The position numbers and the translations under genes were made by a program. Source: Burkholderia seminalis DSM 23518 (GTDB lineage: Bacteria > Pseudomonadota > Gammaproteobacteria > Burkholderiales > Burkholderiaceae). Taken from it: a stretch of 64,000 bases of DNA. Positions 1 to 64,000 of the stretch are shown here, in pieces; the stretch's first letter is position 1, and each line of letters starts with the position of its first letter. The DNA lies in assembly GCF_902832885.1 (NCBI RefSeq), contig NZ_CADFDK010000002.1:620001-684000 (forward strand). The letters run 5' to 3'. The notes below the pieces were generated by a model. The model worked only from the letters and a program-made list of their open reading frames with translations. It made no database searches and was not told where the DNA came from.

Positions 1-372
1 CAGAACATCGCGCGCGCCGGGTTCGCGTCGGTCGTGTCGGTGGTGGTCGGCAGCGCGAAGGACAGCCTCGCGCGGCTCGTCGACGCCGGCGAGGCGCCGT
101 TCGATTTCGTCTTCATCGATGCGGACAAGGACAACAACGCGGTCTATCTCGACGCGGCGCTGAAGCTGTCGCGGCCCGGCACGGTGATCGTCGTCGACAA
201 CGTGGTGCGGGGCGGGCGCGTGGCCGATCCGGACAATCGCGAGCCCGACGTGATCGGCGTGCGCGACGGGTTCGCGCGCCTCGGGGCCGAGCCGGCGCTC
301 ACGACGACGGCCGTGCAGACGGTCGGGCAGAAAGGCTGGGACGGCTTCTCGATCTCGATCGTCGGCGCGTGA
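1..372 (+). CDS. O-methyltransferase, C-terminal part (5' end outside window)
   Basis: The reading frame is open from base 1 and ends at 372, giving the last 123 residues of a SAM-dependent O-methyltransferase of the CCoAOMT-like (type 3) family. The segment FDFVFIDADKDN and the later VVDNVVRGGRV are the usual acidic SAM/metal-binding stretches of this family, and the C-terminal KGWDGFSISIV is also typical. These enzymes methylate catechol-type hydroxyls in the cytoplasm using a divalent metal. The substrate cannot be told. The N-terminal half, including the first SAM-binding glycine motif, lies outside the window. Confidence 0.85.
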   Translation, partial: QNIARAGFASVVSVVVGSAKDSLARLVDAGEAPFDFVFIDADKDNNAVYLDAALKLSRPGTVIVVDNVVRGGRVADPDNREPDVIGVRDGFARLGAEPALTTTAVQTVGQKGWDGFSISIVGA

Positions 373-381
373 CCGGATGCG

Positions 382-1533
382 TCAGTGCGCGCTTGCGGTC
401 GCGTCGGCGCGCCGATACAGGCGCGGCCACTGGTCCTGGAACAGGCCGTTGCAGGTGCCGTGCGTCGCGATGTCGGCGAGCTGGAAGCGCCGGCCGTCGA
501 AGATCCACGACGCGGTCGACCCGCAATCGCCGGCACTGCGCAACCGGACCTTGCTCGACAGCATCGCGCTGGCCGGATCGTAGCCGGCGTCGGTCAGTTC
601 GTTCGGGAACGACGCCGAATCGAGGCCCGCATTCGCGTTCTCGCCGAAGTTCATGGCCGTCGGCGTGTACGGTGCGGTGCGGCGAATGCGATACCACAGG
701 TCGGTGTGGTTATACATGCTGCTGGTCTGGCACGGGATCGCGACGAGCGCCTCGTCGGCCGAGATCGCGACGGCGGTCGACGCCTTCCTGCGATCGCTCG
801 CCGACATTTCGTCTTCGACATCGGCCGCGCACTGCTTCACGTCGGCGCCGAATTTCGCGAGCACCGCGTCGACGAGCGGGCGCTGTTCGGCGGCCGACAG
901 GTTCGCGACGGGTGGCGGCGCCGGCGTGACGGCGGGCGGGAGCACCGGCGCGGGCGGGACCGACGACGCGGGCCGGGTGCCCGGGCGCAGCAGCGCGGTG
1001 ACGGTGCCGACGCGGCCCTGCGTATCGTCGATCAGCAGCAGCGCGGCATTCAAGCCCGACAACGGCGTGCGCGCGGCGTGCGCGGAAGCCGGATCGCCGA
1101 AGCTCAGCGCCCGTGCATTGCGCGATGCAGACAGCCACGCGGCGACCGTTGCCGGATCGTTCGTGCGGATCCGGAACGGGTGTGCCTGGTCGTCGTTCGG
1201 GTCGCCCAAGGCATGCCATTGGGCCGGCACCGCATCGAACGGGCGGCCGTCGACGCGTGCGGTACGCAAGTCCAGCGGTGCCGACGCGTAGAGGTCGAGC
1301 GACGGTTGCGCATCGGGGCCGGCATCGCGCGTCACGCGCAGGATCAGGCTGGGGCGTGCATCGTCGGTATCGTCGGCGTGACTCTCCGCGATGCAGCGAT
1401 TGCCGTTGTCGCAGACGACCGACCAGCTCTTGAAGTCACGCTCGACCGGCGGCCGCGCGAGCGGACGAGCCTGCGTGACGATCGGGGAAACGGCGAGGAG
1501 CACGGCGAGGGCAAGCGGAAAACGGTGCGACAT
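382..1533 (-). CDS. DUF1176 family secreted protein
   Basis: A 383-residue protein starting MSHRFPLALAVLL, with an N-terminal signal peptide ending near TQARP. After it comes FKSWSVVCDNGNRCIAES, the usual opening of DUF1176 proteins, which are exported and of unknown function. Several cysteines (CDNGNRC, QCAAD, IPCQ, GDCGS, GTCNG) suggest disulfides in the periplasm. A proline-rich linker (PPAPVLPPAVTPAPPPV) splits the protein near its middle. The ATG at 1533 was chosen because only there does the frame begin with a signal peptide. It faces the O-methyltransferase gene tail to tail. Confidence 0.85.
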   Translation of the reverse strand: MSHRFPLALAVLLAVSPIVTQARPLARPPVERDFKSWSVVCDNGNRCIAESHADDTDDARPSLILRVTRDAGPDAQPSLDLYASAPLDLRTARVDGRPFDAVPAQWHALGDPNDDQAHPFRIRTNDPATVAAWLSASRNARALSFGDPASAHAARTPLSGLNAALLLIDDTQGRVGTVTALLRPGTRPASSVPPAPVLPPAVTPAPPPVANLSAAEQRPLVDAVLAKFGADVKQCAADVEDEMSASDRRKASTAVAISADEALVAIPCQTSSMYNHTDLWYRIRRTAPYTPTAMNFGENANAGLDSASFPNELTDAGYDPASAMLSSKVRLRSAGDCGSTASWIFDGRRFQLADIATHGTCNGLFQDQWPRLYRRADATASAH

Positions 1534-1690
1534 GACGGTTCGTATCGACTGGGAAAGGGCGGGCGGAAGATGCCGGACTGCAAGCGCATCGTCAGCAAGC
1601 GGTGCAGGTCGAGTGCAGTGGCGCGAACGGCATCCAGTATACCGCTGCAACGGGCGGCGCTTGACGCGGCGACGCGTCAGGCGGATGGAC

Positions 1691-1723
1691 AAACGGCGCG
1701 ATGCCCGCCGGCACCGCGCCGTT
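1691..1723 (-). terminator. Candidate terminator hairpin after the RNA-repair operon
   Basis: An inverted repeat AACGGCGCG (1692-1700) / CGCGCCGTT (1715-1723) starts seven bases after the stop codon of the nucleotidyltransferase gene. The T-run that follows on the minus strand is weak (TTTGT). A second dyad, TGACGCG-N4-CGCGTCA, lies at 1662-1679. It is a candidate only. Confidence 0.4.
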
Positions 1724-1729
1724 CGTTTG

Positions 1730-2545
1730 TCATCGGCTGTCGACCACGTCGCGCAGGAACGTATCGAGCGTCGCCACGTCGCCCCACGGCCGCTTGTATG
1801 CGCGATCGTGTTCCGCATCGGCGAGCATCGACTCGACGAGCGCGTGGATCGCGGGCCGGCGCGGCCCGTACTCGCTTTCGTTCGCGCGCATCTTCAGTGC
1901 GAGCAATGCATCGAGTTCCGCGCGCACCGCCGGCTCGTGCACGGTGCCTTCGACGAGATCCGCGAAGCGCATCGGCGGCATGCCGAGCCCCATGTCGATC
2001 CAGCGCACCGCGAGCAGCGGCCGCAGTACGTACAGGTACTTCTTGTAACGCACCGTGTCGCCTTGCAGATAGCCGCGAAAGTTCTTCTTCGCCATCGCAA
2101 GGTAGTGGTGGCGTCCGCGCACCGGAGAGAAGAACGCCGCCGCCAGCGACCGCAGTCGCGGCGCCCAGCGCGCGTCTTCGCGATACACGACCGGCGAGTC
2201 GAGCCATTCGAGCAGCGTGGGATTCGAGCGGCGCAGCAGTTGCAATGCCTTGCGCAGCTCCCAGCCGCTCACGTCGAGTTCGTCGTCGAGCGGCCGTTCG
2301 ATCACGTCGCGTCGCGCTTCGACGCTCAGGTACCAGTCGCGCCGGTGCACATACACGAAGCGGACGTCGTAGTCGCTGTCCGGCGACGCGAACCCCCAGC
2401 CGCGGCTGCCCGATTCGCACGCGAACAGGACGCTCACATCGTGGCGACGCTCGACTTCCGCGAGTTCCGCCATCACGCGCGCCCGCACGGCCGGGGCGAC
2501 CGGGTGCGCGCTGCGCACGGGCGTCAGGTTTTTTTCCGTTTTCAT
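1730..2545 (-). CDS. YcgL-type (COG3541) nucleotidyltransferase of the RNA-repair operon
   Basis: A 271-residue protein of the DNA polymerase beta-like nucleotidyltransferase superfamily. GSRGWG at residues 46-51, then SDYDVRF with D58 and D60, is the minimal NTase signature (G-S, then two metal-binding aspartates). Related proteins recur next to rtcB in RNA-repair operons, so a role in adding a nucleotide to, or resealing, damaged RNA is inferred; no substrate is proven. The ATG at 2545 follows the RtcB stop codon by 55 bp in the same direction, so co-transcription is likely. An upstream in-frame start at 2596 would overlap the end of rtcB and gives a low-information extension. Confidence 0.85.
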   Translation of the reverse strand: MKTEKNLTPVRSAHPVAPAVRARVMAELAEVERRHDVSVLFACESGSRGWGFASPDSDYDVRFVYVHRRDWYLSVEARRDVIERPLDDELDVSGWELRKALQLLRRSNPTLLEWLDSPVVYREDARWAPRLRSLAAAFFSPVRGRHHYLAMAKKNFRGYLQGDTVRYKKYLYVLRPLLAVRWIDMGLGMPPMRFADLVEGTVHEPAVRAELDALLALKMRANESEYGPRRPAIHALVESMLADAEHDRAYKRPWGDVATLDTFLRDVVDSR

Positions 2546-2600
2546 GATTGTCGTTTCCGTTTCGTTGCGCGCGGCCGCCGGCCATCGGCCGCGCACCGCG

Positions 2601-3824
2601 CTATCCTTTCACGCACACCACCTGGCGCAGCGTGTGCACCACTTCGACGAGGCTGCGCTGGGCCGCCATCACCGCGTCGATGTCCTTGTAGGCCATCGGG
2701 ATTTCGTCGACGACGCCCGCGTCCTTCCGGCATTCGACGCCCTGGGTGGCCTTGACCTGGTCGTCGGCCGTGAAGCGGCGCTTCGCTTCGGTGCGGCTCA
2801 TCGTCCGGCCCGCGCCGTGGCTACACGAGCAGAAGCTTTCCGGGTTGCCGAGCCCGCGCACGATGAAGCTTTTCGCGCCCATCGAGCCCGGGATGATCCC
2901 CAGTTGCCCCTTCTGCGCGGACACCGCCCCCTTGCGCGTCACGAGCACGTCTTCGCCGAAGTGGCGTTCGCGCTGCACGTAGTTGTGGTGACAGTTCACC
3001 GCGTGTTCTTCGAGCGCGAACGGCTTCGCGATCACGCCGCGTGCTGCCGCGATCACCGCGTCCATCATCGCCTGCCGGTTGCGCCGCGCGTAGTCCTGCG
3101 CCCAGCCGACGGCCTCGACGTAATCGTCGAAGTGCCGGCTGCCTTCGGTGAAATACGCGAGGTTGCGGTCCGGCAGGTTCGCGATGTGCTGGCGCATGTC
3201 GGCCTGCGCGAGTTCGATGAACAGGCTGCCGATCGCATTGCCGACGCCGCGCGAGCCGCTGTGCAGCATGAACCACACGTGGTCCGCTTCGTCGACGCAC
3301 ACTTCGATGAAGTGATTGCCGGTGCCGAGCGTGCCGAGATGCGCGTAGTGGTTCGTCTTTTCCAGCTTCGGATACTTGTCGACGATCCGCTGGAAGCCCG
3401 GCTGCAGCGACTTCCACGAGTCGGTCACGGCGGCCGGCGTGCGATCGCCCCACGCGCCGGGATCGCGGCGCCCGGGCGCGCGGCCGTGCGGTACCGCGCG
3501 TTCGATCGCGCCGCGCAGCCCCGCGAGCGAATCCGGCAGATCCGACGCCGTCAGCGTCGTGCGCGCGGCCATCATCCCGCAGCCGATGTCGACGCCGACC
3601 GCGGCCGGGATGATCGCGCCCTTCGTCGGAATCACGCTGCCGATCGTCGACCCCTTGCCGAGGTGGACGTCCGGCATCACCGCGATGTGGCGGAAGACGA
3701 ACGGCATCTGCGCGGTGTTGCGCAACTGCGCGCGCGCTTCGTCCTCGACGGCGACGCCTTGCGTCCACATCTTCACCGGCTTGCCGTTGGCCAGTTCCAT
3801 CACCTGATAGTCCATGTTGCTCAT
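2601..3824 (-). CDS. rtcB: RNA-splicing ligase RtcB (3'-phosphate / 5'-OH ligase)
   Basis: A 407-residue protein, the normal RtcB length. RtcB joins RNA 2',3'-cyclic-phosphate or 3'-phosphate ends to 5'-OH ends using GTP and Mn2+. Visible landmarks are VDIGCG (metal ligand C82), GTGNHFIE at 168-175, LHSGSRG with H188, CHHNY near 279-282, and SHGAGR with H336, the histidine that becomes guanylylated. The start at 3824 is supported by AGGTGA six bases upstream; a slightly earlier in-frame ATG at 3842 is possible. It lies 62 bp after the slipin gene in the sigma54-controlled operon. No rtcA (RNA cyclase) gene is present. The operon probably answers RNA damage such as toxin-cleaved tRNA. Confidence 0.97.
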   Translation of the reverse strand: MSNMDYQVMELANGKPVKMWTQGVAVEDEARAQLRNTAQMPFVFRHIAVMPDVHLGKGSTIGSVIPTKGAIIPAAVGVDIGCGMMAARTTLTASDLPDSLAGLRGAIERAVPHGRAPGRRDPGAWGDRTPAAVTDSWKSLQPGFQRIVDKYPKLEKTNHYAHLGTLGTGNHFIEVCVDEADHVWFMLHSGSRGVGNAIGSLFIELAQADMRQHIANLPDRNLAYFTEGSRHFDDYVEAVGWAQDYARRNRQAMMDAVIAAARGVIAKPFALEEHAVNCHHNYVQRERHFGEDVLVTRKGAVSAQKGQLGIIPGSMGAKSFIVRGLGNPESFCSCSHGAGRTMSRTEAKRRFTADDQVKATQGVECRKDAGVVDEIPMAYKDIDAVMAAQRSLVEVVHTLRQVVCVKG

Positions 3825-3886
3825 TTGCTTCACCTGATTCATTCGATTGTCCGGCGCGACACACGCGTGCCGCGCCGTGTCCTGCA

Positions 3887-5026
3887 TTACGTGCCCTTGA
3901 TGCTGACGAGTCCGTTCAGCACCTGGTCGAGACCGCCGAACACCGAGATGCGGTCGATCCGTTCCGCGACGCGCTCGAGCGTTTCCAGCTCCTTGAGCCG
4001 CAGCGCGGTCGGGTTTTCCTCCATCACCTTCGCGGTGTTCAGCAGCGAACGCGTGGCCGCCGTTTCCTCGCGGCGGCGAATCACGTTCGCCTGGGCGGAT
4101 TTCTCCGCTTCGACCACCTGCGCGAGGATCGTCTTCATGTCGCCCGGCAGCACGATGTCCTTCACGCCGACGCTGCGCACGTCCACGCCCGAATCGCCGA
4201 GACGGGCGCGCACCTGCGCGATCACGACCGCGTCGATCGACTGCTTGTCCTCCAGCAGCTCGTCGAGCGAGCGTGTGCCGACCGCCGAGCGCAGCGCGAA
4301 CTGCAGCTCGCGATACAAGTGCTCGACCGGTTTTTGCAGCTGGCCGAACGCATGCAGCACGTCCGCGTAACACCACGTCGCCGACAGGTTCAGCCGCAGC
4401 GCAACCTTGTCGCGCGTCAGGATTTCCTGCCCGCCGACTTCGATCGCCTGCAGGCGCAGATCGACGAGTTCGACCGCGACGTCGCGGTTGAAGCGCCAGA
4501 ACGCCGACGTACCCGCGTCCAGCAACCGCTCGATCTTGCCGTCGATCTTCAGCACGCCGACGTGGTACGCCGGCACCTGCGCCACCAGCACGCCCGTCAG
4601 GCCCGCCACGCCGCGCGCCCGCAGCGCCGGTTGCGCGATGCGTTTGACGAGCGCGGCCGGCAGCATGCTGTCCTGCGTGAGATCGACGCGTTCGAGACGA
4701 TGCGCGGCCAGGCCGCGCCAGTACAGCCGGCGCGTGCCCGGTGCCAGGATCTCGACGAGCACGTCGTCTTCATAGCGCAGGCCCGCTTCGTCGTCGGCGA
4801 GATCCATCGCGACGAAGTATCGCGCGAGCACGTCGGGCGCGTCGTGGCGCAGATAGTCGGCCAGCGCGGTGTCGGCGAGCGGCGCGTCGAGACGCGCGGT
4901 CTGCACCGACAGACGCTTGAACGGATCGAAGGCCTTGAACACGCCCGGTTCCAGCACCTTCACGAAATCGCCTTCGCTCATCAGCAGCGCGCGTTCGTTC
5001 TTTTTCACTACATGACGCTTCCACAT
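3887..5026 (-). CDS. Slipin / SPFH (band-7) family protein, first gene of rtcB operon
   Basis: A 379-residue slipin. Its N-terminus MWKRHVVKKNERALLMSEG is followed by paired beta-rich segments and then the SPFH core with LVDLRLQAIEVGGQEILTRD and RLGDSGVDVRSVGVKDIVLPGDM. The C-terminus is a charged helical region (VEAEKSAQANVIRRREETAATRSLLNTA by parts). The N-terminus has no clear transmembrane helix, unlike classical slipins, so it may be soluble or peripheral. The start at 5026 follows AAAGGAC on the minus strand. A longer open frame reaching 5431 runs through tRNA-like RNA sequence and is not coding. Linkage of slipins with rtcB recurs in bacteria, but the mechanism is unknown. Confidence 0.9.
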   Translation of the reverse strand: MWKRHVVKKNERALLMSEGDFVKVLEPGVFKAFDPFKRLSVQTARLDAPLADTALADYLRHDAPDVLARYFVAMDLADDEAGLRYEDDVLVEILAPGTRRLYWRGLAAHRLERVDLTQDSMLPAALVKRIAQPALRARGVAGLTGVLVAQVPAYHVGVLKIDGKIERLLDAGTSAFWRFNRDVAVELVDLRLQAIEVGGQEILTRDKVALRLNLSATWCYADVLHAFGQLQKPVEHLYRELQFALRSAVGTRSLDELLEDKQSIDAVVIAQVRARLGDSGVDVRSVGVKDIVLPGDMKTILAQVVEAEKSAQANVIRRREETAATRSLLNTAKVMEENPTALRLKELETLERVAERIDRISVFGGLDQVLNGLVSIKGT

Positions 5027-5220
5027 ATTTTTGTCCTTTTTTTCAACGACCGCCGGATCGCGCATCGTGCGGATCGCGGTGCGACGCAACCGGGCGGACG
5101 GCGCGCTGGCCGGCGCCGACGCACACGGTGACGCATCCTGCATCGCGTCGTCGTGCGCATTCGCGCGGGCCATGCGGCCGCCCGGCCGATCGCGCGGAAC
5201 CGCAACCGGTCCGACGCGCG

Positions 5221-5238
5221 GCGGGCCTGTCGGCCCGC
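5221..5238 (-). other. Perfect 7-bp hairpin in the rtcB-operon leader
   Basis: GCGGGCC - GACA - GGCCCGC on the minus strand is a perfect stem-loop downstream of the tRNA-like elements and about 195 bases before the slipin start codon. It is not followed by a T-run, so it is more likely part of a structured leader than a terminator. Confidence 0.5.
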
Positions 5239-5266
5239 ACCGGCGGGTACTGCTTTCATCACGAGA

Positions 5267-5282
5267 CTGTCCTTGCGGACAG
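5267..5282 (-). other. GCAA-capped hairpin directly after the tRNA-like RNA
   Basis: On the minus strand CTGTCC - GCAA - GGACAG forms a perfect 6-bp stem with a GNRA tetraloop. It begins one base after the 3' acceptor strand of the tRNA-like element at 5284-5353. The position suggests a processing boundary or a stable 3' cap on the structured RNA. Confidence 0.55.
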
Positions 5283-5283
5283 G

Positions 5284-5353
5284 GTTCGAGCGGGATTCGA
5301 ACCCGCCACCGGCCGGCTTTCGCCGGCTGCTCCACCTGACTGAGCTTCCGAAC
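5284..5353 (-). ncRNA. tRNA-like RNA element with GAAA hairpin replacing the anticodon arm
   Basis: A 70-nt element in the predicted leader of the rtcB operon, read on the minus strand. It has an acceptor of six pairs (GTTCGG with TCGAAC, one G-U), a two-base AA linker, a D-arm GCTC-AGTCAGGTG-GAGC with the conserved GG, and a single A. A perfect hairpin GCCGGC-GAAA-GCCGGC follows where the anticodon arm should be. Then come a five-base variable region and a textbook T-arm GCGGG-TTCGAAT-CCCGC. The GG of the D-loop and TTC of the T-loop could form a normal tRNA elbow. There is no anticodon loop, no T8 and no encoded CCA, so it cannot decode. It resembles in concept the tRNA-mimicking Y RNAs linked to RNA-repair operons, but no Rsr (Ro60-like) gene is visible. 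Confidence 0.8.
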
Positions 5354-5356
5354 GAC

Positions 5357-5403
5357 GGGCGCTCCGGGATTCGAACCCGGACGAGGCATCCTGGCGCGCG
5401 CCC
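5357..5403 (-). ncRNA. Second tRNA-like element: T-arm / acceptor minihelix
   Basis: On the minus strand, GGGCGC (5403-5398) can pair with GCGCCC (5362-5357), enclosing 16 unpaired bases and a perfect T-arm CCGGG-TTCGAAT-CCCGG (a sixth T-A pair is possible). This is the top half of a tRNA without D-arm or anticodon arm. It lies directly upstream in the transcript of the fuller tRNA-like element, separated by three bases. Two canonical TTCGAAT T-loops side by side argue against chance. Its 5' boundary is uncertain. Confidence 0.65.
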
Positions 5404-5526
5404 CTTTGCCTTCATCTGTCCATGGCGGCATGCGCTGCCGCGACGAACGAGGTTCGGCGGCGGCGCACCAGCAGGGCGTGTGAACCCTGGCTCGCGGGCC
5501 AGCGGGACATCCGGCGTCTTCTATTT

Positions 5527-5542
5527 AGCGAGGAGCGTGCCA
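5527..5542 (-). promoter_or_regulatory. Sigma54 (-24/-12) promoter of the slipin-rtcB operon
   Basis: On the minus strand TGGCACG-CTCC-TCGCT matches the sigma54 consensus TGGCACG-N4-TTGCW with one mismatch, with GG and GC exactly ten bases apart. Transcription would start near 5515 and give a leader of about 490 bases containing both tRNA-like elements before the slipin gene. The divergent gene encodes the matching sigma54 activator RtcR. Confidence 0.85.
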
Positions 5543-5567
5543 GTGGCTGCCTTGATGCTCGAATAAT

Positions 5568-5585
5568 TTTTCAAGTGGTTGAAAA
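5568..5585. promoter_or_regulatory. Inverted repeat upstream of the sigma54 promoter
   Basis: TTTTCAA - GTGG - TTGAAAA is a perfect 7-bp dyad about 26 bp upstream of the -24 element. It could bind RtcR, IHF or another factor; the sequence alone does not decide. Confidence 0.45.
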
Positions 5586-5649
5586 CAAATGGGAATTTAT
5601 TTCATTAACCGATTTTCGGTGATGCCGGGCGTGCGGATTCATCATGGAA

Positions 5650-5666
5650 ATCCGATACAATCGGAT
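5650..5666. promoter_or_regulatory. Perfect dyad, candidate RtcR upstream activating sequence
   Basis: ATCCGAT - ACA - ATCGGAT is a perfect 7-bp inverted repeat. It sits 26 bp before the rtcR start and about 135-150 bp upstream of the predicted sigma54 transcription start. That is the normal distance for an enhancer of an AAA+ activator, and a place where RtcR could also control its own gene. Confidence 0.55.
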
Positions 5667-5691
5667 CGCTTCTTATCCCATGAGATAAAAA

Positions 5692-7308
5692 ATGCGCAAG
5701 ACCGTCGCGATCGGTTTTCTCGGCACCGTGCTGGACCAGGGCGGCCGCGCGCCGCGCCGTTACCGCAAATGGCGGCCGACGATTTCGCTGTGCGAGCAGC
5801 CCGACCTGCCGATCGACCGGCTCGAACTGCTGCATGCGCCGGGCTACACGCGTCTCGCCCACCAGGTGCGGGACGATCTCGCGCGCCTGTCGCCGCATAC
5901 CGACGTGCGGCTCGTGCCGGTCACGATCCACGATCCGTGGGATTTCGAGGAGGTCTACGCGACGCTGCACGACTACGCACGCGCGTATCCGTTCGACCTC
6001 GAGCATGAGGATTACCTGATCCACATCACGACCGGCACGCACGTCGCGCAGATCTGCTGGTTCCTGCTGGCGGAGGCGCGCTACCTGCCCGCGCGCCTCG
6101 TGCAGACGGGGCCGCCGCAGCGGACCGACGAAGGGCCGAGCGGGCCGGGCACGATATCGGTGATCGACCTCGACCTGTCGCGCTACAACCGCATCGCGCA
6201 GCGCTTCACGCGCGAGCGCGACGAAACGGTGTCGTTCCTGAAGGCCGGCATCGCAACGCGCAACGCGCGCTTCAATGCGCTGATCGAGCAACTGGAGCGC
6301 GTCGCCGTGCGGTCGCGCGCGCCGATGCTGCTGGTCGGGCCGACGGGCGCCGGCAAATCGTTTCTCGCGAAGCGCGTGTACGAGCTGAAGCGCGGCCGCC
6401 ATCGGCTCGCGGGGGCGTTCATCGAGATCAACTGCGCGACGCTGCGCGGCGACGCGGCGATGTCGACGCTGTTCGGTCACGTGAAGGGCGCGTTCACGGG
6501 CGCGCAGTCGGCACGGGCGGGGCTGCTGCGCGCGGCCGACGGCGGGCTGCTGTTCCTCGACGAAATCGGCGAACTCGGGCTCGACGAGCAGGCGATGCTG
6601 CTGAAGGCGATCGAGGAGAAGCGCTTCCTGCCGGTCGGCGCGGACGTCGAGGCGAGCAGCGATTTCGAGTTGATCGCGGGCACGCATCGCGACCTGCGGC
6701 AGATGGTGGCGGCCGGCACGTTCCGCGAGGATCTCTATGCGCGGATCAATCTGTGGACGTACGAATTGCCGGGACTGGCCGAGCGCCGCGAGGACATCGA
6801 GCCGAACCTCGAATTCGAACTCGACCGTTTCGGCCGCGAGCAGGGCGAGCAGGTGCGATTCAACGTGGAGGCGAAGCGGCGCTATCTCGCGTTCGCGGCG
6901 TCCCCGCGCGCGGTGTGGGCCGGCAACTTCCGCGAACTGTCGGCCTCGGTCACGCGGATGGCGACGCTGGCCGATGCGGGGCGGATTACCGAGGCACTCG
7001 CCGAGCAGGAAGTCGAGCGGTTGACGCGCACCTGGTCGTCGCCGCGCGACGCGGGCGCGGCCGACCCGTGCGTCGACGCGGTGTTCGGTGCGCGCGCCGC
7101 GGATCTCGACCTGTTCGACCGTGCGCAGCTCGAACGCGTGCTCGACGTGTGCCGCGCGTCGGCGAGCCTGTCGGAGGCGGGGCGCACGCTGTTCGCGGTG
7201 TCGCGGCGGAGCAAGAAGCAACCGAACGATGCGGACCGGCTGCGCAAGTATCTCGCGCGGTTCGGGCTCGATTGGGAGGCGGTGCGGCAGGCGCTTGACG
7301 CGGCATGA
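5692..7308 (+). CDS. rtcR: Sigma54-dependent transcriptional activator RtcR
   Basis: A 538-residue regulator. The N-terminal ~180 residues match the RtcR CARF-like sensor (HITTGTHVAQICWFLLAEA at 111-129). The central AAA+ domain has Walker A GPTGAGKS (216-223), the sigma54-contacting GAFTGA (266-271) and Walker B LLFLDE (286-291). A C-terminal helix-turn-helix follows. In characterised systems RtcR is relieved of self-inhibition by RNA with 2',3'-cyclic-phosphate ends and switches on rtcB transcription. Here it is divergent from the slipin-rtcB operon and separated from it by a sigma54 promoter and dyads. The ATG at 5692 has only a weak Shine-Dalgarno (GAG). Confidence 0.95.
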   Translation: MRKTVAIGFLGTVLDQGGRAPRRYRKWRPTISLCEQPDLPIDRLELLHAPGYTRLAHQVRDDLARLSPHTDVRLVPVTIHDPWDFEEVYATLHDYARAYPFDLEHEDYLIHITTGTHVAQICWFLLAEARYLPARLVQTGPPQRTDEGPSGPGTISVIDLDLSRYNRIAQRFTRERDETVSFLKAGIATRNARFNALIEQLERVAVRSRAPMLLVGPTGAGKSFLAKRVYELKRGRHRLAGAFIEINCATLRGDAAMSTLFGHVKGAFTGAQSARAGLLRAADGGLLFLDEIGELGLDEQAMLLKAIEEKRFLPVGADVEASSDFELIAGTHRDLRQMVAAGTFREDLYARINLWTYELPGLAERREDIEPNLEFELDRFGREQGEQVRFNVEAKRRYLAFAASPRAVWAGNFRELSASVTRMATLADAGRITEALAEQEVERLTRTWSSPRDAGAADPCVDAVFGARAADLDLFDRAQLERVLDVCRASASLSEAGRTLFAVSRRSKKQPNDADRLRKYLARFGLDWEAVRQALDAA

Positions 7309-7336
7309 CGCGCGGCGGCGCGGCCGGCGCGATCGG

Positions 7337-7930
7337 TCAGGCCGCCGCCGCCGCCGCGTCGTGAAACGGTGCCAGGAATCCCCAATCCGGGTGTGCCGCC
7401 GCGATATCCGCCAGCCCGCGCGCGAACGCATGCGCCGGCAGCCACGGATACCCGAACGCCGCATGCAGCCCGTCGAGCTTCGACGACCGCGGATCGTCGA
7501 TCGTGTCCATTCGCGCGATGTGGATGTGCAGCGCGGCGATCCGGGCCGCGTCGTCGCGGGTGTCGTCGCCCGCGAACTGCCAGCGGTACGTGCCATGCCC
7601 GATCCGCAGCGCGCCGGTGTCCTTCTGCCGCATCACGACGAGCCACGGCATGTTGGCGACGCGATGCGCGTCGACGTCCGGCTCCGCGCAGACGTAACAG
7701 GTCCGGCACCGCTCGAACCGCTCGCCGAATTCCTCGACCAGCGTGCGCGCGATGGCGGCCGCGCCCGTCACGCGCGGCGGAAAATCGATATCGTCGCTGG
7801 CGAGCGAAAAGCTCAGTTCGGCATCGGCTGCGAAGCAGTCGGCGATCAGTGACGGACGGTTCAGGTCTTTCGCGCGCAGATAACATTCGAGCAGCGCGCG
7901 GACCGTCGCGGGATGAAGCGGAAAGGACAT
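7337..7930 (-). CDS. SnoaL/NTF2-like protein (nuclear transport factor 2 fold)
   Basis: A 197-residue protein starting MSFPLHPATVRALLECYLRA. It has the SnoaL-like pattern of an N-terminal helix pair, DLNRPSLIADCFAADAEL, and a later beta sheet with RIGHGTYRWQF. Members bind small hydrophobic or aromatic molecules, some acting as isomerases, cyclases or dehydratases. No catalytic assignment is possible. The start at 7930 has GGAGA upstream on the minus strand. It diverges from the MarR gene at 8060, so that regulator might also control it. Confidence 0.75.
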   Translation of the reverse strand: MSFPLHPATVRALLECYLRAKDLNRPSLIADCFAADAELSFSLASDDIDFPPRVTGAAAIARTLVEEFGERFERCRTCYVCAEPDVDAHRVANMPWLVVMRQKDTGALRIGHGTYRWQFAGDDTRDDAARIAALHIHIARMDTIDDPRSSKLDGLHAAFGYPWLPAHAFARGLADIAAAHPDWGFLAPFHDAAAAAA

Positions 7931-8020
7931 GATCGAGTCTCCGGTGCCGGACAATCGGGCAGCATGCGGGTCGCCGGACCCGGCCGGGAGCGCATGTGCC
8001 TTTACCGTATAATTTCGTTT

Positions 8021-8032
8021 CAAAGCTAAATT
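8021..8032. promoter_or_regulatory. Putative MarR operator upstream of the MarR gene
   Basis: CAAAGCTAAATT occurs here and again, identically, at 10055-10066 before the flavin monooxygenase operon. A related AAAAGCTAAAT is at 10042-10052 and ACAAAGCTTT is at 9981-9990. Repetition before these two promoters suggests a shared operator for the MarR protein encoded at 8060. Confidence 0.5.
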
Positions 8033-8059
8033 CGCATGACTGCACGGAGCGTCGACGTC

Positions 8060-8602
8060 ATGGCCAAGCAGCAAGAGGAGTCCGTTCTGACCATTACCAA
8101 CCCGGCCTGCCTGATCGACGGCACGGACACGGAATTTCGTCACCTGATCAACGGGTTGCTGCCGTTCGCGGCGCGCCTGCTGTCGGTCCGCGACGGTTTC
8201 GGCTCGATCGCCGGGCTGACCGGCATCCAGTATTCGTTGCTCGTGTCGGTCGCGCACCTGTCCCACGACGACGTCGTGACCGTCAACCGCCTGGCCGATC
8301 ACCTGCACCTGAGCGGCGCGTTCGTGACGATCGAAACCGGCAAGCTCAAGAAGCTCGGCCTGATCGACAAGCGGGCGGACCCGGACGACAAGCGCAAGAT
8401 GCGCGTCACGGTCACGCCGGCCGGCACGAAGCTGCTGAAAGCGCTGGCGCCCACCCAGCAGCGAATCAACAACGTGCTGTTCGAGGGCGTGACCAAGACC
8501 GAGTTCAAGGTGCTGTGCTCGGTGATCGACCGCCTCGTCACCAACGGCGATCGCGCAACGCTCGATCTCGCGCACATGATCGCGCGCCAGGAAAAAAGCT
8601 GA
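8060..8602 (+). CDS. MarR family transcriptional regulator
   Basis: A 180-residue MarR-type winged-helix regulator. VNRLADHLHLSGAFVTIETGKLKKLGLIDKR (in parts) is the recognition helix, followed by the wing DPDDKRKMRVTVTPAG, which holds the usual D-R/K-R of the family. Such proteins are normally repressors released by phenolic or aromatic ligands. The ATG at 8060 has GGAG ten bases upstream and is preferred over 8036. The sequence CAAAGCTAAATT in front of this gene recurs before the HpaC/HpaB-like operon at 10128, so autoregulation and control of that operon are inferred. Confidence 0.88.
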   Translation: MAKQQEESVLTITNPACLIDGTDTEFRHLINGLLPFAARLLSVRDGFGSIAGLTGIQYSLLVSVAHLSHDDVVTVNRLADHLHLSGAFVTIETGKLKKLGLIDKRADPDDKRKMRVTVTPAGTKLLKALAPTQQRINNVLFEGVTKTEFKVLCSVIDRLVTNGDRATLDLAHMIARQEKS

Positions 8603-8642
8603 CGCACGCCGGCCGCGGGCCGGCGCGACGCGTCGGCCATGC

Positions 8643-9854
8643 TCAGTGCGCGGCCCACTCGATCGTATCGAGGTCGACCCCTTCCAGATGCATGTCCCAT
8701 AGCGGGCTCAGCGCGCGCAGCTTGTCGACCGTGTCGCGCACCTGCGCGATCACGCTGTCCACTTCGGCTTCGGTCGTGAAGCGGCCGAGCGTGAAGCGGA
8801 TCGAGCTGTGCGCGAGTTCGTCGCTTCGGCCGAGCGCACGCAGCACGTAAGACGGTTCCAGCGACGCCGACGTGCACGCGGAGCCTGACGATACCGCGAC
8901 GCCCTTGATCCCCATGATCAGCGATTCGCCCTCGACGAAGTTGAAGCTCACGTTCAGGTTGTGCGGAATCCGGCGCGCCAGGTCGCCGTTCACGTAAACC
9001 TCGTCGAGCGTCGACAGGCCGGCCAGCAGCCGGTCGCGCAACGCGCCGACGCGGCGGCTTTCTTCCTCCATCTCTTCCTTCGCAAGCCGAAACGCTTCGC
9101 CCATCCCGACGATCTGGTGTGTCGGCAGGGTGCCCGAGCGCATCCCGCGCTCGTGGCCGCCGCCGTGCATCTGCGCTTCGATGCGCACGCGCGGCTTGCG
9201 GCGCACGTACAGCGCGCCGATTCCCTTCGGGCCGTACACCTTGTGCGCGGTCACCGTCAGCAGGTCGACGTTCAGTGCATTCACGTCCACCGGAATCTTG
9301 CCGGCCGCCTGTACGGCGTCGCAGTGGAACACGATGCCGCGGGCGCGGCACAGCGCGCCGATCTCGGCGATCGGCTGGATCACGCCCGTTTCGTTGTTCG
9401 CGAGCATCACCGACACCAGGATCGTGTCGGCGCGCAGCGCCCGCCGCAGCGCATCGAGATCGAGCAGACCGTTTTCCTCCACGTCGAGGTAGGTGACGTC
9501 GAAGCCCTGGCGTTCGAGTTCGCGGCACGTATCGAGCACGGCCTTGTGTTCGGTCTTCACCGTGACGAGGTGCTTGCCCGTGCCTTGATAGAAGTGCGCG
9601 GCGCCCTTGATCGCGAGGTTGTTGCCTTCGGTGGCACCCGATGTCCACACGATTTCGCGCGGGTCCGCGCCGAGCAGCGCGGCGACGTGCGCGCGCGCTT
9701 CCTCGACCGCTTGCTCGGCGTCCCAGCCGTGGCTGTGGCTGCGCGAAGCGGGGTTGCCGAACTGCTCGTGCAGGAACGGCACCATTTTGTCGACCACGCG
9801 CGGATCGACGGGCGTCGTCGCGCTGTAGTCCATGTAGATCGGGCGGGATGGCAT
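8643..9854 (-). CDS. Cysteine desulfurase (IscS/NifS class), stand-alone
   Basis: A 403-residue PLP enzyme that removes sulfur from cysteine for Fe-S cluster or thio-cofactor synthesis. The PLP lysine is K205 in [10 protein letters not shown], the substrate loop has the catalytic C327 in [10 protein letters not shown], and [10 protein letters not shown] carries the conserved histidine and aspartate. Length and motifs are those of IscS. No iscR, iscU, iscA, hscAB or fdx gene is adjacent, so this is likely a second copy. It may serve the neighbouring oxygenase locus or be a displaced housekeeping gene. The start at 9854 gives the usual [16 protein letters not shown]-terminus, with GGAG upstream on the minus strand. 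Confidence 0.92.
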
Positions 9855-10054
9855 CGAATGGGCTCCGGGAAGCGGGATCTCTCGCGGGTCGCTAAAGCCG
9901 CGGGATACGGTTGCCGCAGTGTACGTGGACATTCGCGGGCGTCGCGCAACATCCATCACGCCAGTAGGGTTGTCTTTTAAACAAAGCTTTCAAGATCAGG
10001 GTTTACGACAGCTTGAACCGGCTTTTGTGTTTACATTCAATAAAAGCTAAATCA

Positions 10055-10066
10055 CAAAGCTAAATT
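10055..10066. promoter_or_regulatory. Putative MarR operator before the flavin monooxygenase operon
   Basis: The exact 12-mer found at 8021-8032, with near copies at 10042-10052 and 9981-9990. All lie in the AT-rich divergent region between the desulfurase gene and the reductase gene, 60-150 bp before the reductase start codon. Confidence 0.5.
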
Positions 10067-10127
10067 GAAGTGATTCGTTGGTCGGATTCCGCCGCGGAAT
10101 CCGGCGATGCAACCCCAGGAGAACGAG

Positions 10128-10655
10128 ATGAGCGAGAACCATGCCGGAACCGGCGCGGGCGCCGACGAGCAGCGACGCTTTCGTACCGCGTTGTCGATGT
10201 TCGCGACGGGCGTCGCGGTGATTACCGCCCCGCGCAAAGAGGGGATGCCGGTCGGCATCACGGTCGCGTCATTCAATTCGGTGTCGCTGGATCCGCCGCT
10301 GATCCTGTTCTCGGTCGACCGCCGCAGCCTGAGCCTCGGCGACCTGGCCGGCGCGGACGGCTACGCGGTCAACGTGCTCGACGAGACGCAGCAGCACCTG
10401 TCGAACTGTTTCGCGAAGGCGAACGGCGACAAGTGGGGCTGGCGCGCCGGCGCGGCGCCCGCCGACGGCGCGGTGCTGCTGCCCGACGCACTCGCGACGT
10501 TCGAATGCGAGCCCTATGCGCAATACGACGGCGGCGACCACGTGATCTTCGTCGGCCGCGTGACGCGGCACCGCGCGCGCTCGGAAGGGCGCCCGCTGAT
10601 CTTCTTTGGCGGTCGCTACCGCGCGCTCGACGGCGCGCATGCGCCGTCCGTGTGA
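10128..10655 (+). CDS. Flavin reductase component (HpaC-like) of a two-component monooxygenase
   Basis: A 175-residue flavin reductase-like protein. RTALSMFATGVAVITA and VGITVASFNSVSLDPPLILFSV (in parts) form the FMN-binding split barrel, and the C-terminal GGRYRAL is typical. It uses NAD(P)H to supply reduced flavin to a partner oxygenase, here the HpaB-type enzyme encoded 36 bp downstream. The ATG at 10128 has AGGAG six bases upstream; an earlier ATG at 10107 lacks one. It is the first gene of a four-gene operon apparently controlled by a MarR protein. Confidence 0.88.
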   Translation: MSENHAGTGAGADEQRRFRTALSMFATGVAVITAPRKEGMPVGITVASFNSVSLDPPLILFSVDRRSLSLGDLAGADGYAVNVLDETQQHLSNCFAKANGDKWGWRAGAAPADGAVLLPDALATFECEPYAQYDGGDHVIFVGRVTRHRARSEGRPLIFFGGRYRALDGAHAPSV

Positions 10656-10691
10656 ACGCAACCCACGATTCATTCCACCCAGGAGGACATC

Positions 10692-12170
10692 ATGATCAAG
10701 AACGGGACTCAGCACATCGCGTCGCTGCGCGACGGGCGGCAGGTCTACCTGAACGGCCAGCCGGCCGGCGACGTGACCGCGCATGCGGCATTCCGCAATT
10801 CGATTCGCAGCTACGCGAGCCTGTACGACTACCAGGCGCGCGACGAGAACGTCGAGAAGATGACGTTCGTGTCGCCCGGCACGGGCAACCGCGTGAGCCG
10901 GATCTGGCAGCTGCCGACGTCCTATGACGAACTCGTCGAGCGCCGTGCCGCGCTGGAAGCGTGGTCGGAGCTGCATTACGGCTTCATGGGCCGCTCGCCC
11001 GACCACGTCGCGTCGTGTCTTTCCGGCATGTATATGGGCGCCGACGTGTTCGAACAATACGACCCGGCGCGCGCCGGCGCGCTGCGCGACTACTACCGTT
11101 ATGCACGCGACAACGACCTGTTCCTGACCTACGTGATCGTGAATCCGCAGGCGAACCAGTCGAAGGCCGCACACGAGCAGGAGGACAAGTACCTCGCGGT
11201 CGGCATCGTCGATCAGGATGCCGAAGGCATCACGGTGCGCGGCGCGAAGATGCTCGCGACGAGCGGGATCATGGCGAACGAGGTGTTCTGCAGCTGCATC
11301 CAGCCGCTGCGCGAAGGCGACGAGATGTACGCGCTGTCGTTCGCGGTGCCGATGAACGCGAAGGGCATGAAGATCCTGTCGCGCAAGTCGTACGAGGAGC
11401 ACGCGACGTCGGTGTTCGACAACCCGCTGTCCAGCCGCTTCGACGAGAACGACGCGGTGCTGTACTTCGACGACGTGAAGGTGCCGTGGGAACGGATCTT
11501 CGTCGCCGGCAACACGGCGATGTGCGCGAAGCAGTTTCATGCGACGCCCGCGCACGTGTACCAGAACTATCAGTGCCAGGTGCGCCTGATGACGAAGCTG
11601 CGCTTTCTCGTCGGGCTCGGCCTGAAGATTTCCGAGGTCAACGGCACGAACACGTTCCCGCAGGTACGCGAGACGCTGGGCCAGCTCGCGGCCGAAGCGT
11701 CGATGGTCGAGGCGTGGGTCTACGGGATGGAAGCGAAGGGCACGGTCGTCAACGGCTTCTACGTGCCCGACCGCAACATGCTGTACGGCTCGCAGGTCGT
11801 CACGCAGCAGCTGTATTCGAAGGTGCTCAACACGCTGCGCGAGCTCGCGGGCGGCGGAATGATCATGCTGCCGTCCAGCGTGCGCGATTTCGAGAACCCC
11901 GACCTGCTGCGCATCATCGAGAAGACGCAGAAGTCGCCGGTGTGTTCGTCCGAGGAGCGCGTGAAGTTCTTCAAGCTCGCATGGGACGCGGTCGGCTCCG
12001 AATTCGCGTCGCGCCACAACCAGTACGAGCTGTTCTACGCCGGCGCGTCGTTCGTCACGAAGGGCCACGCATACCGCACGTACGACTGGCAGCGCGCGTC
12101 GCATCTCGTCGATTCGATGCTCGGCAGCTATTCGCTGAACCAGGAACGGTCGACGCCGCACGCCGCTTGA
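10692..12170 (+). CDS. HpaB-type flavin-dependent monooxygenase, oxygenase component
   Basis: A 492-residue protein of the 4-hydroxyphenylacetate 3-hydroxylase large-subunit family (class D flavin monooxygenases, acyl-CoA dehydrogenase fold). The family opening LNGQPAGDVTAHAAFRN and the FADH2-binding region with LATSGIMANEVFC, plus VYQNYQCQVRLMTKLRFL, are all present. It hydroxylates an aromatic or heteroaromatic ring using reduced flavin from the upstream reductase. The usual homoprotocatechuate genes (hpaD, E, F, G, H) are absent, so the substrate may differ from 4-hydroxyphenylacetate. A strong AGGAGG precedes the ATG. Confidence 0.88.
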   Translation: MIKNGTQHIASLRDGRQVYLNGQPAGDVTAHAAFRNSIRSYASLYDYQARDENVEKMTFVSPGTGNRVSRIWQLPTSYDELVERRAALEAWSELHYGFMGRSPDHVASCLSGMYMGADVFEQYDPARAGALRDYYRYARDNDLFLTYVIVNPQANQSKAAHEQEDKYLAVGIVDQDAEGITVRGAKMLATSGIMANEVFCSCIQPLREGDEMYALSFAVPMNAKGMKILSRKSYEEHATSVFDNPLSSRFDENDAVLYFDDVKVPWERIFVAGNTAMCAKQFHATPAHVYQNYQCQVRLMTKLRFLVGLGLKISEVNGTNTFPQVRETLGQLAAEASMVEAWVYGMEAKGTVVNGFYVPDRNMLYGSQVVTQQLYSKVLNTLRELAGGGMIMLPSSVRDFENPDLLRIIEKTQKSPVCSSEERVKFFKLAWDAVGSEFASRHNQYELFYAGASFVTKGHAYRTYDWQRASHLVDSMLGSYSLNQERSTPHAA

Positions 12171-12215
12171 CGCGTCGTGCCCGACTTCACCCGCTATCGC
12201 ATTCAGGAGAGACAG

Positions 12216-12602
12216 ATGGCCATCAACAAGCTTCACGACGAATTCCATACGCTGGACATGCAGCGCGACTGGCGGCTGCCGGAAGGGTATGACCCGGCAT
12301 CCGGCGCACAGGAGCTGATTCTGTCCGGCGCGCTCGATACCGAGCGCAAGCGCGGCAGCCGCACGCGCCTGCTGCGCCTGCCGGCGGGGCTGCATACGAA
12401 GAAGCCGTTCGTGCACGACTACTGGGAAGAGGTGTTCCTGGTCGAGGGCGACCTGACCGTCGGCAACGACGAGCACGGCAACGGCGGCACGCCGTTCAAG
12501 GGCTACACGTATGCGGTGCGGCCGCCCGGCGCATGGCACGGCCCGTTCAAGTCGAACGGCGGCTGCGTGCTGCTCGAGATCCACTACTACGACCCGGCCT
12601 GA
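12216..12602 (+). CDS. Cupin domain protein of the monooxygenase operon
   Basis: A 128-residue single-domain cupin with HDYWEEVFLVEGDL (first motif: H and E ligands) and the second motif around RPPGAWHGPFKS. It resembles ChrR-type cupins. It may be a metal-dependent dioxygenase or isomerase acting on the hydroxylated product, or a binding protein. The ATG at 12216 follows AGGAGAGACAG. It sits between the HpaB-type gene and the DUF2848 gene in the same direction. Confidence 0.82.
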   Translation: MAINKLHDEFHTLDMQRDWRLPEGYDPASGAQELILSGALDTERKRGSRTRLLRLPAGLHTKKPFVHDYWEEVFLVEGDLTVGNDEHGNGGTPFKGYTYAVRPPGAWHGPFKSNGGCVLLEIHYYDPA

Positions 12603-12674
12603 GCGCGGCCGGTCGACGACACACGGCGAGCGGCGCCGCGCGACGCGTGCGCGCCCCGCCACAAGGAGCATTCG

Positions 12675-13364
12675 ATGAAAACCATTACGTTCGCGATCGA
12701 CGGTCGCGACGGCCGCACCGAGCGCGCGATCGCGATCGACACGCTCGTGATCGCGGGCTGGACCGGCCGTGACACGGCGGCCATGGAGCGGCACATCCAC
12801 GAGCTGGAGGCGCTCGGCGTCAGGCGCCCGGCGGCGACGCCGGTTTTCTACCGCGTTGCGGCCGACCGCCTCGACCCGTCGCCCGCGATCCAGGTATCGG
12901 GCGGGCAGAGCAGCGGCGAAGCGGAATTCGTGCTGGTGCGCGCCGGCGGCGAGACCTTCGTCGGCATCGCATCCGACCACACCGACCGCGAAGTCGAGAC
13001 ATACGGGATCACCGTGTCGAAGCAGATGTGCGGCAAGCCGTGCGCGAGCACGCTGTGGAAGTTCGACGACGTGGCCGGTCACTGGGATCAGCTCGTGCTG
13101 CGCGCGTACGCGACGATCGACGGCGAGCGCGTGCTGTATCAGGAAGGCCAGGTGACGGCGATGCGCGCGCCGGACGATCTGCTCGCGCAGTTCGCGCGCC
13201 ACGGCGGCCGTTTCGAGAACGGCACCGCGATGCTGTGCGGAACGCTGGCCGCGATCGGCGGCATCCGGCCGGCCGAGCGGTTCGAGATCGAGCTGGAGGA
13301 TCCGGTGCTGGGCCGCACGATCCGGCATGCGTATGCGGTGGACACGCTACCGGTCGCGGGCTGA
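12675..13364 (+). CDS. DUF2848 family protein (FAH-like fold likely)
   Basis: A 229-residue protein of the DUF2848 family. Features include the acidic stretch GQSSGEAEFVLV, the DHTDREVE metal-ligand-like motif and CGKPCASTLW with two close cysteines. DUF2848 proteins are distantly like fumarylacetoacetate hydrolases and recur in catabolic operons, so a hydrolase or tautomerase step after ring hydroxylation is inferred. AAGGAG lies before the ATG. It is the last gene of the operon. Confidence 0.82.
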   Translation: MKTITFAIDGRDGRTERAIAIDTLVIAGWTGRDTAAMERHIHELEALGVRRPAATPVFYRVAADRLDPSPAIQVSGGQSSGEAEFVLVRAGGETFVGIASDHTDREVETYGITVSKQMCGKPCASTLWKFDDVAGHWDQLVLRAYATIDGERVLYQEGQVTAMRAPDDLLAQFARHGGRFENGTAMLCGTLAAIGGIRPAERFEIELEDPVLGRTIRHAYAVDTLPVAG

Positions 13365-13384
13365 CGCCACCGGCACACGCGCGC

Positions 13385-14137
13385 TCATGCGCGGCAGATC
13401 GCGATGATCTCCGCGCTGATCGTTTCGTCGAAAGGCGCGCGTTGCCAGTCGCCGCACCACTCGGCCGATGCGAAACCGGCTGCCGACACGCGCGCCTGCA
13501 GGGCGGGCTGCGCGATGAAACGCAGCCGGCTCGTGTTCGTCAGCACCGTGTCGTCGCGGCGGAAGCGGTAGTGCGTGTCGAACGTCACGATCGCGTCGTC
13601 GACCGCACGCACCGCGTGATGGAGATCGACGCGGCCGAAGTCGCGCGATTCGACGCTGCATGCCGAACGCGCGGGCGTCCACGCGCGCCACGGTGCGACG
13701 TGCGGGTTGCGGGTGTCGAACAGGAAGCGGCCGCCGTTGGCGAGCACGCGTCGCACGCCGCGCAGCGTCGCGTCGATTTCATCATCGGACAGCAGGCACT
13801 GGAACGCATGCCCGGTCATCACGACCGCATCGAACGGTGCGGCGGGCGGCAGGCTGCCGAGTTCGCATGCGTGCCAGCGCACGGTGTCGGCGCGCGGCTG
13901 GCGTCGTGCGTAATCGATCATTGCCGGCGCCGGATCGATCGCGACGACCTCGTGCCCGGCCGACGCGAGCCGGCGTGCGAACGTGCCGGTGCCGCATCCG
14001 AGATCGAGGATGCGCTGCGGCGCGGGGCCGATCACGGCTGCATAGAACACGAAGTCGCGATCGCCCGCGTTGAACAGGTCGTAGACCGCGACGAGGCGCG
14101 GGTCGATGTAGAGGCGGTCCGCGTCGGCAGGCGTCAT
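13385..14137 (-). CDS. Class I SAM-dependent methyltransferase
   Basis: A 250-residue methyltransferase with the glycine-rich SAM motif ILDLGCGTGTFARRLA followed by VVAIDPAPAMIDYAR, the standard Rossmann pattern. The acceptor substrate is unknown. It begins 13 bp after the LysE-family gene stop on the same strand, so the two form an operon. It faces the DUF2848 gene tail to tail. Confidence 0.85.
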   Translation of the reverse strand: MTPADADRLYIDPRLVAVYDLFNAGDRDFVFYAAVIGPAPQRILDLGCGTGTFARRLASAGHEVVAIDPAPAMIDYARRQPRADTVRWHACELGSLPPAAPFDAVVMTGHAFQCLLSDDEIDATLRGVRRVLANGGRFLFDTRNPHVAPWRAWTPARSACSVESRDFGRVDLHHAVRAVDDAIVTFDTHYRFRRDDTVLTNTSRLRFIAQPALQARVSAAGFASAEWCGDWQRAPFDETISAEIIAICRA

Positions 14138-14150
14138 GCGGCCGTGCTTA

Positions 14151-14777
14151 TCAGCGCTGCTGCACGGCCACGCGCAGCCCGAGCGCGATGAAGATCGACC
14201 CGATGATCTTCCCCTGCCAGCGCGTGAGCCACGTGAGCCGCTTCATGACGCGGCCGAGCGGGCGGATCGAGCACGCGATCAGCGTCGTATAGAGCGAGCT
14301 GAGCACGACGAAGATCAGCCCGAGCACCGCGAACTGCACGAACGTCGAGCCGCGCTCCGGGTGCACGAACTGCGGCATGAACGCGAGGAAGAACAGCGCG
14401 GTCTTCGGATTCAGCACTTCGGCGGGAATGGCCTGCAGGTACGCGACGAGCGGCGTGACGGGCGCCACCTGCGGCAGCGACGGATCCGACGGTTTTTCCA
14501 GCAGCGCACGCGCGCCGAGATAGAGCAGGTACGCGGCGCCGACCAGCTTCACGACGTTGAATGCGAGCGCCGACGTCATCAGCAGCGCGGACAACCCGAC
14601 GGCCGCGAACAGCGTATGCACGAAGTCGCCGCTCGCGACGCCGAGGCCGGTCAGGATGCCGGTCTTGCGCCCGCCCTGCACGGTGCGGCTCAGCACGAGC
14701 AGCACGGCCGGGCCGGGGATCAGGAACAGGCCCAGGACGACGGCGGTGAAAGTGCTCAGCGTGGTCAGGTCGAACAT
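14151..14777 (-). CDS. LysE/RhtB family amino-acid exporter
   Basis: A 208-residue inner-membrane protein with about six hydrophobic helices. The family signature FLIPGPAVLLVLSRTVQGG is near the N-terminus, and VLNPKTALFFLAFMPQFV is the second hallmark of LysE/RhtB exporters. It likely exports an amino acid or lactone-like metabolite. The start at 14777 gives the typical MFDLTTLSTF N-terminus. An AraC gene reads away from it at 14947 and probably controls it. Confidence 0.9.
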   Translation of the reverse strand: MFDLTTLSTFTAVVLGLFLIPGPAVLLVLSRTVQGGRKTGILTGLGVASGDFVHTLFAAVGLSALLMTSALAFNVVKLVGAAYLLYLGARALLEKPSDPSLPQVAPVTPLVAYLQAIPAEVLNPKTALFFLAFMPQFVHPERGSTFVQFAVLGLIFVVLSSLYTTLIACSIRPLGRVMKRLTWLTRWQGKIIGSIFIALGLRVAVQQR

Positions 14778-14946
14778 GGCGGCTCCGGCAGGTTGGCGCA
14801 GCGGCGGGGGATCGGGGCATTGTATTCGGTTCGGCGGGCGGCCGCTGACGCGCGCTTGAACGGCCCGGCCGTGCCGGCGCCTTTCTGGTATAAGCACGAA
14901 ACGACGTGCGGCACGGCGTCCGGCTTCTTCCACCGCCTATCGTTTC

Positions 14947-15747
14947 ATGCGCGAGCTTCCACCGACCACCCAACCCGCCGCGGACGCCGACGTCTATCAC
15001 GTGCCGCGTCCACTCGTCGTGTTCGGCGGCTCGGTCGTCGAGCCCGAATGGCGGCTGGAGCGGCACAGCCATCGCCAGGCGCAGCTGCTCTACACGCTGA
15101 GCGGCGTCGTCTATTGCGAGATCGACGGCGGCGTGTGGAGCGCGCCCCCGCAATGCACGGTGTGGATTCCCGGCGATGTTCCGCACGCGGCGCGCGGCTC
15201 GGCCGGCGCGACCTTCTACGCGGTGCTGGTCGAACCCGACGCCGCGCTCGACCTGCCCGCGCGCTGCTGCACGCTGTCCGTGTCGCCGCTGCTGCGCGAA
15301 CTGCTGCTGAAGGCCGCGAGCTTTCCGAACCTGTACGACGTCGACGGGCCGCAGGGGCGGCTGATGGCGACGCTGCTCGACGAACTCGTCGCGGCGCCGG
15401 TCGAGGACCTGTACCTGCCGATGCCGACCGACCGCCGGCTGCGCAAGCTGATCGACCATCTGCTCGACGATCCGGCCGACAAGTCGCCGCTGGCCGAACT
15501 CGCACGGCGCGCGGGCATCAGCGAGCGCAGCCTCACACGGCTCGCGACGAAGGAGCTCGGGATGAGCCTCGGCGACTGGCGCCGGCGGCTGCACGTCGCG
15601 CTGTCGCTGCGGATGCTGACGACCGGCCGCCGCGTGCACCAGATCGCGATCGACCTCGGCTACGAGAGCGCGAGCAGTTTCGTGACGATGTTCCGCAAGG
15701 CGACCGGCAAGTCGCCGACGCAATTCCTGACCGACCGGCAACGCTGA
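14947..15747 (+). CDS. AraC family regulator with N-terminal cupin
   Basis: A 266-residue regulator. The N-terminal half is an AraC-type cupin (ERHSHRQAQLLYTLSGVVY, WIPGDVPHAA). The C-terminal half holds two helix-turn-helix units: LAELARRAGISERSLTRL, then IAIDLGYESASSFVTMFRK followed by GKSPTQFL. It is divergent from the LysE/methyltransferase operon, the likely target. The ATG at 14947 has no strong Shine-Dalgarno. Confidence 0.9.
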   Translation: MRELPPTTQPAADADVYHVPRPLVVFGGSVVEPEWRLERHSHRQAQLLYTLSGVVYCEIDGGVWSAPPQCTVWIPGDVPHAARGSAGATFYAVLVEPDAALDLPARCCTLSVSPLLRELLLKAASFPNLYDVDGPQGRLMATLLDELVAAPVEDLYLPMPTDRRLRKLIDHLLDDPADKSPLAELARRAGISERSLTRLATKELGMSLGDWRRRLHVALSLRMLTTGRRVHQIAIDLGYESASSFVTMFRKATGKSPTQFLTDRQR

Positions 15748-15842
15748 ACGCGCCGGCCGCGCCCGCGGATGCGCAGGTTTGGCCAGATTGAAAAAGCAGT
15801 TGGCCGGGATGAGAAATGACGCGTTTGGCCTCGATCCATAAA

Positions 15843-15859
15843 ATGAGAATCGTTCTCAT
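15843..15859. promoter_or_regulatory. Fur-box-like palindrome
   Basis: ATGAGAA-TCG-TTCTCAT is a perfect 7-bp dyad matching the core TGAGAAT/ATTCTCA pattern of beta-proteobacterial Fur boxes. It ends 12 bp before the start codon of the gene at 15872, and would block its promoter when iron is plentiful. Confidence 0.7.
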
Positions 15860-15871
15860 CTGGAGGTCGAC

Positions 15872-16291
15872 ATGCAAATCACCACGACTGAATTCCCGTT
15901 CGTCTGGCTGCGTTACCGCGGTTCGACGCACTTCGAACCGGCCCGGTTGATCGCCGAGCTCGACGCGTTGCTGGCGCGCGGCGAACGCTTCGTTCTTCTG
16001 ACCGACGACGCGCCGTCCGGCGACGATCGCGGCGATACCGACCACGAGATGCGCAAGCAGCTCGCGAAGTGGAGCAAGGCCAACCGTGCGCAGTCGCGCG
16101 AATGGATCCCGGCGATGATCGCGATCGAGCCCGATGCGGCCCGGCGTGCCGCGCTCGATGCATTCTCGGGCACGTTCGAGAAGGTCTGGGGCTATCCGCT
16201 GAACGCGGCGGCGAGCCGCGAAGACGCGCTGGCGCTCGCGCAACGGCTGCTCGCCGAACCCGCGCGCCGCATCGCCGCGGCGAACGCCTGA
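15872..16291 (+). CDS. Hypothetical protein under a Fur-type operator
   Basis: A 139-residue soluble protein I cannot assign to a family. It contains FPFVWLRYRGSTHFEPARLIAELDALLARGERFVLLTDD (in parts) and then an acidic-to-basic stretch. The sequence KQLAKWSKANRAQSREWIPAMIAIEPD and an alpha-helical end follow, with no signal peptide. GGAGG lies before the ATG. The Fur-like palindrome just upstream suggests induction by iron limitation. Helix-strand order is compatible with a STAS-like or similar alpha/beta fold, but this is a guess. Confidence 0.75.
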   Translation: MQITTTEFPFVWLRYRGSTHFEPARLIAELDALLARGERFVLLTDDAPSGDDRGDTDHEMRKQLAKWSKANRAQSREWIPAMIAIEPDAARRAALDAFSGTFEKVWGYPLNAAASREDALALAQRLLAEPARRIAAANA

Positions 16292-16390
16292 CCCGGCCGC
16301 CGCGCGCCGCGCGGCTTTCGTCGACATCGACAACCGTGTACGGTGCGCGCACGCGCGCCGCGGCCTGTCGCAACCACGCAGGGGTGACCG

Positions 16391-17440
16391 GTGGACAATC
16401 CGATCCGCGCGATGCGCATCTTCACGCGCATCGTCGAAATGAACAGCTTTACACGCGCGGCGCAGGCGCTCGGCATTTCGCGCGCTACCGCGACGCGGAC
16501 CGTGCAGGAGCTCGAGGCGGCGCTCGGCACGCCGCTGCTGGTGCGCACGACGCGCGCGCTGCGGACGACGTCCGAAGGCGACGCGTATTACCGGCGCTGC
16601 GTGAGCATCACGGCGGACGTCGACGAGCTCGAAGCCAGCATGCGCGGCGCCGCGCGGCATCCGGGCGGGCCGCTGCGCGTCGAGGTGCCGGCGTCGGTGG
16701 CCGGTGCGATCGTGCTGCCGGCGCTCGACGCGTTTCACGCCCGGCATCCCGATCTCGTGCTGATGCTGGGCGTGGCCGGGCGCGCGGGCGATCGCGACGC
16801 CGACACGGTCGACTGCGGCATCCGGCTGGGCGCGCTGCCCGATTCGTCGCTCGTCGCGCGCCGGCTCGGCACGCTCGAACGCGTGACGTGCGCGAGCCCG
16901 GCGTATCTCGACCGCTTCGGCGTTCCGCGCACGCTCGACGCGCTCACGGCGCACCGCGCGGTCAGCGGCGCGCGGGTACCCGGCCAGCGCTCGGCCGAAC
17001 TCGATTTCGTCGCGGACGACGGCGTGCGCAAGGTCCGGCTCGACAGCATCGTCAGCGTGGACGACGAGCAGGCGTACCTGGCCTGTGGCGTGCACGGCCT
17101 CGGGCTGATCCAGCCGACGCGCATCGCCGCGCAGCCGCTGATCGACGCGGGCCGGCTGCGGGAAGTGCTGCCGTGCTGGCAACCCGAGCCGGCCGCCGTG
17201 TCGGCGGTCTACGTGAAGCGCCCGCATGTGTCGCCCGGCGTGCGTGCGTTCGTCGACTGGATCGCCGAGCGTTTCGTGCAGGCCGCGCACGAGCATGAAG
17301 GGCTGGCGGCGGCGGGGGCGGCAGGGTGGCGGGCGCGAGAGGCAGCTGTGACGCGTGAGCCTGTTGCGAGCAGCGTGCGCGCGGCGCCGGCAACGACCGG
17401 CATCGATCTTGAACACGTCGCGCTGGTCGCCGCGAGCTGA
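16391..17440 (+). CDS. LysR family transcriptional regulator, GTG start
   Basis: A 349-residue LysR regulator. The N-terminal helix-turn-helix is FTRIVEMNSFTRAAQALGIS with RATATRTVQELEAALGTPLLVRTTR, followed by an effector-binding domain. Translation seems to start at GTG (16391) with AGGGG before it; the next ATG is at 16412. The C-terminus extends about 50 residues beyond the usual LysR end with an Ala/Arg-rich tail, suggesting an altered stop. The target genes are not evident. Confidence 0.85.
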   Translation: MDNPIRAMRIFTRIVEMNSFTRAAQALGISRATATRTVQELEAALGTPLLVRTTRALRTTSEGDAYYRRCVSITADVDELEASMRGAARHPGGPLRVEVPASVAGAIVLPALDAFHARHPDLVLMLGVAGRAGDRDADTVDCGIRLGALPDSSLVARRLGTLERVTCASPAYLDRFGVPRTLDALTAHRAVSGARVPGQRSAELDFVADDGVRKVRLDSIVSVDDEQAYLACGVHGLGLIQPTRIAAQPLIDAGRLREVLPCWQPEPAAVSAVYVKRPHVSPGVRAFVDWIAERFVQAAHEHEGLAAAGAAGWRAREAAVTREPVASSVRAAPATTGIDLEHVALVAAS

Positions 17441-17467
17441 GTGGCCGGCGGATCGGCTTCCGGCGCG

Positions 17468-17978
17468 TTATCCGCCTCTCGACCGCTCCAGCTCTTCCGC
17501 CAGAAAATCCACGAACGCGCGAATCCGCGCGGACGTCTGGTGACGCTGCGCATACACCGCGTAGATATCGGCGCTCGGCATTTCGTGATCGGGCAGCACG
17601 ACGGCGAGACGCCCGTCCGCGAGGTAGTCGCGCAGGTCCCGTTCCGCGCGCATCAGAATTCCGTGTCCGTCGAGCGCCCACTTCACCGCGATCTTGCCGT
17701 CGTTCGTCGTCCGGTTGCCGTTGATCCGAACGGTTTCCGTGTGGCGTGTCGAGCCGTGTCCGTTCGTCAGGCGCCGTACTCTTCGTCGTCTTGCCGGATG
17801 CCGATGCAGGTGTGCCGCGTGAGGTCGTGCGGCGTGCCGGGCGTCGTGCCGCGCGAGATGCGCACAGAAGCCGGCGGTTCGATGCGAGCCGTCGCGCGAC
17901 GACGCGCGTGTCGGGCGGCTCGCCGAAGCGGATGCATACGTCGAACGAGTCGTTAGTGAGCGGCACCACTCGTAAGCG
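17468..17978 (-). pseudogene. Decayed LysR regulator (C-terminal remnant, frameshifted)
   Basis: Two pieces of one LysR effector domain are in different minus-strand frames. Around 17978-17850 the frame reads LTNDSFDVCIRFGEPPDTRV and then RRLLCAS. After a shift the frame around 17740-17468 reads TETVRINGNRTTNDGKIAV, then KWALDGHGILMRAERD and the normal LysR end FVDFLAEELERS. The DNA-binding domain and first ~90 effector residues are missing. It is therefore a relic, lying between the intact LysR gene and the PL7-like gene. Confidence 0.75.
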
Positions 17979-18054
17979 CGAGGTGCGCCGAAACGGCGGA
18001 CGGATGCGCATCGCGCATCCGTCCGGCCTCATGCGTCGTCACGCGCGACCGGCT

Positions 18055-18849
18055 TCAGCTGTGCGTGAGCGTCAACGCATGGAACTTCACGACGGTGCCG
18101 GGCGTCGTCAGCGGCGTACCGGACACGGCCGTCTGGTCGTAGTCGCCGGCCTTGAAGTAGAAGCTTTCGCCGTCGAAGCTCGAATCCATCGTGAAGGTCC
18201 TGGTCGTGCCGTTCGCGGTGACGGTGATCGTCGTGCCGCTCAGGCTCAGCGCATAACTGAACTTCTTGCCGACGCCGACCGTCGTGATCGGCGTGGTCGT
18301 CGACTTGCCGCCCTGGTTGGTGCTTTCGAGCAGCAACTGGACGACGCCGCCGGACGTGAACTGCAGCTCGCACAGCGGCTTGCTCGGGCCGGTGCCCTGG
18401 AAGATCTGGCCGATCGTCGTGTGATCGGGCACCTGCGTGACGGTCACTGTCGCGTTCAGCCGGTTGGTGCCGGAGGTCGGCCAGATCGCGTTCTCGCGCA
18501 GCTCGGTGCGCGGATGCAGCGAGCCGGACGTCGTCCAGCCCTGCGTCGGGTCCATCATCACCATCGAGCCGTCGCTGCCGTCCGTATAGAAATACGTCGG
18601 GTTCACGTAGCCGCCCGCGAGCGACGAACCGCTCACGGTATCGACCTTGCCGGGCGCGCCGGCCGGCAACTGCAGCGTGAACGGTGCGAGGTTGAAGTTC
18701 GAGCCGGGCGGATTCGACCGACTGAGCGCCATGACGGTGGCCTGCTGGCGCGCGGCGGCGGCCGGGCTGGCCGGGTCGTCACCGCCGCAGGCGGAAAGGA
18801 ACGCAACGGACAGCACGGCGGCGACGCACGGGATGATCCGGTTCTTCAT
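18055..18849 (-). CDS. PL7/alginate-lyase-2 family lipoprotein
   Basis: A 264-residue protein with a lipoprotein signal (VAFLSACGGD, lipidated Cys). The rest fits the PL7 beta-jelly-roll: conserved LHPRTELRE, then IGQIFQG, and near the end YFKAGDYDQ. PL7 enzymes cut alginate or related uronans by beta-elimination. The classical QIH motif reads QIF here, replacing a residue usually needed for catalysis, so substrate or activity may differ. Start at 18849; the next ATG is far upstream. It is probably exported and anchored to a membrane. Two AACGTT-centred palindromes lie upstream. Confidence 0.8.
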   Translation of the reverse strand: MKNRIIPCVAAVLSVAFLSACGGDDPASPAAAARQQATVMALSRSNPPGSNFNLAPFTLQLPAGAPGKVDTVSGSSLAGGYVNPTYFYTDGSDGSMVMMDPTQGWTTSGSLHPRTELRENAIWPTSGTNRLNATVTVTQVPDHTTIGQIFQGTGPSKPLCELQFTSGGVVQLLLESTNQGGKSTTTPITTVGVGKKFSYALSLSGTTITVTANGTTRTFTMDSSFDGESFYFKAGDYDQTAVSGTPLTTPGTVVKFHALTLTHS

Positions 18850-18892
18850 GATGTCTCTCTCTCTGATGGTCCGTGGCTGGGTGCCACGTCGC

Positions 18893-18906
18893 GGATAACG
18901 TTTTCC
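18893..18906. promoter_or_regulatory. LacI-type operator candidate, promoter-proximal
   Basis: GGATAACGTTTTCC is a near-perfect palindrome centred on AACGTT, 44 bp before the PL7-like gene. The same AACGTTTTCC string appears at 19109-19118. The pattern suits a LacI-family carbohydrate regulator, which is not encoded in the window. Confidence 0.45.
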
Positions 18907-19107
18907 TTTTTTGGCATGAGATCGCCGGGAAGGCGGTCGACAGCCTGTAGAAAGCACGCCAAAACACAGAAAGCAGGTGCGGTTCGAAAGCGACTGCAGA
19001 AACTGCAAAGCGGGGAATGCTGATATTTCACGAGGCTTGCGATCGGCTTTCCGGATGGCACTTGGCGGCCGATCGGGAACGATGCTAGCAAGAAGCCTTG
19101 GAAGAGT

Positions 19108-19118
19108 AAACGTTTTCC
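19108..19118. promoter_or_regulatory. LacI-type operator candidate, distal copy
   Basis: AAACGTTTTCC, with palindromic core AAACGTTT, repeats the operator-like string found 210 bp away at 18893. The stretch 18850-19206 holds these two sites and no gene. Confidence 0.4.
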
Positions 19119-19206
19119 TATTCGGGTATGGCAACGCCACGTGGCGTCGAGCCGCGGCGAGCATCATTCGGGTTTCGGTACCGCGGCGTGCGTGCTGGCA
19201 TGGGCG

Positions 19207-19704
19207 TTACGACGCCACGGTAGCGACGTGCCGCGCGATGCGCGCCGCACATGCATCGGGCGTCGTACCGGCCGTGTCCAGCACCATCTGGCTGAACGGC
19301 CGCGACGCATAGCCTTCGCGATACATCTCGGCGATCCGGCTGCGCTCCCAGTCCGTCAGCGCGCGCGTGCCGCGATTCGACGCCGCGATCGCTTCGGGCG
19401 GTGCGAGCGTGACGACGAACAACCGTGCATCACGCGCGTCGCAGGCGGTGCGCAGCCGCGCGTGTTCCGCTTCGCCGATCGGATAGGCGATGACCAGATG
19501 GCGTTCGCGCGCGGCCGCGATCTGCGCGACGAGACGTTCGAGCGCGAGTGCCCACTGCACGTCCAACGGCGCGTCGTCTGGCGCATCGTGATCGTCGCCG
19601 TCAATGAAGCACGCATCGGGCAGCACGCGTGCGAGCGCGAGGCCGATCGTCGTCTTGCCGCTGTTGATCGGGCCGTTCAGGTGGATGACGGTAAGGGCGG
19701 TCAT
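19207..19704 (-). CDS. Small P-loop kinase / AAA-type NTPase (shikimate kinase-like)
   Basis: A 165-residue P-loop protein. HLNGPINSGKTTIG near residues 8-20 is Walker A, FIDGDDHDA is the Asp-rich nucleotide or substrate site, and LVIAYPIGEAEHARL is a later core strand. The size and layout match small-molecule kinases of the shikimate/gluconate-kinase or zeta-toxin kind. The substrate is unknown. The start at 19704 has no clear Shine-Dalgarno. It lies on the same strand as argG but 211 bp downstream. Confidence 0.75.
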   Translation of the reverse strand: MTALTVIHLNGPINSGKTTIGLALARVLPDACFIDGDDHDAPDDAPLDVQWALALERLVAQIAAARERHLVIAYPIGEAEHARLRTACDARDARLFVVTLAPPEAIAASNRGTRALTDWERSRIAEMYREGYASRPFSQMVLDTAGTTPDACAARIARHVATVAS

Positions 19705-19915
19705 GGGTCGAGGCAGGAAGCGGATGACTCGCAGCTTGCCATGACGGGCGCGGCGGCGCGGTGCCGTGAGGGCGTCGCGTGGTGCAATGCGAAGGGGGGA
19801 AAGCGGACAGGCAGGGAGGGGGAGCGGCAGGCTGCGTGCGCGACGAGGCGCCGCACATGCAGCCTGCCCGACCGTGCCGCATGCAGCGATGCGGCACGGC
19901 GTCGAGCGAGACGGC

Positions 19916-21580
<1,665 letters not shown>

Positions 21581-22651
21581 TCAGATATTCCACGACTGCG
21601 CGGTATCCAGCAGCTTCTCGCGCAACTGGTCGACTTCGCCGGCCAGCTTGGCCGTGATCGACACATAGCCGGACAGCTGCGGCGGCGGCACGTCGTGCGG
21701 CGGGTCGGCCGGCCGGCGGCGCGGCGCAAGCCGGCTCGGCGTGCCGAACTTGAGCGCGCGGCTGGCGCCGACCAGCGTGTCGCGGATGCGCCGGTTCACG
21801 GCCTTCATCTCGGCGCGCATGTATTCGCGGGCCGCCACGTCGTCGCGGGCCGGCACCGCGCTCGACAGGATCTCCAGGTAGCCGATGCACAGGCGCAGGC
21901 TGCGCTGGATCGCCTCGAGCTGCGCCATCGACGTCTCGCATTCCTTCGACACCGACGGCATCAGCGAACGCAGCTGCACGAGCAGCGCGCTCAGCGCGGC
22001 CATTTCCTTCAGGTGCGCGTCGTCGCTGACCTGGCGGTCGCCCGCGAGCCGGGCATGCACGGCCGCGCACGCGCGCAGCGCGTCGGCGAGCTTGTAGCGC
22101 CACGAATAGGTGGCGTAGAGCGGCAGCGCGAACGAGAACGCCAGCGCGATCGCGATGCCGGTCAGCACGTTCACCGCGCGCCACAGGCCGTCGACGATCT
22201 CGTTGTCGCCGTGCCCGGCGACGATCACCATCGTGATCGCCGACAGCAGCGCGATGTAGCCGGCCTTGCCGATCGCGTGATACGCGCAGATGCCGCATGC
22301 GACGGCCATCAGCAGGTAGATCGCGACGGGCGCATGCAAGACGGAATACAGCACGATCAGCCCGAGCCCCGCGAGCGCGCCGATCGACGTGCCGAGCGCG
22401 CGCTCGGCCGCTTTCTTGCGGATGTTGCCGTGATGCTGCAGCCCGCCGACGACGATCAGCACGGTGATCGTCGACCACTCGCCGTGCGGCACGTTCAGGC
22501 CGGTGGACAGCGCGATCGACACGAGAATCGCGAGCGCGACGCGCGCCGCATGGATCAGCTTCGCGTGCCGGTAGCGGCGATACGGGTCGAGCAGCGGGCG
22601 GAGCGCATTGCGCAGCAGGGGCGGCAGTCGGGTAGGGAGCGGGGTGGTCAT
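21581..22651 (-). CDS. FUSC family inner-membrane protein (aromatic-acid exporter-like)
   Basis: A 356-residue protein with about six N-terminal transmembrane helices: VALAILVSIALSTGLNV, TITVLIVVGGLQ, GLIVLYSVL and further segments to residue ~185. A cytoplasmic C-terminal region follows, rich in helix and ending in a basic, proline-rich patch (RLAPRRRPADPPHDVPPP). The sequence GEWSTITVLIVV...GNIRKKAAERALGT is a typical FUSC start. FUSC proteins export aromatic acids such as fusaric acid, usually with an HlyD-like partner, absent here. It could be a stand-alone YccS/YhfK relative. Confidence 0.85.
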   Translation of the reverse strand: MTTPLPTRLPPLLRNALRPLLDPYRRYRHAKLIHAARVALAILVSIALSTGLNVPHGEWSTITVLIVVGGLQHHGNIRKKAAERALGTSIGALAGLGLIVLYSVLHAPVAIYLLMAVACGICAYHAIGKAGYIALLSAITMVIVAGHGDNEIVDGLWRAVNVLTGIAIALAFSFALPLYATYSWRYKLADALRACAAVHARLAGDRQVSDDAHLKEMAALSALLVQLRSLMPSVSKECETSMAQLEAIQRSLRLCIGYLEILSSAVPARDDVAAREYMRAEMKAVNRRIRDTLVGASRALKFGTPSRLAPRRRPADPPHDVPPPQLSGYVSITAKLAGEVDQLREKLLDTAQSWNI

Positions 22652-22780
22652 GACGAAACGGAGGTGGCCGGAACGCGCACGGCGGCGTGCGCGGGCAGGC
22701 GCGACGCCGCTGGCGCAGCAGACGTCACGCTAACCGAACGCGCGCGGGCTGTCCACGGCGCGGCCGGGCGGCACGCGACG

Positions 22781-24313
22781 TCACGCGTCGGCCGGAGTCG
22801 GCAGCGCTTCCAGCACGCGGTTGCGGCCGCCGGACTTCGCGCGGTACAGCGCTTCGTCGGCGCGACGCAGCAGCGTCGCGGCGTTCATCCGGCCGTCGGC
22901 GGTGGTCGCGGTGCCGATGCTGGCCGTGACGCGCCCGTACGGGCTCTTCACGTGCTCGATGCCGAGCTCCGCGATCGCGTACCGGATGGCTTCGGCGACG
23001 GTGGCCGCGCCTTGCGCGTCGGTGTCGGGCAGCGTGACGACGAATTCCTCGCCGCCGTAGCGCGCGACATGGTCGCTGTTGCGGCGCAGGCAGCCCGACG
23101 CGGATTGCGCGACGCGGCGCAGCACGTCGTCGCCGGCCGGGTGGCCGTAGTAGTCGTTGAATGCCTTGAAGTGATCGACGTCGACGAACAGCACGGACAG
23201 CGGCCGGCCGTTGCGTGCCGCGCGCTGCGCTTCTTTCGCGAGCACCGTGTCGAACGTGCCGCGGTTGTCGAGGCCCGTCAGCGAATCGGTGTGCGCGAGC
23301 CGGTACAGCTTCGATTCGGCGACCTGCCGGCGCTTCAGTTCGCGCGACAGCGCGAGCGATCCCCACGCGATGAATCCGGTGAACAGGCACATCAGCACGA
23401 CGGTCCAGACCGCGCGGTAGTGCCACGACGCGTAGATGTCGAGCTCGGCCGGCGCGACGTCGACGATCAGCGGCAGGCCGGCGAGATGCTTGTAGACGTA
23501 GATGCGCCGGACGCCGTCGATCGCGCCGATGCCGGTCAGCTCGCCGATGCGGCTGCGCTGCGACTCGACGAACAGCGGCGAGTCGTGCAAGTCGAGGCCG
23601 ACCACGCGGGTGTCGTACGGCAGGCGCGATACGAGCGTGCCGTTGTCCTCGACGATCGCCGCGCTGCCGTGCCGGCCGACCGCGAGGCCGTCGAGCAGCG
23701 CGCGGAAGTAGTCGATGCTGAGCGTGCCGACGACGATGCCGCCGAAACTGCCGTCGGGCAGGGTGATCCGGCGGCTGAGCGCGATCGTCAGTGCGCCGCC
23801 GCGCAGCCGGGAAGCGTACGGGCGGCTGATGTAGAGGCCGCGGGCGAGCCCGTCGCGATGCACGGCGAAATAGTCGCGGTCGGCGAAATTGCCTTGCCGG
23901 GCAGGCGACGCACTCGAATCGATCATGATATTGCCGTGCGGATCCATCACGAAAATCGAGCCGAGATACTCGCCGGTTGCCGCGCGGTCGAACAGCAGCC
24001 GGTGGCGCTGGCGCGGCGGCAATGTCATCAGCTCGGGATCGGTGACGCCGTCGACGACGTTTTGCAGCGACAAATCGTAGAGTTCGATATTGCGCGCGAT
24101 ATCGCGCTCGATCAGCAGCATCAGGTTGCGCGCATTTTCGACCGCATGGTCATACGCGTCGCGCCTTGCCTCGATTAATAGCGACGTGGAAAGTCCCCAA
24201 CTGAACATCAGCAGCAAGATGCCCGCAACGAGCACGCCGCGGGGCGACAGAACGCGTGCCACGATCGACGCGGTGTGGCGGCGCAGCGTGGCGGGCAGCG
24301 GGAGTGACTTCAT
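22781..24313 (-). CDS. Membrane diguanylate cyclase with dCACHE sensor
   Basis: A 510-residue enzyme making cyclic-di-GMP. One N-terminal helix (VLVAGILLLMFSWGLSTSLL) is followed by a periplasmic CACHE-type double-PAS region (residues ~55-290) and a second helix (TVVLMCLFTGFIAWGSLAL). The C-terminal GGDEF domain has an intact GGEEF active loop and, five residues before, RNSD fitting the RxxD inhibitory I-site. It is therefore expected to be active and product-inhibited. The signal is probably a small extracytoplasmic molecule. No EAL domain is present. Confidence 0.93.
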   Translation of the reverse strand: MKSLPLPATLRRHTASIVARVLSPRGVLVAGILLLMFSWGLSTSLLIEARRDAYDHAVENARNLMLLIERDIARNIELYDLSLQNVVDGVTDPELMTLPPRQRHRLLFDRAATGEYLGSIFVMDPHGNIMIDSSASPARQGNFADRDYFAVHRDGLARGLYISRPYASRLRGGALTIALSRRITLPDGSFGGIVVGTLSIDYFRALLDGLAVGRHGSAAIVEDNGTLVSRLPYDTRVVGLDLHDSPLFVESQRSRIGELTGIGAIDGVRRIYVYKHLAGLPLIVDVAPAELDIYASWHYRAVWTVVLMCLFTGFIAWGSLALSRELKRRQVAESKLYRLAHTDSLTGLDNRGTFDTVLAKEAQRAARNGRPLSVLFVDVDHFKAFNDYYGHPAGDDVLRRVAQSASGCLRRNSDHVARYGGEEFVVTLPDTDAQGAATVAEAIRYAIAELGIEHVKSPYGRVTASIGTATTADGRMNAATLLRRADEALYRAKSGGRNRVLEALPTPADA

Positions 24314-24900
24314 CCTCGGGCGTGGCGGGCGGCGGATATTCGCGTGACTGGCGGTTCCGCGCGCGGATTATTTCGAATTAATCCGCATTATCTCGCGAAA
24401 TCATGATTTTCGCGTGCGCATGCAAAACATGCATGCGGAAACGGCAATTCGAAACCGTTACGCGCCATTACCGCATCGCGCGCGGGCAGGTTGATTTGAA
24501 TCAATTATCAGACCAGGTCATTTTGTCTGATTAATGGAGTGAAGAAGTGTCGATTTTGCGCGTCGGCGCGGTATTTGGCGGATCGCGACAGGATTGGCTG
24601 CTTTCGGGCCGGAATGAAAAACCGGATAACCACGAGTAACGCGTGGGTTTTTGGGGCGGCATGCGGTTGCGACCGCGCCGACGCAGCCAACGCCCCGACG
24701 GCGCGACATCTCCCCGCGCTGGCATGCGTGCCGGGCCGACCGGTCCCGTTGGCGAATCAGGTAGAATCCGCGCTTCGCCGCAGGCGCCCGCCGCGCAACG
24801 CGTATCGGGGCCGCATCGAATGCATCGCCGGACGCGCACCGCGCTCCGGTTCCGCATGCGCCGGCTACGGATGCCGGCCCGCTCAACGTTCGTCTCGTTT
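24314..24900. other. 587-bp gene-free interval with operator-like dyads
   Basis: AT-rich for this genome. It contains TTGATT-TG-AATCAA (24491-24504) and ATCAGAC-N11-GTCTGAT (24507-24531), two adjacent inverted repeats, upstream of the permease gene. Nothing coding is convincing. Confidence 0.5.
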
Positions 24901-26436
24901 ATGTCCGCAATTCCGAATTCCGACCCACCCGGTTCGTCCGCGAACCCACCCAAGCTTCATCGCGCGCTGAAGGCGCGCCACCTGACGATGATCGCCATCG
25001 GCGGCTCGATCGGCACGGGCCTGTTCGTCGCGTCCGGCGCGTCGATCTCGCAGGCCGGCCCCGGCGGCGCGATGGTCGCGTACATGCTGATCGGCCTGAT
25101 GGTGTACTTCCTGATGACGAGCCTCGGCGAGATGGCCGCGTTCATGCCGGTGTCGGGTTCGTTCGCGACCTACGGCGCGAAATACGTGGACGAAGGCTTC
25201 GGCTTCGCGCTCGGCTGGAACTACTGGTACAACTGGGCCGTGACGATCGCGGTCGAACTCGTCGCCGCGCAGCTCGTGATGCACTACTGGTTTCCGGACG
25301 TGCCGGGCGTGTGGTGGAGCGCGGCCTTCCTCGGCGTGATGTTCCTGCTCAACGCGCTCACCGTGCGCGGTTTCGGGGAAGCCGAATACTGGTTCGCGCT
25401 GATCAAGGTCGTCACCGTGGTCGCGTTCATCGGCGTCGGGCTGCTGATGATCTTCGGCATTCTGAAGGGCGCGCCGGGCAACGGCTGGGGCAACCTGACG
25501 ATCGGCGACGCGCCGTTCGCGGGCGGGCTGCCGGCGTTGATGGGCGTCGCGATGATCGCGGGCTTCTCGTTCCAGGGCACCGAGCTGATCGGCGTTGCGG
25601 CCGGCGAATCGGAGAACCCGCGCACGACGATCCCGCGCGCGGTGCGCCAGGTGTTCTGGCGGATCTTGCTGTTCTACGTGTTCGCGATCTTCGTGATCGG
25701 CGTGCTGATTCCCTACACCGACCCGAACCTGCTGAAGACGGACGTGACCGACATCGGCGTGAGCCCGTTTACGCTCGTGTTCCGCCACGCGGGCCTCGCG
25801 TTCGCGGCCGGCGTGATGAACGCGGTGATCCTGACGGCCGTGCTGTCGGCCGGCAACTCGGGCATGTACGCGTCGACGCGCATGCTCTACACCCTCGCGA
25901 CCGAAGGCCGCGCGCCGAAGATCTTCGCGAAGCTGTCGCGGGGCGGCGTGCCGCGCAACGCGCTGTATGCGACGACCGCCGTCGGCGCGCTGTGTTTCTT
26001 CACGTCGCTGTACGGCGACAAGACCGTGTACCTGTGGCTCCTGAACACGTCGGGGATGACGGGCTTCATCGCGTGGCTCGGCATCGCGGTCAGCCATTAC
26101 CGCTTCCGCAAGGGCTACGTGAAGCAGGGTTATGTGCTCGACCAGCTGCCGTACCAGTCGAAGTGGTTCCCGTTCGGCCCGCTGTTCGCGTTCGTGCTGT
26201 GCCTCGTGATCGCGCTCGGCCAGGATTACCAGGCGTTCCTCGCGAACCGGATCGACTGGGCCGGCGTCGCCGCGACCTACGTCGGCATTCCGCTGTTCCT
26301 CATCGTGTGGCTCGGCTACCGGTTCCTGAAGAAGAGCCGCTTCGTGCGCTACGAAGACATGGAGATCGCGCCGTGGATTGCCGCGAACCGCGGCGCGCAG
26401 CGCCAGCCGGTGGCGAACCGCGAAACCGCGGGCTGA
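24901..26436 (+). CDS. Amino-acid permease, AAT/LysP type
   Basis: A 511-residue APC-superfamily transporter with about 12 membrane helices. The N-terminal HRALKARHLTMIAIGGSIGTGLFVASGA is the AAT signature, GFSFQGTELIGVAAGESENP is the conserved TM6 region, and SAGNSGMYASTRMLY is TM8-like. The closest resemblance I recognise is to lysine-specific permeases (LysP), though lysine is not proven. The start at 24901 (MSAIPNS) is preferred; the open frame extends to 24643, but that extension is Arg-rich noise. A strong terminator follows. Confidence 0.9.
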   Translation: MSAIPNSDPPGSSANPPKLHRALKARHLTMIAIGGSIGTGLFVASGASISQAGPGGAMVAYMLIGLMVYFLMTSLGEMAAFMPVSGSFATYGAKYVDEGFGFALGWNYWYNWAVTIAVELVAAQLVMHYWFPDVPGVWWSAAFLGVMFLLNALTVRGFGEAEYWFALIKVVTVVAFIGVGLLMIFGILKGAPGNGWGNLTIGDAPFAGGLPALMGVAMIAGFSFQGTELIGVAAGESENPRTTIPRAVRQVFWRILLFYVFAIFVIGVLIPYTDPNLLKTDVTDIGVSPFTLVFRHAGLAFAAGVMNAVILTAVLSAGNSGMYASTRMLYTLATEGRAPKIFAKLSRGGVPRNALYATTAVGALCFFTSLYGDKTVYLWLLNTSGMTGFIAWLGIAVSHYRFRKGYVKQGYVLDQLPYQSKWFPFGPLFAFVLCLVIALGQDYQAFLANRIDWAGVAATYVGIPLFLIVWLGYRFLKKSRFVRYEDMEIAPWIAANRGAQRQPVANRETAG

Positions 26437-26471
26437 CGCGGGCGCGGCAGGCGGCCGCGCGACGGACGTTG

Positions 26472-26503
26472 AAACGGGAAGCCGCGTGCTTCCCGTTTTT
26501 TTT
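26472..26503 (+). terminator. Rho-independent terminator after the permease gene
   Basis: AAACGGGAAGC - CGCGT - GCTTCCCGTTT, followed by a run of T. The stem arms ACGGGAAGC/GCTTCCCGT recur in the next terminator at 26988. Confidence 0.88.
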
Positions 26504-26699
26504 GCCCGGCTTTCGCCTGCACGGGGTCAAAGCCGGTTATATTGCCCGACCCTACCGGGCCACGGCCCGGCCGGCGCGACACGCGCGGCGCGGATCGGCA
26601 TCCGGCGTGCGCGGCGCGCGGCGGCCGGCGAGATGCCCGGCGTTTTCATCGTTCCATCCGGGCCGCCTGGCCCGCGGAGCGCGCAACCCAGAGGAATCC

Positions 26700-26945
26700 A
26701 TGAGCGCATCACCCGCCGAGCGGAAGGCCGGACCCGTTTCCATCGTGCGAATCGAAGCCGCGATCAACGCGTGGCGCGAAGTGTACCCGCCGGCGCCGGA
26801 CGGCGAGGACGGCTACGCGCTGGACGCCGGCAGCAACTGCCTCGCCGAGCTGTACGGCACGATGATCTGCTATCGGTTGCCGGACGTGCCGCTCGACACG
26901 CTGAGCGACGCGCAGCGCGACGCGCTCTACGCGACCGAGGTGTGA
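26700..26945 (+). CDS. DUF3717 small protein
   Basis: An 81-residue protein with VRIEAAINAWREVYPP, YALDAGSNCLAELYGTMICY and a C-terminal QRDALYATEV. These match the DUF3717 family found in Burkholderia and relatives; its function is unknown. GAGGAATCC precedes the ATG at 26700. It is flanked by two terminators with the same stem sequence, so it is a single-gene transcript. Confidence 0.85.
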   Translation: MSASPAERKAGPVSIVRIEAAINAWREVYPPAPDGEDGYALDAGSNCLAELYGTMICYRLPDVPLDTLSDAQRDALYATEV

Positions 26946-26987
26946 TGCGCGGTCGCGACGTCATCGCGATGCCACCGCGATGAAACG

Positions 26988-27015
26988 ACGGGAAGCCCGC
27001 GGGCTTCCCGTTTTG
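26988..27015 (+). terminator. Rho-independent terminator after the DUF3717 gene
   Basis: ACGGGAAGCC - CGCG - GGCTTCCCGT followed by TTTTG. The arms are nearly identical to the terminator at 26472. Confidence 0.8.
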
Positions 27016-27116
27016 CTTTGCGCGGTGCGGCGCGTGGCGGCGGGCGCCGCCTGCGGTATCGTGACGACATCGTCCGGCCGGGGTGTGCGCCGGATGGCTG
27101 TCCGGGAGACATCAAC

Positions 27117-28034
27117 ATGGAGTTGAGACATCTCCGCTACTTCGTCGCGGTGGCCGAAGAGCGGAATTTCACGCGGGCGGCGGAACGGCTGCACATCGCG
27201 CAGCCGCCGCTGAGCCGGCAGATCCAGCAGCTCGAGGAGGCGCTCGGCGTGCCGCTGTTCGAGCGCAACGCGCGGCCGCTGAAGCTGACCGACGCGGGGC
27301 GCTTCTTCTATTCGCACGCGGTGCAGTTGCTCGCGCAGACGACCGAGCTCGAATCGATGACGAAGCGGGTCGGCAAGATCGAGCGCAGCATGTCGGTCGG
27401 CTTCGTCGGCTCGACGTTGTACGGGATGCTGCCGAAGATCATCCGGCGCTTTCGCAGCGAGTATCCGGCGGTCGAGCTGAGCCTGCACGAGATGTCGACG
27501 ATGGACCAGATCAAGGCGCTGAAGGAAGGGCGCATCGACGTCGGGTTCGGCCGCATCCGCCACGAGGATCCGAGCGTGCGGCGCGTCGTGCTGCGCGAGG
27601 AGCGGATGATCGTCGCGCTGCCGGTCGGCCATGTGCTCGACAGCGCGAAACCCGTGCTGTCGCTGCACGATCTCGTGAACGACACGCTGATCATCTTCCC
27701 GAAGGCGCCGCGCCCGAGTTATGCGGACCAGGTGCTCGCGGCCTTCCACGATCGCGCCTTGCAGCCGCGCAAGATCTACGAGACGCGCGAGCTGCAGATC
27801 GCGCTCGGCCTCGTCGCGATGGGCGAGGGCGTGTCGGTCGTGCCGCACAGCGTGTACGGGCTGAAGCGCGACGACATCAGCTACAAGCCGCTCGACGATC
27901 CGAACCTCGTGTCGCCGATCATCATGAGCATGCGGATGCTCGACGAATCGGAGGACATCCGCGCGATGCAGGCGCTGATCTACCGGCTGTACGACGAAGC
28001 GCAGATGGAGTACCTGCCGCCGCAGCCCGAATGA
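27117..28034 (+). CDS. LysR family regulator (BenM/CatM-like)
   Basis: A 305-residue LysR regulator with the textbook start MELRHLRYFVAVAEERNFTR and HTH residues RAAERLHIAQPPLSRQIQQL. The effector domain has MSVGFVGSTLYGMLP and KALKEGRIDVGFGRI as in BenM/CatM/CatR types that respond to muconate or benzoate. GGGAGA precedes the ATG at 27117. The adjacent hydrolase gene reads the same way 109 bp downstream; the real targets may be elsewhere. Confidence 0.92.
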   Translation: MELRHLRYFVAVAEERNFTRAAERLHIAQPPLSRQIQQLEEALGVPLFERNARPLKLTDAGRFFYSHAVQLLAQTTELESMTKRVGKIERSMSVGFVGSTLYGMLPKIIRRFRSEYPAVELSLHEMSTMDQIKALKEGRIDVGFGRIRHEDPSVRRVVLREERMIVALPVGHVLDSAKPVLSLHDLVNDTLIIFPKAPRPSYADQVLAAFHDRALQPRKIYETRELQIALGLVAMGEGVSVVPHSVYGLKRDDISYKPLDDPNLVSPIIMSMRMLDESEDIRAMQALIYRLYDEAQMEYLPPQPE

Positions 28035-28143
28035 GCGCGCGGGCGGTAGGGGCTTGCTTGACGCGGTGCGCGCCGGCAGGCCACCATGACCCGATTCGAT
28101 GCGGCCGCCGGTGTGCGGCCGCTTTCACGCAGACGACCGACCC

Positions 28144-28941
28144 ATGACCGATATCGTGACCGAGGAGACGACCGTCGGGACGCCGCAAGGGCGTCTCTTC
28201 GCGAAACGCTGGCGTGCGCGTGCGGCGCACGACGCGTCCGCGCCGATCGTGCTGCTGCACGATTCGCTCGGCTGCGTCGATCTGTGGCGCGATTTCCCCG
28301 CACAGCTCGCCCGCGCGACGCAACGCGACGTGATCGCCTACGACCGCCTCGGGTTCGGCCGCTCGGATCGCCATCCGGGGGCGCTCGGCACGACGTTCGT
28401 GCGCGACGAGGCCGACCATGCGTTCCCCGCGGTGCTCGCGCAACTGGGTGTCGATGCGTTCGTCGCGTTCGGGCACAGCGTCGGCGGCGGGATGGCGGTG
28501 GGCTGTGCGGCCGCGCATCCGGAGCGTTGCCGTGCGCTCGTGACGGTCGCCGCACAGGCGTTCGTCGAGGATCGCACGCTCGCCGGCATTCGCGAGGCGG
28601 CGCGGCAGTTCGACGAACCGGGGCAGCTCGACCGGCTCGCGCGCTATCACGGCGACAAGGCCGAATGGGTGCTGCGCGCGTGGGTCGACACGTGGCTGTC
28701 GCCGGCGTTTCGCGACTGGCGTCTCGACGACGAACTGCCGCGCGTGCGATGCGCGACGCTCGCGATTCACGGCGAGGACGACGAATACGGCTCCGACGTG
28801 CATCCGAAGCGGATCGCCGCGCGCGTCGCGGGGCCGTCGTCGTTCCTGTTGCTCGCTCGATGCGGGCACATGCCGCACCGCGAGCGGCCGGACGACGTGC
28901 TGGCCGCCGTCGCGACGCTGCTGCGCGACGCGGGCGCCTGA
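28144..28941 (+). CDS. Alpha/beta hydrolase
   Basis: A 265-residue alpha/beta hydrolase. LLHDSLGCVDLW is the oxyanion region, FGHSVGGGMAVG the nucleophile elbow (Ser), and IHGEDDEYGSDVHP and CGHMPHRERPDD carry the acid and histidine. It is probably an esterase or a C-C bond hydrolase; substrate unknown. The ATG at 28144 gives MTDIVTEETTV. It follows a BenM-like LysR gene. Confidence 0.88.
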   Translation: MTDIVTEETTVGTPQGRLFAKRWRARAAHDASAPIVLLHDSLGCVDLWRDFPAQLARATQRDVIAYDRLGFGRSDRHPGALGTTFVRDEADHAFPAVLAQLGVDAFVAFGHSVGGGMAVGCAAAHPERCRALVTVAAQAFVEDRTLAGIREAARQFDEPGQLDRLARYHGDKAEWVLRAWVDTWLSPAFRDWRLDDELPRVRCATLAIHGEDDEYGSDVHPKRIAARVAGPSSFLLLARCGHMPHRERPDDVLAAVATLLRDAGA

Positions 28942-28978
28942 GCACGCCCGCCCCCGGCGGGCGGGTGCCCGCCGGACG

Positions 28979-29332
28979 TCAGAACGACAACTGGATCGCG
29001 AGATCGATCGCGAGCAGCGCGATCGAGCAGCCGATCCCGAGGATCACGTTCGGCAGCCGGTGCTCGAAGTCGCGATTGTCGCGGCGCATCGCGGCGCCGA
29101 GCAGGAAGATCGCCTCGACGGCGATCTGCAGCCCGACGAACAGCAGCATCAGCAGGTACTCGTAGCCCATCTGCTTGAACGCGGCGAAGTGCATCCCGTG
29201 ATCGCGAATCCACTGGCCGACGCGCAGCAGTTCGTACGCGAACAGCAACGCAGGGAACAGGTAACTGATGAAGTAGGTCGGCGCGGTGGCGTGCCGTAGT
29301 TCGAGGTGGAAGTGCTGATGCGTGGTAGCCAT
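28979..29332 (-). CDS. Small integral membrane protein, unknown function
   Basis: A 117-residue protein with three to four hydrophobic helices: TYFISYLFPALLFAYELL, YLLMLLFVGLQIAVEAIFLL and LPNVILGIGCSIALLAIDLAI (in parts). The His-rich N-terminus MATTHQHFHLELRH is notable. AGGAGGG precedes the ATG at 29332. I do not recognise the family. It faces the alpha/beta hydrolase gene. Confidence 0.75.
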   Translation of the reverse strand: MATTHQHFHLELRHATAPTYFISYLFPALLFAYELLRVGQWIRDHGMHFAAFKQMGYEYLLMLLFVGLQIAVEAIFLLGAAMRRDNRDFEHRLPNVILGIGCSIALLAIDLAIQLSF

Positions 29333-29524
29333 CACAACCCTCCTTGCAACGCATGATTGCGGTCGCGACGGCGGCGCGAGTCCAGGCAGACTACGGGATT
29401 GCCCTATGCACAGTGCGCTACCGTACGACATCAGCATACTGCCGCGCGGGAAATTTGGCATGCGGTGCGTGTGTTCGCCGCAAAAAGGTGTGTACATCGC
29501 ACGACGCGGGTCGGCCGCGGCCCG

Positions 29525-30145
29525 TCAGCGTTTTGCTTCCGCTCCTTTGATGAACAGCTTCGCGACCGACTGAAACTCCCGTTTCAGCGACAACCCCGGC
29601 ACGGTCAGCCAGCGCAGCATCGCCGCGAGATACAGGTGATGGAACCACGTCGCGAGCTGATCGGCCCGCAGCGTGCCGTTCAGTTCACCGGCCTGCTGCG
29701 CGGCGACGATCAGTTGCTGCCACACCCGCGCGATGTCGCTGCCATTTTGTCCCGCGCTTTCCGGTTCGGCCGCACCGATGCTCAGGAGCCGGTGCCGCAG
29801 ATACGCGAGCAGGTACGCGGGATGCCGCTCGCACCACGCGGCCGACGCGTCGAGCACGCAACCGATGCGCGATGCGAAGGTCCTGCGCCGCGCGACGTCG
29901 CGCTGAAGAGGCGCGAGATCGCGCGCGAGTTCGCCTTCGAGCCAGTGCGCGAGCACGGCTTCCTTCGTCGGAAAGTGGTTGTACAGCGTGCGCTTCGCGA
30001 CATCGGCCTCGGCGGCGATCTGCTCCATCGTGACGGCCTCGTAGCCGTGCGCGTCGAACAGGCGCGCGGCGGTGGCGGCGAGATGCGCGAGCATCTGGAT
30101 GCGCTTGCGTGCGCGGCGGCCCGGATCGTCGGTCTGAATCGGCAT
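29525..30145 (-). CDS. TetR family repressor
   Basis: A 206-residue TetR-type regulator. The N-terminal HTH is ARLFDAHGYEAVTMEQIAAEADVAKRTLYNHFPTKEAVL (in parts), and the C-terminal ligand domain is helical. It diverges from the glycosyltransferase gene at 30239. The shared 93-bp gap has a long inverted repeat, so it likely represses itself and the transferase. Confidence 0.92.
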   Translation of the reverse strand: MPIQTDDPGRRARKRIQMLAHLAATAARLFDAHGYEAVTMEQIAAEADVAKRTLYNHFPTKEAVLAHWLEGELARDLAPLQRDVARRRTFASRIGCVLDASAAWCERHPAYLLAYLRHRLLSIGAAEPESAGQNGSDIARVWQQLIVAAQQAGELNGTLRADQLATWFHHLYLAAMLRWLTVPGLSLKREFQSVAKLFIKGAEAKR

Positions 30146-30161
30146 GGCGGGGGATTGGCTG

Positions 30162-30199
30162 AAAATGCACGAATTACATTAGTATACGACGTGCATTTT
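30162..30199. promoter_or_regulatory. Long inverted repeat, candidate TetR operator
   Basis: AAAATGCACG (30162-30171) and CGTGCATTTT (30190-30199) form a perfect 10-bp dyad separated by 18 bases that include GTATAC. It lies between the divergent TetR and glycosyltransferase starts. Confidence 0.65.
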
Positions 30200-30238
30200 T
30201 GTGAATCCACCCCGTTTCCGCCGTGCAAGGAGTCGTGC

Positions 30239-31480
30239 ATGAAGCTCGTCATCGCCACCTATGGCACCGAAGGCGATACGCGCCCGCTCGCGGCGCTTGG
30301 CCGCGCGCTGATGGACGCCGGCCACGATGTCCGGTTGCTCGCGGACGCCGCGACACTCGGGGCGGCCGCGGCGCTCGGCGTGCCGTCGGCGCCGTTGTCC
30401 GGCGAGATCCGCCGCGCGATCGCGCCGCAAGGCGCGCTGGCCGACGCGGTGCGCGGGCGCGGCGGCTTCCACGACACGTCGAAGGCGCTCGCGGCAATCG
30501 CGAATGCGAATACGGCCGCGTGGATGCGCGAAGTCGCGGATGCATCGGACGGCTGCGACGCGCTCCTCGTGTCGGGGCTTGCGTCGTTCGTCGGGCTGTC
30601 GGTCGCCGAATATCGCCGCGTGCCTGTGATCGGCGCCGGCATGATCCCGATCACGCCGACCGCCGGATTCGCGTCGCCGTTCCTGCCGCCGGGGAAGGTG
30701 CCGGGCTGGCTGAATCGTGCGAGCCATCGGTTCGTGAATGCGCTGCTGTGGCAGGCGTTCCGGAACTCGACGAACGCGGCACGCGCCGGCGTGTGCGGGT
30801 TGCCGCCGCGCAAGCATGTGTGGACCGATCATCCGATGCTGTATGGCGTGTCGCCGGCGCTGCTGTCAGGCCCGGCCGACTGGCCGCCGAATGTGTGGGC
30901 ATGCGGGCAATGGCGGGTCGACGGGCGTGCATGGGCGCCGCCGTGCGATCTGTCGGCGTTTCTCGAATCGGGCGTTCCGCCCGTGTACATCGGCTTCGGC
31001 AGCATGGCCGGCTTCGACCGGGCCGCCATGGCCGACGCGCTGCCCCGTGCGCTCGCAGGCCGGCGCGCGCTGTTCTATCCGGGCTGGAGCGGCATCGAGG
31101 CGTCGATGCTGCCGGCACACGTTCGCGTGATCGGCGACACGCCGCACGACTGGCTGTTTCCGCGCGTATCGATGGCGATTCATCATGGCGGGTCGGGCAC
31201 CACGCATTCGGCCGCACGGGCCGGCATTCCGTCGGTCGTCGTGCCGTTTGCGGGCGATCAGTTCTTCTGGGCGGACCGGTTGCAGCGGCTCGGCGTGGCC
31301 GATGCGCCCGTGGCGGGACGGCGCGTGGATGCCGCCGCACTGGCGCGGGCCATTGCGTTCGCCGAACGGAGCGAGACGCAGGCACGCGCGACGGAGCTTG
31401 GCACGCGCATCGCGCAAGAGGACGGTCTGGCGCTGGCCATCAGCGCGATCGAACGATGGGCGCGTGCCGGTGCGCGGTGA
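30239..31480 (+). CDS. GT1-type glycosyltransferase (UDP-sugar:natural product)
   Basis: A 413-residue GT-B glycosyltransferase. The N-terminal KLVIATYGTEGDTRPLAALGRAL and the C-terminal donor site with HHGGSGTTHSAARAGIPSVV and PFAGDQFFWADRLQ are characteristic of UGT/rhamnosyltransferase-like enzymes that glycosylate sterols, antibiotics or lipids. GGAG precedes the ATG at 30239. TetR control suggests inducible detoxification of a hydrophobic compound by glycosylation. Confidence 0.88.
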   Translation: MKLVIATYGTEGDTRPLAALGRALMDAGHDVRLLADAATLGAAAALGVPSAPLSGEIRRAIAPQGALADAVRGRGGFHDTSKALAAIANANTAAWMREVADASDGCDALLVSGLASFVGLSVAEYRRVPVIGAGMIPITPTAGFASPFLPPGKVPGWLNRASHRFVNALLWQAFRNSTNAARAGVCGLPPRKHVWTDHPMLYGVSPALLSGPADWPPNVWACGQWRVDGRAWAPPCDLSAFLESGVPPVYIGFGSMAGFDRAAMADALPRALAGRRALFYPGWSGIEASMLPAHVRVIGDTPHDWLFPRVSMAIHHGGSGTTHSAARAGIPSVVVPFAGDQFFWADRLQRLGVADAPVAGRRVDAAALARAIAFAERSETQARATELGTRIAQEDGLALAISAIERWARAGAR

Positions 31481-31495
31481 ACCCGCGCACCGGCA

Positions 31496-32191
31496 TCAGA
31501 AATGCCCGGTGAACCGGTAACGGCTGCCCGGGTGCCACAGATTGGCGACCGACGCGACCAATCCCTGCGACCACGTGCGCCGATGCAGCATCAGGCATGG
31601 TTCGCGGTCGTCCATCGTCAGGTGGCGGCGCGTTTCGGCGTCGGGCATCGCGGCCTCGATCCGGTACTCGACGCGCTGCAGCGGCGCGACGCGCGTCAGG
31701 TACTGGTTCGGCGTCGTCGTCGTGAAGTCCTGCAGCGCGTATTCCGGCGCGCAGGCCGGATTGACCCAGCGTTCCTCGAGCTGCACGGGCGTGTCGTTCT
31801 CGAAATGCAGCACGCGCGAATGAAAGATCGGGCGGCCGGTATCGAGCTGCAGTTCGTCGGCGAGCTTCGCGTCGGCGACGGCCGCGCCGACCTGCAGCAC
31901 CTGCGCGCGATAACCGTGGCCGCGCGCGGCGACTTCGTCCGAGATGCTGCGGATCGCGACGAGCGTCGATTCGTATTTCGGTGACGCGACATACGTGCCG
32001 GAGCCGCGCGTGCGCGTGAGCACCTGCTCGGCCGTCAGCTCGCGCAGCGCGCGGTTGACGGTCATCCGCGCGACGTTGAATTCGCGCGCAAGCTCGTTCT
32101 CCGACGGCACCTGGTCGCCTTCCGCCCATTCGCCGGCATGGATGCGCGCGAGGATGAAGTCCTTGATTTCCTGATAGATCGGTGTGGTCAT
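31496..32191 (-). CDS. hutC: Histidine utilization repressor HutC (GntR/UTRA)
   Basis: A 231-residue GntR-family repressor. The N-terminal winged helix is IYQEIKDFILARIHAGEWAEG and NELAREFNVARMTVNRALREL, and the C-terminal UTRA domain contains VLHFENDTPVQLEERWVNPA and LWHPGSRYRFTG. This pattern is the HutC one; its effector is urocanate in known cases. It lies downstream of the porin gene. No hut catabolic enzyme is in the window, but a palindrome fitting the known HutC site lies before the argT-hisQMP operon at 34375. Confidence 0.88.
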   Translation of the reverse strand: MTTPIYQEIKDFILARIHAGEWAEGDQVPSENELAREFNVARMTVNRALRELTAEQVLTRTRGSGTYVASPKYESTLVAIRSISDEVAARGHGYRAQVLQVGAAVADAKLADELQLDTGRPIFHSRVLHFENDTPVQLEERWVNPACAPEYALQDFTTTTPNQYLTRVAPLQRVEYRIEAAMPDAETRRHLTMDDREPCLMLHRRTWSQGLVASVANLWHPGSRYRFTGHF

Positions 32192-32373
32192 GGGATCACG
32201 ATTCCAGAGTCGGCAGCGGCCCGCCGCCGAATGCCGATCCGGCGCGCGCCCGGCGCCGAGTGTACCGGTTTCGCGGACGCGCCGGCCCGGATGCCCCGAA
32301 TGATCCCTGTTCGGCCGGCGCGCGTCCATGCGGGATTGCACAGAGCGGCCGGCCCGCGACAGCCGGCGCGCGG

Positions 32374-33501
32374 TCAGAACCGATGCCGGATGCCGACCGT
32401 CGCGACGACCTGCGTATTCGTCGATGAAGCCGCGAGCCCCGTCACGTTCGCGAACCCGAGCGTCGCGCCCGACGGCACGCCGAACTGGTGCTGGTACACG
32501 GTTTCCGCATACACGTCGGTGCGCTTGCTCAGCGCGTAATCGGCCATCAGCGTCACCTGGTGCCATTTCGGCCGGTGGCTGCCGGCCGCGTCGTCGTAGC
32601 GGCCGTCGGTGAACGTATAGGCGCCCGCGAGCGAGACGGCCGGCGTCAGCGCATAACGCGCGTTGACCTCGTAGTTGTCGAACCGCAGCGCATTCAGTGC
32701 ACCGGGCAGCGACGACGCGGCCGTTTCGTCGAACATCGAATGCGTCCACAGCGCGCCAACCGTCAGCCGGTCGAACGCGTAGCTGCCGCCGGCGCCCATC
32801 ACGCGCTGGCGCACGGCCGGGAAGTTCGCGCCGTCGTTGGTCGACAGCGCGCCGCTCGCCGTCAGCCCGCCGCGATCGAGCTGCAGGTAAGCGGCGCCGA
32901 GGCTGACCGGCCCGTTCGCATACGACATGCCCGCGCTGTACGCGCGGTTGTTCGCGAAGCCGCCCGCCGCGTTGCTGAACCCGTACAGGCCGCCGAACTG
33001 CCAGCCCGCGAGCGTCGGGCTCGTGTATTTCACCGCGTTGTCGATGTAGAACGAATCGTCGATGTTGTCGTTGTCGAACGGGTGCGACGCGAGGTTGTTG
33101 CCGTCGCCGTTGTTGGCCATCGCGAGCGGGCCGAGATAGTCGACCACGGCGTCGTACTGGCGGCCGAGCGTCAGCGCGCCGTATCGGTCGCTCTGCAGGC
33201 CGACGTACGCGCGGCGCCCGAACATCGTGTTCTTGTAGGACTGCGTGCCGTTGTTCAGGTTGAAGCCGTTCTCGAGGCGGAACAGCGCATGCAGGCCGCC
33301 GCCGAGATCCTCGTTGCCGCTCAGGCCGAAGACCGTGTTCGACAGCAGGCCGCTGCCTTGCTGCCACGCGCTTTTGCCCGACTGGTTGTTCGTATAGGCG
33401 ATACCGGCATCCAGCATCCCGTAGAGCGTGACGCTGCCTTGCGCATGCGCGGCGGCGCCGAAGAACGCGAGGGAGAGGGTGCCGACGACTGCTTTTTTCA
33501 T
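32374..33501 (-). CDS. General porin of the OpcP/Gram-negative porin family
   Basis: A 375-residue outer-membrane porin with signal peptide ending at AAAHA-QGS. The mature protein starts QGSVTLYGMLDAGIAYTNN and shows repeating amphipathic strands. The conserved loop motif RRAYVGLQSDRYGALTLGRQY and the C-terminal phenylalanine in GIRHRF are as expected for a 16-strand trimeric porin. It is upstream of hutC on the same strand (182-bp gap) and near the HisJQMP-like operon, so it may supply amino acids to it. Confidence 0.93.
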   Translation of the reverse strand: MKKAVVGTLSLAFFGAAAHAQGSVTLYGMLDAGIAYTNNQSGKSAWQQGSGLLSNTVFGLSGNEDLGGGLHALFRLENGFNLNNGTQSYKNTMFGRRAYVGLQSDRYGALTLGRQYDAVVDYLGPLAMANNGDGNNLASHPFDNDNIDDSFYIDNAVKYTSPTLAGWQFGGLYGFSNAAGGFANNRAYSAGMSYANGPVSLGAAYLQLDRGGLTASGALSTNDGANFPAVRQRVMGAGGSYAFDRLTVGALWTHSMFDETAASSLPGALNALRFDNYEVNARYALTPAVSLAGAYTFTDGRYDDAAGSHRPKWHQVTLMADYALSKRTDVYAETVYQHQFGVPSGATLGFANVTGLAASSTNTQVVATVGIRHRF

Positions 33502-33623
33502 TGAGTGTGCTTCCTGGAAAGGCCCGTCGAGACGGGAACGACGATTCGCCGCGCGGATCCGCGCGTTCGAATCGATGAAAGGGGGAGCGCGTGACGCGAG
33601 TCACGCGCGGCGGCGAACGCCGG

Positions 33624-33938
33624 TTAGTGCTGCAACAGGCGGATCGTGCCGAACTCGGCGGCCGGCAGTTCGCGCAGGATCGACAGGATGGCCGGCGACG
33701 CCTGCGATCGCGCGACTTCGAACTCGATGCACGCGCGCCCGGTGCGGCGGTCGATCACGGCCGTATAGAAATTGAGCGCGGCGCCGACGGCCCGATGCAG
33801 CCGGCGCCGCACGGCCGCGAGGTTGTCCGATTCGACGCGGATCGACAGCAGCACGAGGTCGTCGTCGGGACACGTGCGCCGCGAACGCACGGGCAGCAGA
33901 TCGTGTGAAGCGGCGGATTCGGTTCTGGTCGGTTTCAT
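33624..33938 (-). CDS. Small hypothetical protein, ACT-like
   Basis: A 104-residue protein. VLLSIRVESDNLAAVRRRLHRAVGAALNFYTAVIDRRTG followed by ACIEFEV fits a beta-alpha-beta-beta ACT-like domain, though this is inferred by eye. No cofactor motif is visible. It stands alone upstream of the porin gene on the same strand, and the annotation is moderately sure. Confidence 0.55.
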   Translation of the reverse strand: MKPTRTESAASHDLLPVRSRRTCPDDDLVLLSIRVESDNLAAVRRRLHRAVGAALNFYTAVIDRRTGRACIEFEVARSQASPAILSILRELPAAEFGTIRLLQH

Positions 33939-34487
33939 GCATGCATCCCCGGGTCGCCTCGTGCCGTGCAGCGTGGCGATCTCGTCTTTGACATGACGCC
34001 CATTCTAGGAATCGCGGTGACGATACGGTGTATAGACTCGCGCCGGGCCTGAAAAGAACGCATAAAAACGGCATTGGCCGGCCCCGGATCGATCCCCGCG
34101 ATGCGTCGACGCGCCCCGCCCTCGGCCGTGGCACCCGTTGACGGAGCTGCTGTCCGGTTACCGGCTGGTCGGGTTGGGAAGCGGACGGCATGCGGCACGA
34201 GGTCTAGACAGGTTTCGCGCGGCTCCAGGCGGGGCAGTCTGCCGCGAGAAAGCCTTCATTCAACATCGTGTAATCGTTAATTAATTGAAAGTTAAGGAAA
34301 ATTCCGGACCACGACCATAATCGGCCGACAATTAGAGATAAACACGGATTGCTGGCACCCTCCCGAAAAAGGCAAAGTTGTATGTACAACTTGGAGCGTC
34401 GCCGAAAGGGGCGATATCCGGGTTGGAAGGGTTCGCGGCGGGCAGTCCGGCCGGAACCCGGCCCAGTTCGCCTTTGACAGGAACACG
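33939..34487. other. 549-bp regulatory interval before argT
   Basis: It contains an AT-rich patch near 34270-34310 and the HutC-type palindrome at 34375-34392, about 96 bp before argT. No gene is convincing. Confidence 0.5.
34375..34392. promoter_or_regulatory. Perfect palindrome matching a HutC operator
   Basis: AAGTTGTA-TG-TACAACTT is a perfect 8-bp inverted repeat with the TGTA-N2-TACA core reported for HutC binding in Pseudomonas. It lies about 96 bp upstream of argT, and hutC itself is 2.2 kb away. Confidence 0.65.
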
Positions 34488-35261
34488 ATGAAGAAACTCG
34501 CGCTCAGTATTGCCCTTGCCTGCATCGCGGTCGGTGCTCACGCCAAGGATTGGTCGACGATCCGGTTCGGCGTCGACGCCAGCTACCCGCCGTTCGAATC
34601 GAAGGATGCAAGCGGCAAGGTCGTCGGCTTCGACGTCGATCTCGGCAACGAGATCTGCGCCCGCCTGAAGGCGAAATGCGTATGGATCGAGAACGACTTC
34701 GACGGGATGATCCCGGCGCTGAAGGCGAAGAAATTCGACGGCGTGCTGTCGTCGATGTCGATGACGCCGGCGCGCGCCGAGCAGATCGCGTTCTCCGACA
34801 AGCTGTTCAACACGCCGACGCGCCTCGTCGCGAGGAAGGGCGCGAATCTGCAGCCGACGGCCGAATCGCTGAAGGGCAAGTCGGTCGGCGTCGAGCAGGG
34901 CACGATCCAGGAAACCTATGCGAAGGCCTACTGGGCACCGAAGGGCGTGCAGGTCGTGCCGTACCAGAACCAGGACGGCGTGTACCAGGACCTGATGTCG
35001 GGCCGTCTCGACGCGGCGCTGCAGGACGCGGTGCAGGCGGACATCGGCCTCCTGAAGACGCCGCGCGGCGCGAACTTCGCATTCGCCGGCAAGGACATCG
35101 ACGATCCGAAGACGCTCGGCAACGGCGCCGGCATCGGCCTGCGCAAGGACGACGCCGACCTGAAGGCGAAGATCGACCATGCGATCGCCGACATCATCAA
35201 GGACGGCACGTACAGGAAGCTCGAGAAGAAGTACTTCGCGTTCGACGTCTACGGCGGCTGA
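34488..35261 (+). CDS. argT: Lysine/arginine/ornithine/histidine ABC transporter binding protein
   Basis: A 257-residue periplasmic amino-acid binding protein close in layout to ArgT/HisJ. The signal peptide ends at VGAHA-KDW. Family hallmarks are IRFGVDASYPPFESKDASG, GFDVDLGNEICARL and FSDKLFNTPTRL. The C-terminus KKYFAFDVYGG matches E. coli ArgT closely. It feeds the HisQ-HisM-HisP complex encoded downstream. Candidate HutC control is discussed at 34375. Confidence 0.92.
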   Translation: MKKLALSIALACIAVGAHAKDWSTIRFGVDASYPPFESKDASGKVVGFDVDLGNEICARLKAKCVWIENDFDGMIPALKAKKFDGVLSSMSMTPARAEQIAFSDKLFNTPTRLVARKGANLQPTAESLKGKSVGVEQGTIQETYAKAYWAPKGVQVVPYQNQDGVYQDLMSGRLDAALQDAVQADIGLLKTPRGANFAFAGKDIDDPKTLGNGAGIGLRKDDADLKAKIDHAIADIIKDGTYRKLEKKYFAFDVYGG

Positions 35262-35392
35262 ACGTCCATGCGGCGCGCATCGGTTGTGGCGCGCCGCGTT
35301 AGTGACCGGGTGCAACCCGCTTCACGCGATGCGTCCGACTTGATGAGCAGCGTGCATCAGGTTGTGCGCAGATATCGTTTGATGCACGGCTA

Positions 35393-36124
35393 ATGGCTAT
35401 TGACAATCCAGCCACCTCGCTCTGGACCCCACATATGATCTTCCAAGGATTTGGCCCGCTGCTGTGGGCCGGCACGGTCGAGACCGTGAAGCTCGCGGTG
35501 CTGTCGCTCGCCGCGTCGCTCGTGCTGGGCCTCATCGGCGCGAGCGCGAAACTGTCGACGAACCGCATGCTCAAGTCGATCGGCACCTTCTACACGACGC
35601 TGATCCGCGCGGTGCCGGACCTCGTGCTGATGCTACTGCTGTTCTACGGGATCCAGATCCTGCTGAACAACTTCACCGACATGCTTGGCTGGGACCAGAT
35701 CGACATCGACCCGTTCGTGGCGGGCGTCATCACGCTCGGCTTCATCTACGGCGCGTACTTCACCGAGACGTTTCGCGGCGCGTTCCTCGCGGTGCCGCGC
35801 GGCCAGCTCGAAGCCGGCTTCGCGTACGGGATGAGCGGCTGGCGCGTGTTCCATCGCATCCTGTTTCCGCAAATGATGCGCTTCGCGCTGCCCGGCATCG
35901 GCAACAACTGGCAGGTGCTCGTCAAGGCGACCGCGCTCGTGTCGATCATCGGCCTGGCCGACGTCGTGAAGGCGTCACAGGACGCGGGCAAGAGCACGCT
36001 CGATTTCTTCTTCTTCACGCTGGCTGCGGGCGCGATCTACCTCGCGATCACGACGGTGTCGAACGTCGTGCTGCATCACCTCGAGAAGCGTTATTCCGTC
36101 GGTGTCCGGAGGCTCGCACTGTGA
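35393..36124 (+). CDS. hisQ: ABC transporter permease HisQ
   Basis: A 243-residue inner-membrane permease with about five helices and the coupling-loop EAA motif GQLEAGFAYGMSGWRVFHRI followed by LFPQMMRFALPGIGNNWQV (in parts). QIDIDPFVAGVITLGFIYGAYFTETFRGAF is near-identical to E. coli HisQ. The ATG at 35393 is the longer start; the ATG at 35435 would give a 229-residue protein beginning MIFQGFGPLL, matching the E. coli start better. It overlaps the next gene by four bases. Confidence 0.93.
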   Translation: MAIDNPATSLWTPHMIFQGFGPLLWAGTVETVKLAVLSLAASLVLGLIGASAKLSTNRMLKSIGTFYTTLIRAVPDLVLMLLLFYGIQILLNNFTDMLGWDQIDIDPFVAGVITLGFIYGAYFTETFRGAFLAVPRGQLEAGFAYGMSGWRVFHRILFPQMMRFALPGIGNNWQVLVKATALVSIIGLADVVKASQDAGKSTLDFFFFTLAAGAIYLAITTVSNVVLHHLEKRYSVGVRRLAL

Positions 36125-36834
36125 TCGAACTCGTCAGCCAGTACTGGCAAAGCTATCTCTATTCCGACGGCTACCGCTTCAGCGGCCTCGCGATCACGCT
36201 GTGGCTGCTGGTCGTGTCGATCGCGCTCGGTTTCGCGCTCGCCGTGCCGCTCGCGATCGCGCGTGCGTCGTCGAACCGCTGGATCTCGGGCCCCGTCTGG
36301 CTCTACACGTACGTGTTCCGCGGCACGCCGCTCTACGTGCAGTTGCTGATGTGCTACACGGGCATCTACAGCCTGCAGGTCGTGCACGACCACGTGCTGC
36401 TCGACACGTTCTTCCGCAACGCGATGAACTGCACGCTGCTCGCGTTCGTGCTGAACGAATGCGCGTATGCGACGGAGATCTTCGCGGGCGCGATCAAGGC
36501 GACCTCGGCCGGCGAGATCGAGGCCGGGATGGCCTACGGGATGTCGCGCTTCAAGCTGTATACGCGCATCATCCTGCCGTCCGCGCTGCGCCGCTCGCTG
36601 CCGAGCTACAGCAACGAAGTGATCCTGATGCTGCACGCGACGACACTCGCGTTCACCGCCACCGTGCCCGACATCCTGAAGGTCACGCGCGACGTCAATT
36701 CGGCGACTTACATGTCGTTCCAGGCCTACGGCATCGCTGCCGTGCTGTACGCCGCCGTCGTGTTCACGCTCATCTGGGCGTTCCGCAAGCTCGAGACGCG
36801 CTGGCTCGCGTACCTCGCGCCGCGCAGCCATTAA
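36121..36834 (+). CDS. hisM: ABC transporter permease HisM
   Basis: A 237-residue permease with the coupling motif GEIEAGMAYGMSRFKLYTRI and ILPSALRRSLPSYSNEVIL. It starts with GTG overlapping the hisQ stop (GTGA), a sign of translational coupling. The protein pairs with HisQ to form the membrane channel for basic amino acids. Length equals that of E. coli HisM (238). Confidence 0.93.
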   Translation: MIELVSQYWQSYLYSDGYRFSGLAITLWLLVVSIALGFALAVPLAIARASSNRWISGPVWLYTYVFRGTPLYVQLLMCYTGIYSLQVVHDHVLLDTFFRNAMNCTLLAFVLNECAYATEIFAGAIKATSAGEIEAGMAYGMSRFKLYTRIILPSALRRSLPSYSNEVILMLHATTLAFTATVPDILKVTRDVNSATYMSFQAYGIAAVLYAAVVFTLIWAFRKLETRWLAYLAPRSH

Positions 36835-36867
36835 CGCATCCGCACGATTCGCAACGAAGGACCCAGC

Positions 36868-37635
36868 ATGTACAAGCTTACCGTTGACAACCTGCACAAG
36901 AAATTCGGCGACAACGAGGTGTTGAAGGGCGTGTCGATGAAGGCGAAGGCCGGCGACGTGATCAGCATCATCGGTTCGAGCGGCTCCGGCAAGAGCACGT
37001 TCCTGCGCTGCATCAACTTCCTCGAGCAGCCGTGCTCGGGGCAGATCACGATCGGCAGCGAGCCGATCCAGACCACCCGCGACCGCAACGGCGCGCTGCG
37101 CGTGGCCGACCAGAAGCAGCTGCAACGGATGCGCACGAAGCTGTCGATGGTGTTCCAGCACTTCAACCTGTGGGCGCACATGACGGTGCTCGAGAACGTG
37201 ATCGAGGCGCCGATGGCCGTGCTCGGGATCGGCAAGGACGAAGCGATCGCACGCGCGCGCACGTATCTGGAGAAGGTCGGGCTCGCGCCGCGCGTCGAGG
37301 GCATGTATCCGTCGCACCTGTCGGGCGGCCAGCAGCAGCGCGTCGCGATCGCGCGTGCGCTCGCGATGGAGCCGGAGGTGATGCTGTTCGACGAACCGAC
37401 GTCGGCGCTCGATCCCGAACTGGTGGGCGAAGTGCTGAAGGTGATGCAGAAGCTCGCCGAGGAAGGCCGCACGATGGTCGTCGTCACGCACGAGATGGGC
37501 TTCGCGCGCAACGTGTCGAATCACGTGATCTTCCTGCATCAGGGGAAGATCGAGGAGGAAGGCGATCCGCAGGAGATTCTCGTGAATCCGAAGAGCGAGC
37601 GGCTCGGGCAGTTTCTGTCGGGGCGCTTGAAGTAG
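36868..37635 (+). CDS. hisP: ABC transporter ATP-binding protein HisP
   Basis: A 255-residue ATPase. Walker [10 protein letters not shown] at 36-44, Q-loop [17 protein letters not shown], signature [15 protein letters not shown], Walker [14 protein letters not shown] and the switch [14 protein letters not shown] are all intact. It energises import through HisQ-HisM from ArgT. It starts 33 bp after hisM. Confidence 0.95.
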
Positions 37636-37680
37636 GAGACGGCTTCATAAAGGCCCCGTGGGATCGGTCTCGCGCGGCGT

Positions 37681-38907
37681 TCAGGCGAGCAGGCGGCGCT
37701 CGAACGGGTAGTCGGACAGCAGTTCGAGCTGGCCGTCGTCGCGGACGTAGACCTGTTCCTCGAGCTTCACGCCTTCGCCTCCGTCCTCGTGGCCGATGTA
37801 GCTCTCGATGCACAGCGTCATGCCGGGTTCGATCACGCCGTCGTAGCCCTTTGCATCGTTGTCCTCGCGATGACAGATATACGGGTATTCGCCTGTCATC
37901 CCGACGCCGTGGGCCAGCGCGAAATAGCGGCGTGCGCGATACGGCTGCGGGATCTGCCACGCCTTCGCGATGAATTCCTGGAACGTGGTGCCGGCCCTTA
38001 CGTTCTCCATGTTCGTGTGGATCTGCTCATAGGCGAGGCGGTACAGCGTCTTTTGCGCGGCGGACGCGGGACCGTCGCCGCAAAGAAAAGTGCGCGAGAA
38101 ATCCGCGTAGTAGCCGAAGCGGCCCACCACGTCGGTATCGAGCCCGACCAGTTCTCCCGCCTGGATCTTGCGTGGGCTGCTTTCCTGGAACCATGGATTC
38201 GTGCGCGGGCCCGAGCTTATCAAGCGGGTCTCGACATAGTCACCGTCGGTCTCGATCACATGCTGATGCAGGTACGACCACAGCTCGTTCTCGCTGATGC
38301 CGGGCACGAGGGCGGCCTCGAGCTTGCGCACACCCGCTTCCGCCGCGCGCAGTGACGCGCGGATCATCTTGATCTCGTTCGGCACCTTGATTGCACGGGC
38401 GCGTTCGAGCGGCTCCTGGGCGTCCGAAATCTCATAGCCGCGCGCTTGCAACGCAAATGCGGCCGCCGATGTCGCACTTTCGATCGCGATCCGCTTGCCG
38501 CCACCGCACGAGCGAACCAGATCGTCAATCTCGTCCGCCCAGCGCTCCGTGATCTGACGCAGCATGTCGTCACAAAAGTAGTACGAAATCGCGGTCGCGG
38601 GGCGGACTTCATCCACGGTATCGAGTCCGTCGGCCAGGAATTCGCATCCCGCGTATTCGAACAGCACGACTTTTCCCTCGGCCGGCACGAACAGATAGCG
38701 TGCGGGATTGCGCATCGAATACACCTGCATGTTGCGAGAGCCGGTGGCGTATCGCATGTGGGTAGGGTCGAACAGGATAGCGGCGGTCAGGTCGCGTTTC
38801 TTCAGTTCGCGGCGAACCGCGGCAAGCCGGTCGCGCTGGATCTGGGCGATTTCGTCGGCGGTAGGCTCGCAATCTTCCGGGCGGTGAGTCGGTCGAAGCA
38901 TCGTCAT
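37681..38907 (-). CDS. DddP-like M24-family metalloenzyme
   Basis: A 408-residue M24 (pita-bread fold) protein resembling the DMSP lyase DddP more than aminopeptidase P. Shared strings are LFDPTHMRYATGSRNMQ, ETRLISSGPRTNPWFQE and KLEEQVYV. All six metal ligands are present: D257, D259, D269, H333, E368 and E383. The position corresponding to DddP Asp377, reported as catalytic, is Gly339 here, so it may not be a DMSP lyase. The start at 38907 is preferred over 38967 because codons before 38907 are AT-rich and unlike the gene. It is downstream of the oxygenase gene in one operon. Confidence 0.85.
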   Translation of the reverse strand: MTMLRPTHRPEDCEPTADEIAQIQRDRLAAVRRELKKRDLTAAILFDPTHMRYATGSRNMQVYSMRNPARYLFVPAEGKVVLFEYAGCEFLADGLDTVDEVRPATAISYYFCDDMLRQITERWADEIDDLVRSCGGGKRIAIESATSAAAFALQARGYEISDAQEPLERARAIKVPNEIKMIRASLRAAEAGVRKLEAALVPGISENELWSYLHQHVIETDGDYVETRLISSGPRTNPWFQESSPRKIQAGELVGLDTDVVGRFGYYADFSRTFLCGDGPASAAQKTLYRLAYEQIHTNMENVRAGTTFQEFIAKAWQIPQPYRARRYFALAHGVGMTGEYPYICHREDNDAKGYDGVIEPGMTLCIESYIGHEDGGEGVKLEEQVYVRDDGQLELLSDYPFERRLLA

Positions 38908-38982
38908 GATGTCAGGGGTAACGTTATAAGTGTCAGTACAACGAAGTAATGGGATGGGTCTACCCATCGGGAAATCGCATCG

Positions 38983-39870
38983 TCAGTCGACCAGGTTGTC
39001 CGCGCGGACCAGTGTCTGTTCGGCTTCCAGATGCATTTCGGATACGCGGCCGTACAGCTGACGGGTTCGCTCGAGGCGGCCGACCACCCCGGGCTTCTTC
39101 GAATAGGCGAAGATCGTAGTGTGACGATCGATGTCGCCGCGCACCTGGGTCACGCGGTGCAGCGAGAAACGGCCCTTGAACAGTTGCAGATCGCCCGGCT
39201 GCAGCGTAATCACGCTGATCGGCGTGCGCGTCTCTCCGCGCACCACCGCGCCGACCGCGTCGTAGTTTTCACCCTCGGGCGACCGGATGTTCGGGCAGTA
39301 CTCGAAATCGCCGCCTGCCGTGGGCTGCTGCGTCATCATCGACACGATGAATTCGTTGGTGTCGTAGTGCCACGGCTGTTCGGTGCCGGGCGGCATGACG
39401 TTCTGAACCAGTCCGGCGTACGGGTCCGCGTATTCCCAGATCTGCGTTTCGCCGAGACATGCAGCGACGAATTGCTTCATCGCACGCGCCACGTAAATCC
39501 GGTGAACGATTGCATCGGCCGGGATCACGTCGCGCGTGACGAAGCCGCTCGTGCGATCCATAAAGATGCGGCGCGGATCCGTGGCGGGCAACGACGGATC
39601 GTCGGCGGTGAAATACGCATTGACCTTGCGGCTCGAGAAATAGGTTTTTTTCGCGAAGCCGAGCCCTTCGACGCGCGCCTGTTCCAGTGCGGCGGGGCGC
39701 AGGAAGCCGCGCAACACCGCGCTGCCGCTGGCGGTCAGCTGGGCCCGGCACGTTGCGAGCAGATCGCGCATTCCGGCGTGCCCGGGGTCATGCAACGGAT
39801 AGTGGTCGGTATCGACGATGTCGCTCAGATCAGTACATTCTGCGTCGGCGAGAGGCGGGCTTGCTTGCAC
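38983..39870 (-). CDS. Fe(II)/2-oxoglutarate-dependent oxygenase
   Basis: A 295-residue oxygenase. The iron triad is H168-x-D170 in WHYDTNEF and H238 in FSLHRVTQV, with R249 in RHTTIFAY able to bind 2-oxoglutarate. HxD rather than HxG suggests hydroxylation rather than halogenation. NTRDVIPADAIVHRIYVARA-like and GDFEYCPNIRSPEGE segments surround the core. It is the first gene of an operon with the DddP-like gene and is divergent from a LysR regulator. A substrate such as a betaine or amino acid is inferred from context. Confidence 0.85.
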   Translation of the reverse strand: MQASPPLADAECTDLSDIVDTDHYPLHDPGHAGMRDLLATCRAQLTASGSAVLRGFLRPAALEQARVEGLGFAKKTYFSSRKVNAYFTADDPSLPATDPRRIFMDRTSGFVTRDVIPADAIVHRIYVARAMKQFVAACLGETQIWEYADPYAGLVQNVMPPGTEQPWHYDTNEFIVSMMTQQPTAGGDFEYCPNIRSPEGENYDAVGAVVRGETRTPISVITLQPGDLQLFKGRFSLHRVTQVRGDIDRHTTIFAYSKKPGVVGRLERTRQLYGRVSEMHLEAEQTLVRADNLVD

Positions 39871-39911
39871 GGTTGGCTCCAGTTTCGAGGGGTGAGGCGT
39901 TTGTGGCCTGA

Positions 39912-39929
39912 ATTGTTTTCGACAACAAT
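39912..39929. promoter_or_regulatory. LysR-type operator dyad in the oxygenase/LysR divergent region
   Basis: ATTGTT-TTCGAC-AACAAT is a perfect 6-bp dyad of the T-N11-A kind. It sits 42 bp before the oxygenase start and 60 bp before the LysR start. Confidence 0.6.
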
Positions 39930-39989
39930 CGGCCTATCGATGCGTCAATGATTCGATCGACAAATTCCCTTGGATAACGAGTAATTTCG

Positions 39990-40907
39990 ATGACTGACAT
40001 CAGCGAACCCGATTGGTCTCAACTCAGCTCGCTCGACGGAGAACTGGTGCGCGCGTTCATCACGGTGGTCGACAGCGGCGGCGTGACCGCCGCAGCCAGG
40101 CAGATGCACCGGACGCAATCGACGATCAGCCTTCGCATCCGTACGCTCGAAGAGCGGCTGGAAACGCACCTGTTTCTGCGCGACAGTCGCCGTCTGGCAT
40201 TGTCGCGAGACGGGGAAAACTTCCTGATCCATGCGCGCCGCATCATTCAGGTGCAGAACGAAGCGATAGCGGCACTTAAACGCACGAGCGCTCATGGCGT
40301 GATTCGCTTCGGCTTGCCTGAGGATTACGCGGAGCTCTGGTTGCCCGATCTGCTCGAAAAGTTCTATCGCCTGCGGCCGGATGCGCGCCCGCATATCGAT
40401 TGCAGAATGTCGCTGGAGCTGATCGAGCGCCTGCAGGCGGGCGAACTCGATCTGGCACTGGTCGTCAGGCACGGCGCGCAAAGCGGTGGGCGTCATCTCG
40501 GCCGCGAGGACGTGGTGTGGGCCGCGCATCGCGATTTCGTGTTACCGGGCGGCGCGTCCGTGCCGCTCGCGCTGTTTCCGGAAACATGCTGCTACCGTCA
40601 GCGTGGACTCGCGGCACTGGCGGCACTCGGGCGGCATTATCACGTGATCTACACGAGCCAGAGCCCGACCGGCATCAAGGTCGCCGTCAATCACGGTGCG
40701 GCGGTGACGATCATCGACCGCTGCACGCTGCCCGCGAACTGGCGCGTGCTGGACATGGAAGACGGCTTGCCGGCGCTGCCGCCCGCAGATCTCGAGCTGC
40801 TGCGCTCACCCGGCAGTCGCAATCCTGCAGCCGACGATCTGGCTCTGCTGATCGAGACGATGGTCGAGGAGCGCCGCCGCGCGGCGAGCGCGCCGTCGCC
40901 GGCCTGA
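39990..40907 (+). CDS. LysR family regulator of the DddP-like/oxygenase cluster
   Basis: A 305-residue LysR regulator. The HTH is VDSGGVTAAARQMHRTQSTI and SLRIRTLEERLETHLFLRDSR. The effector domain has GVIRFGLPEDYAELWLPDLL, with CCYRQRGLAALAALGRHYH. Divergent from the oxygenase-DddP-like operon, with a LysR-type dyad between them, so it very likely controls that operon. The start codon at 39990 has a weak ribosome site. Confidence 0.88.
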   Translation: MTDISEPDWSQLSSLDGELVRAFITVVDSGGVTAAARQMHRTQSTISLRIRTLEERLETHLFLRDSRRLALSRDGENFLIHARRIIQVQNEAIAALKRTSAHGVIRFGLPEDYAELWLPDLLEKFYRLRPDARPHIDCRMSLELIERLQAGELDLALVVRHGAQSGGRHLGREDVVWAAHRDFVLPGGASVPLALFPETCCYRQRGLAALAALGRHYHVIYTSQSPTGIKVAVNHGAAVTIIDRCTLPANWRVLDMEDGLPALPPADLELLRSPGSRNPAADDLALLIETMVEERRRAASAPSPA

Positions 40908-41158
40908 ATGATCGTGCATCGCATCCCGTAGCCTCGCGGGAGCCGGGCCCAACGCAACGACGCGATCGTTCGGCCTCTCCGATGGTCCCTATCGGAATTC
41001 CTCGCTGTCAAAACGAAATTGGCGCAATAAATATATCTGTGAGCGAACGGATGACCGTTGCCACGGATGCCGGTATCCGCGCGATCGCTCCCGCCCGGTT
41101 CCATCGGCCGCGTTATGCCTTGCCTCAGTGCCTTCCCCATTCAATAGGAGCCCTTCTC

Positions 41159-42058
41159 ATGATCCTGTCGTTGCTTGCCCGCCTGTTTATTGTCACCATG
41201 CGTCGCCCGGTACTCGGGCGGTTCGTGCTTTTCTTCGCGCTATCGGTTTCGGCGTCGGCGCACGCCGCCGGCAACGGAACGGTGGTGATCGGAGTGAACA
41301 ACTGGGCCGAGAATATCGCGGTCGCGAATCTGTGGAAGGCGCTGCTTGCGGAAAAAGGCTACGACGTCACGCTGCAGTCGGGCGACAAGGCGATCATCTA
41401 TAACGGCGTCGCGCAGGGCAAGCTCGATCTGACGTTCGAAGTCTGGCTGCCATCCGCGGACGGCCCGCCGTACGATGCGATCAAGTCGCGCGTCGAGAAG
41501 ATCGGCCCGTGGTTTCCCCGCGCTCAGCTGGGCCTCGCGGTGCCCGATTACGTCGCGATCGACAGCATCGACCAGTTGAACGCACATGCCGCCCAGTTCA
41601 GCCACGACGGCAAGCCGACGATTTTCGGCATCGAACCCGGCAGCGGCCTGATGAAACTGACGGGCGAGGCGCGCACCGCTTATGCGCTCGACGCGACTGT
41701 GTTGCCGTCATCGGAGGCTGCGATGTTGCTCGCGCTGGATCGCGCGGCAAAGCGTCGCCAGCCGATCGTCGTCACGCTGTGGAATCCGCATTGGGTGTGG
41801 GCGAAGTATCCGATGCACTACCTGAAAGACCCGAAGCAGGTGTTCGGTCAACCCGATGCGATCTATGCAATCGCGAAGGCCGGCTTCAGTCAGACACGTC
41901 CGGATGTCGCGCGCTGGCTCGGTGCATGGAAGATGGACGACCAGACGCTCGGCTCGCTGATGAACGATATCCGTGCCGCCGGTGAATCCGATCCGCAGAA
42001 GGGTGTCGCGCGATGGATCGCGTCGAATCGCGCCCGGGTGGGTGAATGGCTACGCTAA
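41159..42058 (+). CDS. ProX/OpuAC-type betaine-like compound binding protein
   Basis: A 299-residue periplasmic binding protein. A long N-terminal leader ends FALSVSASAHA-AGN. The mature domain opens VIGVNNWAENIAVANLWKAL and has FEVWLPSADGPPYD and LWNPHWVWAKYPMHYL, typical of glycine-betaine/choline binding proteins whose Trp/Tyr residues form a cation-pi box. No cognate permease or ATPase is adjacent, so it must share one or be orphaned. AGGAG precedes the ATG at 41159. Confidence 0.87.
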   Translation: MILSLLARLFIVTMRRPVLGRFVLFFALSVSASAHAAGNGTVVIGVNNWAENIAVANLWKALLAEKGYDVTLQSGDKAIIYNGVAQGKLDLTFEVWLPSADGPPYDAIKSRVEKIGPWFPRAQLGLAVPDYVAIDSIDQLNAHAAQFSHDGKPTIFGIEPGSGLMKLTGEARTAYALDATVLPSSEAAMLLALDRAAKRRQPIVVTLWNPHWVWAKYPMHYLKDPKQVFGQPDAIYAIAKAGFSQTRPDVARWLGAWKMDDQTLGSLMNDIRAAGESDPQKGVARWIASNRARVGEWLR

Positions 42059-42268
42059 GAGCAGGTTTCTCGAAGACTGCTTTGCATGCCGGGTATTCCT
42101 GCGGATCAGGCGGCAACCCAGTTTGAGAAACGCGCCATGAATGTCGGCGCGGCGATGATCGCGCAAACGCTGCTGACAGGCAGGGCTTCGCACGCGGGCG
42201 TCGCGCCGCTGCAAACTGGAACGCTAAATGCTTGTCACGCGTGATCCTTTCGATGAAGGAGCACAGCG

Positions 42269-42703
42269 ATGAGCGAGCAGACCACCACCGCTTTTTCCCA
42301 CGTGAAGCCGCAGGACACCGCCTATCAAGGCGAGGGCCTGCGCGACTTCTTCCTGTACCGCGATCTTGGCATTGCGGCCGCGACGAACGGCAAGGTCGTC
42401 GCGCAACTCGTCAGGGCAAACCATGCACCGGAGGCGGGCACCGGCTGGCACCGTCACGAGGCCGAGTTCCATATCGTGATCATGCTGAAGGGCTGGGCTC
42501 GCTTCATGTATGGCGAACAGGAAACGCTGGTAGCCGCCGGCGACTGCGTGCACCAGGCGCCGGGGATCGTCCACTACCTGTTCGACTATTCGCCGGACAT
42601 GGAGTACCTGGAGATCGTCGGGCCCGCCGATTTCAAGTCGATCGACGTCGACGGGCCGTGCGCGGTACCCGCGCCGACGCCGTGGGGCGAGGCGGGCGCA
42701 TAG
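42269..42703 (+). CDS. Cupin domain protein of the onium-compound cluster
   Basis: A 144-residue single cupin. HRHEAEFHIVIMLKGWARF holds the H-x-H...E metal ligands and APGIVHYLFDYSPD the second histidine. Small cupins can be metal-dependent lyases or dioxygenases; DddQ, DddL and DddW are cupin DMSP lyases, but this protein lacks enough recognisable similarity to name it. AGGAG precedes the ATG. A strong terminator ends the transcript. Confidence 0.82.
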   Translation: MSEQTTTAFSHVKPQDTAYQGEGLRDFFLYRDLGIAAATNGKVVAQLVRANHAPEAGTGWHRHEAEFHIVIMLKGWARFMYGEQETLVAAGDCVHQAPGIVHYLFDYSPDMEYLEIVGPADFKSIDVDGPCAVPAPTPWGEAGA

Positions 42704-42745
42704 CTTGCCGGGTTTCCGGCGCGCGCCGGGCGCATGCTCGAGACC

Positions 42746-42768
42746 AACCGCCTTCGGGCGGTTTTTTA
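42746..42768 (+). terminator. Rho-independent terminator after the cupin gene
   Basis: AACCGCC - TTCG - GGCGGTT followed by TTTTA, a textbook UUCG-capped terminator. Confidence 0.92.
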
Positions 42769-43007
42769 TTGAGCTGTGGACTGCTGCGACCCGCCTCCCG
42801 CTTCGGAACGTTGCTTCGAATTCCAAACCGTTGCGGCGCTGAAGATCCGGAAAGAAAAGAAAGACATTCGTCAGCTTCGAGCGCCGATTCGCGACGCGAT
42901 GTCAAAGATCGTCAATTGCGCGGCCGCGCGGTGCACGGCCGGTCGACGACCGGCGTTAAGGAGTGACCAGCCGGATCACCGGCTGATTTATCCGGGAGAG
43001 TTTCACC

Positions 43008-43145
43008 ATGAACCGCATCGCGAAGATCCTGACGGCAACCGCACTGGCTTGCGCCGTGCTCGTGCCGGCACTGGCCGAAGCGCATTCGCACCGTGTGTGC
43101 CATTTCGATCATCACCACCATCGCGTGTGCCGCTGGGTGCGGTAA
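43008..43145 (+). CDS. Small secreted HHHH-motif protein
   Basis: A 45-residue protein too short for most gene callers. A signal peptide MNRIAKILTATALACAVLVPALAEA is followed by a tiny mature part HSHRVCHFDHHHHRVCRWVR with two cysteines and seven histidines. GGGAGAG precedes the ATG. The composition suggests periplasmic metal binding (Zn, Cu or Ni). Such proteins are known in Burkholderia by the four-histidine run; their role is unknown. It lies 62 bp before a related secreted-protein gene. Confidence 0.75.
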   Translation: MNRIAKILTATALACAVLVPALAEAHSHRVCHFDHHHHRVCRWVR

Positions 43146-43207
43146 CCGTGGCTTTGCCCGGGGATGCCCGGGACGTTTTCATCATTCAGGCAAATCAGGA
43201 GAGGACC

Positions 43208-43672
43208 ATGAAAAAAACGATGTTGATCGCCGCGCTGGTCGCCGGCATGGGTGTGTCGATCGGTGCGTTCGCGCAGGTTCCGGCCAGCGCGCCGGCCGGC
43301 ACGACCGGGCTGTGCAAGGACGGCTCGTTCTACTCGGGCGCATCGAAGAAGGGCGCCTGTGCGGGCCACAAGGGTGTGAAGACGTGGTACGGCGCATCGG
43401 CCGCCGCTGCAGCGAGCGCACCGGCCGCGGCGCCGGCCACGGCGGCGTCCGCCGCGCCGGCATCGGGCACGGCACCCGCGAAGAGCGCCGCCGCGACGAC
43501 GGCAGCCGCGCCGGGCGGCGGTGCGGGCAAGGTGTGGGCGAACGACAGCACGAAGGTCTACCACTGCTCGACCGACAAGTACTACGGCAAGACGAAGCAC
43601 GGCAGCTACATGTCGGAAGCCGACGCGAAGGCGAAGGGCTACCACGCGTCGCACGGAAAGGCCTGCTCGTAA
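43208..43672 (+). CDS. DUF3761 secreted protein
   Basis: A 154-residue exported protein. The signal peptide ends GAFA-QVPASA. Next comes the DUF3761 core GLCKDGSFYSGASKKGACAG and HKGVKTWYG, then an Ala/Pro-rich linker. A second small domain VYHCSTDKYYGKTKHGSYMS with EADAKAKGYHASHGKAC ends the protein. The function is not known; cysteines suggest periplasmic folding. GAGGACC precedes the ATG at 43208. Confidence 0.85.
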   Translation: MKKTMLIAALVAGMGVSIGAFAQVPASAPAGTTGLCKDGSFYSGASKKGACAGHKGVKTWYGASAAAAASAPAAAPATAASAAPASGTAPAKSAAATTAAAPGGGAGKVWANDSTKVYHCSTDKYYGKTKHGSYMSEADAKAKGYHASHGKACS

Positions 43673-43780
43673 CGCGCGGTGCCGGCGCGCGAGTGCCTTC
43701 GCTCGCGCGTCGTCCGAACGCCGCAGCAAACGTCGCCCCGCCTCTTCGGCGGGGCGATTCGTTTGCGGCGACGCGCACGC

Positions 43781-45136
43781 TCAGTGCGCGTGATGCGATC
43801 GTGTTTCCGTCGTTGCGTCGCTCCCGGTTGCGCGCGCATCGAGCAGGGCGCGCAGCGTGACGTAGTGGGTGCCGCTTGGGTCGCCTTCCGCATTCGCGGT
43901 GCGATCGTACGGCTCGTTGTCATGGATCGTCGCCCGCACGATCGGATAGATCTGCGTTTCCCACCGGCTGCCGTTGAACACGCCGTAGTGCCCCACACCC
44001 GTCTGAACGTGGTGCGTCTTCAGATACGACGGTAACCCCGAACACAGTTCCTGCGCGGCCACCGTCTGGCCCACCGCGCAGATATCGTCCTTCTCGCCTT
44101 CGACCGTCAACAGCGCGGTGCGATGAATCGCCGCCGGTTCGACGAGCCGGTCGCCGACCGTCAGCTCCCCGCGCGCGAGCGCGTATTGCTGGAACACCTT
44201 CTCGACCGTTTCCAGATAGAACTCCGCGGTGAGGTCGGCCGTCGCGAAATATTCGTCGTAGAAATGCCGCAGCGTGTCGGCTTTCGCCGGGTCGCCTTTC
44301 GCGCGCTGGTAGTACAGATCGGCGAACGACGCCGCGTGCCGGTCCGGGTTCATCGACATGAACGCGCCGACCTGCACGAAGCCCGGATACACGCACCGCT
44401 GCGCGCCGACGAAGCCCGCCGGCACGACGCTGATCAGGTTGCGCGCGAACCATTCGATCGGCTGGCTCGTCGCGAGCGCGTTGACCTTCGTCGGATTCAC
44501 GCGGCAGTCGATCGGGCCGGCCATCAGCGTCAGGCTCGCGGGCTGCGCCGGATCGCCGCCGGCTGCCATCAGCGAAACCGCCGCGAGCGCGGCGACCGTC
44601 GGCTGGCAGATCGCGAGCACGTGCGCGTCCGGGCCGATCTGGCGGATGAAGTCGATCACGTGCGCCACGTATTCGTCGAAGCCGAAGCGCCCGGCCGTCA
44701 GCGGGATGTCGCGCGGGTTGTGCCAGTCGGTGATGTACACGTCGTGATCGGCCAGCATCGTCTGCACGGTGCCGCGCAACAGCGTCGCGAAGTGTCCGGA
44801 CATCGGCGCGACGATCAGCACGCGCGGCTGGCGTGCGACGGGCCGCGCCTTGCGGAAGTGCAGCAGCGTCGCGAAGGGCGTGACGGCCGCCGCTTCCTCG
44901 ACGATCGGCACCGTGTCGCCGTCGACGGCGATCGATTCGATTCCGAACGGCGGACGCCGGTGCGAGAATGCGCAGCATTCGAGCAGTTCGCACAGCGCGT
45001 CGAGCATGCGGCCGGTCGGCGTCGACGTCGAGGGCGGCCACAGCGACATCGTCGCACGGGTGGCGGCCGCCCATGCGCGCGCCGGGCGCACGCATTCGGC
45101 AGACCATTGGTAAAACGGATAGGCAAGCAGGTTCAT
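43781..45136 (-). CDS. phaZ: Intracellular polyhydroxybutyrate depolymerase
   Basis: A 451-residue PhaZ of the intracellular type that mobilises native PHB granules. The N-terminus MNLLAYPFYQWSAE is typical, and the nucleophile is C177 in AICQPTVAAL, cysteine as in the Ralstonia i-PHA depolymerase. The histidine of VGHYGVFNGSRW and the acid in EGEKDDICAVGQT complete the triad. The start at 45136 gives the known N-terminus. Divergent from the GST gene. Confidence 0.93.
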   Translation of the reverse strand: MNLLAYPFYQWSAECVRPARAWAAATRATMSLWPPSTSTPTGRMLDALCELLECCAFSHRRPPFGIESIAVDGDTVPIVEEAAAVTPFATLLHFRKARPVARQPRVLIVAPMSGHFATLLRGTVQTMLADHDVYITDWHNPRDIPLTAGRFGFDEYVAHVIDFIRQIGPDAHVLAICQPTVAALAAVSLMAAGGDPAQPASLTLMAGPIDCRVNPTKVNALATSQPIEWFARNLISVVPAGFVGAQRCVYPGFVQVGAFMSMNPDRHAASFADLYYQRAKGDPAKADTLRHFYDEYFATADLTAEFYLETVEKVFQQYALARGELTVGDRLVEPAAIHRTALLTVEGEKDDICAVGQTVAAQELCSGLPSYLKTHHVQTGVGHYGVFNGSRWETQIYPIVRATIHDNEPYDRTANAEGDPSGTHYVTLRALLDARATGSDATTETRSHHAH

Positions 45137-45423
45137 GGCCGTCGCTCGTTGCGCCGCGTTGCAAGGAACGAGGCAAGCCGTGTGCCAGCATGCGGCTGGC
45201 ACGCGCGTTGCACGCGGTTCGGAAACGCGGCGGCGCGGGCGGCGCAAGACGACGGGCAGGTGCGGTCGATGCGTGGCCGCACCGCTCCGGCGTGCGATGC
45301 GTGTCGCGACACCGTGCGGCGCTGCGCCAGTTCGGCGAATGGGTCGCACAGGCGTGGTGCGGATCACGGCGTGATGCATCCGTTTCGGTGCAGGGGCACG
45401 AACGGCAACCAGCAGGGAGCAAC

Positions 45424-46086
45424 ATGGAATCCACCGGACTGACGACGCTGACCATCAGCAGCCGCAATTACTCGTCGTGGTCGATGCGCGGCTGGCTGCT
45501 CGCGAAGCTGAGCGGCCTCGCGTTCGAGACGGTCAGTGTGCCGATCGATGCGGCGTCGCGCGCGGAACTGCTGTTGCTGTCGCCGTCGATCCTCGTGCCG
45601 TGCCTGACGCACGACGGCAGCAAGGTATGGGATACGCTCGCGATCGCCGAGTACCTGAACGAGATCCGGCCGCAGGCGCGGCTGCTGCCCGACGACCGGC
45701 ATGCGCGCGCGCATTGCCGCTCGATCTGCGGTGAGATGCATTCCGGCTTCAGCGCGTTGCGCTCCGCGCTGCCGATGAACCTGCGCGCGCATTTTCCCGG
45801 CTTCCGGATCTGGTCACGCGCGCAGCACGATATCGAGCGGATCGTCACGATCTGGCGCGAGTGCCTCGCCGCGTACGGGGGCCCCTGGCTGTTCGGCGCG
45901 CAGATCGGGATCGCCGATGCGATGTACGCGCCGGTCGTCACGCGCTTCCTGACCTACGACGTCAAGCTCGAGCCGGACATCGCCGAATACTGCATGCGCG
46001 TGCTCGCGCAGCCGTTCGTCGCGGAATGGATCGATGCGGCGAAGGCCGAGCATGAAGACATCGACGAACTCGACATGGAGTTCTGA
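45424..46086 (+). CDS. Glutathione S-transferase
   Basis: A 220-residue GST. The thioredoxin-like N-terminal domain begins TISSRNYSSWSMRGWLLAKLSG (in parts); S17-like serine in YSSWSMR is the GSH-activating candidate. The helical C-terminal domain has FGAQIGIADAMYAPVVTRF, the conserved N-capping box. Its substrate is unknown. GGGAGC precedes the ATG. Confidence 0.9.
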   Translation: MESTGLTTLTISSRNYSSWSMRGWLLAKLSGLAFETVSVPIDAASRAELLLLSPSILVPCLTHDGSKVWDTLAIAEYLNEIRPQARLLPDDRHARAHCRSICGEMHSGFSALRSALPMNLRAHFPGFRIWSRAQHDIERIVTIWRECLAAYGGPWLFGAQIGIADAMYAPVVTRFLTYDVKLEPDIAEYCMRVLAQPFVAEWIDAAKAEHEDIDELDMEF

Positions 46087-46322
46087 CGCACACGGCCGCC
46101 GTACGCTTTCAATTTCACTACACGCGCAAGCGGCGAAACGAACATTCGACGCGCTTGCGCCACTCGCAAACGTTTTACCTTGATTTCGGTCGGAAACGAG
46201 GACGAATTCCCTAAAGGATGTTGAGCCCAATGACGTAAACGAGTCACGGGGACGACTCGCGATCGCGCGCTTTCGACGGGCGACGCGCAGTCCGCAACAA
46301 CCAGCGCAGCAGGGGAATCGAC

Positions 46323-47573
46323 TTGAATCGTCAGCAATCGTGGACGCGTACGGCGGCGCCCGGAGAAATCATTTATTCCGAGGGCTTCGCCGGCGAGCCC
46401 GTCATCTTCCTCATTACCGACGGCAAGGTCGAGCTGTCCACGCGCTGCGACGACAAGCGCGTGATCGTCGCGACGCTCGGCCGCGGCGAGTTCTTCGGCG
46501 AATCGGCGCTGCTCGCGGCCGAGCCGCGCGCGCATACCGCGAAGGCGCTGTCGTTCTGTCAGCTCACGGTCGTGCCGGCCGGCATGCTTGACGATGAAAT
46601 CGAGCGCGTGTCCGCGCTGCTGCGCCATATCGTGCGAACCATGATCCGCCGCGTGAAGCGCAAGGACGACCAGCTTGCGACTTACACGCATGCCGACTTC
46701 ATGCCGGGCGTGCTGTCGTATGCGCACGTGCTGTCGCTGATGGCGGGCGCCGACACGCGCGACGCGGGCGATACATGGGCGCGCCGGCCGATGCAGGCGC
46801 ATGCCGCCGAAGCTTCCGTGCCGCTCGCCGAGGTGATCCGCAAATGCCGCGCGATTGCCGGCCACTCGCGCCCGCACGTGCTCGCGATGCTGCGCCGCAT
46901 GGAGAAACTCAATCTCGTCACGATCGAAGCCGCGCAATCCGACGGTGCCGGCGGTGCCGTCGACTACGCGGCTTCGTCGGACGCGCGTCAGGTCGTCACG
47001 TTCGACGCCGCGCGCATCATCGATCGCGCGCAGCAGGTCGCCGATCACGATCTCGACCTGTCGATCAACAGCGAACTCGAACTCATCGAACTGGCCGATC
47101 TCGAATCGCTGATCGGCGTCGACAAGACGCTGCTGCTCAACAAGCTGTCGAACGGCGAGATCGCCGACGAAGTGTTCGCGTTCCGCAAATCGAAGGTGCT
47201 CAGTTACGTCGAGCAGAAGGGCGTTGCGTACTTCTCGCGGCGCAACGCGCGGCGCGGCGGCGACGTGCGCGCGCTGGAGGATCTCGTGTGGGTCGACCAG
47301 CGCACGTTGTTCGACGTGATCAGCGCGTTCGACACGTACGATCTCGCGAAGCTGATCGCGAACCTCGACGATCGCGCGGTGGCCGACAAGCTGTTTTCCG
47401 TGATGACCGAGGCGCGGCGCAACGAGGTGTCATGGGTGATGCGCCGCGAGATCAAGCTCGACCCGATCGAGGTCGAGGAAATCGAGCAGCGCGTGCTGGA
47501 TGCCGTGCGTGCGGCGAAGGCGCCTGCGGCGGGCGTGGCGCCGGTGGCGTCCACGTCGTCGTCGGATGCATGA
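46323..47573 (+). CDS. Cyclic-nucleotide-binding domain fused to a FliG-C-like domain
   Basis: A 416-residue protein starting at TTG with AGGGGA before it. Residues 10-105 are a cNMP-binding beta-barrel with the phosphate-binding cassette-like FFGESALLAAEPRAHTA at 57-73. Residues ~165-205 look like a Crp-type winged helix (IRKCRAIAGHSRPHVLAMLR). Residues ~315-400 match the FliG C-terminal domain: RALEDLVWVDQRTLFDVISA, DLAKLIANLDDRAVADKLFS, then EVEEIEQRVLDAVR. FliG-C normally contacts MotA to turn torque into rotation. The next genes encode MotA- and MotB-like proteins, so this seems a soluble adaptor whose stator contact may respond to a nucleotide. Confidence 0.8.
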   Translation: MNRQQSWTRTAAPGEIIYSEGFAGEPVIFLITDGKVELSTRCDDKRVIVATLGRGEFFGESALLAAEPRAHTAKALSFCQLTVVPAGMLDDEIERVSALLRHIVRTMIRRVKRKDDQLATYTHADFMPGVLSYAHVLSLMAGADTRDAGDTWARRPMQAHAAEASVPLAEVIRKCRAIAGHSRPHVLAMLRRMEKLNLVTIEAAQSDGAGGAVDYAASSDARQVVTFDAARIIDRAQQVADHDLDLSINSELELIELADLESLIGVDKTLLLNKLSNGEIADEVFAFRKSKVLSYVEQKGVAYFSRRNARRGGDVRALEDLVWVDQRTLFDVISAFDTYDLAKLIANLDDRAVADKLFSVMTEARRNEVSWVMRREIKLDPIEVEEIEQRVLDAVRAAKAPAAGVAPVASTSSSDA

Positions 47574-47586
47574 GACGGGGAGGCGT

Positions 47587-48351
47587 ATGGATCTGTTGAC
47601 CCTGGCCGGTGTGGTGCTCGGCGGCGCGGCGATCGTGTTCGGTTTCGCGCTGGAAGGCGGTCATTTCTCGATGCTGTTTCAGTTCGAGGCGCTCGTGATC
47701 GTGCTCGGCGGCACGCTCGGCGCGGTGATGATCCAGAACACGTGGGCACGCTTCTTCGATGCGGTGAAGCAGCTGCGGCTCGCGTTCGTGCGCGCGCGCG
47801 AGGTCGATCGCAAGAACCTGTCCGACCTGCTCGAATGGGGCGACCGCGCGAAGCTCGACGGGCTGCTCGCGTTCGAATCGATGGACGTAAGCGGCATTCA
47901 TCCGTTCGCGCGCCGCGGGCTGGAACTGCTGGCGAACGGCGTGTCGACCGCCGTGCTCGAGGATGCGTTGCAGCGCGAACTCGATGCGTACGAGCGCAGC
48001 CGCCTCGCCGCCGTGCGCGTGTGGCAGCAGGCCGGCGGCTATGCGCCGACGTTCGGCATTCTCGGCTCGGTGCTCGGGCTCGTGCAGGTGACGAGCCATA
48101 TTCTCGAACCCGCGCAGCTTGGGCCGGGCATCGCGGTGGCGTTCGTCGCGACGCTCTACGGGCTCGCGTTTGCAAACCTCGTGTTTCTGCCGCTGTACGG
48201 CAAGCTGCGCGCGCAGATCGACAGCGAGATGCGGTTCCGCAAGCTGTATCTCGACGGCTTGCTCGCGATTTCGCGCAGGGAGTCGCCGCACACTATCGAA
48301 ACGCGCCTGACCGGCGATGTGCGCGGGCGGGCGGCGGAATCGCTTGCTTGA
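47587..48351 (+). CDS. MotA/MotC-like flagellar stator protein
   Basis: A 254-residue protein with four helices: LLTLAGVVLGGAAIVFGFAL and the following EALVIVLGGTLGAVM form the N-terminal pair, then YAPTFGILGSVLGLVQV and AVAFVATLYGLAFANLVFLP. The proline of YAPTFGILG in TM3 and the cytoplasmic loop with charged residues are as in MotA. With the MotB-like partner downstream it should form a proton- or sodium-driven 5:2 motor. It begins 13 bp after the cNMP-FliG gene. Confidence 0.9.
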   Translation: MDLLTLAGVVLGGAAIVFGFALEGGHFSMLFQFEALVIVLGGTLGAVMIQNTWARFFDAVKQLRLAFVRAREVDRKNLSDLLEWGDRAKLDGLLAFESMDVSGIHPFARRGLELLANGVSTAVLEDALQRELDAYERSRLAAVRVWQQAGGYAPTFGILGSVLGLVQVTSHILEPAQLGPGIAVAFVATLYGLAFANLVFLPLYGKLRAQIDSEMRFRKLYLDGLLAISRRESPHTIETRLTGDVRGRAAESLA

Positions 48352-48408
48352 TGGATGTGTGCGCGTTCAGGTGCCAGCGCTATATGACGAACCGGGATTC
48401 TCGACCGC

Positions 48409-49080
48409 ATGACAGCTCGAACTGACGGCGCATCCGCGGCCGATCGCGACGATGACGAACTCGAAGGCGCGCAATCCGGACGCTGGCTGATTTCGTACGC
48501 GGATCTCATCACGACGCTGATGGTGCTGTTTCTCGCGCTGTATGTGCTGCAGCTCGCGAAATACAACGCGCTCGATGCGCGCTTCCAGACGCTAGCGCGG
48601 CAGGCCGGAAGCGCTGCCAGTGCTGCCGACACCGTGAAACCCGACCGTGCGCCACCGCCGTGGCTCGCGCTGCTCGATTCGTTGAAGTCGAATGGCCGGA
48701 TCTCGCTGGTGAAGGCGCCGCACGGCGTCGAGATCGGCATCGATGCGAAGATCCTGTTCAATGTCGGCGATGCGCGCCTGCTGCCCGATTCGTCGCCGGT
48801 GCTGAACCAGATCGCGCAGGCACTGAGCGCGCACGCAACCGGCGACATCCTCGTCGAAGGCCACACGGACAATGTGCCGATTGCCAACGCGAAATACGAA
48901 TCGAACTGGGAGCTATCGTCGGCGCGTGCGGGGAGTGTGGTGCGCTACCTGACGGAGCGCGGTGTGGCGCCGCATCGGCTGGCGGCGATCGGGCGGGGCG
49001 ATACGCAGCCGCTCGTTGTGGGGGACGACGCCGCATCAAGGGCAAGGAATCGGCGCGTCACGATTTTCGTTGCGTACTGA
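48409..49080 (+). CDS. MotB/MotD-like stator protein with OmpA domain
   Basis: A 223-residue protein. A single N-terminal helix holds the ion-binding aspartate D32 in [20 protein letters not shown] (in parts). The C-terminal OmpA/MotB domain has GHTDNVPI and [19 protein letters not shown] for peptidoglycan anchoring. It pairs with the MotA-like protein. The periplasmic linker is short. No clear ribosome site precedes the ATG. Confidence 0.9.
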
Positions 49081-49232
49081 TCCGATCCTTGCGTATGGGT
49101 CGACGCTTATGTCCGCCCGTCATCAACATAACGAATCTCGCATGGTCGATATCTGAAATCAGCGATGCGATTCCGCGCGTGCATGCCGATAACCCAAACT
49201 GGCTCAGACCGAGCGGTTACCGAGGGTTCCCC

Positions 49233-51095
49233 ATGCACTTCTGGCGCAAGCTTTCCATTCAGAACAAGCTGATTCTCAGCATGACGAGTTGCCTGCTCGT
49301 GTTTGTCGCGATTTCGAGCGGGCTCAGCGTTCGTCTGATCGGCAACGCGGTGCGCGATCGCGTCGTCCGTGAAGAGTTGCCGACCGCCGTGAACGGCATT
49401 CGTGCCGACGTGCAGCGCCAGATGGCCGGCCCGATCGCCGCGTCGCGCATTCTCGCGCGCGATGCGTTCCTGCTGCAATGGGAAGCCGACGGCGAACCCG
49501 ACGCCGGCACGCGCAACTGGATCCAGCTCGCGAAGAACGTGAAGGACGAGCAGAAGGCCGCGTCCGTGCAGTGGGTGTCGGTGAAGAGCGGCAACTACTA
49601 CAACGAAGCCGGCCTGCAGCGGAAGGTGACCGACAAGGATCAGTGGCTGACGCGTTTCCTGTCGTCGGGCAAGGCATTTGACGTGAACATGGATCGCGAG
49701 GTGACCGTCGGCGGCTACATGATGTTCATCAACAGCCGCGTGGAACTCGACGGCGCGCCGATCGGCGCGGCGAGCATGAGCTTGTCCGTGGATGCGCTTG
49801 CGAAGGGCATCTCGGCCTACCGGATCGGCCAGACCGGGTTCGCGTATCTCGTGCGTCCCGACGGCGCGTTCATGATGCATCGCGATACGTCGCTGATCGA
49901 CGGCAAGCATTTCCTGAAGGATCAGCCAGGGCTGCCGGGCGATGCGTCGTCGACGCTGCTCGCCGGCAAACCGTACGCGTACCTCAGTTACGACGGCGAC
50001 GGCGGCGCGCGCTTCATCGCGACGTCGTTCATTCCGGAGCTGAATGCGTATGTGGTCGTCGAAGTACCGCAGGCTGAATTGCTCGGGCCGGTGACGCGCG
50101 CCATTCGCAGCGCGGCGCTGGTTGCGGCGGTGGTGGGCCTCGCGGTTGCGCTGCTGGTGATCTGGCTGGTGGGCCGTGCGATTGCCGCGCCGATTCGTCG
50201 GGCGGCGACGCTGCTGTCGGAGATCGCCAGTGGTCAGGGCGATTTGACGCGCCGGATGACGGTCGAGAGCCAGGACGAGATCGGGCAGTTGTCGGATGCG
50301 TTCAACCGGTTCGTGTCATCGCTGTCGACGCTCGTGCACCGGATTCGCGCGGCGTCGGCGTCGATTGCGACCGGGTCGGCGCAGATTGCTTCGGGGAATG
50401 CGGATCTGAGCGAGCGTACCGAAGGGCAGTCGAGCAACCTGGAGCGGACGGCTTCGTCGATGGAAGAGATCACGGCCGTGGTGCGCAACAACACCGAGAC
50501 GGCGACGACGGCCGCGAAGATGATCAACGGCGCATCGGATACGGCGGCGCGTGGCGGGCAGGTGGTGGGCGAGGTCGTGACGACGATGGAGCAGATCAGC
50601 AACGCGTCGCAGCGTATCTCCGAGATCATCGTGATGATCGACAGTATTTCGTTTCAGACGAATATTCTGGCGCTGAATGCCGCGGTGGAGGCGGCTCGGG
50701 CGGGGGAGCAGGGGCGCGGGTTTGCTGTTGTTGCTTCGGAGGTGCGGAATCTGGCGCAGCGCAGTGCGCAGGCGGCGAAGGAGATCAAGGCGCTGATCGA
50801 GCATAGCGCGGGGACGGTGAATACCGGGTCGCGGCTGGTGAGCGAGGCGGGGAAGGTGATGAGCGACGTTGTCTCGCAGGTTCAAGGCGTGAGCGCGATG
50901 ATGAGCGAGATTGCCGAGGCCAGCCTGGAGCAGAGCGCCGGGATCGATCAGATCGGGGATGCGGTGCAGTCGCTCGATGAGATGACGCAGCAGAATGCGG
51001 CTTTGGTCGAGGAAAGCGCGGCAGCGGCGGAGAGTTTGAAGCAGCAGGCGGCGGAATTGACCAAGTTGGTTTCGGCTTTTAAGGTGGATGCGTAA
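49233..51095 (+). CDS. Methyl-accepting chemotaxis protein with Cache sensor
   Basis: A 620-residue chemoreceptor. TM1 is [20 protein letters not shown], the periplasmic Cache domain spans ~40-280 ([20 protein letters not shown], then [14 protein letters not shown]), and TM2 is [23 protein letters not shown] follows. The cytoplasmic hairpin has the invariant [20 protein letters not shown] and [16 protein letters not shown]. It is co-directional with the stator genes 152 bp upstream. A strong terminator follows. Confidence 0.93.
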
Positions 51096-51126
51096 GGGGT
51101 GGTTTGGGGTTGGGACGTTTCTGAGG

Positions 51127-51157
51127 ACGGCTGCCGTGAGGCTGCGGCAGCCGTTTT
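51127..51157 (+). terminator. Rho-independent terminator after the MCP gene
   Basis: ACGGCTGCCG - TGAGGCTG - CGGCAGCCGT, followed by TTTG. It marks the end of core-like DNA before the lower-GC patch. Confidence 0.8.
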
Positions 51158-51593
51158 GCTTGTGGGTGCCGGATTTGTGGCGATTAGGGAAATGAAACGC
51201 ATTTCCAGATCGAAGGGCTGAGGTGGATGTGGTGGTGTTTGTCACTGTCATTGCTGCGATGGTGGCGAAAGTCGCCGCCGGATTCTTATCTTGAGTGACA
51301 TTGTTCAATAGGAAGCACAGTTTTGGTACCGGATTGTCGGACGCATTGTCTGCGTTCGGCTAATTGCGGTCGCTCGCCTTTCGGGCCGAGGCACAATTTG
51401 AACGTCCGCTTCATCCTGCGATTGGACCGATATGGGTCCGGCAACAAGCGCCATCGGTGACCGGCATAGCAGAGGAGATCATTGAGGCGCGGCGAGACCC
51501 CATCAAGCACGACAGGAAATAGGCGTAAAGCGTAGAATGAATATTGAATCATTGTTGCGCCGCACAATTGCGTCACTGTAGGGGGTGAATCCA
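51158..51593. other. Gene-free left part of the low-GC patch
   Basis: No gene is convincing. The GC drop begins here. No integrase, tRNA or direct repeat flanking site was seen. Confidence 0.5.
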
Positions 51594-53672
51594 ATGAAAA
51601 TTGAAGCTCTGAATATTCGAAACTTCCGTGGCATTCGATCTGCCGTCATCCGTGACCTCGGAAACATGGTGGTGATAGCCGGTCAAAACGGTTCCGGCAA
51701 GTCCTGTGTTTTAGATGCAATCCGGCTACTTAAATCGGTCTATGGTGGCTACCAGCAGAATGAGTGGCACCAATGGATGGGCGAATTTCAAATTAATTTC
51801 TCCAATCGAAATGATTTGGTGAATCTTCTGAATACGCCCGATGCTGAATTAAGAATCACCTGCGAATTCACCATTCACTCTGATGAGCGAGCCTACATCA
51901 CGGCGAATTGCGAGGACCTTGTGCGGCAGTCGATATGGCGATCCCGCTATCCCGAACTCTACGCGTGGTCGTCTTTCCGCGCTGTATCCTTGGCGGCTCA
52001 CCTGCGTGATCACGAACACGAAATAAGAGAGCAAACCGAGCTACAGGTCGCCGCATTGGTTGAAGAATTGAAAAGTGGTCGAATCATTGGTGAATTTGTT
52101 CTTCCCATTGGGCAACCTCCTCATGTGCGCCCAAGCAAGATATTGGAGATCATCTTCGGCACATTTCGGCCGAGTTTTCTTGGGGTAATCGATTATCACG
52201 GTCCTCATCGAATGTATGGCCGTGAAACTCTGCAGGGAATTAATCTAAATCTTGACGCTATAGAGCAACAAAAGAGCCAACATGCGCTATACAACTACAT
52301 AAACAAGTACGCCAACGTTAAATCGGAAATGGCCGCCTCATACATCAAAGAGGTTCTCGCCAACGAAGCGGGAAATAAGGCTGGAGAGGGGGAGTCTCTG
52401 TCAAATACGCTGAAGGAACTGTTCCGAACATTCTTTCCGGAAAAGGAGTTCCTAGGGCCTCAGCCTACCCCAGACGGTACCCTCGCTTTTCCAGTTCGAA
52501 CCGCAGACGGGGCGACACACGACCTCAACGAGTTAAGTGCAGGTGAAAAGGAGGTTCTCTACGGTTATTTGAGACTTCGAAACTCGGCACCTCGCTTCTC
52601 TGTGATTCTGCTTGATGAACCAGAGCTTCATTTGAATCCGCGTTTGATAAAGGGGCTACCTCATTTCTATCATCGACACTTAGGTTGCGCCCTCGATAAT
52701 CAGATATGGCTAATCACTCATTCGGATGCATTGCTTAGAGAAGCTGTTGGTCACGAAGGTTACTCGGTATTTCATATGCAAGGCGCCACTGTCGGCGGCG
52801 ACGAACAATTGACGCCCCTTCTTGCCAAGGAAGGCTTGGAGCGTGCGGTTATCGATCTGGTTGGAGATCTCGCTGCTTATAGGCCAAACGCAAAACTGGT
52901 TATATTTGAGGGAGAGAATTCTGAGTTTGACCAACGGATGACGAATTCACTCTTTCCTTTGTTTCAACAGGCTGTTAATACCATTTCCGCGGGAAGCAAG
53001 CAGCGCGTTCGTGGACTTCACGGAATTCTGGATGCCGCCCTTGAAAAGGGGCAAATTCCAATGAAGATTTTTTCCATTGTCGATTCTGATAATGCAGCGG
53101 AAGCTTCAGGTGCGTCGGCGCAAAGCTTTGCATGGGATGTTTACCACATTGAAAATTATCTCATTGAGGCTAAATTTATCTTAAAAGTCGTTAGGGATCT
53201 TGGCGTAAGCAAATTTCAATCAGAAGAGGATGTTTATGTCTGCCTACGCACCTGCGCACAGGACTCGTTGGCCGATCTTATTCGGCACCGAATGGCGTCG
53301 GAGATCAATAAGAGGCTCGTCGGTTCGATTGACCTTTCGACTGACCCGCGCAATACCGAGATTGCTCCGCTGTTGGAGGCCGCTATTGCGCGTTCCAAGG
53401 ATCGACTTTGCAAGATAGCTGCCGAGGACTGCACAGTCGACAAGTTATCTGTTATGGAGGCGAATCTCAAGTTAGAGTTTGAAAAAGCTCTTGCTGCGGA
53501 CACGTGGAGAAAGAAGTTTATGGGAAGGAGCGTGCTGCGGCGGTTTGCAGAGCAGTTGGACGGCGCCGCGAAGTACGAAACTCTGCGAAATCTCATAATT
53601 GCAAGCATGAGAGATGCTGGATTCCAGCCGCCAGGTATGCACGACGTCATCACGAAGATCCTTACTGCTTAG
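51594..53672 (+). CDS. AAA ATPase fused to DUF4435/TOPRIM-like domain (PARIS-like)
   Basis: A 692-residue protein. N-terminal AAA15/SMC-type ATPase: Walker A GQNGSGKS at 30-37, LNELSAGEKEVL signature, Walker B SVILLDEPELHLNP near 334-347, then IWLITHSDALL as the H-loop. The C-terminal region has a TOPRIM/DUF4435 pattern: KLVIFEGENSEFDQ near 433, FSIVDSDNAAE near 493, HIENYLIEAKF near 519. AAA15 plus DUF4435 is the AriA/AriB pair of the PARIS anti-phage system; fused forms are known. The start at 51594 has a strong GGGGGTGA. Low GC marks it as acquired. Confidence 0.8.
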   Translation: MKIEALNIRNFRGIRSAVIRDLGNMVVIAGQNGSGKSCVLDAIRLLKSVYGGYQQNEWHQWMGEFQINFSNRNDLVNLLNTPDAELRITCEFTIHSDERAYITANCEDLVRQSIWRSRYPELYAWSSFRAVSLAAHLRDHEHEIREQTELQVAALVEELKSGRIIGEFVLPIGQPPHVRPSKILEIIFGTFRPSFLGVIDYHGPHRMYGRETLQGINLNLDAIEQQKSQHALYNYINKYANVKSEMAASYIKEVLANEAGNKAGEGESLSNTLKELFRTFFPEKEFLGPQPTPDGTLAFPVRTADGATHDLNELSAGEKEVLYGYLRLRNSAPRFSVILLDEPELHLNPRLIKGLPHFYHRHLGCALDNQIWLITHSDALLREAVGHEGYSVFHMQGATVGGDEQLTPLLAKEGLERAVIDLVGDLAAYRPNAKLVIFEGENSEFDQRMTNSLFPLFQQAVNTISAGSKQRVRGLHGILDAALEKGQIPMKIFSIVDSDNAAEASGASAQSFAWDVYHIENYLIEAKFILKVVRDLGVSKFQSEEDVYVCLRTCAQDSLADLIRHRMASEINKRLVGSIDLSTDPRNTEIAPLLEAAIARSKDRLCKIAAEDCTVDKLSVMEANLKLEFEKALAADTWRKKFMGRSVLRRFAEQLDGAAKYETLRNLIIASMRDAGFQPPGMHDVITKILTA

Positions 53673-54003
53673 TTCGCGTCTTCACTTTGCCGTGCTTTTT
53701 CGTCTTTTGATATGGTTCGCTTCTAACGACAACAGGCCTCGGCAGGTAAATCAGCAAGAGCCGACACTGATGGGATTTGCATCCAATGGCCGAACTGGGT
53801 CGATCTGCGCCGGTCGCGCGTCACAGGGCGGCGGCCGGCCGCGTTCGACCATCGGCGGCCGCTCGAGGTCGTCGTCCAGTGTGGGTAGCAGACCCGTCTC
53901 AGCCATTCGGACATTGATTGTTAACGTCTGCTTTGCAGCGAAGAGCTGACTTAGGTCAGCGCTGTTGTTATCGTGTAATTGATCCTCCTGATTGGAATCG
54001 CCC
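53673..54003. other. 331-bp gap with a dyad
   Basis: GCTGAC-TTAG-GTCAGC at 53945-53960 is a 6-bp dyad, 44 bp before the Ntn-hydrolase-like gene. Open frames here lack good start sites or composition. Confidence 0.5.
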
Positions 54004-54852
54004 ATGACACTCGTAGTCGCTTGGACTAGAACGACCGGGACTGGTCGTGAACTGTGGATGCTGTCTGACAGCAGACTTAGCGGTGGAAAGCTCTGGGACT
54101 ATGGTCCCAAGATATTTGGTATTGGCCGGAGTGACGCTGTCATTGCGTTCGCTGGAGACACATCCTGGACGTACCCATTAATTGCCCAGATTTCCTCTTA
54201 CGTAGAATCGTTCGTCAACTTGCGGGATCGAGTTGTAGATGTGGCGGACCTCTGCGATCGGATCCTCCAGATGCTGAATGACTCACTCTCCTTCGTAACA
54301 GATCCCGCCAATCCTTCCATGGCAGTCCCGGAGTGCTCGTTTGTCTTTGCGGGCTATTCAGCGCGCAGGAAGGATTTCTTTGTGCGGCGGATTGAGTTCC
54401 AGTCAAAACGCAATGAGTTTGTATCGACTCACCCCAAGTCTTACGGCAGAGAGTCGATCGCGTACGTAGGAGACACGGAACCTGTCAAAGCGACCGTCCG
54501 GCGGATTTCCGAAATTCTCAAGCAAAGCAGGGTGAAACGCCCAAGACTCGATATGACACCGGCGGTGGCGTTCTTCGAAGTACTCTCATCCGAGAAGTTC
54601 AGAGATATCGGCGGAGCGCCTCAAGTCGCCAAAGTCTATGAGCACATGAATCTACAGCACTTTGGCGTCTACTGGCCTCCGAACGTTCCCAATGAAGAGC
54701 AGAAGATCTTTCTGCGGGGTCGCCGCCTAAAATCATATGAGGTGCTTGACCATCCATGGGTGTACGACCCAACTTTGACCAAGCTATGGTGGCATGACTT
54801 CTCTCCGGATCAACGTCGCAACGCTGAAGTCGCGAAGGCGGCCGGTCAGTAA
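54004..54852 (+). CDS. Proteasome-like (Ntn hydrolase) protein, candidate
   Basis: A 282-residue protein opening MTLVVAWTRTTGTGRELWML SDSRLSGG (in parts). After Met removal the N-terminus would be Thr, the nucleophile of proteasome beta/HslV/Anbu enzymes. The SDSRLS motif, DYGPKIFGIG and VIAFAGDTSWTYPLI resemble the beta-strand and Lys33/GDT region of the proteasomal fold. No propeptide is needed if the start at 54004 is used. The remaining C-terminal part is unlike HslV and longer. The family is not certain. Low GC and its place beside a defence-like ATPase suggest an accessory function. Confidence 0.65.
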   Translation: MTLVVAWTRTTGTGRELWMLSDSRLSGGKLWDYGPKIFGIGRSDAVIAFAGDTSWTYPLIAQISSYVESFVNLRDRVVDVADLCDRILQMLNDSLSFVTDPANPSMAVPECSFVFAGYSARRKDFFVRRIEFQSKRNEFVSTHPKSYGRESIAYVGDTEPVKATVRRISEILKQSRVKRPRLDMTPAVAFFEVLSSEKFRDIGGAPQVAKVYEHMNLQHFGVYWPPNVPNEEQKIFLRGRRLKSYEVLDHPWVYDPTLTKLWWHDFSPDQRRNAEVAKAAGQ

Positions 54853-55244
54853 CACCCGAGGCGACAGTCTAGGCGGCGACCATGGTGTGGGCGACCGACT
54901 ATGGTCCGTTGTGTGAGATCGCCACCGGCCGCTTTGGGGTGCCCCAGTTCGCGAAACCTCGATTCGACTGGCTGACCGCTTTGGAGAAGATCCTTTGACC
55001 GTAGTGGGTCGAAAGCAGCCGACCATGACTGCCCGCGTTCGAACCGTTCTGGTCCTTCGGCGCTATCAAGATTTAGGTATCCTTGATCCGCAAAGCGGGC
55101 GATCACGATTAGTGGGCCCGGGAATTCCCGGTAAGAAAGGGTGCCTCTTGCCCGAACGAGTCTTCGTCCCCACACTGCACGAGTGGTCGGCAACCTGCAC
55201 CCGACGAAGCGATTCATGGCGGGTGCGTCCTAACGCCACGGAAT
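54853..55244. other. Gene-free part of the low-GC patch
   Basis: The 392 bp have frames without convincing starts or conserved features. Sequence around 54990-55080 looks degenerate. No mobile-element end was identified. Confidence 0.5.
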
Positions 55245-55715
55245 ATGCTCGATACCGTCCGATTTTTCTTTGTCGTAATTGTTTTCTTTGGTTCCGGGCT
55301 CCAGGTAGTGCGGTGGCTGTCCGGCTGGAAGGATCTTGAGCGGTACAAGACGAGGCGGGATGCCCCGAACGAGAGGCCAGTCTCCAATGGCTCCTATCGC
55401 TGGGCTTCATGCCGAGCAAAATGGACGAGCTTCACCGTGGCCGTTGAACTCTATCCTCAACACTTGTGGATACGCCCCGGCTTTCCCTTGAACTTGCGAC
55501 TTCCCGCGATTTCCATACCCTGGGATGCAATCAGCGCATCTCAAAGAAAGATATTCCTTTTACGCACGGTCACGTTACGTGTCCGTGGTTGTTCTACTGG
55601 GCTGCGCTTTTACGGCGCGGTAGGCAAGCGAATTCTGGCGGAAGTCGAAACACAAAGGGCAAGGAGCGTAGCGCCTAACCGTGTTGATCGCGCCGAGGGG
55701 GCCACCGGCCTTTGA
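55245..55715 (+). CDS. Hypothetical membrane-anchored protein
   Basis: A 156-residue protein with one N-terminal helix FFFVVIVFFGSGLQVVRWL. Then come FTVAVELYPQHLWIRPGF, LRLPAISIPWDAIS and VTLRVRGCSTGLRFYGAVG, a set of beta strands like a small PH/GRAM-type fold. The family is not recognised. The ribosome site is weak, so the start is uncertain. It lies at the right end of the low-GC patch. Confidence 0.55.
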   Translation: MLDTVRFFFVVIVFFGSGLQVVRWLSGWKDLERYKTRRDAPNERPVSNGSYRWASCRAKWTSFTVAVELYPQHLWIRPGFPLNLRLPAISIPWDAISASQRKIFLLRTVTLRVRGCSTGLRFYGAVGKRILAEVETQRARSVAPNRVDRAEGATGL

Positions 55716-56012
55716 GTTTGCTGGCAACGCAGATAAGGCGTCGACAATGGCTGGCGCCGGCACTCCAAGAGCAGCCATACCACGAACCTGGCCGGGGGCC
55801 GTCGCCGCTATAACACCTGCACGGGCCGTTTGATGCGGCTCTGGCGAATGGAAGGCAGGCGTCGCATGAACACGACTGACGGCCGGGGCGACGCCGCCCG
55901 GCCATTGCCGCAAACGCCGTGACTCACACCCACTGCCGTCTTCGATAACTGTCACGACCGCGTGGTCCGTGAGGCAGCACCGCGCCTGCCGAAGTCGCGG
56001 CATGAATTCACA

Positions 56013-57254
56013 TCAACGCCCGCCGGCACGCCGCTTCACAACCGCCCCCCGCTGCAACACATACTCGACCCGCGCGCCTTCATCAGCCACGACCCCAATA
56101 TCCTCAAGCGGATTCCCATCCAGCACGACGAGGTCGGCGATCGCCCCCACGGCAACCACCCCAAGCTGCCCCTGCATATTCACAATCTCCGCCGCCACCG
56201 TCGTCGCCGACCTGAGCGCTTCCAGATTCCCGAGCACTTCCGCGCGAATCCGAAACTCCCCAGACTGAAACGCATGCATCTCGCCAAGCAGGTCCGACCC
56301 GAACCCCATCTTCACGCCGGCCTTCGCATAAATCTCAAGCGACTCGCGTCCCTTCTGCTGGACGGAAGCCACCTTCGCGATGGAATCCGCCGGCATCCCG
56401 AACTCCGCCCCATGTTTGGCCAGTGCGTCATAAGTGACGAGCGTCGGCACCACGAACGCCCCATGCTCATGCATGATCTTCGCGGCCGCTTCATCGACGA
56501 GATTCCCATGTTCGATCGTCCGCACGCCGCATCGCACGGCCCGCGCAATCGCTCGCCCCGTATAGGCATGCGCCATCACATACGTATTCGCGGCCTCGGC
56601 CTCGTCGACGATCGCCCGAATCTCGTCCTCCGAATACTGTGTGTTCGCAATCGGATCGGTCGGCGAAGCCACGCCGCCTGACGCCATGATCTTGATCTGC
56701 GTCGCGCCTTTCTGAATCTCCTCACGCACGGCAAGCCGTACACCTTCAACCCCATCGACGACCCGCGCAATCGCCCCCGTCCTGAAACAGCAGGAGCAGG
56801 GCTCCAGCAAATCCCCCCGAGGCCGAAAATCCCCATGCCCGCCGGTCTGCGACAACGCCTTCCCCGACGGAAAAATCCGCGGCCCCGGAATCAGCTCCGT
56901 CTCGACCGCCTGCATCAAACTCCAGTCCGCGCCCCCGGCATCCCGCACGCTGGTAAACCCGCGCGACAACATCGCATCGAGAATCGGCAGCGACCGGATC
57001 GCCGCAAGAATATTCGGCTGCGTCGCATTCGCGCCAAGATTCGCATTCGAAGCCAGCACATGCACATGGCAATCGATGAACCCCGGCATCACGGTTTTGC
57101 CGCGCACGTCGATCACCTGCGCATTCGGCAAATCCACCGGCCGATCGGTGACTTCGACGATCCGTTCGCCTTCGATCACGACATGATGATGTTCGAGCAA
57201 CACGCCTCGTTCGAGGTCGAGCACGTCGCCGCCTTGCAGCACGGTAATGGTCAT
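56013..57254 (-). CDS. Metal-dependent amidohydrolase (imidazolonepropionase/prolidase-like)
   Basis: A 413-residue TIM-barrel amidohydrolase. GFIDCHVHVLASN gives the H-x-H pair, QIKIMASGG the carbamylated-lysine region, MAHAYTGRA and IEHGN the later histidines, and GFGSDLLG the catalytic aspartate. It resembles the group that hydrolyses N-acyl or peptidic substrates (Xaa-Pro-dipeptidase/carboxypeptidase-like). It is in an operon with an MFS carrier that starts upstream; the substrate is probably that carried in. Confidence 0.9.
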   Translation of the reverse strand: MTITVLQGGDVLDLERGVLLEHHHVVIEGERIVEVTDRPVDLPNAQVIDVRGKTVMPGFIDCHVHVLASNANLGANATQPNILAAIRSLPILDAMLSRGFTSVRDAGGADWSLMQAVETELIPGPRIFPSGKALSQTGGHGDFRPRGDLLEPCSCCFRTGAIARVVDGVEGVRLAVREEIQKGATQIKIMASGGVASPTDPIANTQYSEDEIRAIVDEAEAANTYVMAHAYTGRAIARAVRCGVRTIEHGNLVDEAAAKIMHEHGAFVVPTLVTYDALAKHGAEFGMPADSIAKVASVQQKGRESLEIYAKAGVKMGFGSDLLGEMHAFQSGEFRIRAEVLGNLEALRSATTVAAEIVNMQGQLGVVAVGAIADLVVLDGNPLEDIGVVADEGARVEYVLQRGAVVKRRAGGR

Positions 57255-57266
57255 ATGGAAAAATCC

Positions 57267-58583
57267 TTATCGAGTCGTGGAGGCCGCACGCTTCGCATCC
57301 TTCACGAAGCGCGTGCCGACGAAACTGACGGCCGCCGCGAGCATCACGTAGAACGCCGGCGCCATGTTGCTGCCCGTGCGGGCGATGAGCCACGTGATCA
57401 GGAACGGCGCGAACCCGCCGAAGATCGTCACCGCGAAGTTGTACGCAACGGAGAGCCCGGTCGACAGCACCTTGGTCGGAAACAGCTCAGCGAACGCCGC
57501 GAGGATCGGCCCCGTATAGGTCGCGATCAGCACGCCGAACACGGCCTGGAACACGATCAGCGACGCGAACCCGGGCGCATGGTTGATCCACGCGAACATC
57601 GGCCACGCGAGCACGAGGATCGCGAGCGCCGAGCCGGACAGGAACACGCGCCGTCCCCACACATCGGCGAGCCGGCCGACGATCGGCGAGCAGCACATGA
57701 TCATCAGCCCGCCGATCATGCCGGCCGCGAAGCCGGTCGATTGCGGCAGATGCAGCGTGCGCACGGAATAGGTCGGCATGTAGAACAGCAGCACGTAGGT
57801 GCAGACGGTCCACAGGATGACCATCGAGAAACTCGCGAACGTCTCGCGCGGGTAGGTGGACAGCACCTCCTTCAGCGGCGAGCTTTCCTTCACCTGCGAT
57901 TCGACGGCGCTGAACGCGGGCGTCTCGTCGATGTGGCTGCGGATGAAGTAACCGACCGGCCCGACGATGATTCCGAGCAGGAACGGCAACCGCCAGCCCC
58001 AGCTGTGCAGTGCCTGCGTGTCGAGCGATGTCGTGACGAACGTGCCGGTCGCCGCGCCGAGCAGCACCGCGAAGCCGATGCTCGACTGGATCCAGCTGGA
58101 GTAATACGCGCGCTTCTCCGGCGGCGCGTATTCGGTAAGGAACGCGGTGGCGCCGCCCATCTCGCCGCCGGCCGAGAAACCTTGCAGCAGCCGCGCGACG
58201 ACGATCAGGAGCGGCGCGGCGATGCCGGCCTGCTCGTAGGTCGGCGCGATCCCGATGAGCGCCGTGCCGGCCGCCATCAGCAGGATCGTGAGCGACAGCG
58301 CGGCCTTGCGTCCGACCTTGTCCGCATACACGCCGAGGACGATCCCGCCCACCGGCCGCATGAAGAAGCCGACGCCGAACGTCGCGACGGTCAGCAGCAC
58401 GGACGTCAGTTCGTTGCCGGTCGGGAAGAACAGCTTCGCGATGATCACCGCGAAGAAGCTGTAGACGGTGAAGTCGAACCATTCGAGGCCGTTGCCGATC
58501 ACGGTCGCGACGATGGCGCGGCGGCGTTGCTGCACGGCCGCATCGACGGCAGGCGCGGCGCGCGGGGAAAGCGTTCCTTGCAT
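57267..58583 (-). CDS. MFS metabolite:H+ symporter (MHS family)
   Basis: A 438-residue major-facilitator transporter with 12 helices. NGLEWFDFTVYSFFAVIIA, GFFMRPVGGIVLGVYADKVGRKAAL (in parts) and RLLQGFSAGGEMGGATAFL are the MHS (ShiA/ProP/KgtP) signatures. It imports an organic acid, osmolyte or related compound. It is 12 bp upstream of the amidohydrolase gene, so uptake and hydrolysis are coupled. A LysR gene lies beyond. Confidence 0.92.
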   Translation of the reverse strand: MQGTLSPRAAPAVDAAVQQRRRAIVATVIGNGLEWFDFTVYSFFAVIIAKLFFPTGNELTSVLLTVATFGVGFFMRPVGGIVLGVYADKVGRKAALSLTILLMAAGTALIGIAPTYEQAGIAAPLLIVVARLLQGFSAGGEMGGATAFLTEYAPPEKRAYYSSWIQSSIGFAVLLGAATGTFVTTSLDTQALHSWGWRLPFLLGIIVGPVGYFIRSHIDETPAFSAVESQVKESSPLKEVLSTYPRETFASFSMVILWTVCTYVLLFYMPTYSVRTLHLPQSTGFAAGMIGGLMIMCCSPIVGRLADVWGRRVFLSGSALAILVLAWPMFAWINHAPGFASLIVFQAVFGVLIATYTGPILAAFAELFPTKVLSTGLSVAYNFAVTIFGGFAPFLITWLIARTGSNMAPAFYVMLAAAVSFVGTRFVKDAKRAASTTR

Positions 58584-58714
58584 GGTCTTTTCCTTTGTCA
58601 GAAGCCGGGACGACTGCCCCGCGTGAATCCCATGCTACGGACAGCCGGATTTTTTTCTGAAACGAAAGATTCGCATGCACGCATGCGCTGTACGCATGCA
58701 TCGCGCCCGGAGCG

Positions 58715-59626
58715 TCAGGGCGCGGTCTGCTGCTCCGCCTGTTCGAACAGCCAGCGCGTGAACAGGCGGGCGGCCTGGTTCTGCACGCGGTCGTTCGGCG
58801 AGATCACGTAATAGCCGCCGCCATGGCTCGCGGACGCTTCCGTCACGCGCACGAGCAGGCCCGCTTCGATGCATGCGTCGATCATGTAGCGCCAGCCGAG
58901 CGACACGCCCTGGCCGAGAATTGTCATCTGCACGATCTGCGGATAGGAGTTGATCGTGATGTCCTGCGGTTGCGCCTTCTGCCGGTCGACGTCGTTCATG
59001 TCGAACCATTCGGACCACGACATCCATTGGCGCTGGCCGTCCTCGAGGCGCAGCAGCGTTTCGTTCGCGAGATCGGCCGCGTCCAGCGTGCGGCCGGCCA
59101 GATAGCCCGGCGCGCAGACGGGAAACACTTCCTCGTCGAACAGCCGGCGCGCGGTGTATTCGGCCGGCGTCTGCTGACGCACGTAGTAGACGCCGACGTC
59201 GAATTCCGCCGGCGACATCGATGCGAGCGCATCGCGCACGATCAGGCGCAGCTTGATGTTCGGATACGCGGCGCGAAAGTGCGGCAGCCGCGGCGTCAGC
59301 CACAGCACCGCGACGCCGGACGAGCACGCGATCGTCAGTTCGAGATCGCCGTATGGCTTCATCACGTCGTGCGTGGCTTCCGCGCATTGCGTGAGCAGGT
59401 GGTGGACCTGTGCCGCGTATTGTTCGCCGGCGATCGTCAGCCGCAGCGAGCGGTGCTCGCGCACGAACAGCGAGCGGCCGAGGAATTCCTCGAGTTGTTG
59501 AATCTGGCGGCTGATCGCGCTTTGGGTCAGGTGCAGTTCGGCGGCGGCTTTGGTGAAGCTCGCATGCCGCACGGCGGCTTCGAACGCGACGAGGCATTGC
59601 AGTGGGGGGAGAGGCGTGATGCGCAT
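58715..59626 (-). CDS. LysR family regulator (GcvA-type)
   Basis: A 303-residue LysR regulator of the GcvA kind. MRITPLPPLQCLVAFEAAVR and HASFTKAAAELHLTQSAISRQIQQLEEFLGRSLF (in parts) form the HTH. It lies upstream of, and in the same direction as, the MFS-amidohydrolase operon (131-bp gap), which it probably controls. The start at 59626 is chosen over 59779 because it gives the GcvA N-terminus. Confidence 0.9.
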   Translation of the reverse strand: MRITPLPPLQCLVAFEAAVRHASFTKAAAELHLTQSAISRQIQQLEEFLGRSLFVREHRSLRLTIAGEQYAAQVHHLLTQCAEATHDVMKPYGDLELTIACSSGVAVLWLTPRLPHFRAAYPNIKLRLIVRDALASMSPAEFDVGVYYVRQQTPAEYTARRLFDEEVFPVCAPGYLAGRTLDAADLANETLLRLEDGQRQWMSWSEWFDMNDVDRQKAQPQDITINSYPQIVQMTILGQGVSLGWRYMIDACIEAGLLVRVTEASASHGGGYYVISPNDRVQNQAARLFTRWLFEQAEQQTAP

Positions 59627-59831
59627 GGCAGGCGGGAATCGGAGGCGGCTACCGACATGATACGGTTGGATCGAGCGGAAATCATCCGGCGGGAAGGGTG
59701 TTGCCGATCGGCGTATTCGCGTGGGGACCGTGTGCCATTCGCGCCAGGCCAGCCAAGGCGCGCAGCCGGTTGGGGCCACATCGATTCGCCCGAAAAGCGG
59801 ATCGCGAGATGAAACAGTTACAAGTTATCTG

Positions 59832-59860
59832 TTGACGCGCACCTGCCCGGCGGTTAGTGT
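59832..59860 (+). promoter_or_regulatory. Sigma70-type promoter of cspA
   Basis: TTGACG at 59832-59837, a 17-bp spacer, and TAGTGT at 59855-59860. Transcription starting near 59867 would leave an untranslated leader of about 135 bases before the CspA start codon, as seen with cold-shock mRNAs. The whole 59627-60001 interval has no gene. Confidence 0.5.
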
Positions 59861-60001
59861 GTGCATCGAAGTCCAAGAAGTCCGATTGCTGTTCATCAAT
59901 TGCTCGCTCTCCACAGCGGTATTCGTTGTCCTCTCCCTCCTTGACGCTTCACGCGCTCTTCAACAGAGCAAATCTCTCTATTTTTTTCTCAAGGAATCTT
60001 C

Positions 60002-60205
60002 ATGGATACCGGTATCGTCAAGTGGTTCAACGACAGCAAAGGCTTTGGCTTCATCACGCCGGACAACGGCGGCGACGACCTGTTCGCTCATTTCTCGGAA
60101 ATTCGTGCCGACGGCTTCAAGACGCTGGCTGAAAACCAGAAAGTGAGCTTCGAGACGAAGCAAGGCCCGAAGGGTCTGCAAGCGGCCAACATCCAGCCGC
60201 TGTAA
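60002..60205 (+). CDS. Cold shock protein CspA family
   Basis: A 67-residue cold-shock domain. [20 protein letters not shown] carries RNP1 (KGFGFI), and DLFAHFSEI is RNP2. It binds single-stranded RNA/DNA and melts secondary structures as an RNA chaperone. AAGGAATC precedes the ATG. Its long leader suggests temperature-dependent control, though Burkholderia has several paralogues. Confidence 0.96.
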
Positions 60206-60484
60206 AGTTTGAAGGGCCCGGCCTCCCACGATGGGCGCCGGGTCGCAGCGACATCCTCACGGAGCCTGGTCTCCTAAAGTTGGCGCGCGTGTTCGTGGCT
60301 GCTTCTGTTCATTCAGCGGCCAACCCGGCGTCACACGTCTCGTTGCACTTCATTCCCCCTCCGGCCGCAGCGCCTTATTTTCGCTTTCCGACTGCTTGAG
60401 ATTCAGCGCGCAATGGCGTTGAATCGGCGCATCCGTGCACATATCGCACGGCACGCGCGCAGTCGAACATTATTAAAATTAGAA

Positions 60485-60709
60485 ATGCAAAACATACAAA
60501 ATCATCGATATAACGGCTATGCCGTCCAGCCCTCGGCGCATCGTCTGCCCGACGGCAGTTTTTCAGCCAACCTGCTGCTCGAGCGCGTCGATAGCGCGTC
60601 CGCGGAAGGCCGCTACCGGTTCTATTCGCTCGACTACTTCGAGAGTGAAGCGCAGGCACTGCGGCACTCGGCACACTGGGCACGCAACTGGGTCGATACG
60701 CGCGGCTAA
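60485..60709 (+). CDS. Small conserved-looking protein downstream of cspA
   Basis: A 74-residue protein starting MQNIQNHRYNGYAVQPSAH, with DGSFSANLLLERVDSAS and FYSLDYFESEAQALRHSAHW. It looks like a short beta-sheet plus helix domain. I recognise no function. An in-frame ATG at 60413 is possible, but the extension is Arg-rich. The start lacks a strong Shine-Dalgarno. Confidence 0.65.
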   Translation: MQNIQNHRYNGYAVQPSAHRLPDGSFSANLLLERVDSASAEGRYRFYSLDYFESEAQALRHSAHWARNWVDTRG

Positions 60710-60928
60710 CCACAACGCCGTGGTGCCCACCCGGCGCATGTAGTTACCCGGGCGCGCAACAGCGCGCGCCCGAACCTCGCGTGCGATCGATTCTCTACCT
60801 TCCGATTGCATCCGCGCGCCCGGTTCGGGCTGCCGGATTTTCCTTTTTCGACGTCGTCGGTGAGTGGCGCTGCCAACCTTCGGATTCGTGCGAAGATTGC
60901 ACGCACATCACACTCGCCCGAGAACGAC

Positions 60929-61390
60929 GTGACCCTGTCCAATCCTGAGCGCAGCCCGGAGGCCGCCCATCCGCCATGGATGGGCGTCGCGCTGGCCGAA
61001 CTCGGTATCCGCCGCCATCCACCCGGCAGCATCAACCCGCGCATCGTCGAGTACAACAACCACACGAACCTGGTCGGCTACGACGACAAGATTTCCTGGT
61101 GTTCGTCCTTCGTCAACTGGTGCATGACGCACGCGGGATTCCGCGGCACCGGCTCCGCACTGGCGCGCTCATGGCTCGAATGGGGCCGGCCGCTGGAGCG
61201 GCCGGTCTACGGCTGCATCGCGATCCTGACGCGCGACGATCCGGCGAGCTGGAAAGGGCATGTCGGGTTCTATCTGCGTCACGACGACGAATACGTGCAT
61301 CTGTTCGGCGGCAATCAGCTGGAAGAGGTGCGCGAGCTTGCGTATCCGCTGAACGAAGTGATCGGTTATCGTTGGCCCGATGCGGGATGA
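60929..61390 (+). CDS. TIGR02594/CHAP-like peptidase
   Basis: A 153-residue protein starting at GTG. SWCSSFVNWCMTHAGF with C58, KGHVGFYL with H111 and GGNQ with N129 fit the Cys-His-Asn layout of TIGR02594 (NlpC/CHAP-like) proteins, which can cut peptidoglycan peptides. No signal peptide is visible. Such proteins occur as phage lysins or T6SS effectors; no phage or T6SS gene is nearby. Confidence 0.78.
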   Translation: MTLSNPERSPEAAHPPWMGVALAELGIRRHPPGSINPRIVEYNNHTNLVGYDDKISWCSSFVNWCMTHAGFRGTGSALARSWLEWGRPLERPVYGCIAILTRDDPASWKGHVGFYLRHDDEYVHLFGGNQLEEVRELAYPLNEVIGYRWPDAG

Positions 61391-61535
61391 CCGCGTCGCG
61401 GTGGCATGTGCGAATTCGCAATCGCGTGATGGCGGTTGACTCGATCGGGTTGTCGTCGATCAAGTGTCCGGAATCGTGCTGCTGATGCACGGCGCGCCGG
61501 CCAATGTAGCGGCCGGCACCGTATCGCGATCGCGC

Positions 61536-62966
61536 CTAGTTCTTCGCCACCGCCTCCACCTCCCCGGCCGCGTCATTCCTGCTCCACCCACCCCCCAGCG
61601 ACCGATACAACGCCACCGCCGCCAGCGCATGCTCACGCTTGACCTGGTTGAGCGAATCCGAATCCCGCAGATACACCTCCTGCGCCGACAACACATCCAG
61701 AAAATCCGTCGCACCGCCCTTGTAGAGCTGATTCGCCAATCCAAGCGCCTTGTCCGACGCGGAAAGCGCGCTACCGAGCTTCCGTGTCGCCTCGTCGGAG
61801 CTGACGAGATTCGCGCGCGCATCCTCGACTTCCCGCAATGCCTGCAGCATCGTCTGCCGCAACCCGAGTTCCGACTCGCGCATCCGGCTTTCGCTCTGCG
61901 AGATATCCGCGGTAATCCGCCCCGCATTGAAAATCGGGCTCGTCGCACTCAGCGCCGCGCTGAACAGGTTGTCGGTCAACGTCGGCAACCCGAGATAGGA
62001 CGCGGCCAGGATCCCGTCCGTCAGGTTCAACGAAAACTTCGGATACCGCTCGGCCTTCGCCACACCGACTTGCGCCGCACGCCGTTCGACCTGCGCATAG
62101 GCGGTCAGCACGTCCGGCCGCCGCAACAACGCCTGCGAAGGCAGCGTCCCCGGCGCCCCGATCGGCGGCGCCGGGATCTCCCCGGCCTGCGCCAGCACGA
62201 GCCGGTCGACCGCTTCCGGCGTGCGCCCCGAATACACGGCAATCAGGTTGAGCTGATGCGAGATCTGCGCCTGCGTCGGCGGAATCCGCGCTTCGAGCGC
62301 ATCGAGCTGGTTCTGCGCGCGGGTCACGTCGAGTTCGGTCGACAACCCGAACGCCTGCCGCTTGCGCGTGAGTTCGAGCGCATGCTGGCGAATCCTCGCG
62401 TTGTCCTGCAGGATCTTCAGTTCCTGCTGCGCCCAGCGCAGATCGACATACGCGGATGCCGCATCGGCCGCCAGCGCGAGCCGCATCGCGTCTTCCGCAT
62501 GCTTCTGCCCGACGAGTTCAGCTTGCGCGGCGAGCAGGTCGAGGCGTTCGCCGCCGAACACATCGGGCGACCAGCTCAGCGCGAGCCCGGCACCTGCCTG
62601 CCGCACGTAGCCGAGCGGCGGCGGCGTGTTCTGCCGCGCGTCGGACGCGTGCGCGGTCGCGTCGAGTTCGGGCAGCAGCACCGCACGTTTCTGCACGGTC
62701 AGCGCCTGTGCCTGCTTCACGCGTTCTGCCGCGGCCTGCAGATCGAGGTTGCCGTCGAGCACGGTCGCGATCAGTTGATCGAGCACGGGATCGTGGAATT
62801 GCGCCCACCAGCCGGCGGCGTCGATGTCCGCGCGCGGCACGTCGGTATCCCATGCGGTGGGCGCGAGCGTCTGGACGGATTCGGACAGCGCCGGATGCTG
62901 CGCGGGCTGCACCGCGCACCCGGCGGCGAATGCGCTGACGGCCAGCGCGACGAGTAGCTTTTTCAT
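61536..62966 (-). CDS. Outer-membrane efflux lipoprotein (NodT/OprM family)
   Basis: A 476-residue TolC-like channel. The lipobox AFAAGCAVQ is at the N-terminus, then helical repeats with WWAQFHDPVLDQLIATVLDG and NLDLQAAAERVKQAQ (first OEP motif). A second OEP repeat follows with LNRTDG-like beta strands. It forms the outer-membrane duct of a drug efflux pump. It follows the MFS gene by 16 bp in the same operon. Confidence 0.93.
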   Translation of the reverse strand: MKKLLVALAVSAFAAGCAVQPAQHPALSESVQTLAPTAWDTDVPRADIDAAGWWAQFHDPVLDQLIATVLDGNLDLQAAAERVKQAQALTVQKRAVLLPELDATAHASDARQNTPPPLGYVRQAGAGLALSWSPDVFGGERLDLLAAQAELVGQKHAEDAMRLALAADAASAYVDLRWAQQELKILQDNARIRQHALELTRKRQAFGLSTELDVTRAQNQLDALEARIPPTQAQISHQLNLIAVYSGRTPEAVDRLVLAQAGEIPAPPIGAPGTLPSQALLRRPDVLTAYAQVERRAAQVGVAKAERYPKFSLNLTDGILAASYLGLPTLTDNLFSAALSATSPIFNAGRITADISQSESRMRESELGLRQTMLQALREVEDARANLVSSDEATRKLGSALSASDKALGLANQLYKGGATDFLDVLSAQEVYLRDSDSLNQVKREHALAAVALYRSLGGGWSRNDAAGEVEAVAKN

Positions 62967-62982
62967 GATGATGACCTTGGCC

Positions 62983-64000
62983 TCAGTGCGCGTCCGGCGG
63001 CGGCGCGTTCAACGTAATGGGTTTGGAAAACACGACGGCGAGCAGCGCGACGACGAAACACAGCGACAGCGCGTAATACGCATCCGCATAAGTGAGCGTC
63101 AGCGCTTCGCGATAGATCAGCCGATGCAGGTTCGCGAGCCCGGCCTGCGCGGTATTCAGCGTATTGCCTGCGACGGAGCCCCAGTACGCGGCCTGTCGAT
63201 CGAGCAGCGACGCGATCTGCGGTTCGCCGGCGCTCACGTGCTCGTTCAGGCGCAGATAGTGAAAATTCAGCCGGTCGTTGAGCATCGTCGCGCTCACCGC
63301 GATGCCGATCGCGCCGCCGAGGTTGCGCATCAGGTTGAACAGGCCGCTCGCGGATTTGAGCCGCGACTGCGGCAGCGAGCCGAGCGCCATCGTCACGATC
63401 GGCGGCACGCTGAACTGCTGGCCGATGCCGCGCAGTGCTTGCGGCAGCAGCAATTCGCGCCAGCCCCAGTCGTGCGTGATCGGCGTGTACAGGTAGCAGC
63501 CGAGGCCGAAACAGATCAGCCCGAACACGAGCAGCGCGCGCAGGCTGAAGAAGCGCGCGGCGAACGCATAGGCGCAGAGCGCGACCAGCTGGAACGCCCC
63601 GACCGACAGCAGCGCGATGCCGATCTGCAGCGAGCTGAATGCGCGCACCTGCGCAAGAAACAGCGGCGTCAGGAACACGGTCACGAAGATCCCGATACCG
63701 GTCACGAACGACAGCAGGCTGCCGATGCCGAAGTTGCGCACGGCGAGCGCGCGCAGGTCGACGATCGGATCCTTCGCGGTCAGCGCATGCACGAGGAACA
63801 GGAAGCCGCAGATGCCGGAAATCCATGCGCAGATGATGATCACGTCGTCCCCGAACCAGTTCTTGCGCGGGCCTTCCTCGAGCACGTATTCGAGGCAGCC
63901 GAGAAAGCCGGACATCAGCACGATGCCGAGATAGTCGCCGCGCTTGATGAGGCTCAGGTCGGGCTCGTCGATATGCACGTAGCGCGGCACGAGCACGGCC
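62983..64000 (-). CDS. DHA2-family MFS drug exporter (EmrB/QacA), N-terminus outside window
   Basis: The last ~338 residues of a 14-helix MFS transporter of the EmrB type; the frame stays open to the right edge. Visible elements include GIGQQFSVPPIVTMALGSLP, SASGLFNLMRNLGGAIGIAVS and the C-terminal hydrophobic ALSLCFVVALLAVVF. With an HlyD adaptor (expected just outside the window) and the downstream OprM-like lipoprotein it makes a tripartite pump. Confidence 0.9.
   Translation of the reverse strand, partial: AVLVPRYVHIDEPDLSLIKRGDYLGIVLMSGFLGCLEYVLEEGPRKNWFGDDVIIICAWISGICGFLFLVHALTAKDPIVDLRALAVRNFGIGSLLSFVTGIGIFVTVFLTPLFLAQVRAFSSLQIGIALLSVGAFQLVALCAYAFAARFFSLRALLVFGLICFGLGCYLYTPITHDWGWRELLLPQALRGIGQQFSVPPIVTMALGSLPQSRLKSASGLFNLMRNLGGAIGIAVSATMLNDRLNFHYLRLNEHVSAGEPQIASLLDRQAAYWGSVAGNTLNTAQAGLANLHRLIYREALTLTYADAYYALSLCFVVALLAVVFSKPITLNAPPPDAH

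Follow-up and report, generated by a model that had tools for sequence, protein, structure and literature searches.

The leader of an RNA repair operon in Burkholderia seminalis DSM 23518 encodes a tRNA-like element in which a short hairpin takes the place of the anticodon arm, which raises the question of what this element belongs to and which protein it serves. The window, that is the whole stretch of DNA analysed here, comprises 64,000 nucleotides. Comparison with homologous loci suggests that the element, called unit B below, is probably the 3' member of a pair of tRNA mimics within a noncoding RNA that partners the adjacent slipin.

The operon lies on the minus strand and begins with slipin (3887..5026), in which two N-terminal repeats, an SPFH/Band-7 domain and a C-terminal region were recognised from Pfam Band_7 (E 2.7e-26), hydropathy and repeat analysis. 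It continues with the RNA ligase gene rtcB (2601..3824; ORF end computed, start codon assigned by eye) and RlaP (1730..2596), an 'RNA repair pathway DNA polymerase beta family' protein (Pfam PF10127, E 5.1e-97). Divergently, on the plus strand, rtcR (5692..7308) encodes a sigma54 activator with a CARF domain (Pfam RtcR, E 1.2e-81). A putative sigma54 -24/-12-like site, CTGGCACGCTCCTCGCTA (5526..5543, minus strand), was found by direct reading against the -24/-12 consensus, and is kept in 19 aligned leaders. Records of a plasmid collection from B. cenocepacia, B. arboris, B. multivorans and B. stagnalis matched the operon at 87-94%, and the rtcB-matching stretches in two plasmid records are annotated as RtcB family protein. 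An earlier sequence-only reading of this DNA had placed the element in an operon controlled by RtcR and containing rtcB, and this setting was confirmed, with the sigma54-like site at 5543-5526, slipin starting at 5026, rtcB at 3824 and rtcR running divergently from 5692.

Unit B occupies positions 5284..5353 of the minus strand, as indicated by direct reading, ARAGORN, Rfam, folding and alignment. Its acceptor is formed by GTTCGG (5353-5348) with TCGAAC (5289-5284), giving six pairs of which the last is G-U. The D-arm has the stem GCTC/GAGC and a loop holding GG. The position of the anticodon arm is taken by the hairpin GCCGGC-GAAA-GCCGGC (5327-5312), followed by a variable region of five bases, CGGTG, and the T-arm GCGGG-TTCGAAT-CCCGC (5306-5290). 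ARAGORN called 'tRNA-???' over the unit at 5354-5282. The Rfam tRNA model scored the cloverleaf with D-arm and T-arm at 34.4 bits against a gathering score of 29 (E 2.2e-5 in the 701 bases searched, E 5.9e-5 in a whole-genome search); a fast scan of the whole window listed nothing. The folding energy (z -1.53) is weak evidence taken alone. Reading, ARAGORN and Rfam agree with the sequence-only reading on a tRNA mimic with D-arm, T-arm, six-pair acceptor and GAAA hairpin.

An ordinary tRNA gene was considered for unit B and ruled out by its loop and its missing CCA. The unit has a 4-nt GAAA loop, lacks a 7-nt anticodon loop with U33, and carries no encoded CCA after the acceptor; by comparison, 25/25 distinct tRNAs of the same genome, taken from the top 30 of 56 matches, possess the 7-nt loop, U33 and CCA. 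Two more weak tRNA matches were present in this genome, G000:C21:80140-80210 (34.8 bits) and G000:C1:751810-751882 (28.7 bits).

Within Burkholderia, unit B is strongly conserved. The leader was matched in 19 of the 25 genomes of the genus, its own genome counted, and at leader length in 0/16 genomes outside the genus; the best match there, 61 bases in genome G040, corresponds to a tRNA-like unit beside a slipin. These 19 leaders and 10 more from a slipin search gave 29 genus leaders, all of which contain unit B, in 23 distinct sequences. Conservation of the stems in the leaders of relatives, which the earlier reading had made a condition of its proposal, was borne out, 99.8% of the pair cells being kept. 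The hairpin loop is a GNRA tetraloop in 21/23 distinct sequences by eye (exceptions L017 and L042), and the claimed absence of an anticodon loop holds in the genus. That reading had asked for compensatory changes in all four stems. Changes on both sides occurred in three pairs, all within the hairpin, and the covariation score was reached by 0/500 shuffles; the other stems hardly vary inside the genus, so they tell little there. Among 299 genomes of the family slipin was found in 25. Of these, 24 belong to the genus; the remaining one, G054 (62% identity), comes from a different genus, and its leader holds two tandem tRNA-like units with wholly different acceptor sequences (by eye).

Unit B is one part of a larger conserved leader, in which the sigma54-like site is followed by a 5' domain, unit A, unit B and then slipin. 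The 5' domain and unit A went unmentioned in the sequence-only reading. The 5' domain (5413..5515, minus strand), recognised by covariation and by the covariance model R2, begins where the sigma54-like site would start transcription and is predicted to form a three-way junction with P1 (5501-5498/5426-5423), H1 (5489-5472) and P3 (5469-5427). Unit A (5357..5403, minus strand) is a mini tRNA-like unit, identified by reading and alignment, that has the acceptor GGGCGC/GCGCCC and the T-arm CCGGG-TTCGAAT-CCCGG and lacks a D-arm. Rfam scored it as mascRNA at 23.6 bits, under the gathering score of 42.5. Equivalents with other acceptor sequences were found by eye in L108, L112, L129, L199, L202, L203 and L204. 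The order and the sequence of the 5' domain, unit A and unit B are kept in the alignment of 19 relatives.

Directly 3' of unit B, reading, folding and alignment indicate a hairpin CTGTCC-GCAA-GGACAG (5267..5282, minus strand), and similar hairpins occur in L108, L112, L129 and L130 (by eye). A further conserved stretch (5150..5266, minus strand; alignment of 19 leaders) links the tRNA-like units to slipin; consensus folds on small sets of sequences gave no clear structure for this window-type stretch. A coding function of the leader was also considered, as the window has an open frame that runs into slipin, and was rejected, the frame being broken by one- and two-base gaps among the 19 relatives (by eye). 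In L091, L096 and L098 a long-range pairing, GAGGCCCA...TGGGCCTC, encloses the stretch from the tRNA-like units to slipin. Since this pairing frames the stretch before slipin, the RNA may reach about 500 nt.

Structures of the 5' domain were derived for two types, one in leaders like that of the window and one in the middle of operons. The mid-operon type has 25 pairs, of which 93% are kept and 15 changed on both sides among 12 loci; the window type has 16 pairs, with 97.2% of the cells paired and 7 pairs changed on both sides among 11 sequences. For both types the covariation score was reached by 0/500 shuffles, a comparison that favours the structures, the mid-operon one being a consensus of the counted sequences and the window-type one drawn by hand from them. 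Both fold into a three-way junction with a hairpin loop that usually begins with UUC and a stem that follows the pattern GGYRC...GUAYNCC. Rfam gave no match to the 5' domain in the window (E<=5), L091 or L071.

Covariance models of the two types were used to search genomes. Model R1, built from 12 mid-operon RtcR loci, matched 8 of the 369 genomes sampled from the class, and in 8/8 the match is followed by one or more T-arm units and a slipin homologue. Model R2, built from window-type sequences, gave 15 matches in 14 of the 349 genomes of the order. Twelve of these, which include the window itself and one genus relative, have E <= 2.5e-4, and each has units and slipin behind it; neither follows the other three matches (E 4.3e-4 to 0.0098), which are the weakest and probably due to chance. 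R1 misses the 5' domain of the window and recovers 2/13 gamma leaders, and R2 misses the gamma and mid-operon types. Because the models do not find each other's types, grouping the types as one domain rests on the shared layout and motif. A weak R1 match (E 0.65) lies behind rtcB at L102 4254-4354, a locus in which slipin was not found, and is possibly a decayed module or chance.

The tRNA-like units were compared across homologues by parsing 52 full units from 41 loci, L075 and L103 being left out. The parser requires a D-arm and a T-arm and favours long stems, and loop sizes may come out too small; 17 further T-arms that it left unparsed are mini units or parser failures, some being full units by eye. 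D-arm and T-arm are near constant across the parsed units, as the parser demands both. The acceptor has 6 or 7 of 7 pairs in 28/52 units and 4 or fewer in 12/52. The hairpin loop has 7 nt in 17/52 units and otherwise 3 to 9 nt, U33 is present in 11 of the 17 units with a 7-nt loop, and CCA follows the discriminator in 13/52. Judged from these units, the elbow of D-arm and T-arm is the lasting part, a working anticodon loop is often lost, and the GAAA loop is a local form, homologue loops ranging from 3 to 9 nt. Given CCA in 13/52 and a 7-nt loop with U33 in 11/52, some homologous units may be working tRNAs. The ordinary-tRNA alternative that the sequence-only reading had named does not apply in the genus, and part of it persists elsewhere in homologues with a 7-nt loop and U33.

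The association of these units with slipin was examined with RtcR as the anchor, a choice without bias toward slipin. RtcR at E <= 1e-60 is present in 12/369 genomes of the class sample. The loci compared (L071-L150) are the best 80 of at least 579 from a scan of named species, a selection and not a census, and include Vibrio, Pseudoalteromonas, Pseudomonas, Rhodocyclaceae, alphaproteobacteria, planctomycetes and others; the upstream sequence of L116 and L132 was too short to judge. A T-arm was counted if it had five pairs, G-U allowed, and lay <=900 nt upstream of a gene start. Among these best 80 loci, 32 have slipin in the divergent operon, and a T-arm lies <=900 nt upstream of slipin in 31 of them. 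The sole exception, L088, lacks a perfect T-arm and by eye has a degenerate form of it. Slipin follows rtcB in 14 of the 32 loci, and 13 of the 14 have their T-arm immediately upstream of slipin. By comparison, only two of 40 leaders with rtcB as the first gene contain a T-arm (L122 and L124), in both cases within ordinary-looking tRNAs. The difference is significant (Fisher p 7e-17), the two sets sharing 14 loci with different positions compared; part of the T-arms counted in the planctomycete loci L103 and L124 belong to ordinary-looking tRNAs. When positions were drawn at random from the 32 slipin loci, 17% had a T-arm within 900 nt.

Operons of the Ro60 type, assigned through Pfam vWA_Ro60 or TROVE in the six operons scanned, show a T-arm in the interval from Ro60 to rtcB in 16/17 cases, and the units inspected by eye are YrlA-like, the T-arm preceding the D-arm. 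Since Ro60 loci carry YrlA-like units and slipin loci carry T-arms, it seems that each of the two proteins, slipin and Ro60, comes with a tRNA-mimic RNA of its own.

The module of 5' domain and units also occurs apart from RtcR and from rtcB. Of the eight genomes found with R1, two have RtcR over the cut-off, and one of the other six (G321) has a weak match below it; RtcB is present in 8/8. Four of the eight (G553, G463, G559 and G669) carry slipin and rtcB near each other on a single contig. At L195 and L193 the module and slipin stand alone between unrelated genes, mutS and adenosine deaminase in the former and murJ and glutamine amidotransferase in the latter, with RtcB on other contigs. 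In G321 slipin is on a 10.7 kb contig and RtcB on a different one, and in G487 the contig ends just behind slipin. On this genomic distribution, RtcR is optional for the module and slipin.

Further tRNA genes were observed around several loci. At least four ARAGORN calls, module units included, were obtained in 6/32 slipin RtcR loci vs 0/48 loci without slipin. Clusters of ordinary-looking tRNAs with differing anticodons are present in or beside the slipin operons of L084, L085, L089, L103, L111, L124, L020, L199, L204 and L205, and look like sets of spare tRNAs. L020 has seven ARAGORN calls beside rtcB and a slipin of 58.6% identity, and in L199, L204 and L205 the tRNAs are upstream of the module (by eye). 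The Phycisphaerae RtcR leaders L122, L124 and L103 hold ordinary-looking tRNA genes with Leu, Arg, Pro, Gln, Tyr and Cys calls. In the leader of L061 a YrlA-like unit, T-arm then D-arm, precedes Ro60 in a Ro60-first RtcR operon. In Anabaena, TrcR is reported to repress a tRNA operon, an rtcB and, per an expression table, a slipin gene (PMC10272220).

The slipin of the window is predicted to be soluble. No membrane segment was detected in it, its hydropathy maximum being 1.41 (19-residue Kyte-Doolittle mean), and the N-terminal hydrophobic anchor of membrane-anchored stomatins is absent; the highest value among 28 slipin homologues is 1.84, at residue 205. The closest solved relatives are stomatins (E 8e-33), and the two N-terminal repeats resemble the start of the protein's own SPFH domain (profile probabilities 98.2-98.8). 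Pfam gave no vault family match at E<=10. Longer N-terminal forms were seen in L055 / L057 (G007), L077 and L193, their lengths being 540 and 531 residues and, for a frame that contains an internal duplication, 673 codons, so the number of repeats seems to vary. Mutant work exists on P. aeruginosa SPFH proteins, of which PaFlo8 lies within the rtc locus; the word tRNA is absent from that paper (PMC13086221).

Four other explanations of the units were weighed. The units could serve as tRNA punctuation, that is as signals at which RNase P and RNase Z cut the transcript, thereby defining the 5' end of the slipin-rtcB message and its stability. Tandem tRNA-like units between the promoter and the first gene of the operon in the window, and an acceptor and T-arm that are kept in Burkholderia, speak for this explanation. 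We nevertheless regard it as rather unlikely, as it leaves unexplained the covarying 5' domain, the association of the units with slipin instead of with whichever gene comes first, and the weakly paired acceptors in 12/52 units. A cis-acting leader, in which the 5' domain and units control translation or transcription of slipin in a T-box-like manner or by attenuation, agrees with their position on the same strand upstream of slipin, the T-arms lying some 170-670 nt before the start. This is improbable, because the distance from T-arm to slipin differs widely between groups and the units hold tRNA elbow geometry, unlike a switch.

The units could also act as decoys for, or inhibitors of, toxins that cleave tRNA, anticodon nucleases among them. 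RtcR operons respond when tRNA is damaged (Hughes 2020, PMC7790460; PMC8765455), the same idea was raised for YrlA by Hughes 2020 (PMC7790460), and some slipin loci hold sets of further tRNAs. An anticodon nuclease would find nothing to read in Burkholderia because of the GNRA tetraloop in 21/23 genus sequences, and Hughes 2020 found no YrlA fragments (PMC7790460), which makes a decoy role quite improbable. A role at the CARF domain of RtcR, as its ligand or as a feedback sensor, was the lead favoured by the sequence-only reading. Such a role suits the window, where the unit is within the RtcR-controlled leader, and the 18/32 slipin loci in which slipin is not behind rtcB, but is very improbable given that slipin and its units sit behind rtcB in the other 14 (13 with a perfect T-arm), that 6/8 module genomes have no RtcR over the cut-off, and that T-arm units occur in just 2/40 rtcB-first RtcR leaders.

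The preferred reading is a noncoding RNA partner of slipin. The predicted RNA is composed of a conserved three-way-junction 5' domain and one to three tRNA-like units, and by the alignments and model searches it immediately precedes genes of this slipin family at whatever position they occupy, whether or not RtcR is present. We infer that it binds slipin. RtcR responds to broken tRNA (Hughes 2020, PMC7790460; PMC8765455), and sensing of damaged tRNA would start a transcript near 5516. Enzymes of the RNase P and RNase Z type may trim its tRNA-like units, and the 5' domain would bind slipin, which, without a membrane segment, probably forms a ring or cage like other SPFH proteins. The tRNA-like domain of YrlA is known to bind PNPase and to be modified by DusA and TruB (PMC8394870). 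The mimics of the slipin RNA might recruit or decoy such elbow-gripping enzymes, among them PNPase, TruB or DusA, tRNA nucleases and repair enzymes, and broken tRNA would thereby be sorted to RtcB repair or to decay. Y RNA is thought to serve Ro60 in a comparable way.

More tentatively, slipin and its RNA could constitute a bacterial vault-like or Ro-like particle. The soluble SPFH protein, with its variable N-terminal repeats, would form a ring or cage round its own RNA of some 250-500 nt, which would present two decoding-dead tRNA bodies and gather enzymes of tRNA repair and decay at one place, RtcR and RtcB being add-ons to a two-part unit. Such a particle is possible, and we hold it as a working idea.

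Among known systems, YrlA with Ro60/Rsr (Rfam RF02553) is similar in its RNA-repair operon, in mimicking the tRNA elbow without an anticodon and in its adjacent ring-shaped protein. A Y-RNA-like scaffold fits best of the three options that the sequence-only reading had offered, and Y RNA, as it proposed, is the nearest precedent. However, the tRNA of YrlA is permuted, so that its T-arm precedes its D-arm, and is enclosed by a long stem that binds Ro. The slipin units keep the normal order and are arranged in tandem; their 5' domain differs, and the protein beside them belongs to the SPFH group. In unit B the order is acceptor, D-arm, hairpin and T-arm, the operon (slipin, rtcB, RlaP) contains no Ro60 (TROVE/vWA) gene, and the YrlA model RF02553 scored 21.9 and 18.5 bits in the window vs a gathering score of 69. 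The junction of tandem units (T-arm, acceptor ends, D-arm) resembles YrlA, with 40.4 bits and E 1e-7 at L071 6620-6717 and 18.5 bits at 5329-5381 of the window, and YrlA might have originated from a tandem tRNA-like pair.

Unit B has the cloverleaf, the GG of the D-loop and the T-loop TTCGAAT in common with tRNA genes, and differs from them in lacking an anticodon loop and encoded CCA. Unit A resembles mascRNA, the MEN-beta tRNA-like RNA (RF01684), in combining an acceptor and T-arm with a reduced body; the two are not known to be related. The vault particle, composed of MVP, TEP1 with TROVE, and vault RNA, offers an analogy only. The vault protein has repeats followed by SPFH and no permanent membrane anchor, and the particle has a small RNA partner (PMC13100048, PMC7916137).

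The literature searched on RtcB/RtcR operons, mostly at title level, contains no description of a tRNA-like RNA linked to slipin and no experiment on it; for slipin itself it holds the P. aeruginosa mutants and the Anabaena expression data. The claim of the sequence-only reading that the element had not been described is nevertheless doubtful. A 2016 review by Burroughs and Aravind reportedly describes SPFH/Band-7 RNA-repair modules with a 'novel tRNA-like molecule', and is said to propose this RNA as the cognate of the SPFH protein, next to the Ro60/Y RNA pair. Common to that RNA and the present one is a tRNA-like RNA beside an SPFH gene in an RtcB repair system, and the RNA studied here has the tRNA-like fold and the adjacent SPFH/Band-7 gene of an RtcB system (E 2.7e-26; 31/32 loci). 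Documented here in addition are tandem units, a D-armless unit, a covarying 5' domain, the Burkholderia GNRA hairpin and presence without RtcR or adjacent RtcB. Going by what that review reportedly describes, the kind of RNA is already known, and it is the tandem layout, the D-armless unit and the 5' domain that we would call new. The slipin RNA now has a defined anatomy, two covariance models that find it in genomes, and a prediction, that slipin binds the 5' domain. In RtcB repair operons the RNA-protein companion takes one of two forms, the studied pair of Ro60 and Y RNA, or slipin with the RNA described here. If the reading is correct, tRNA mimicry arose twice around RNA repair and an SPFH protein gains an RNA partner.
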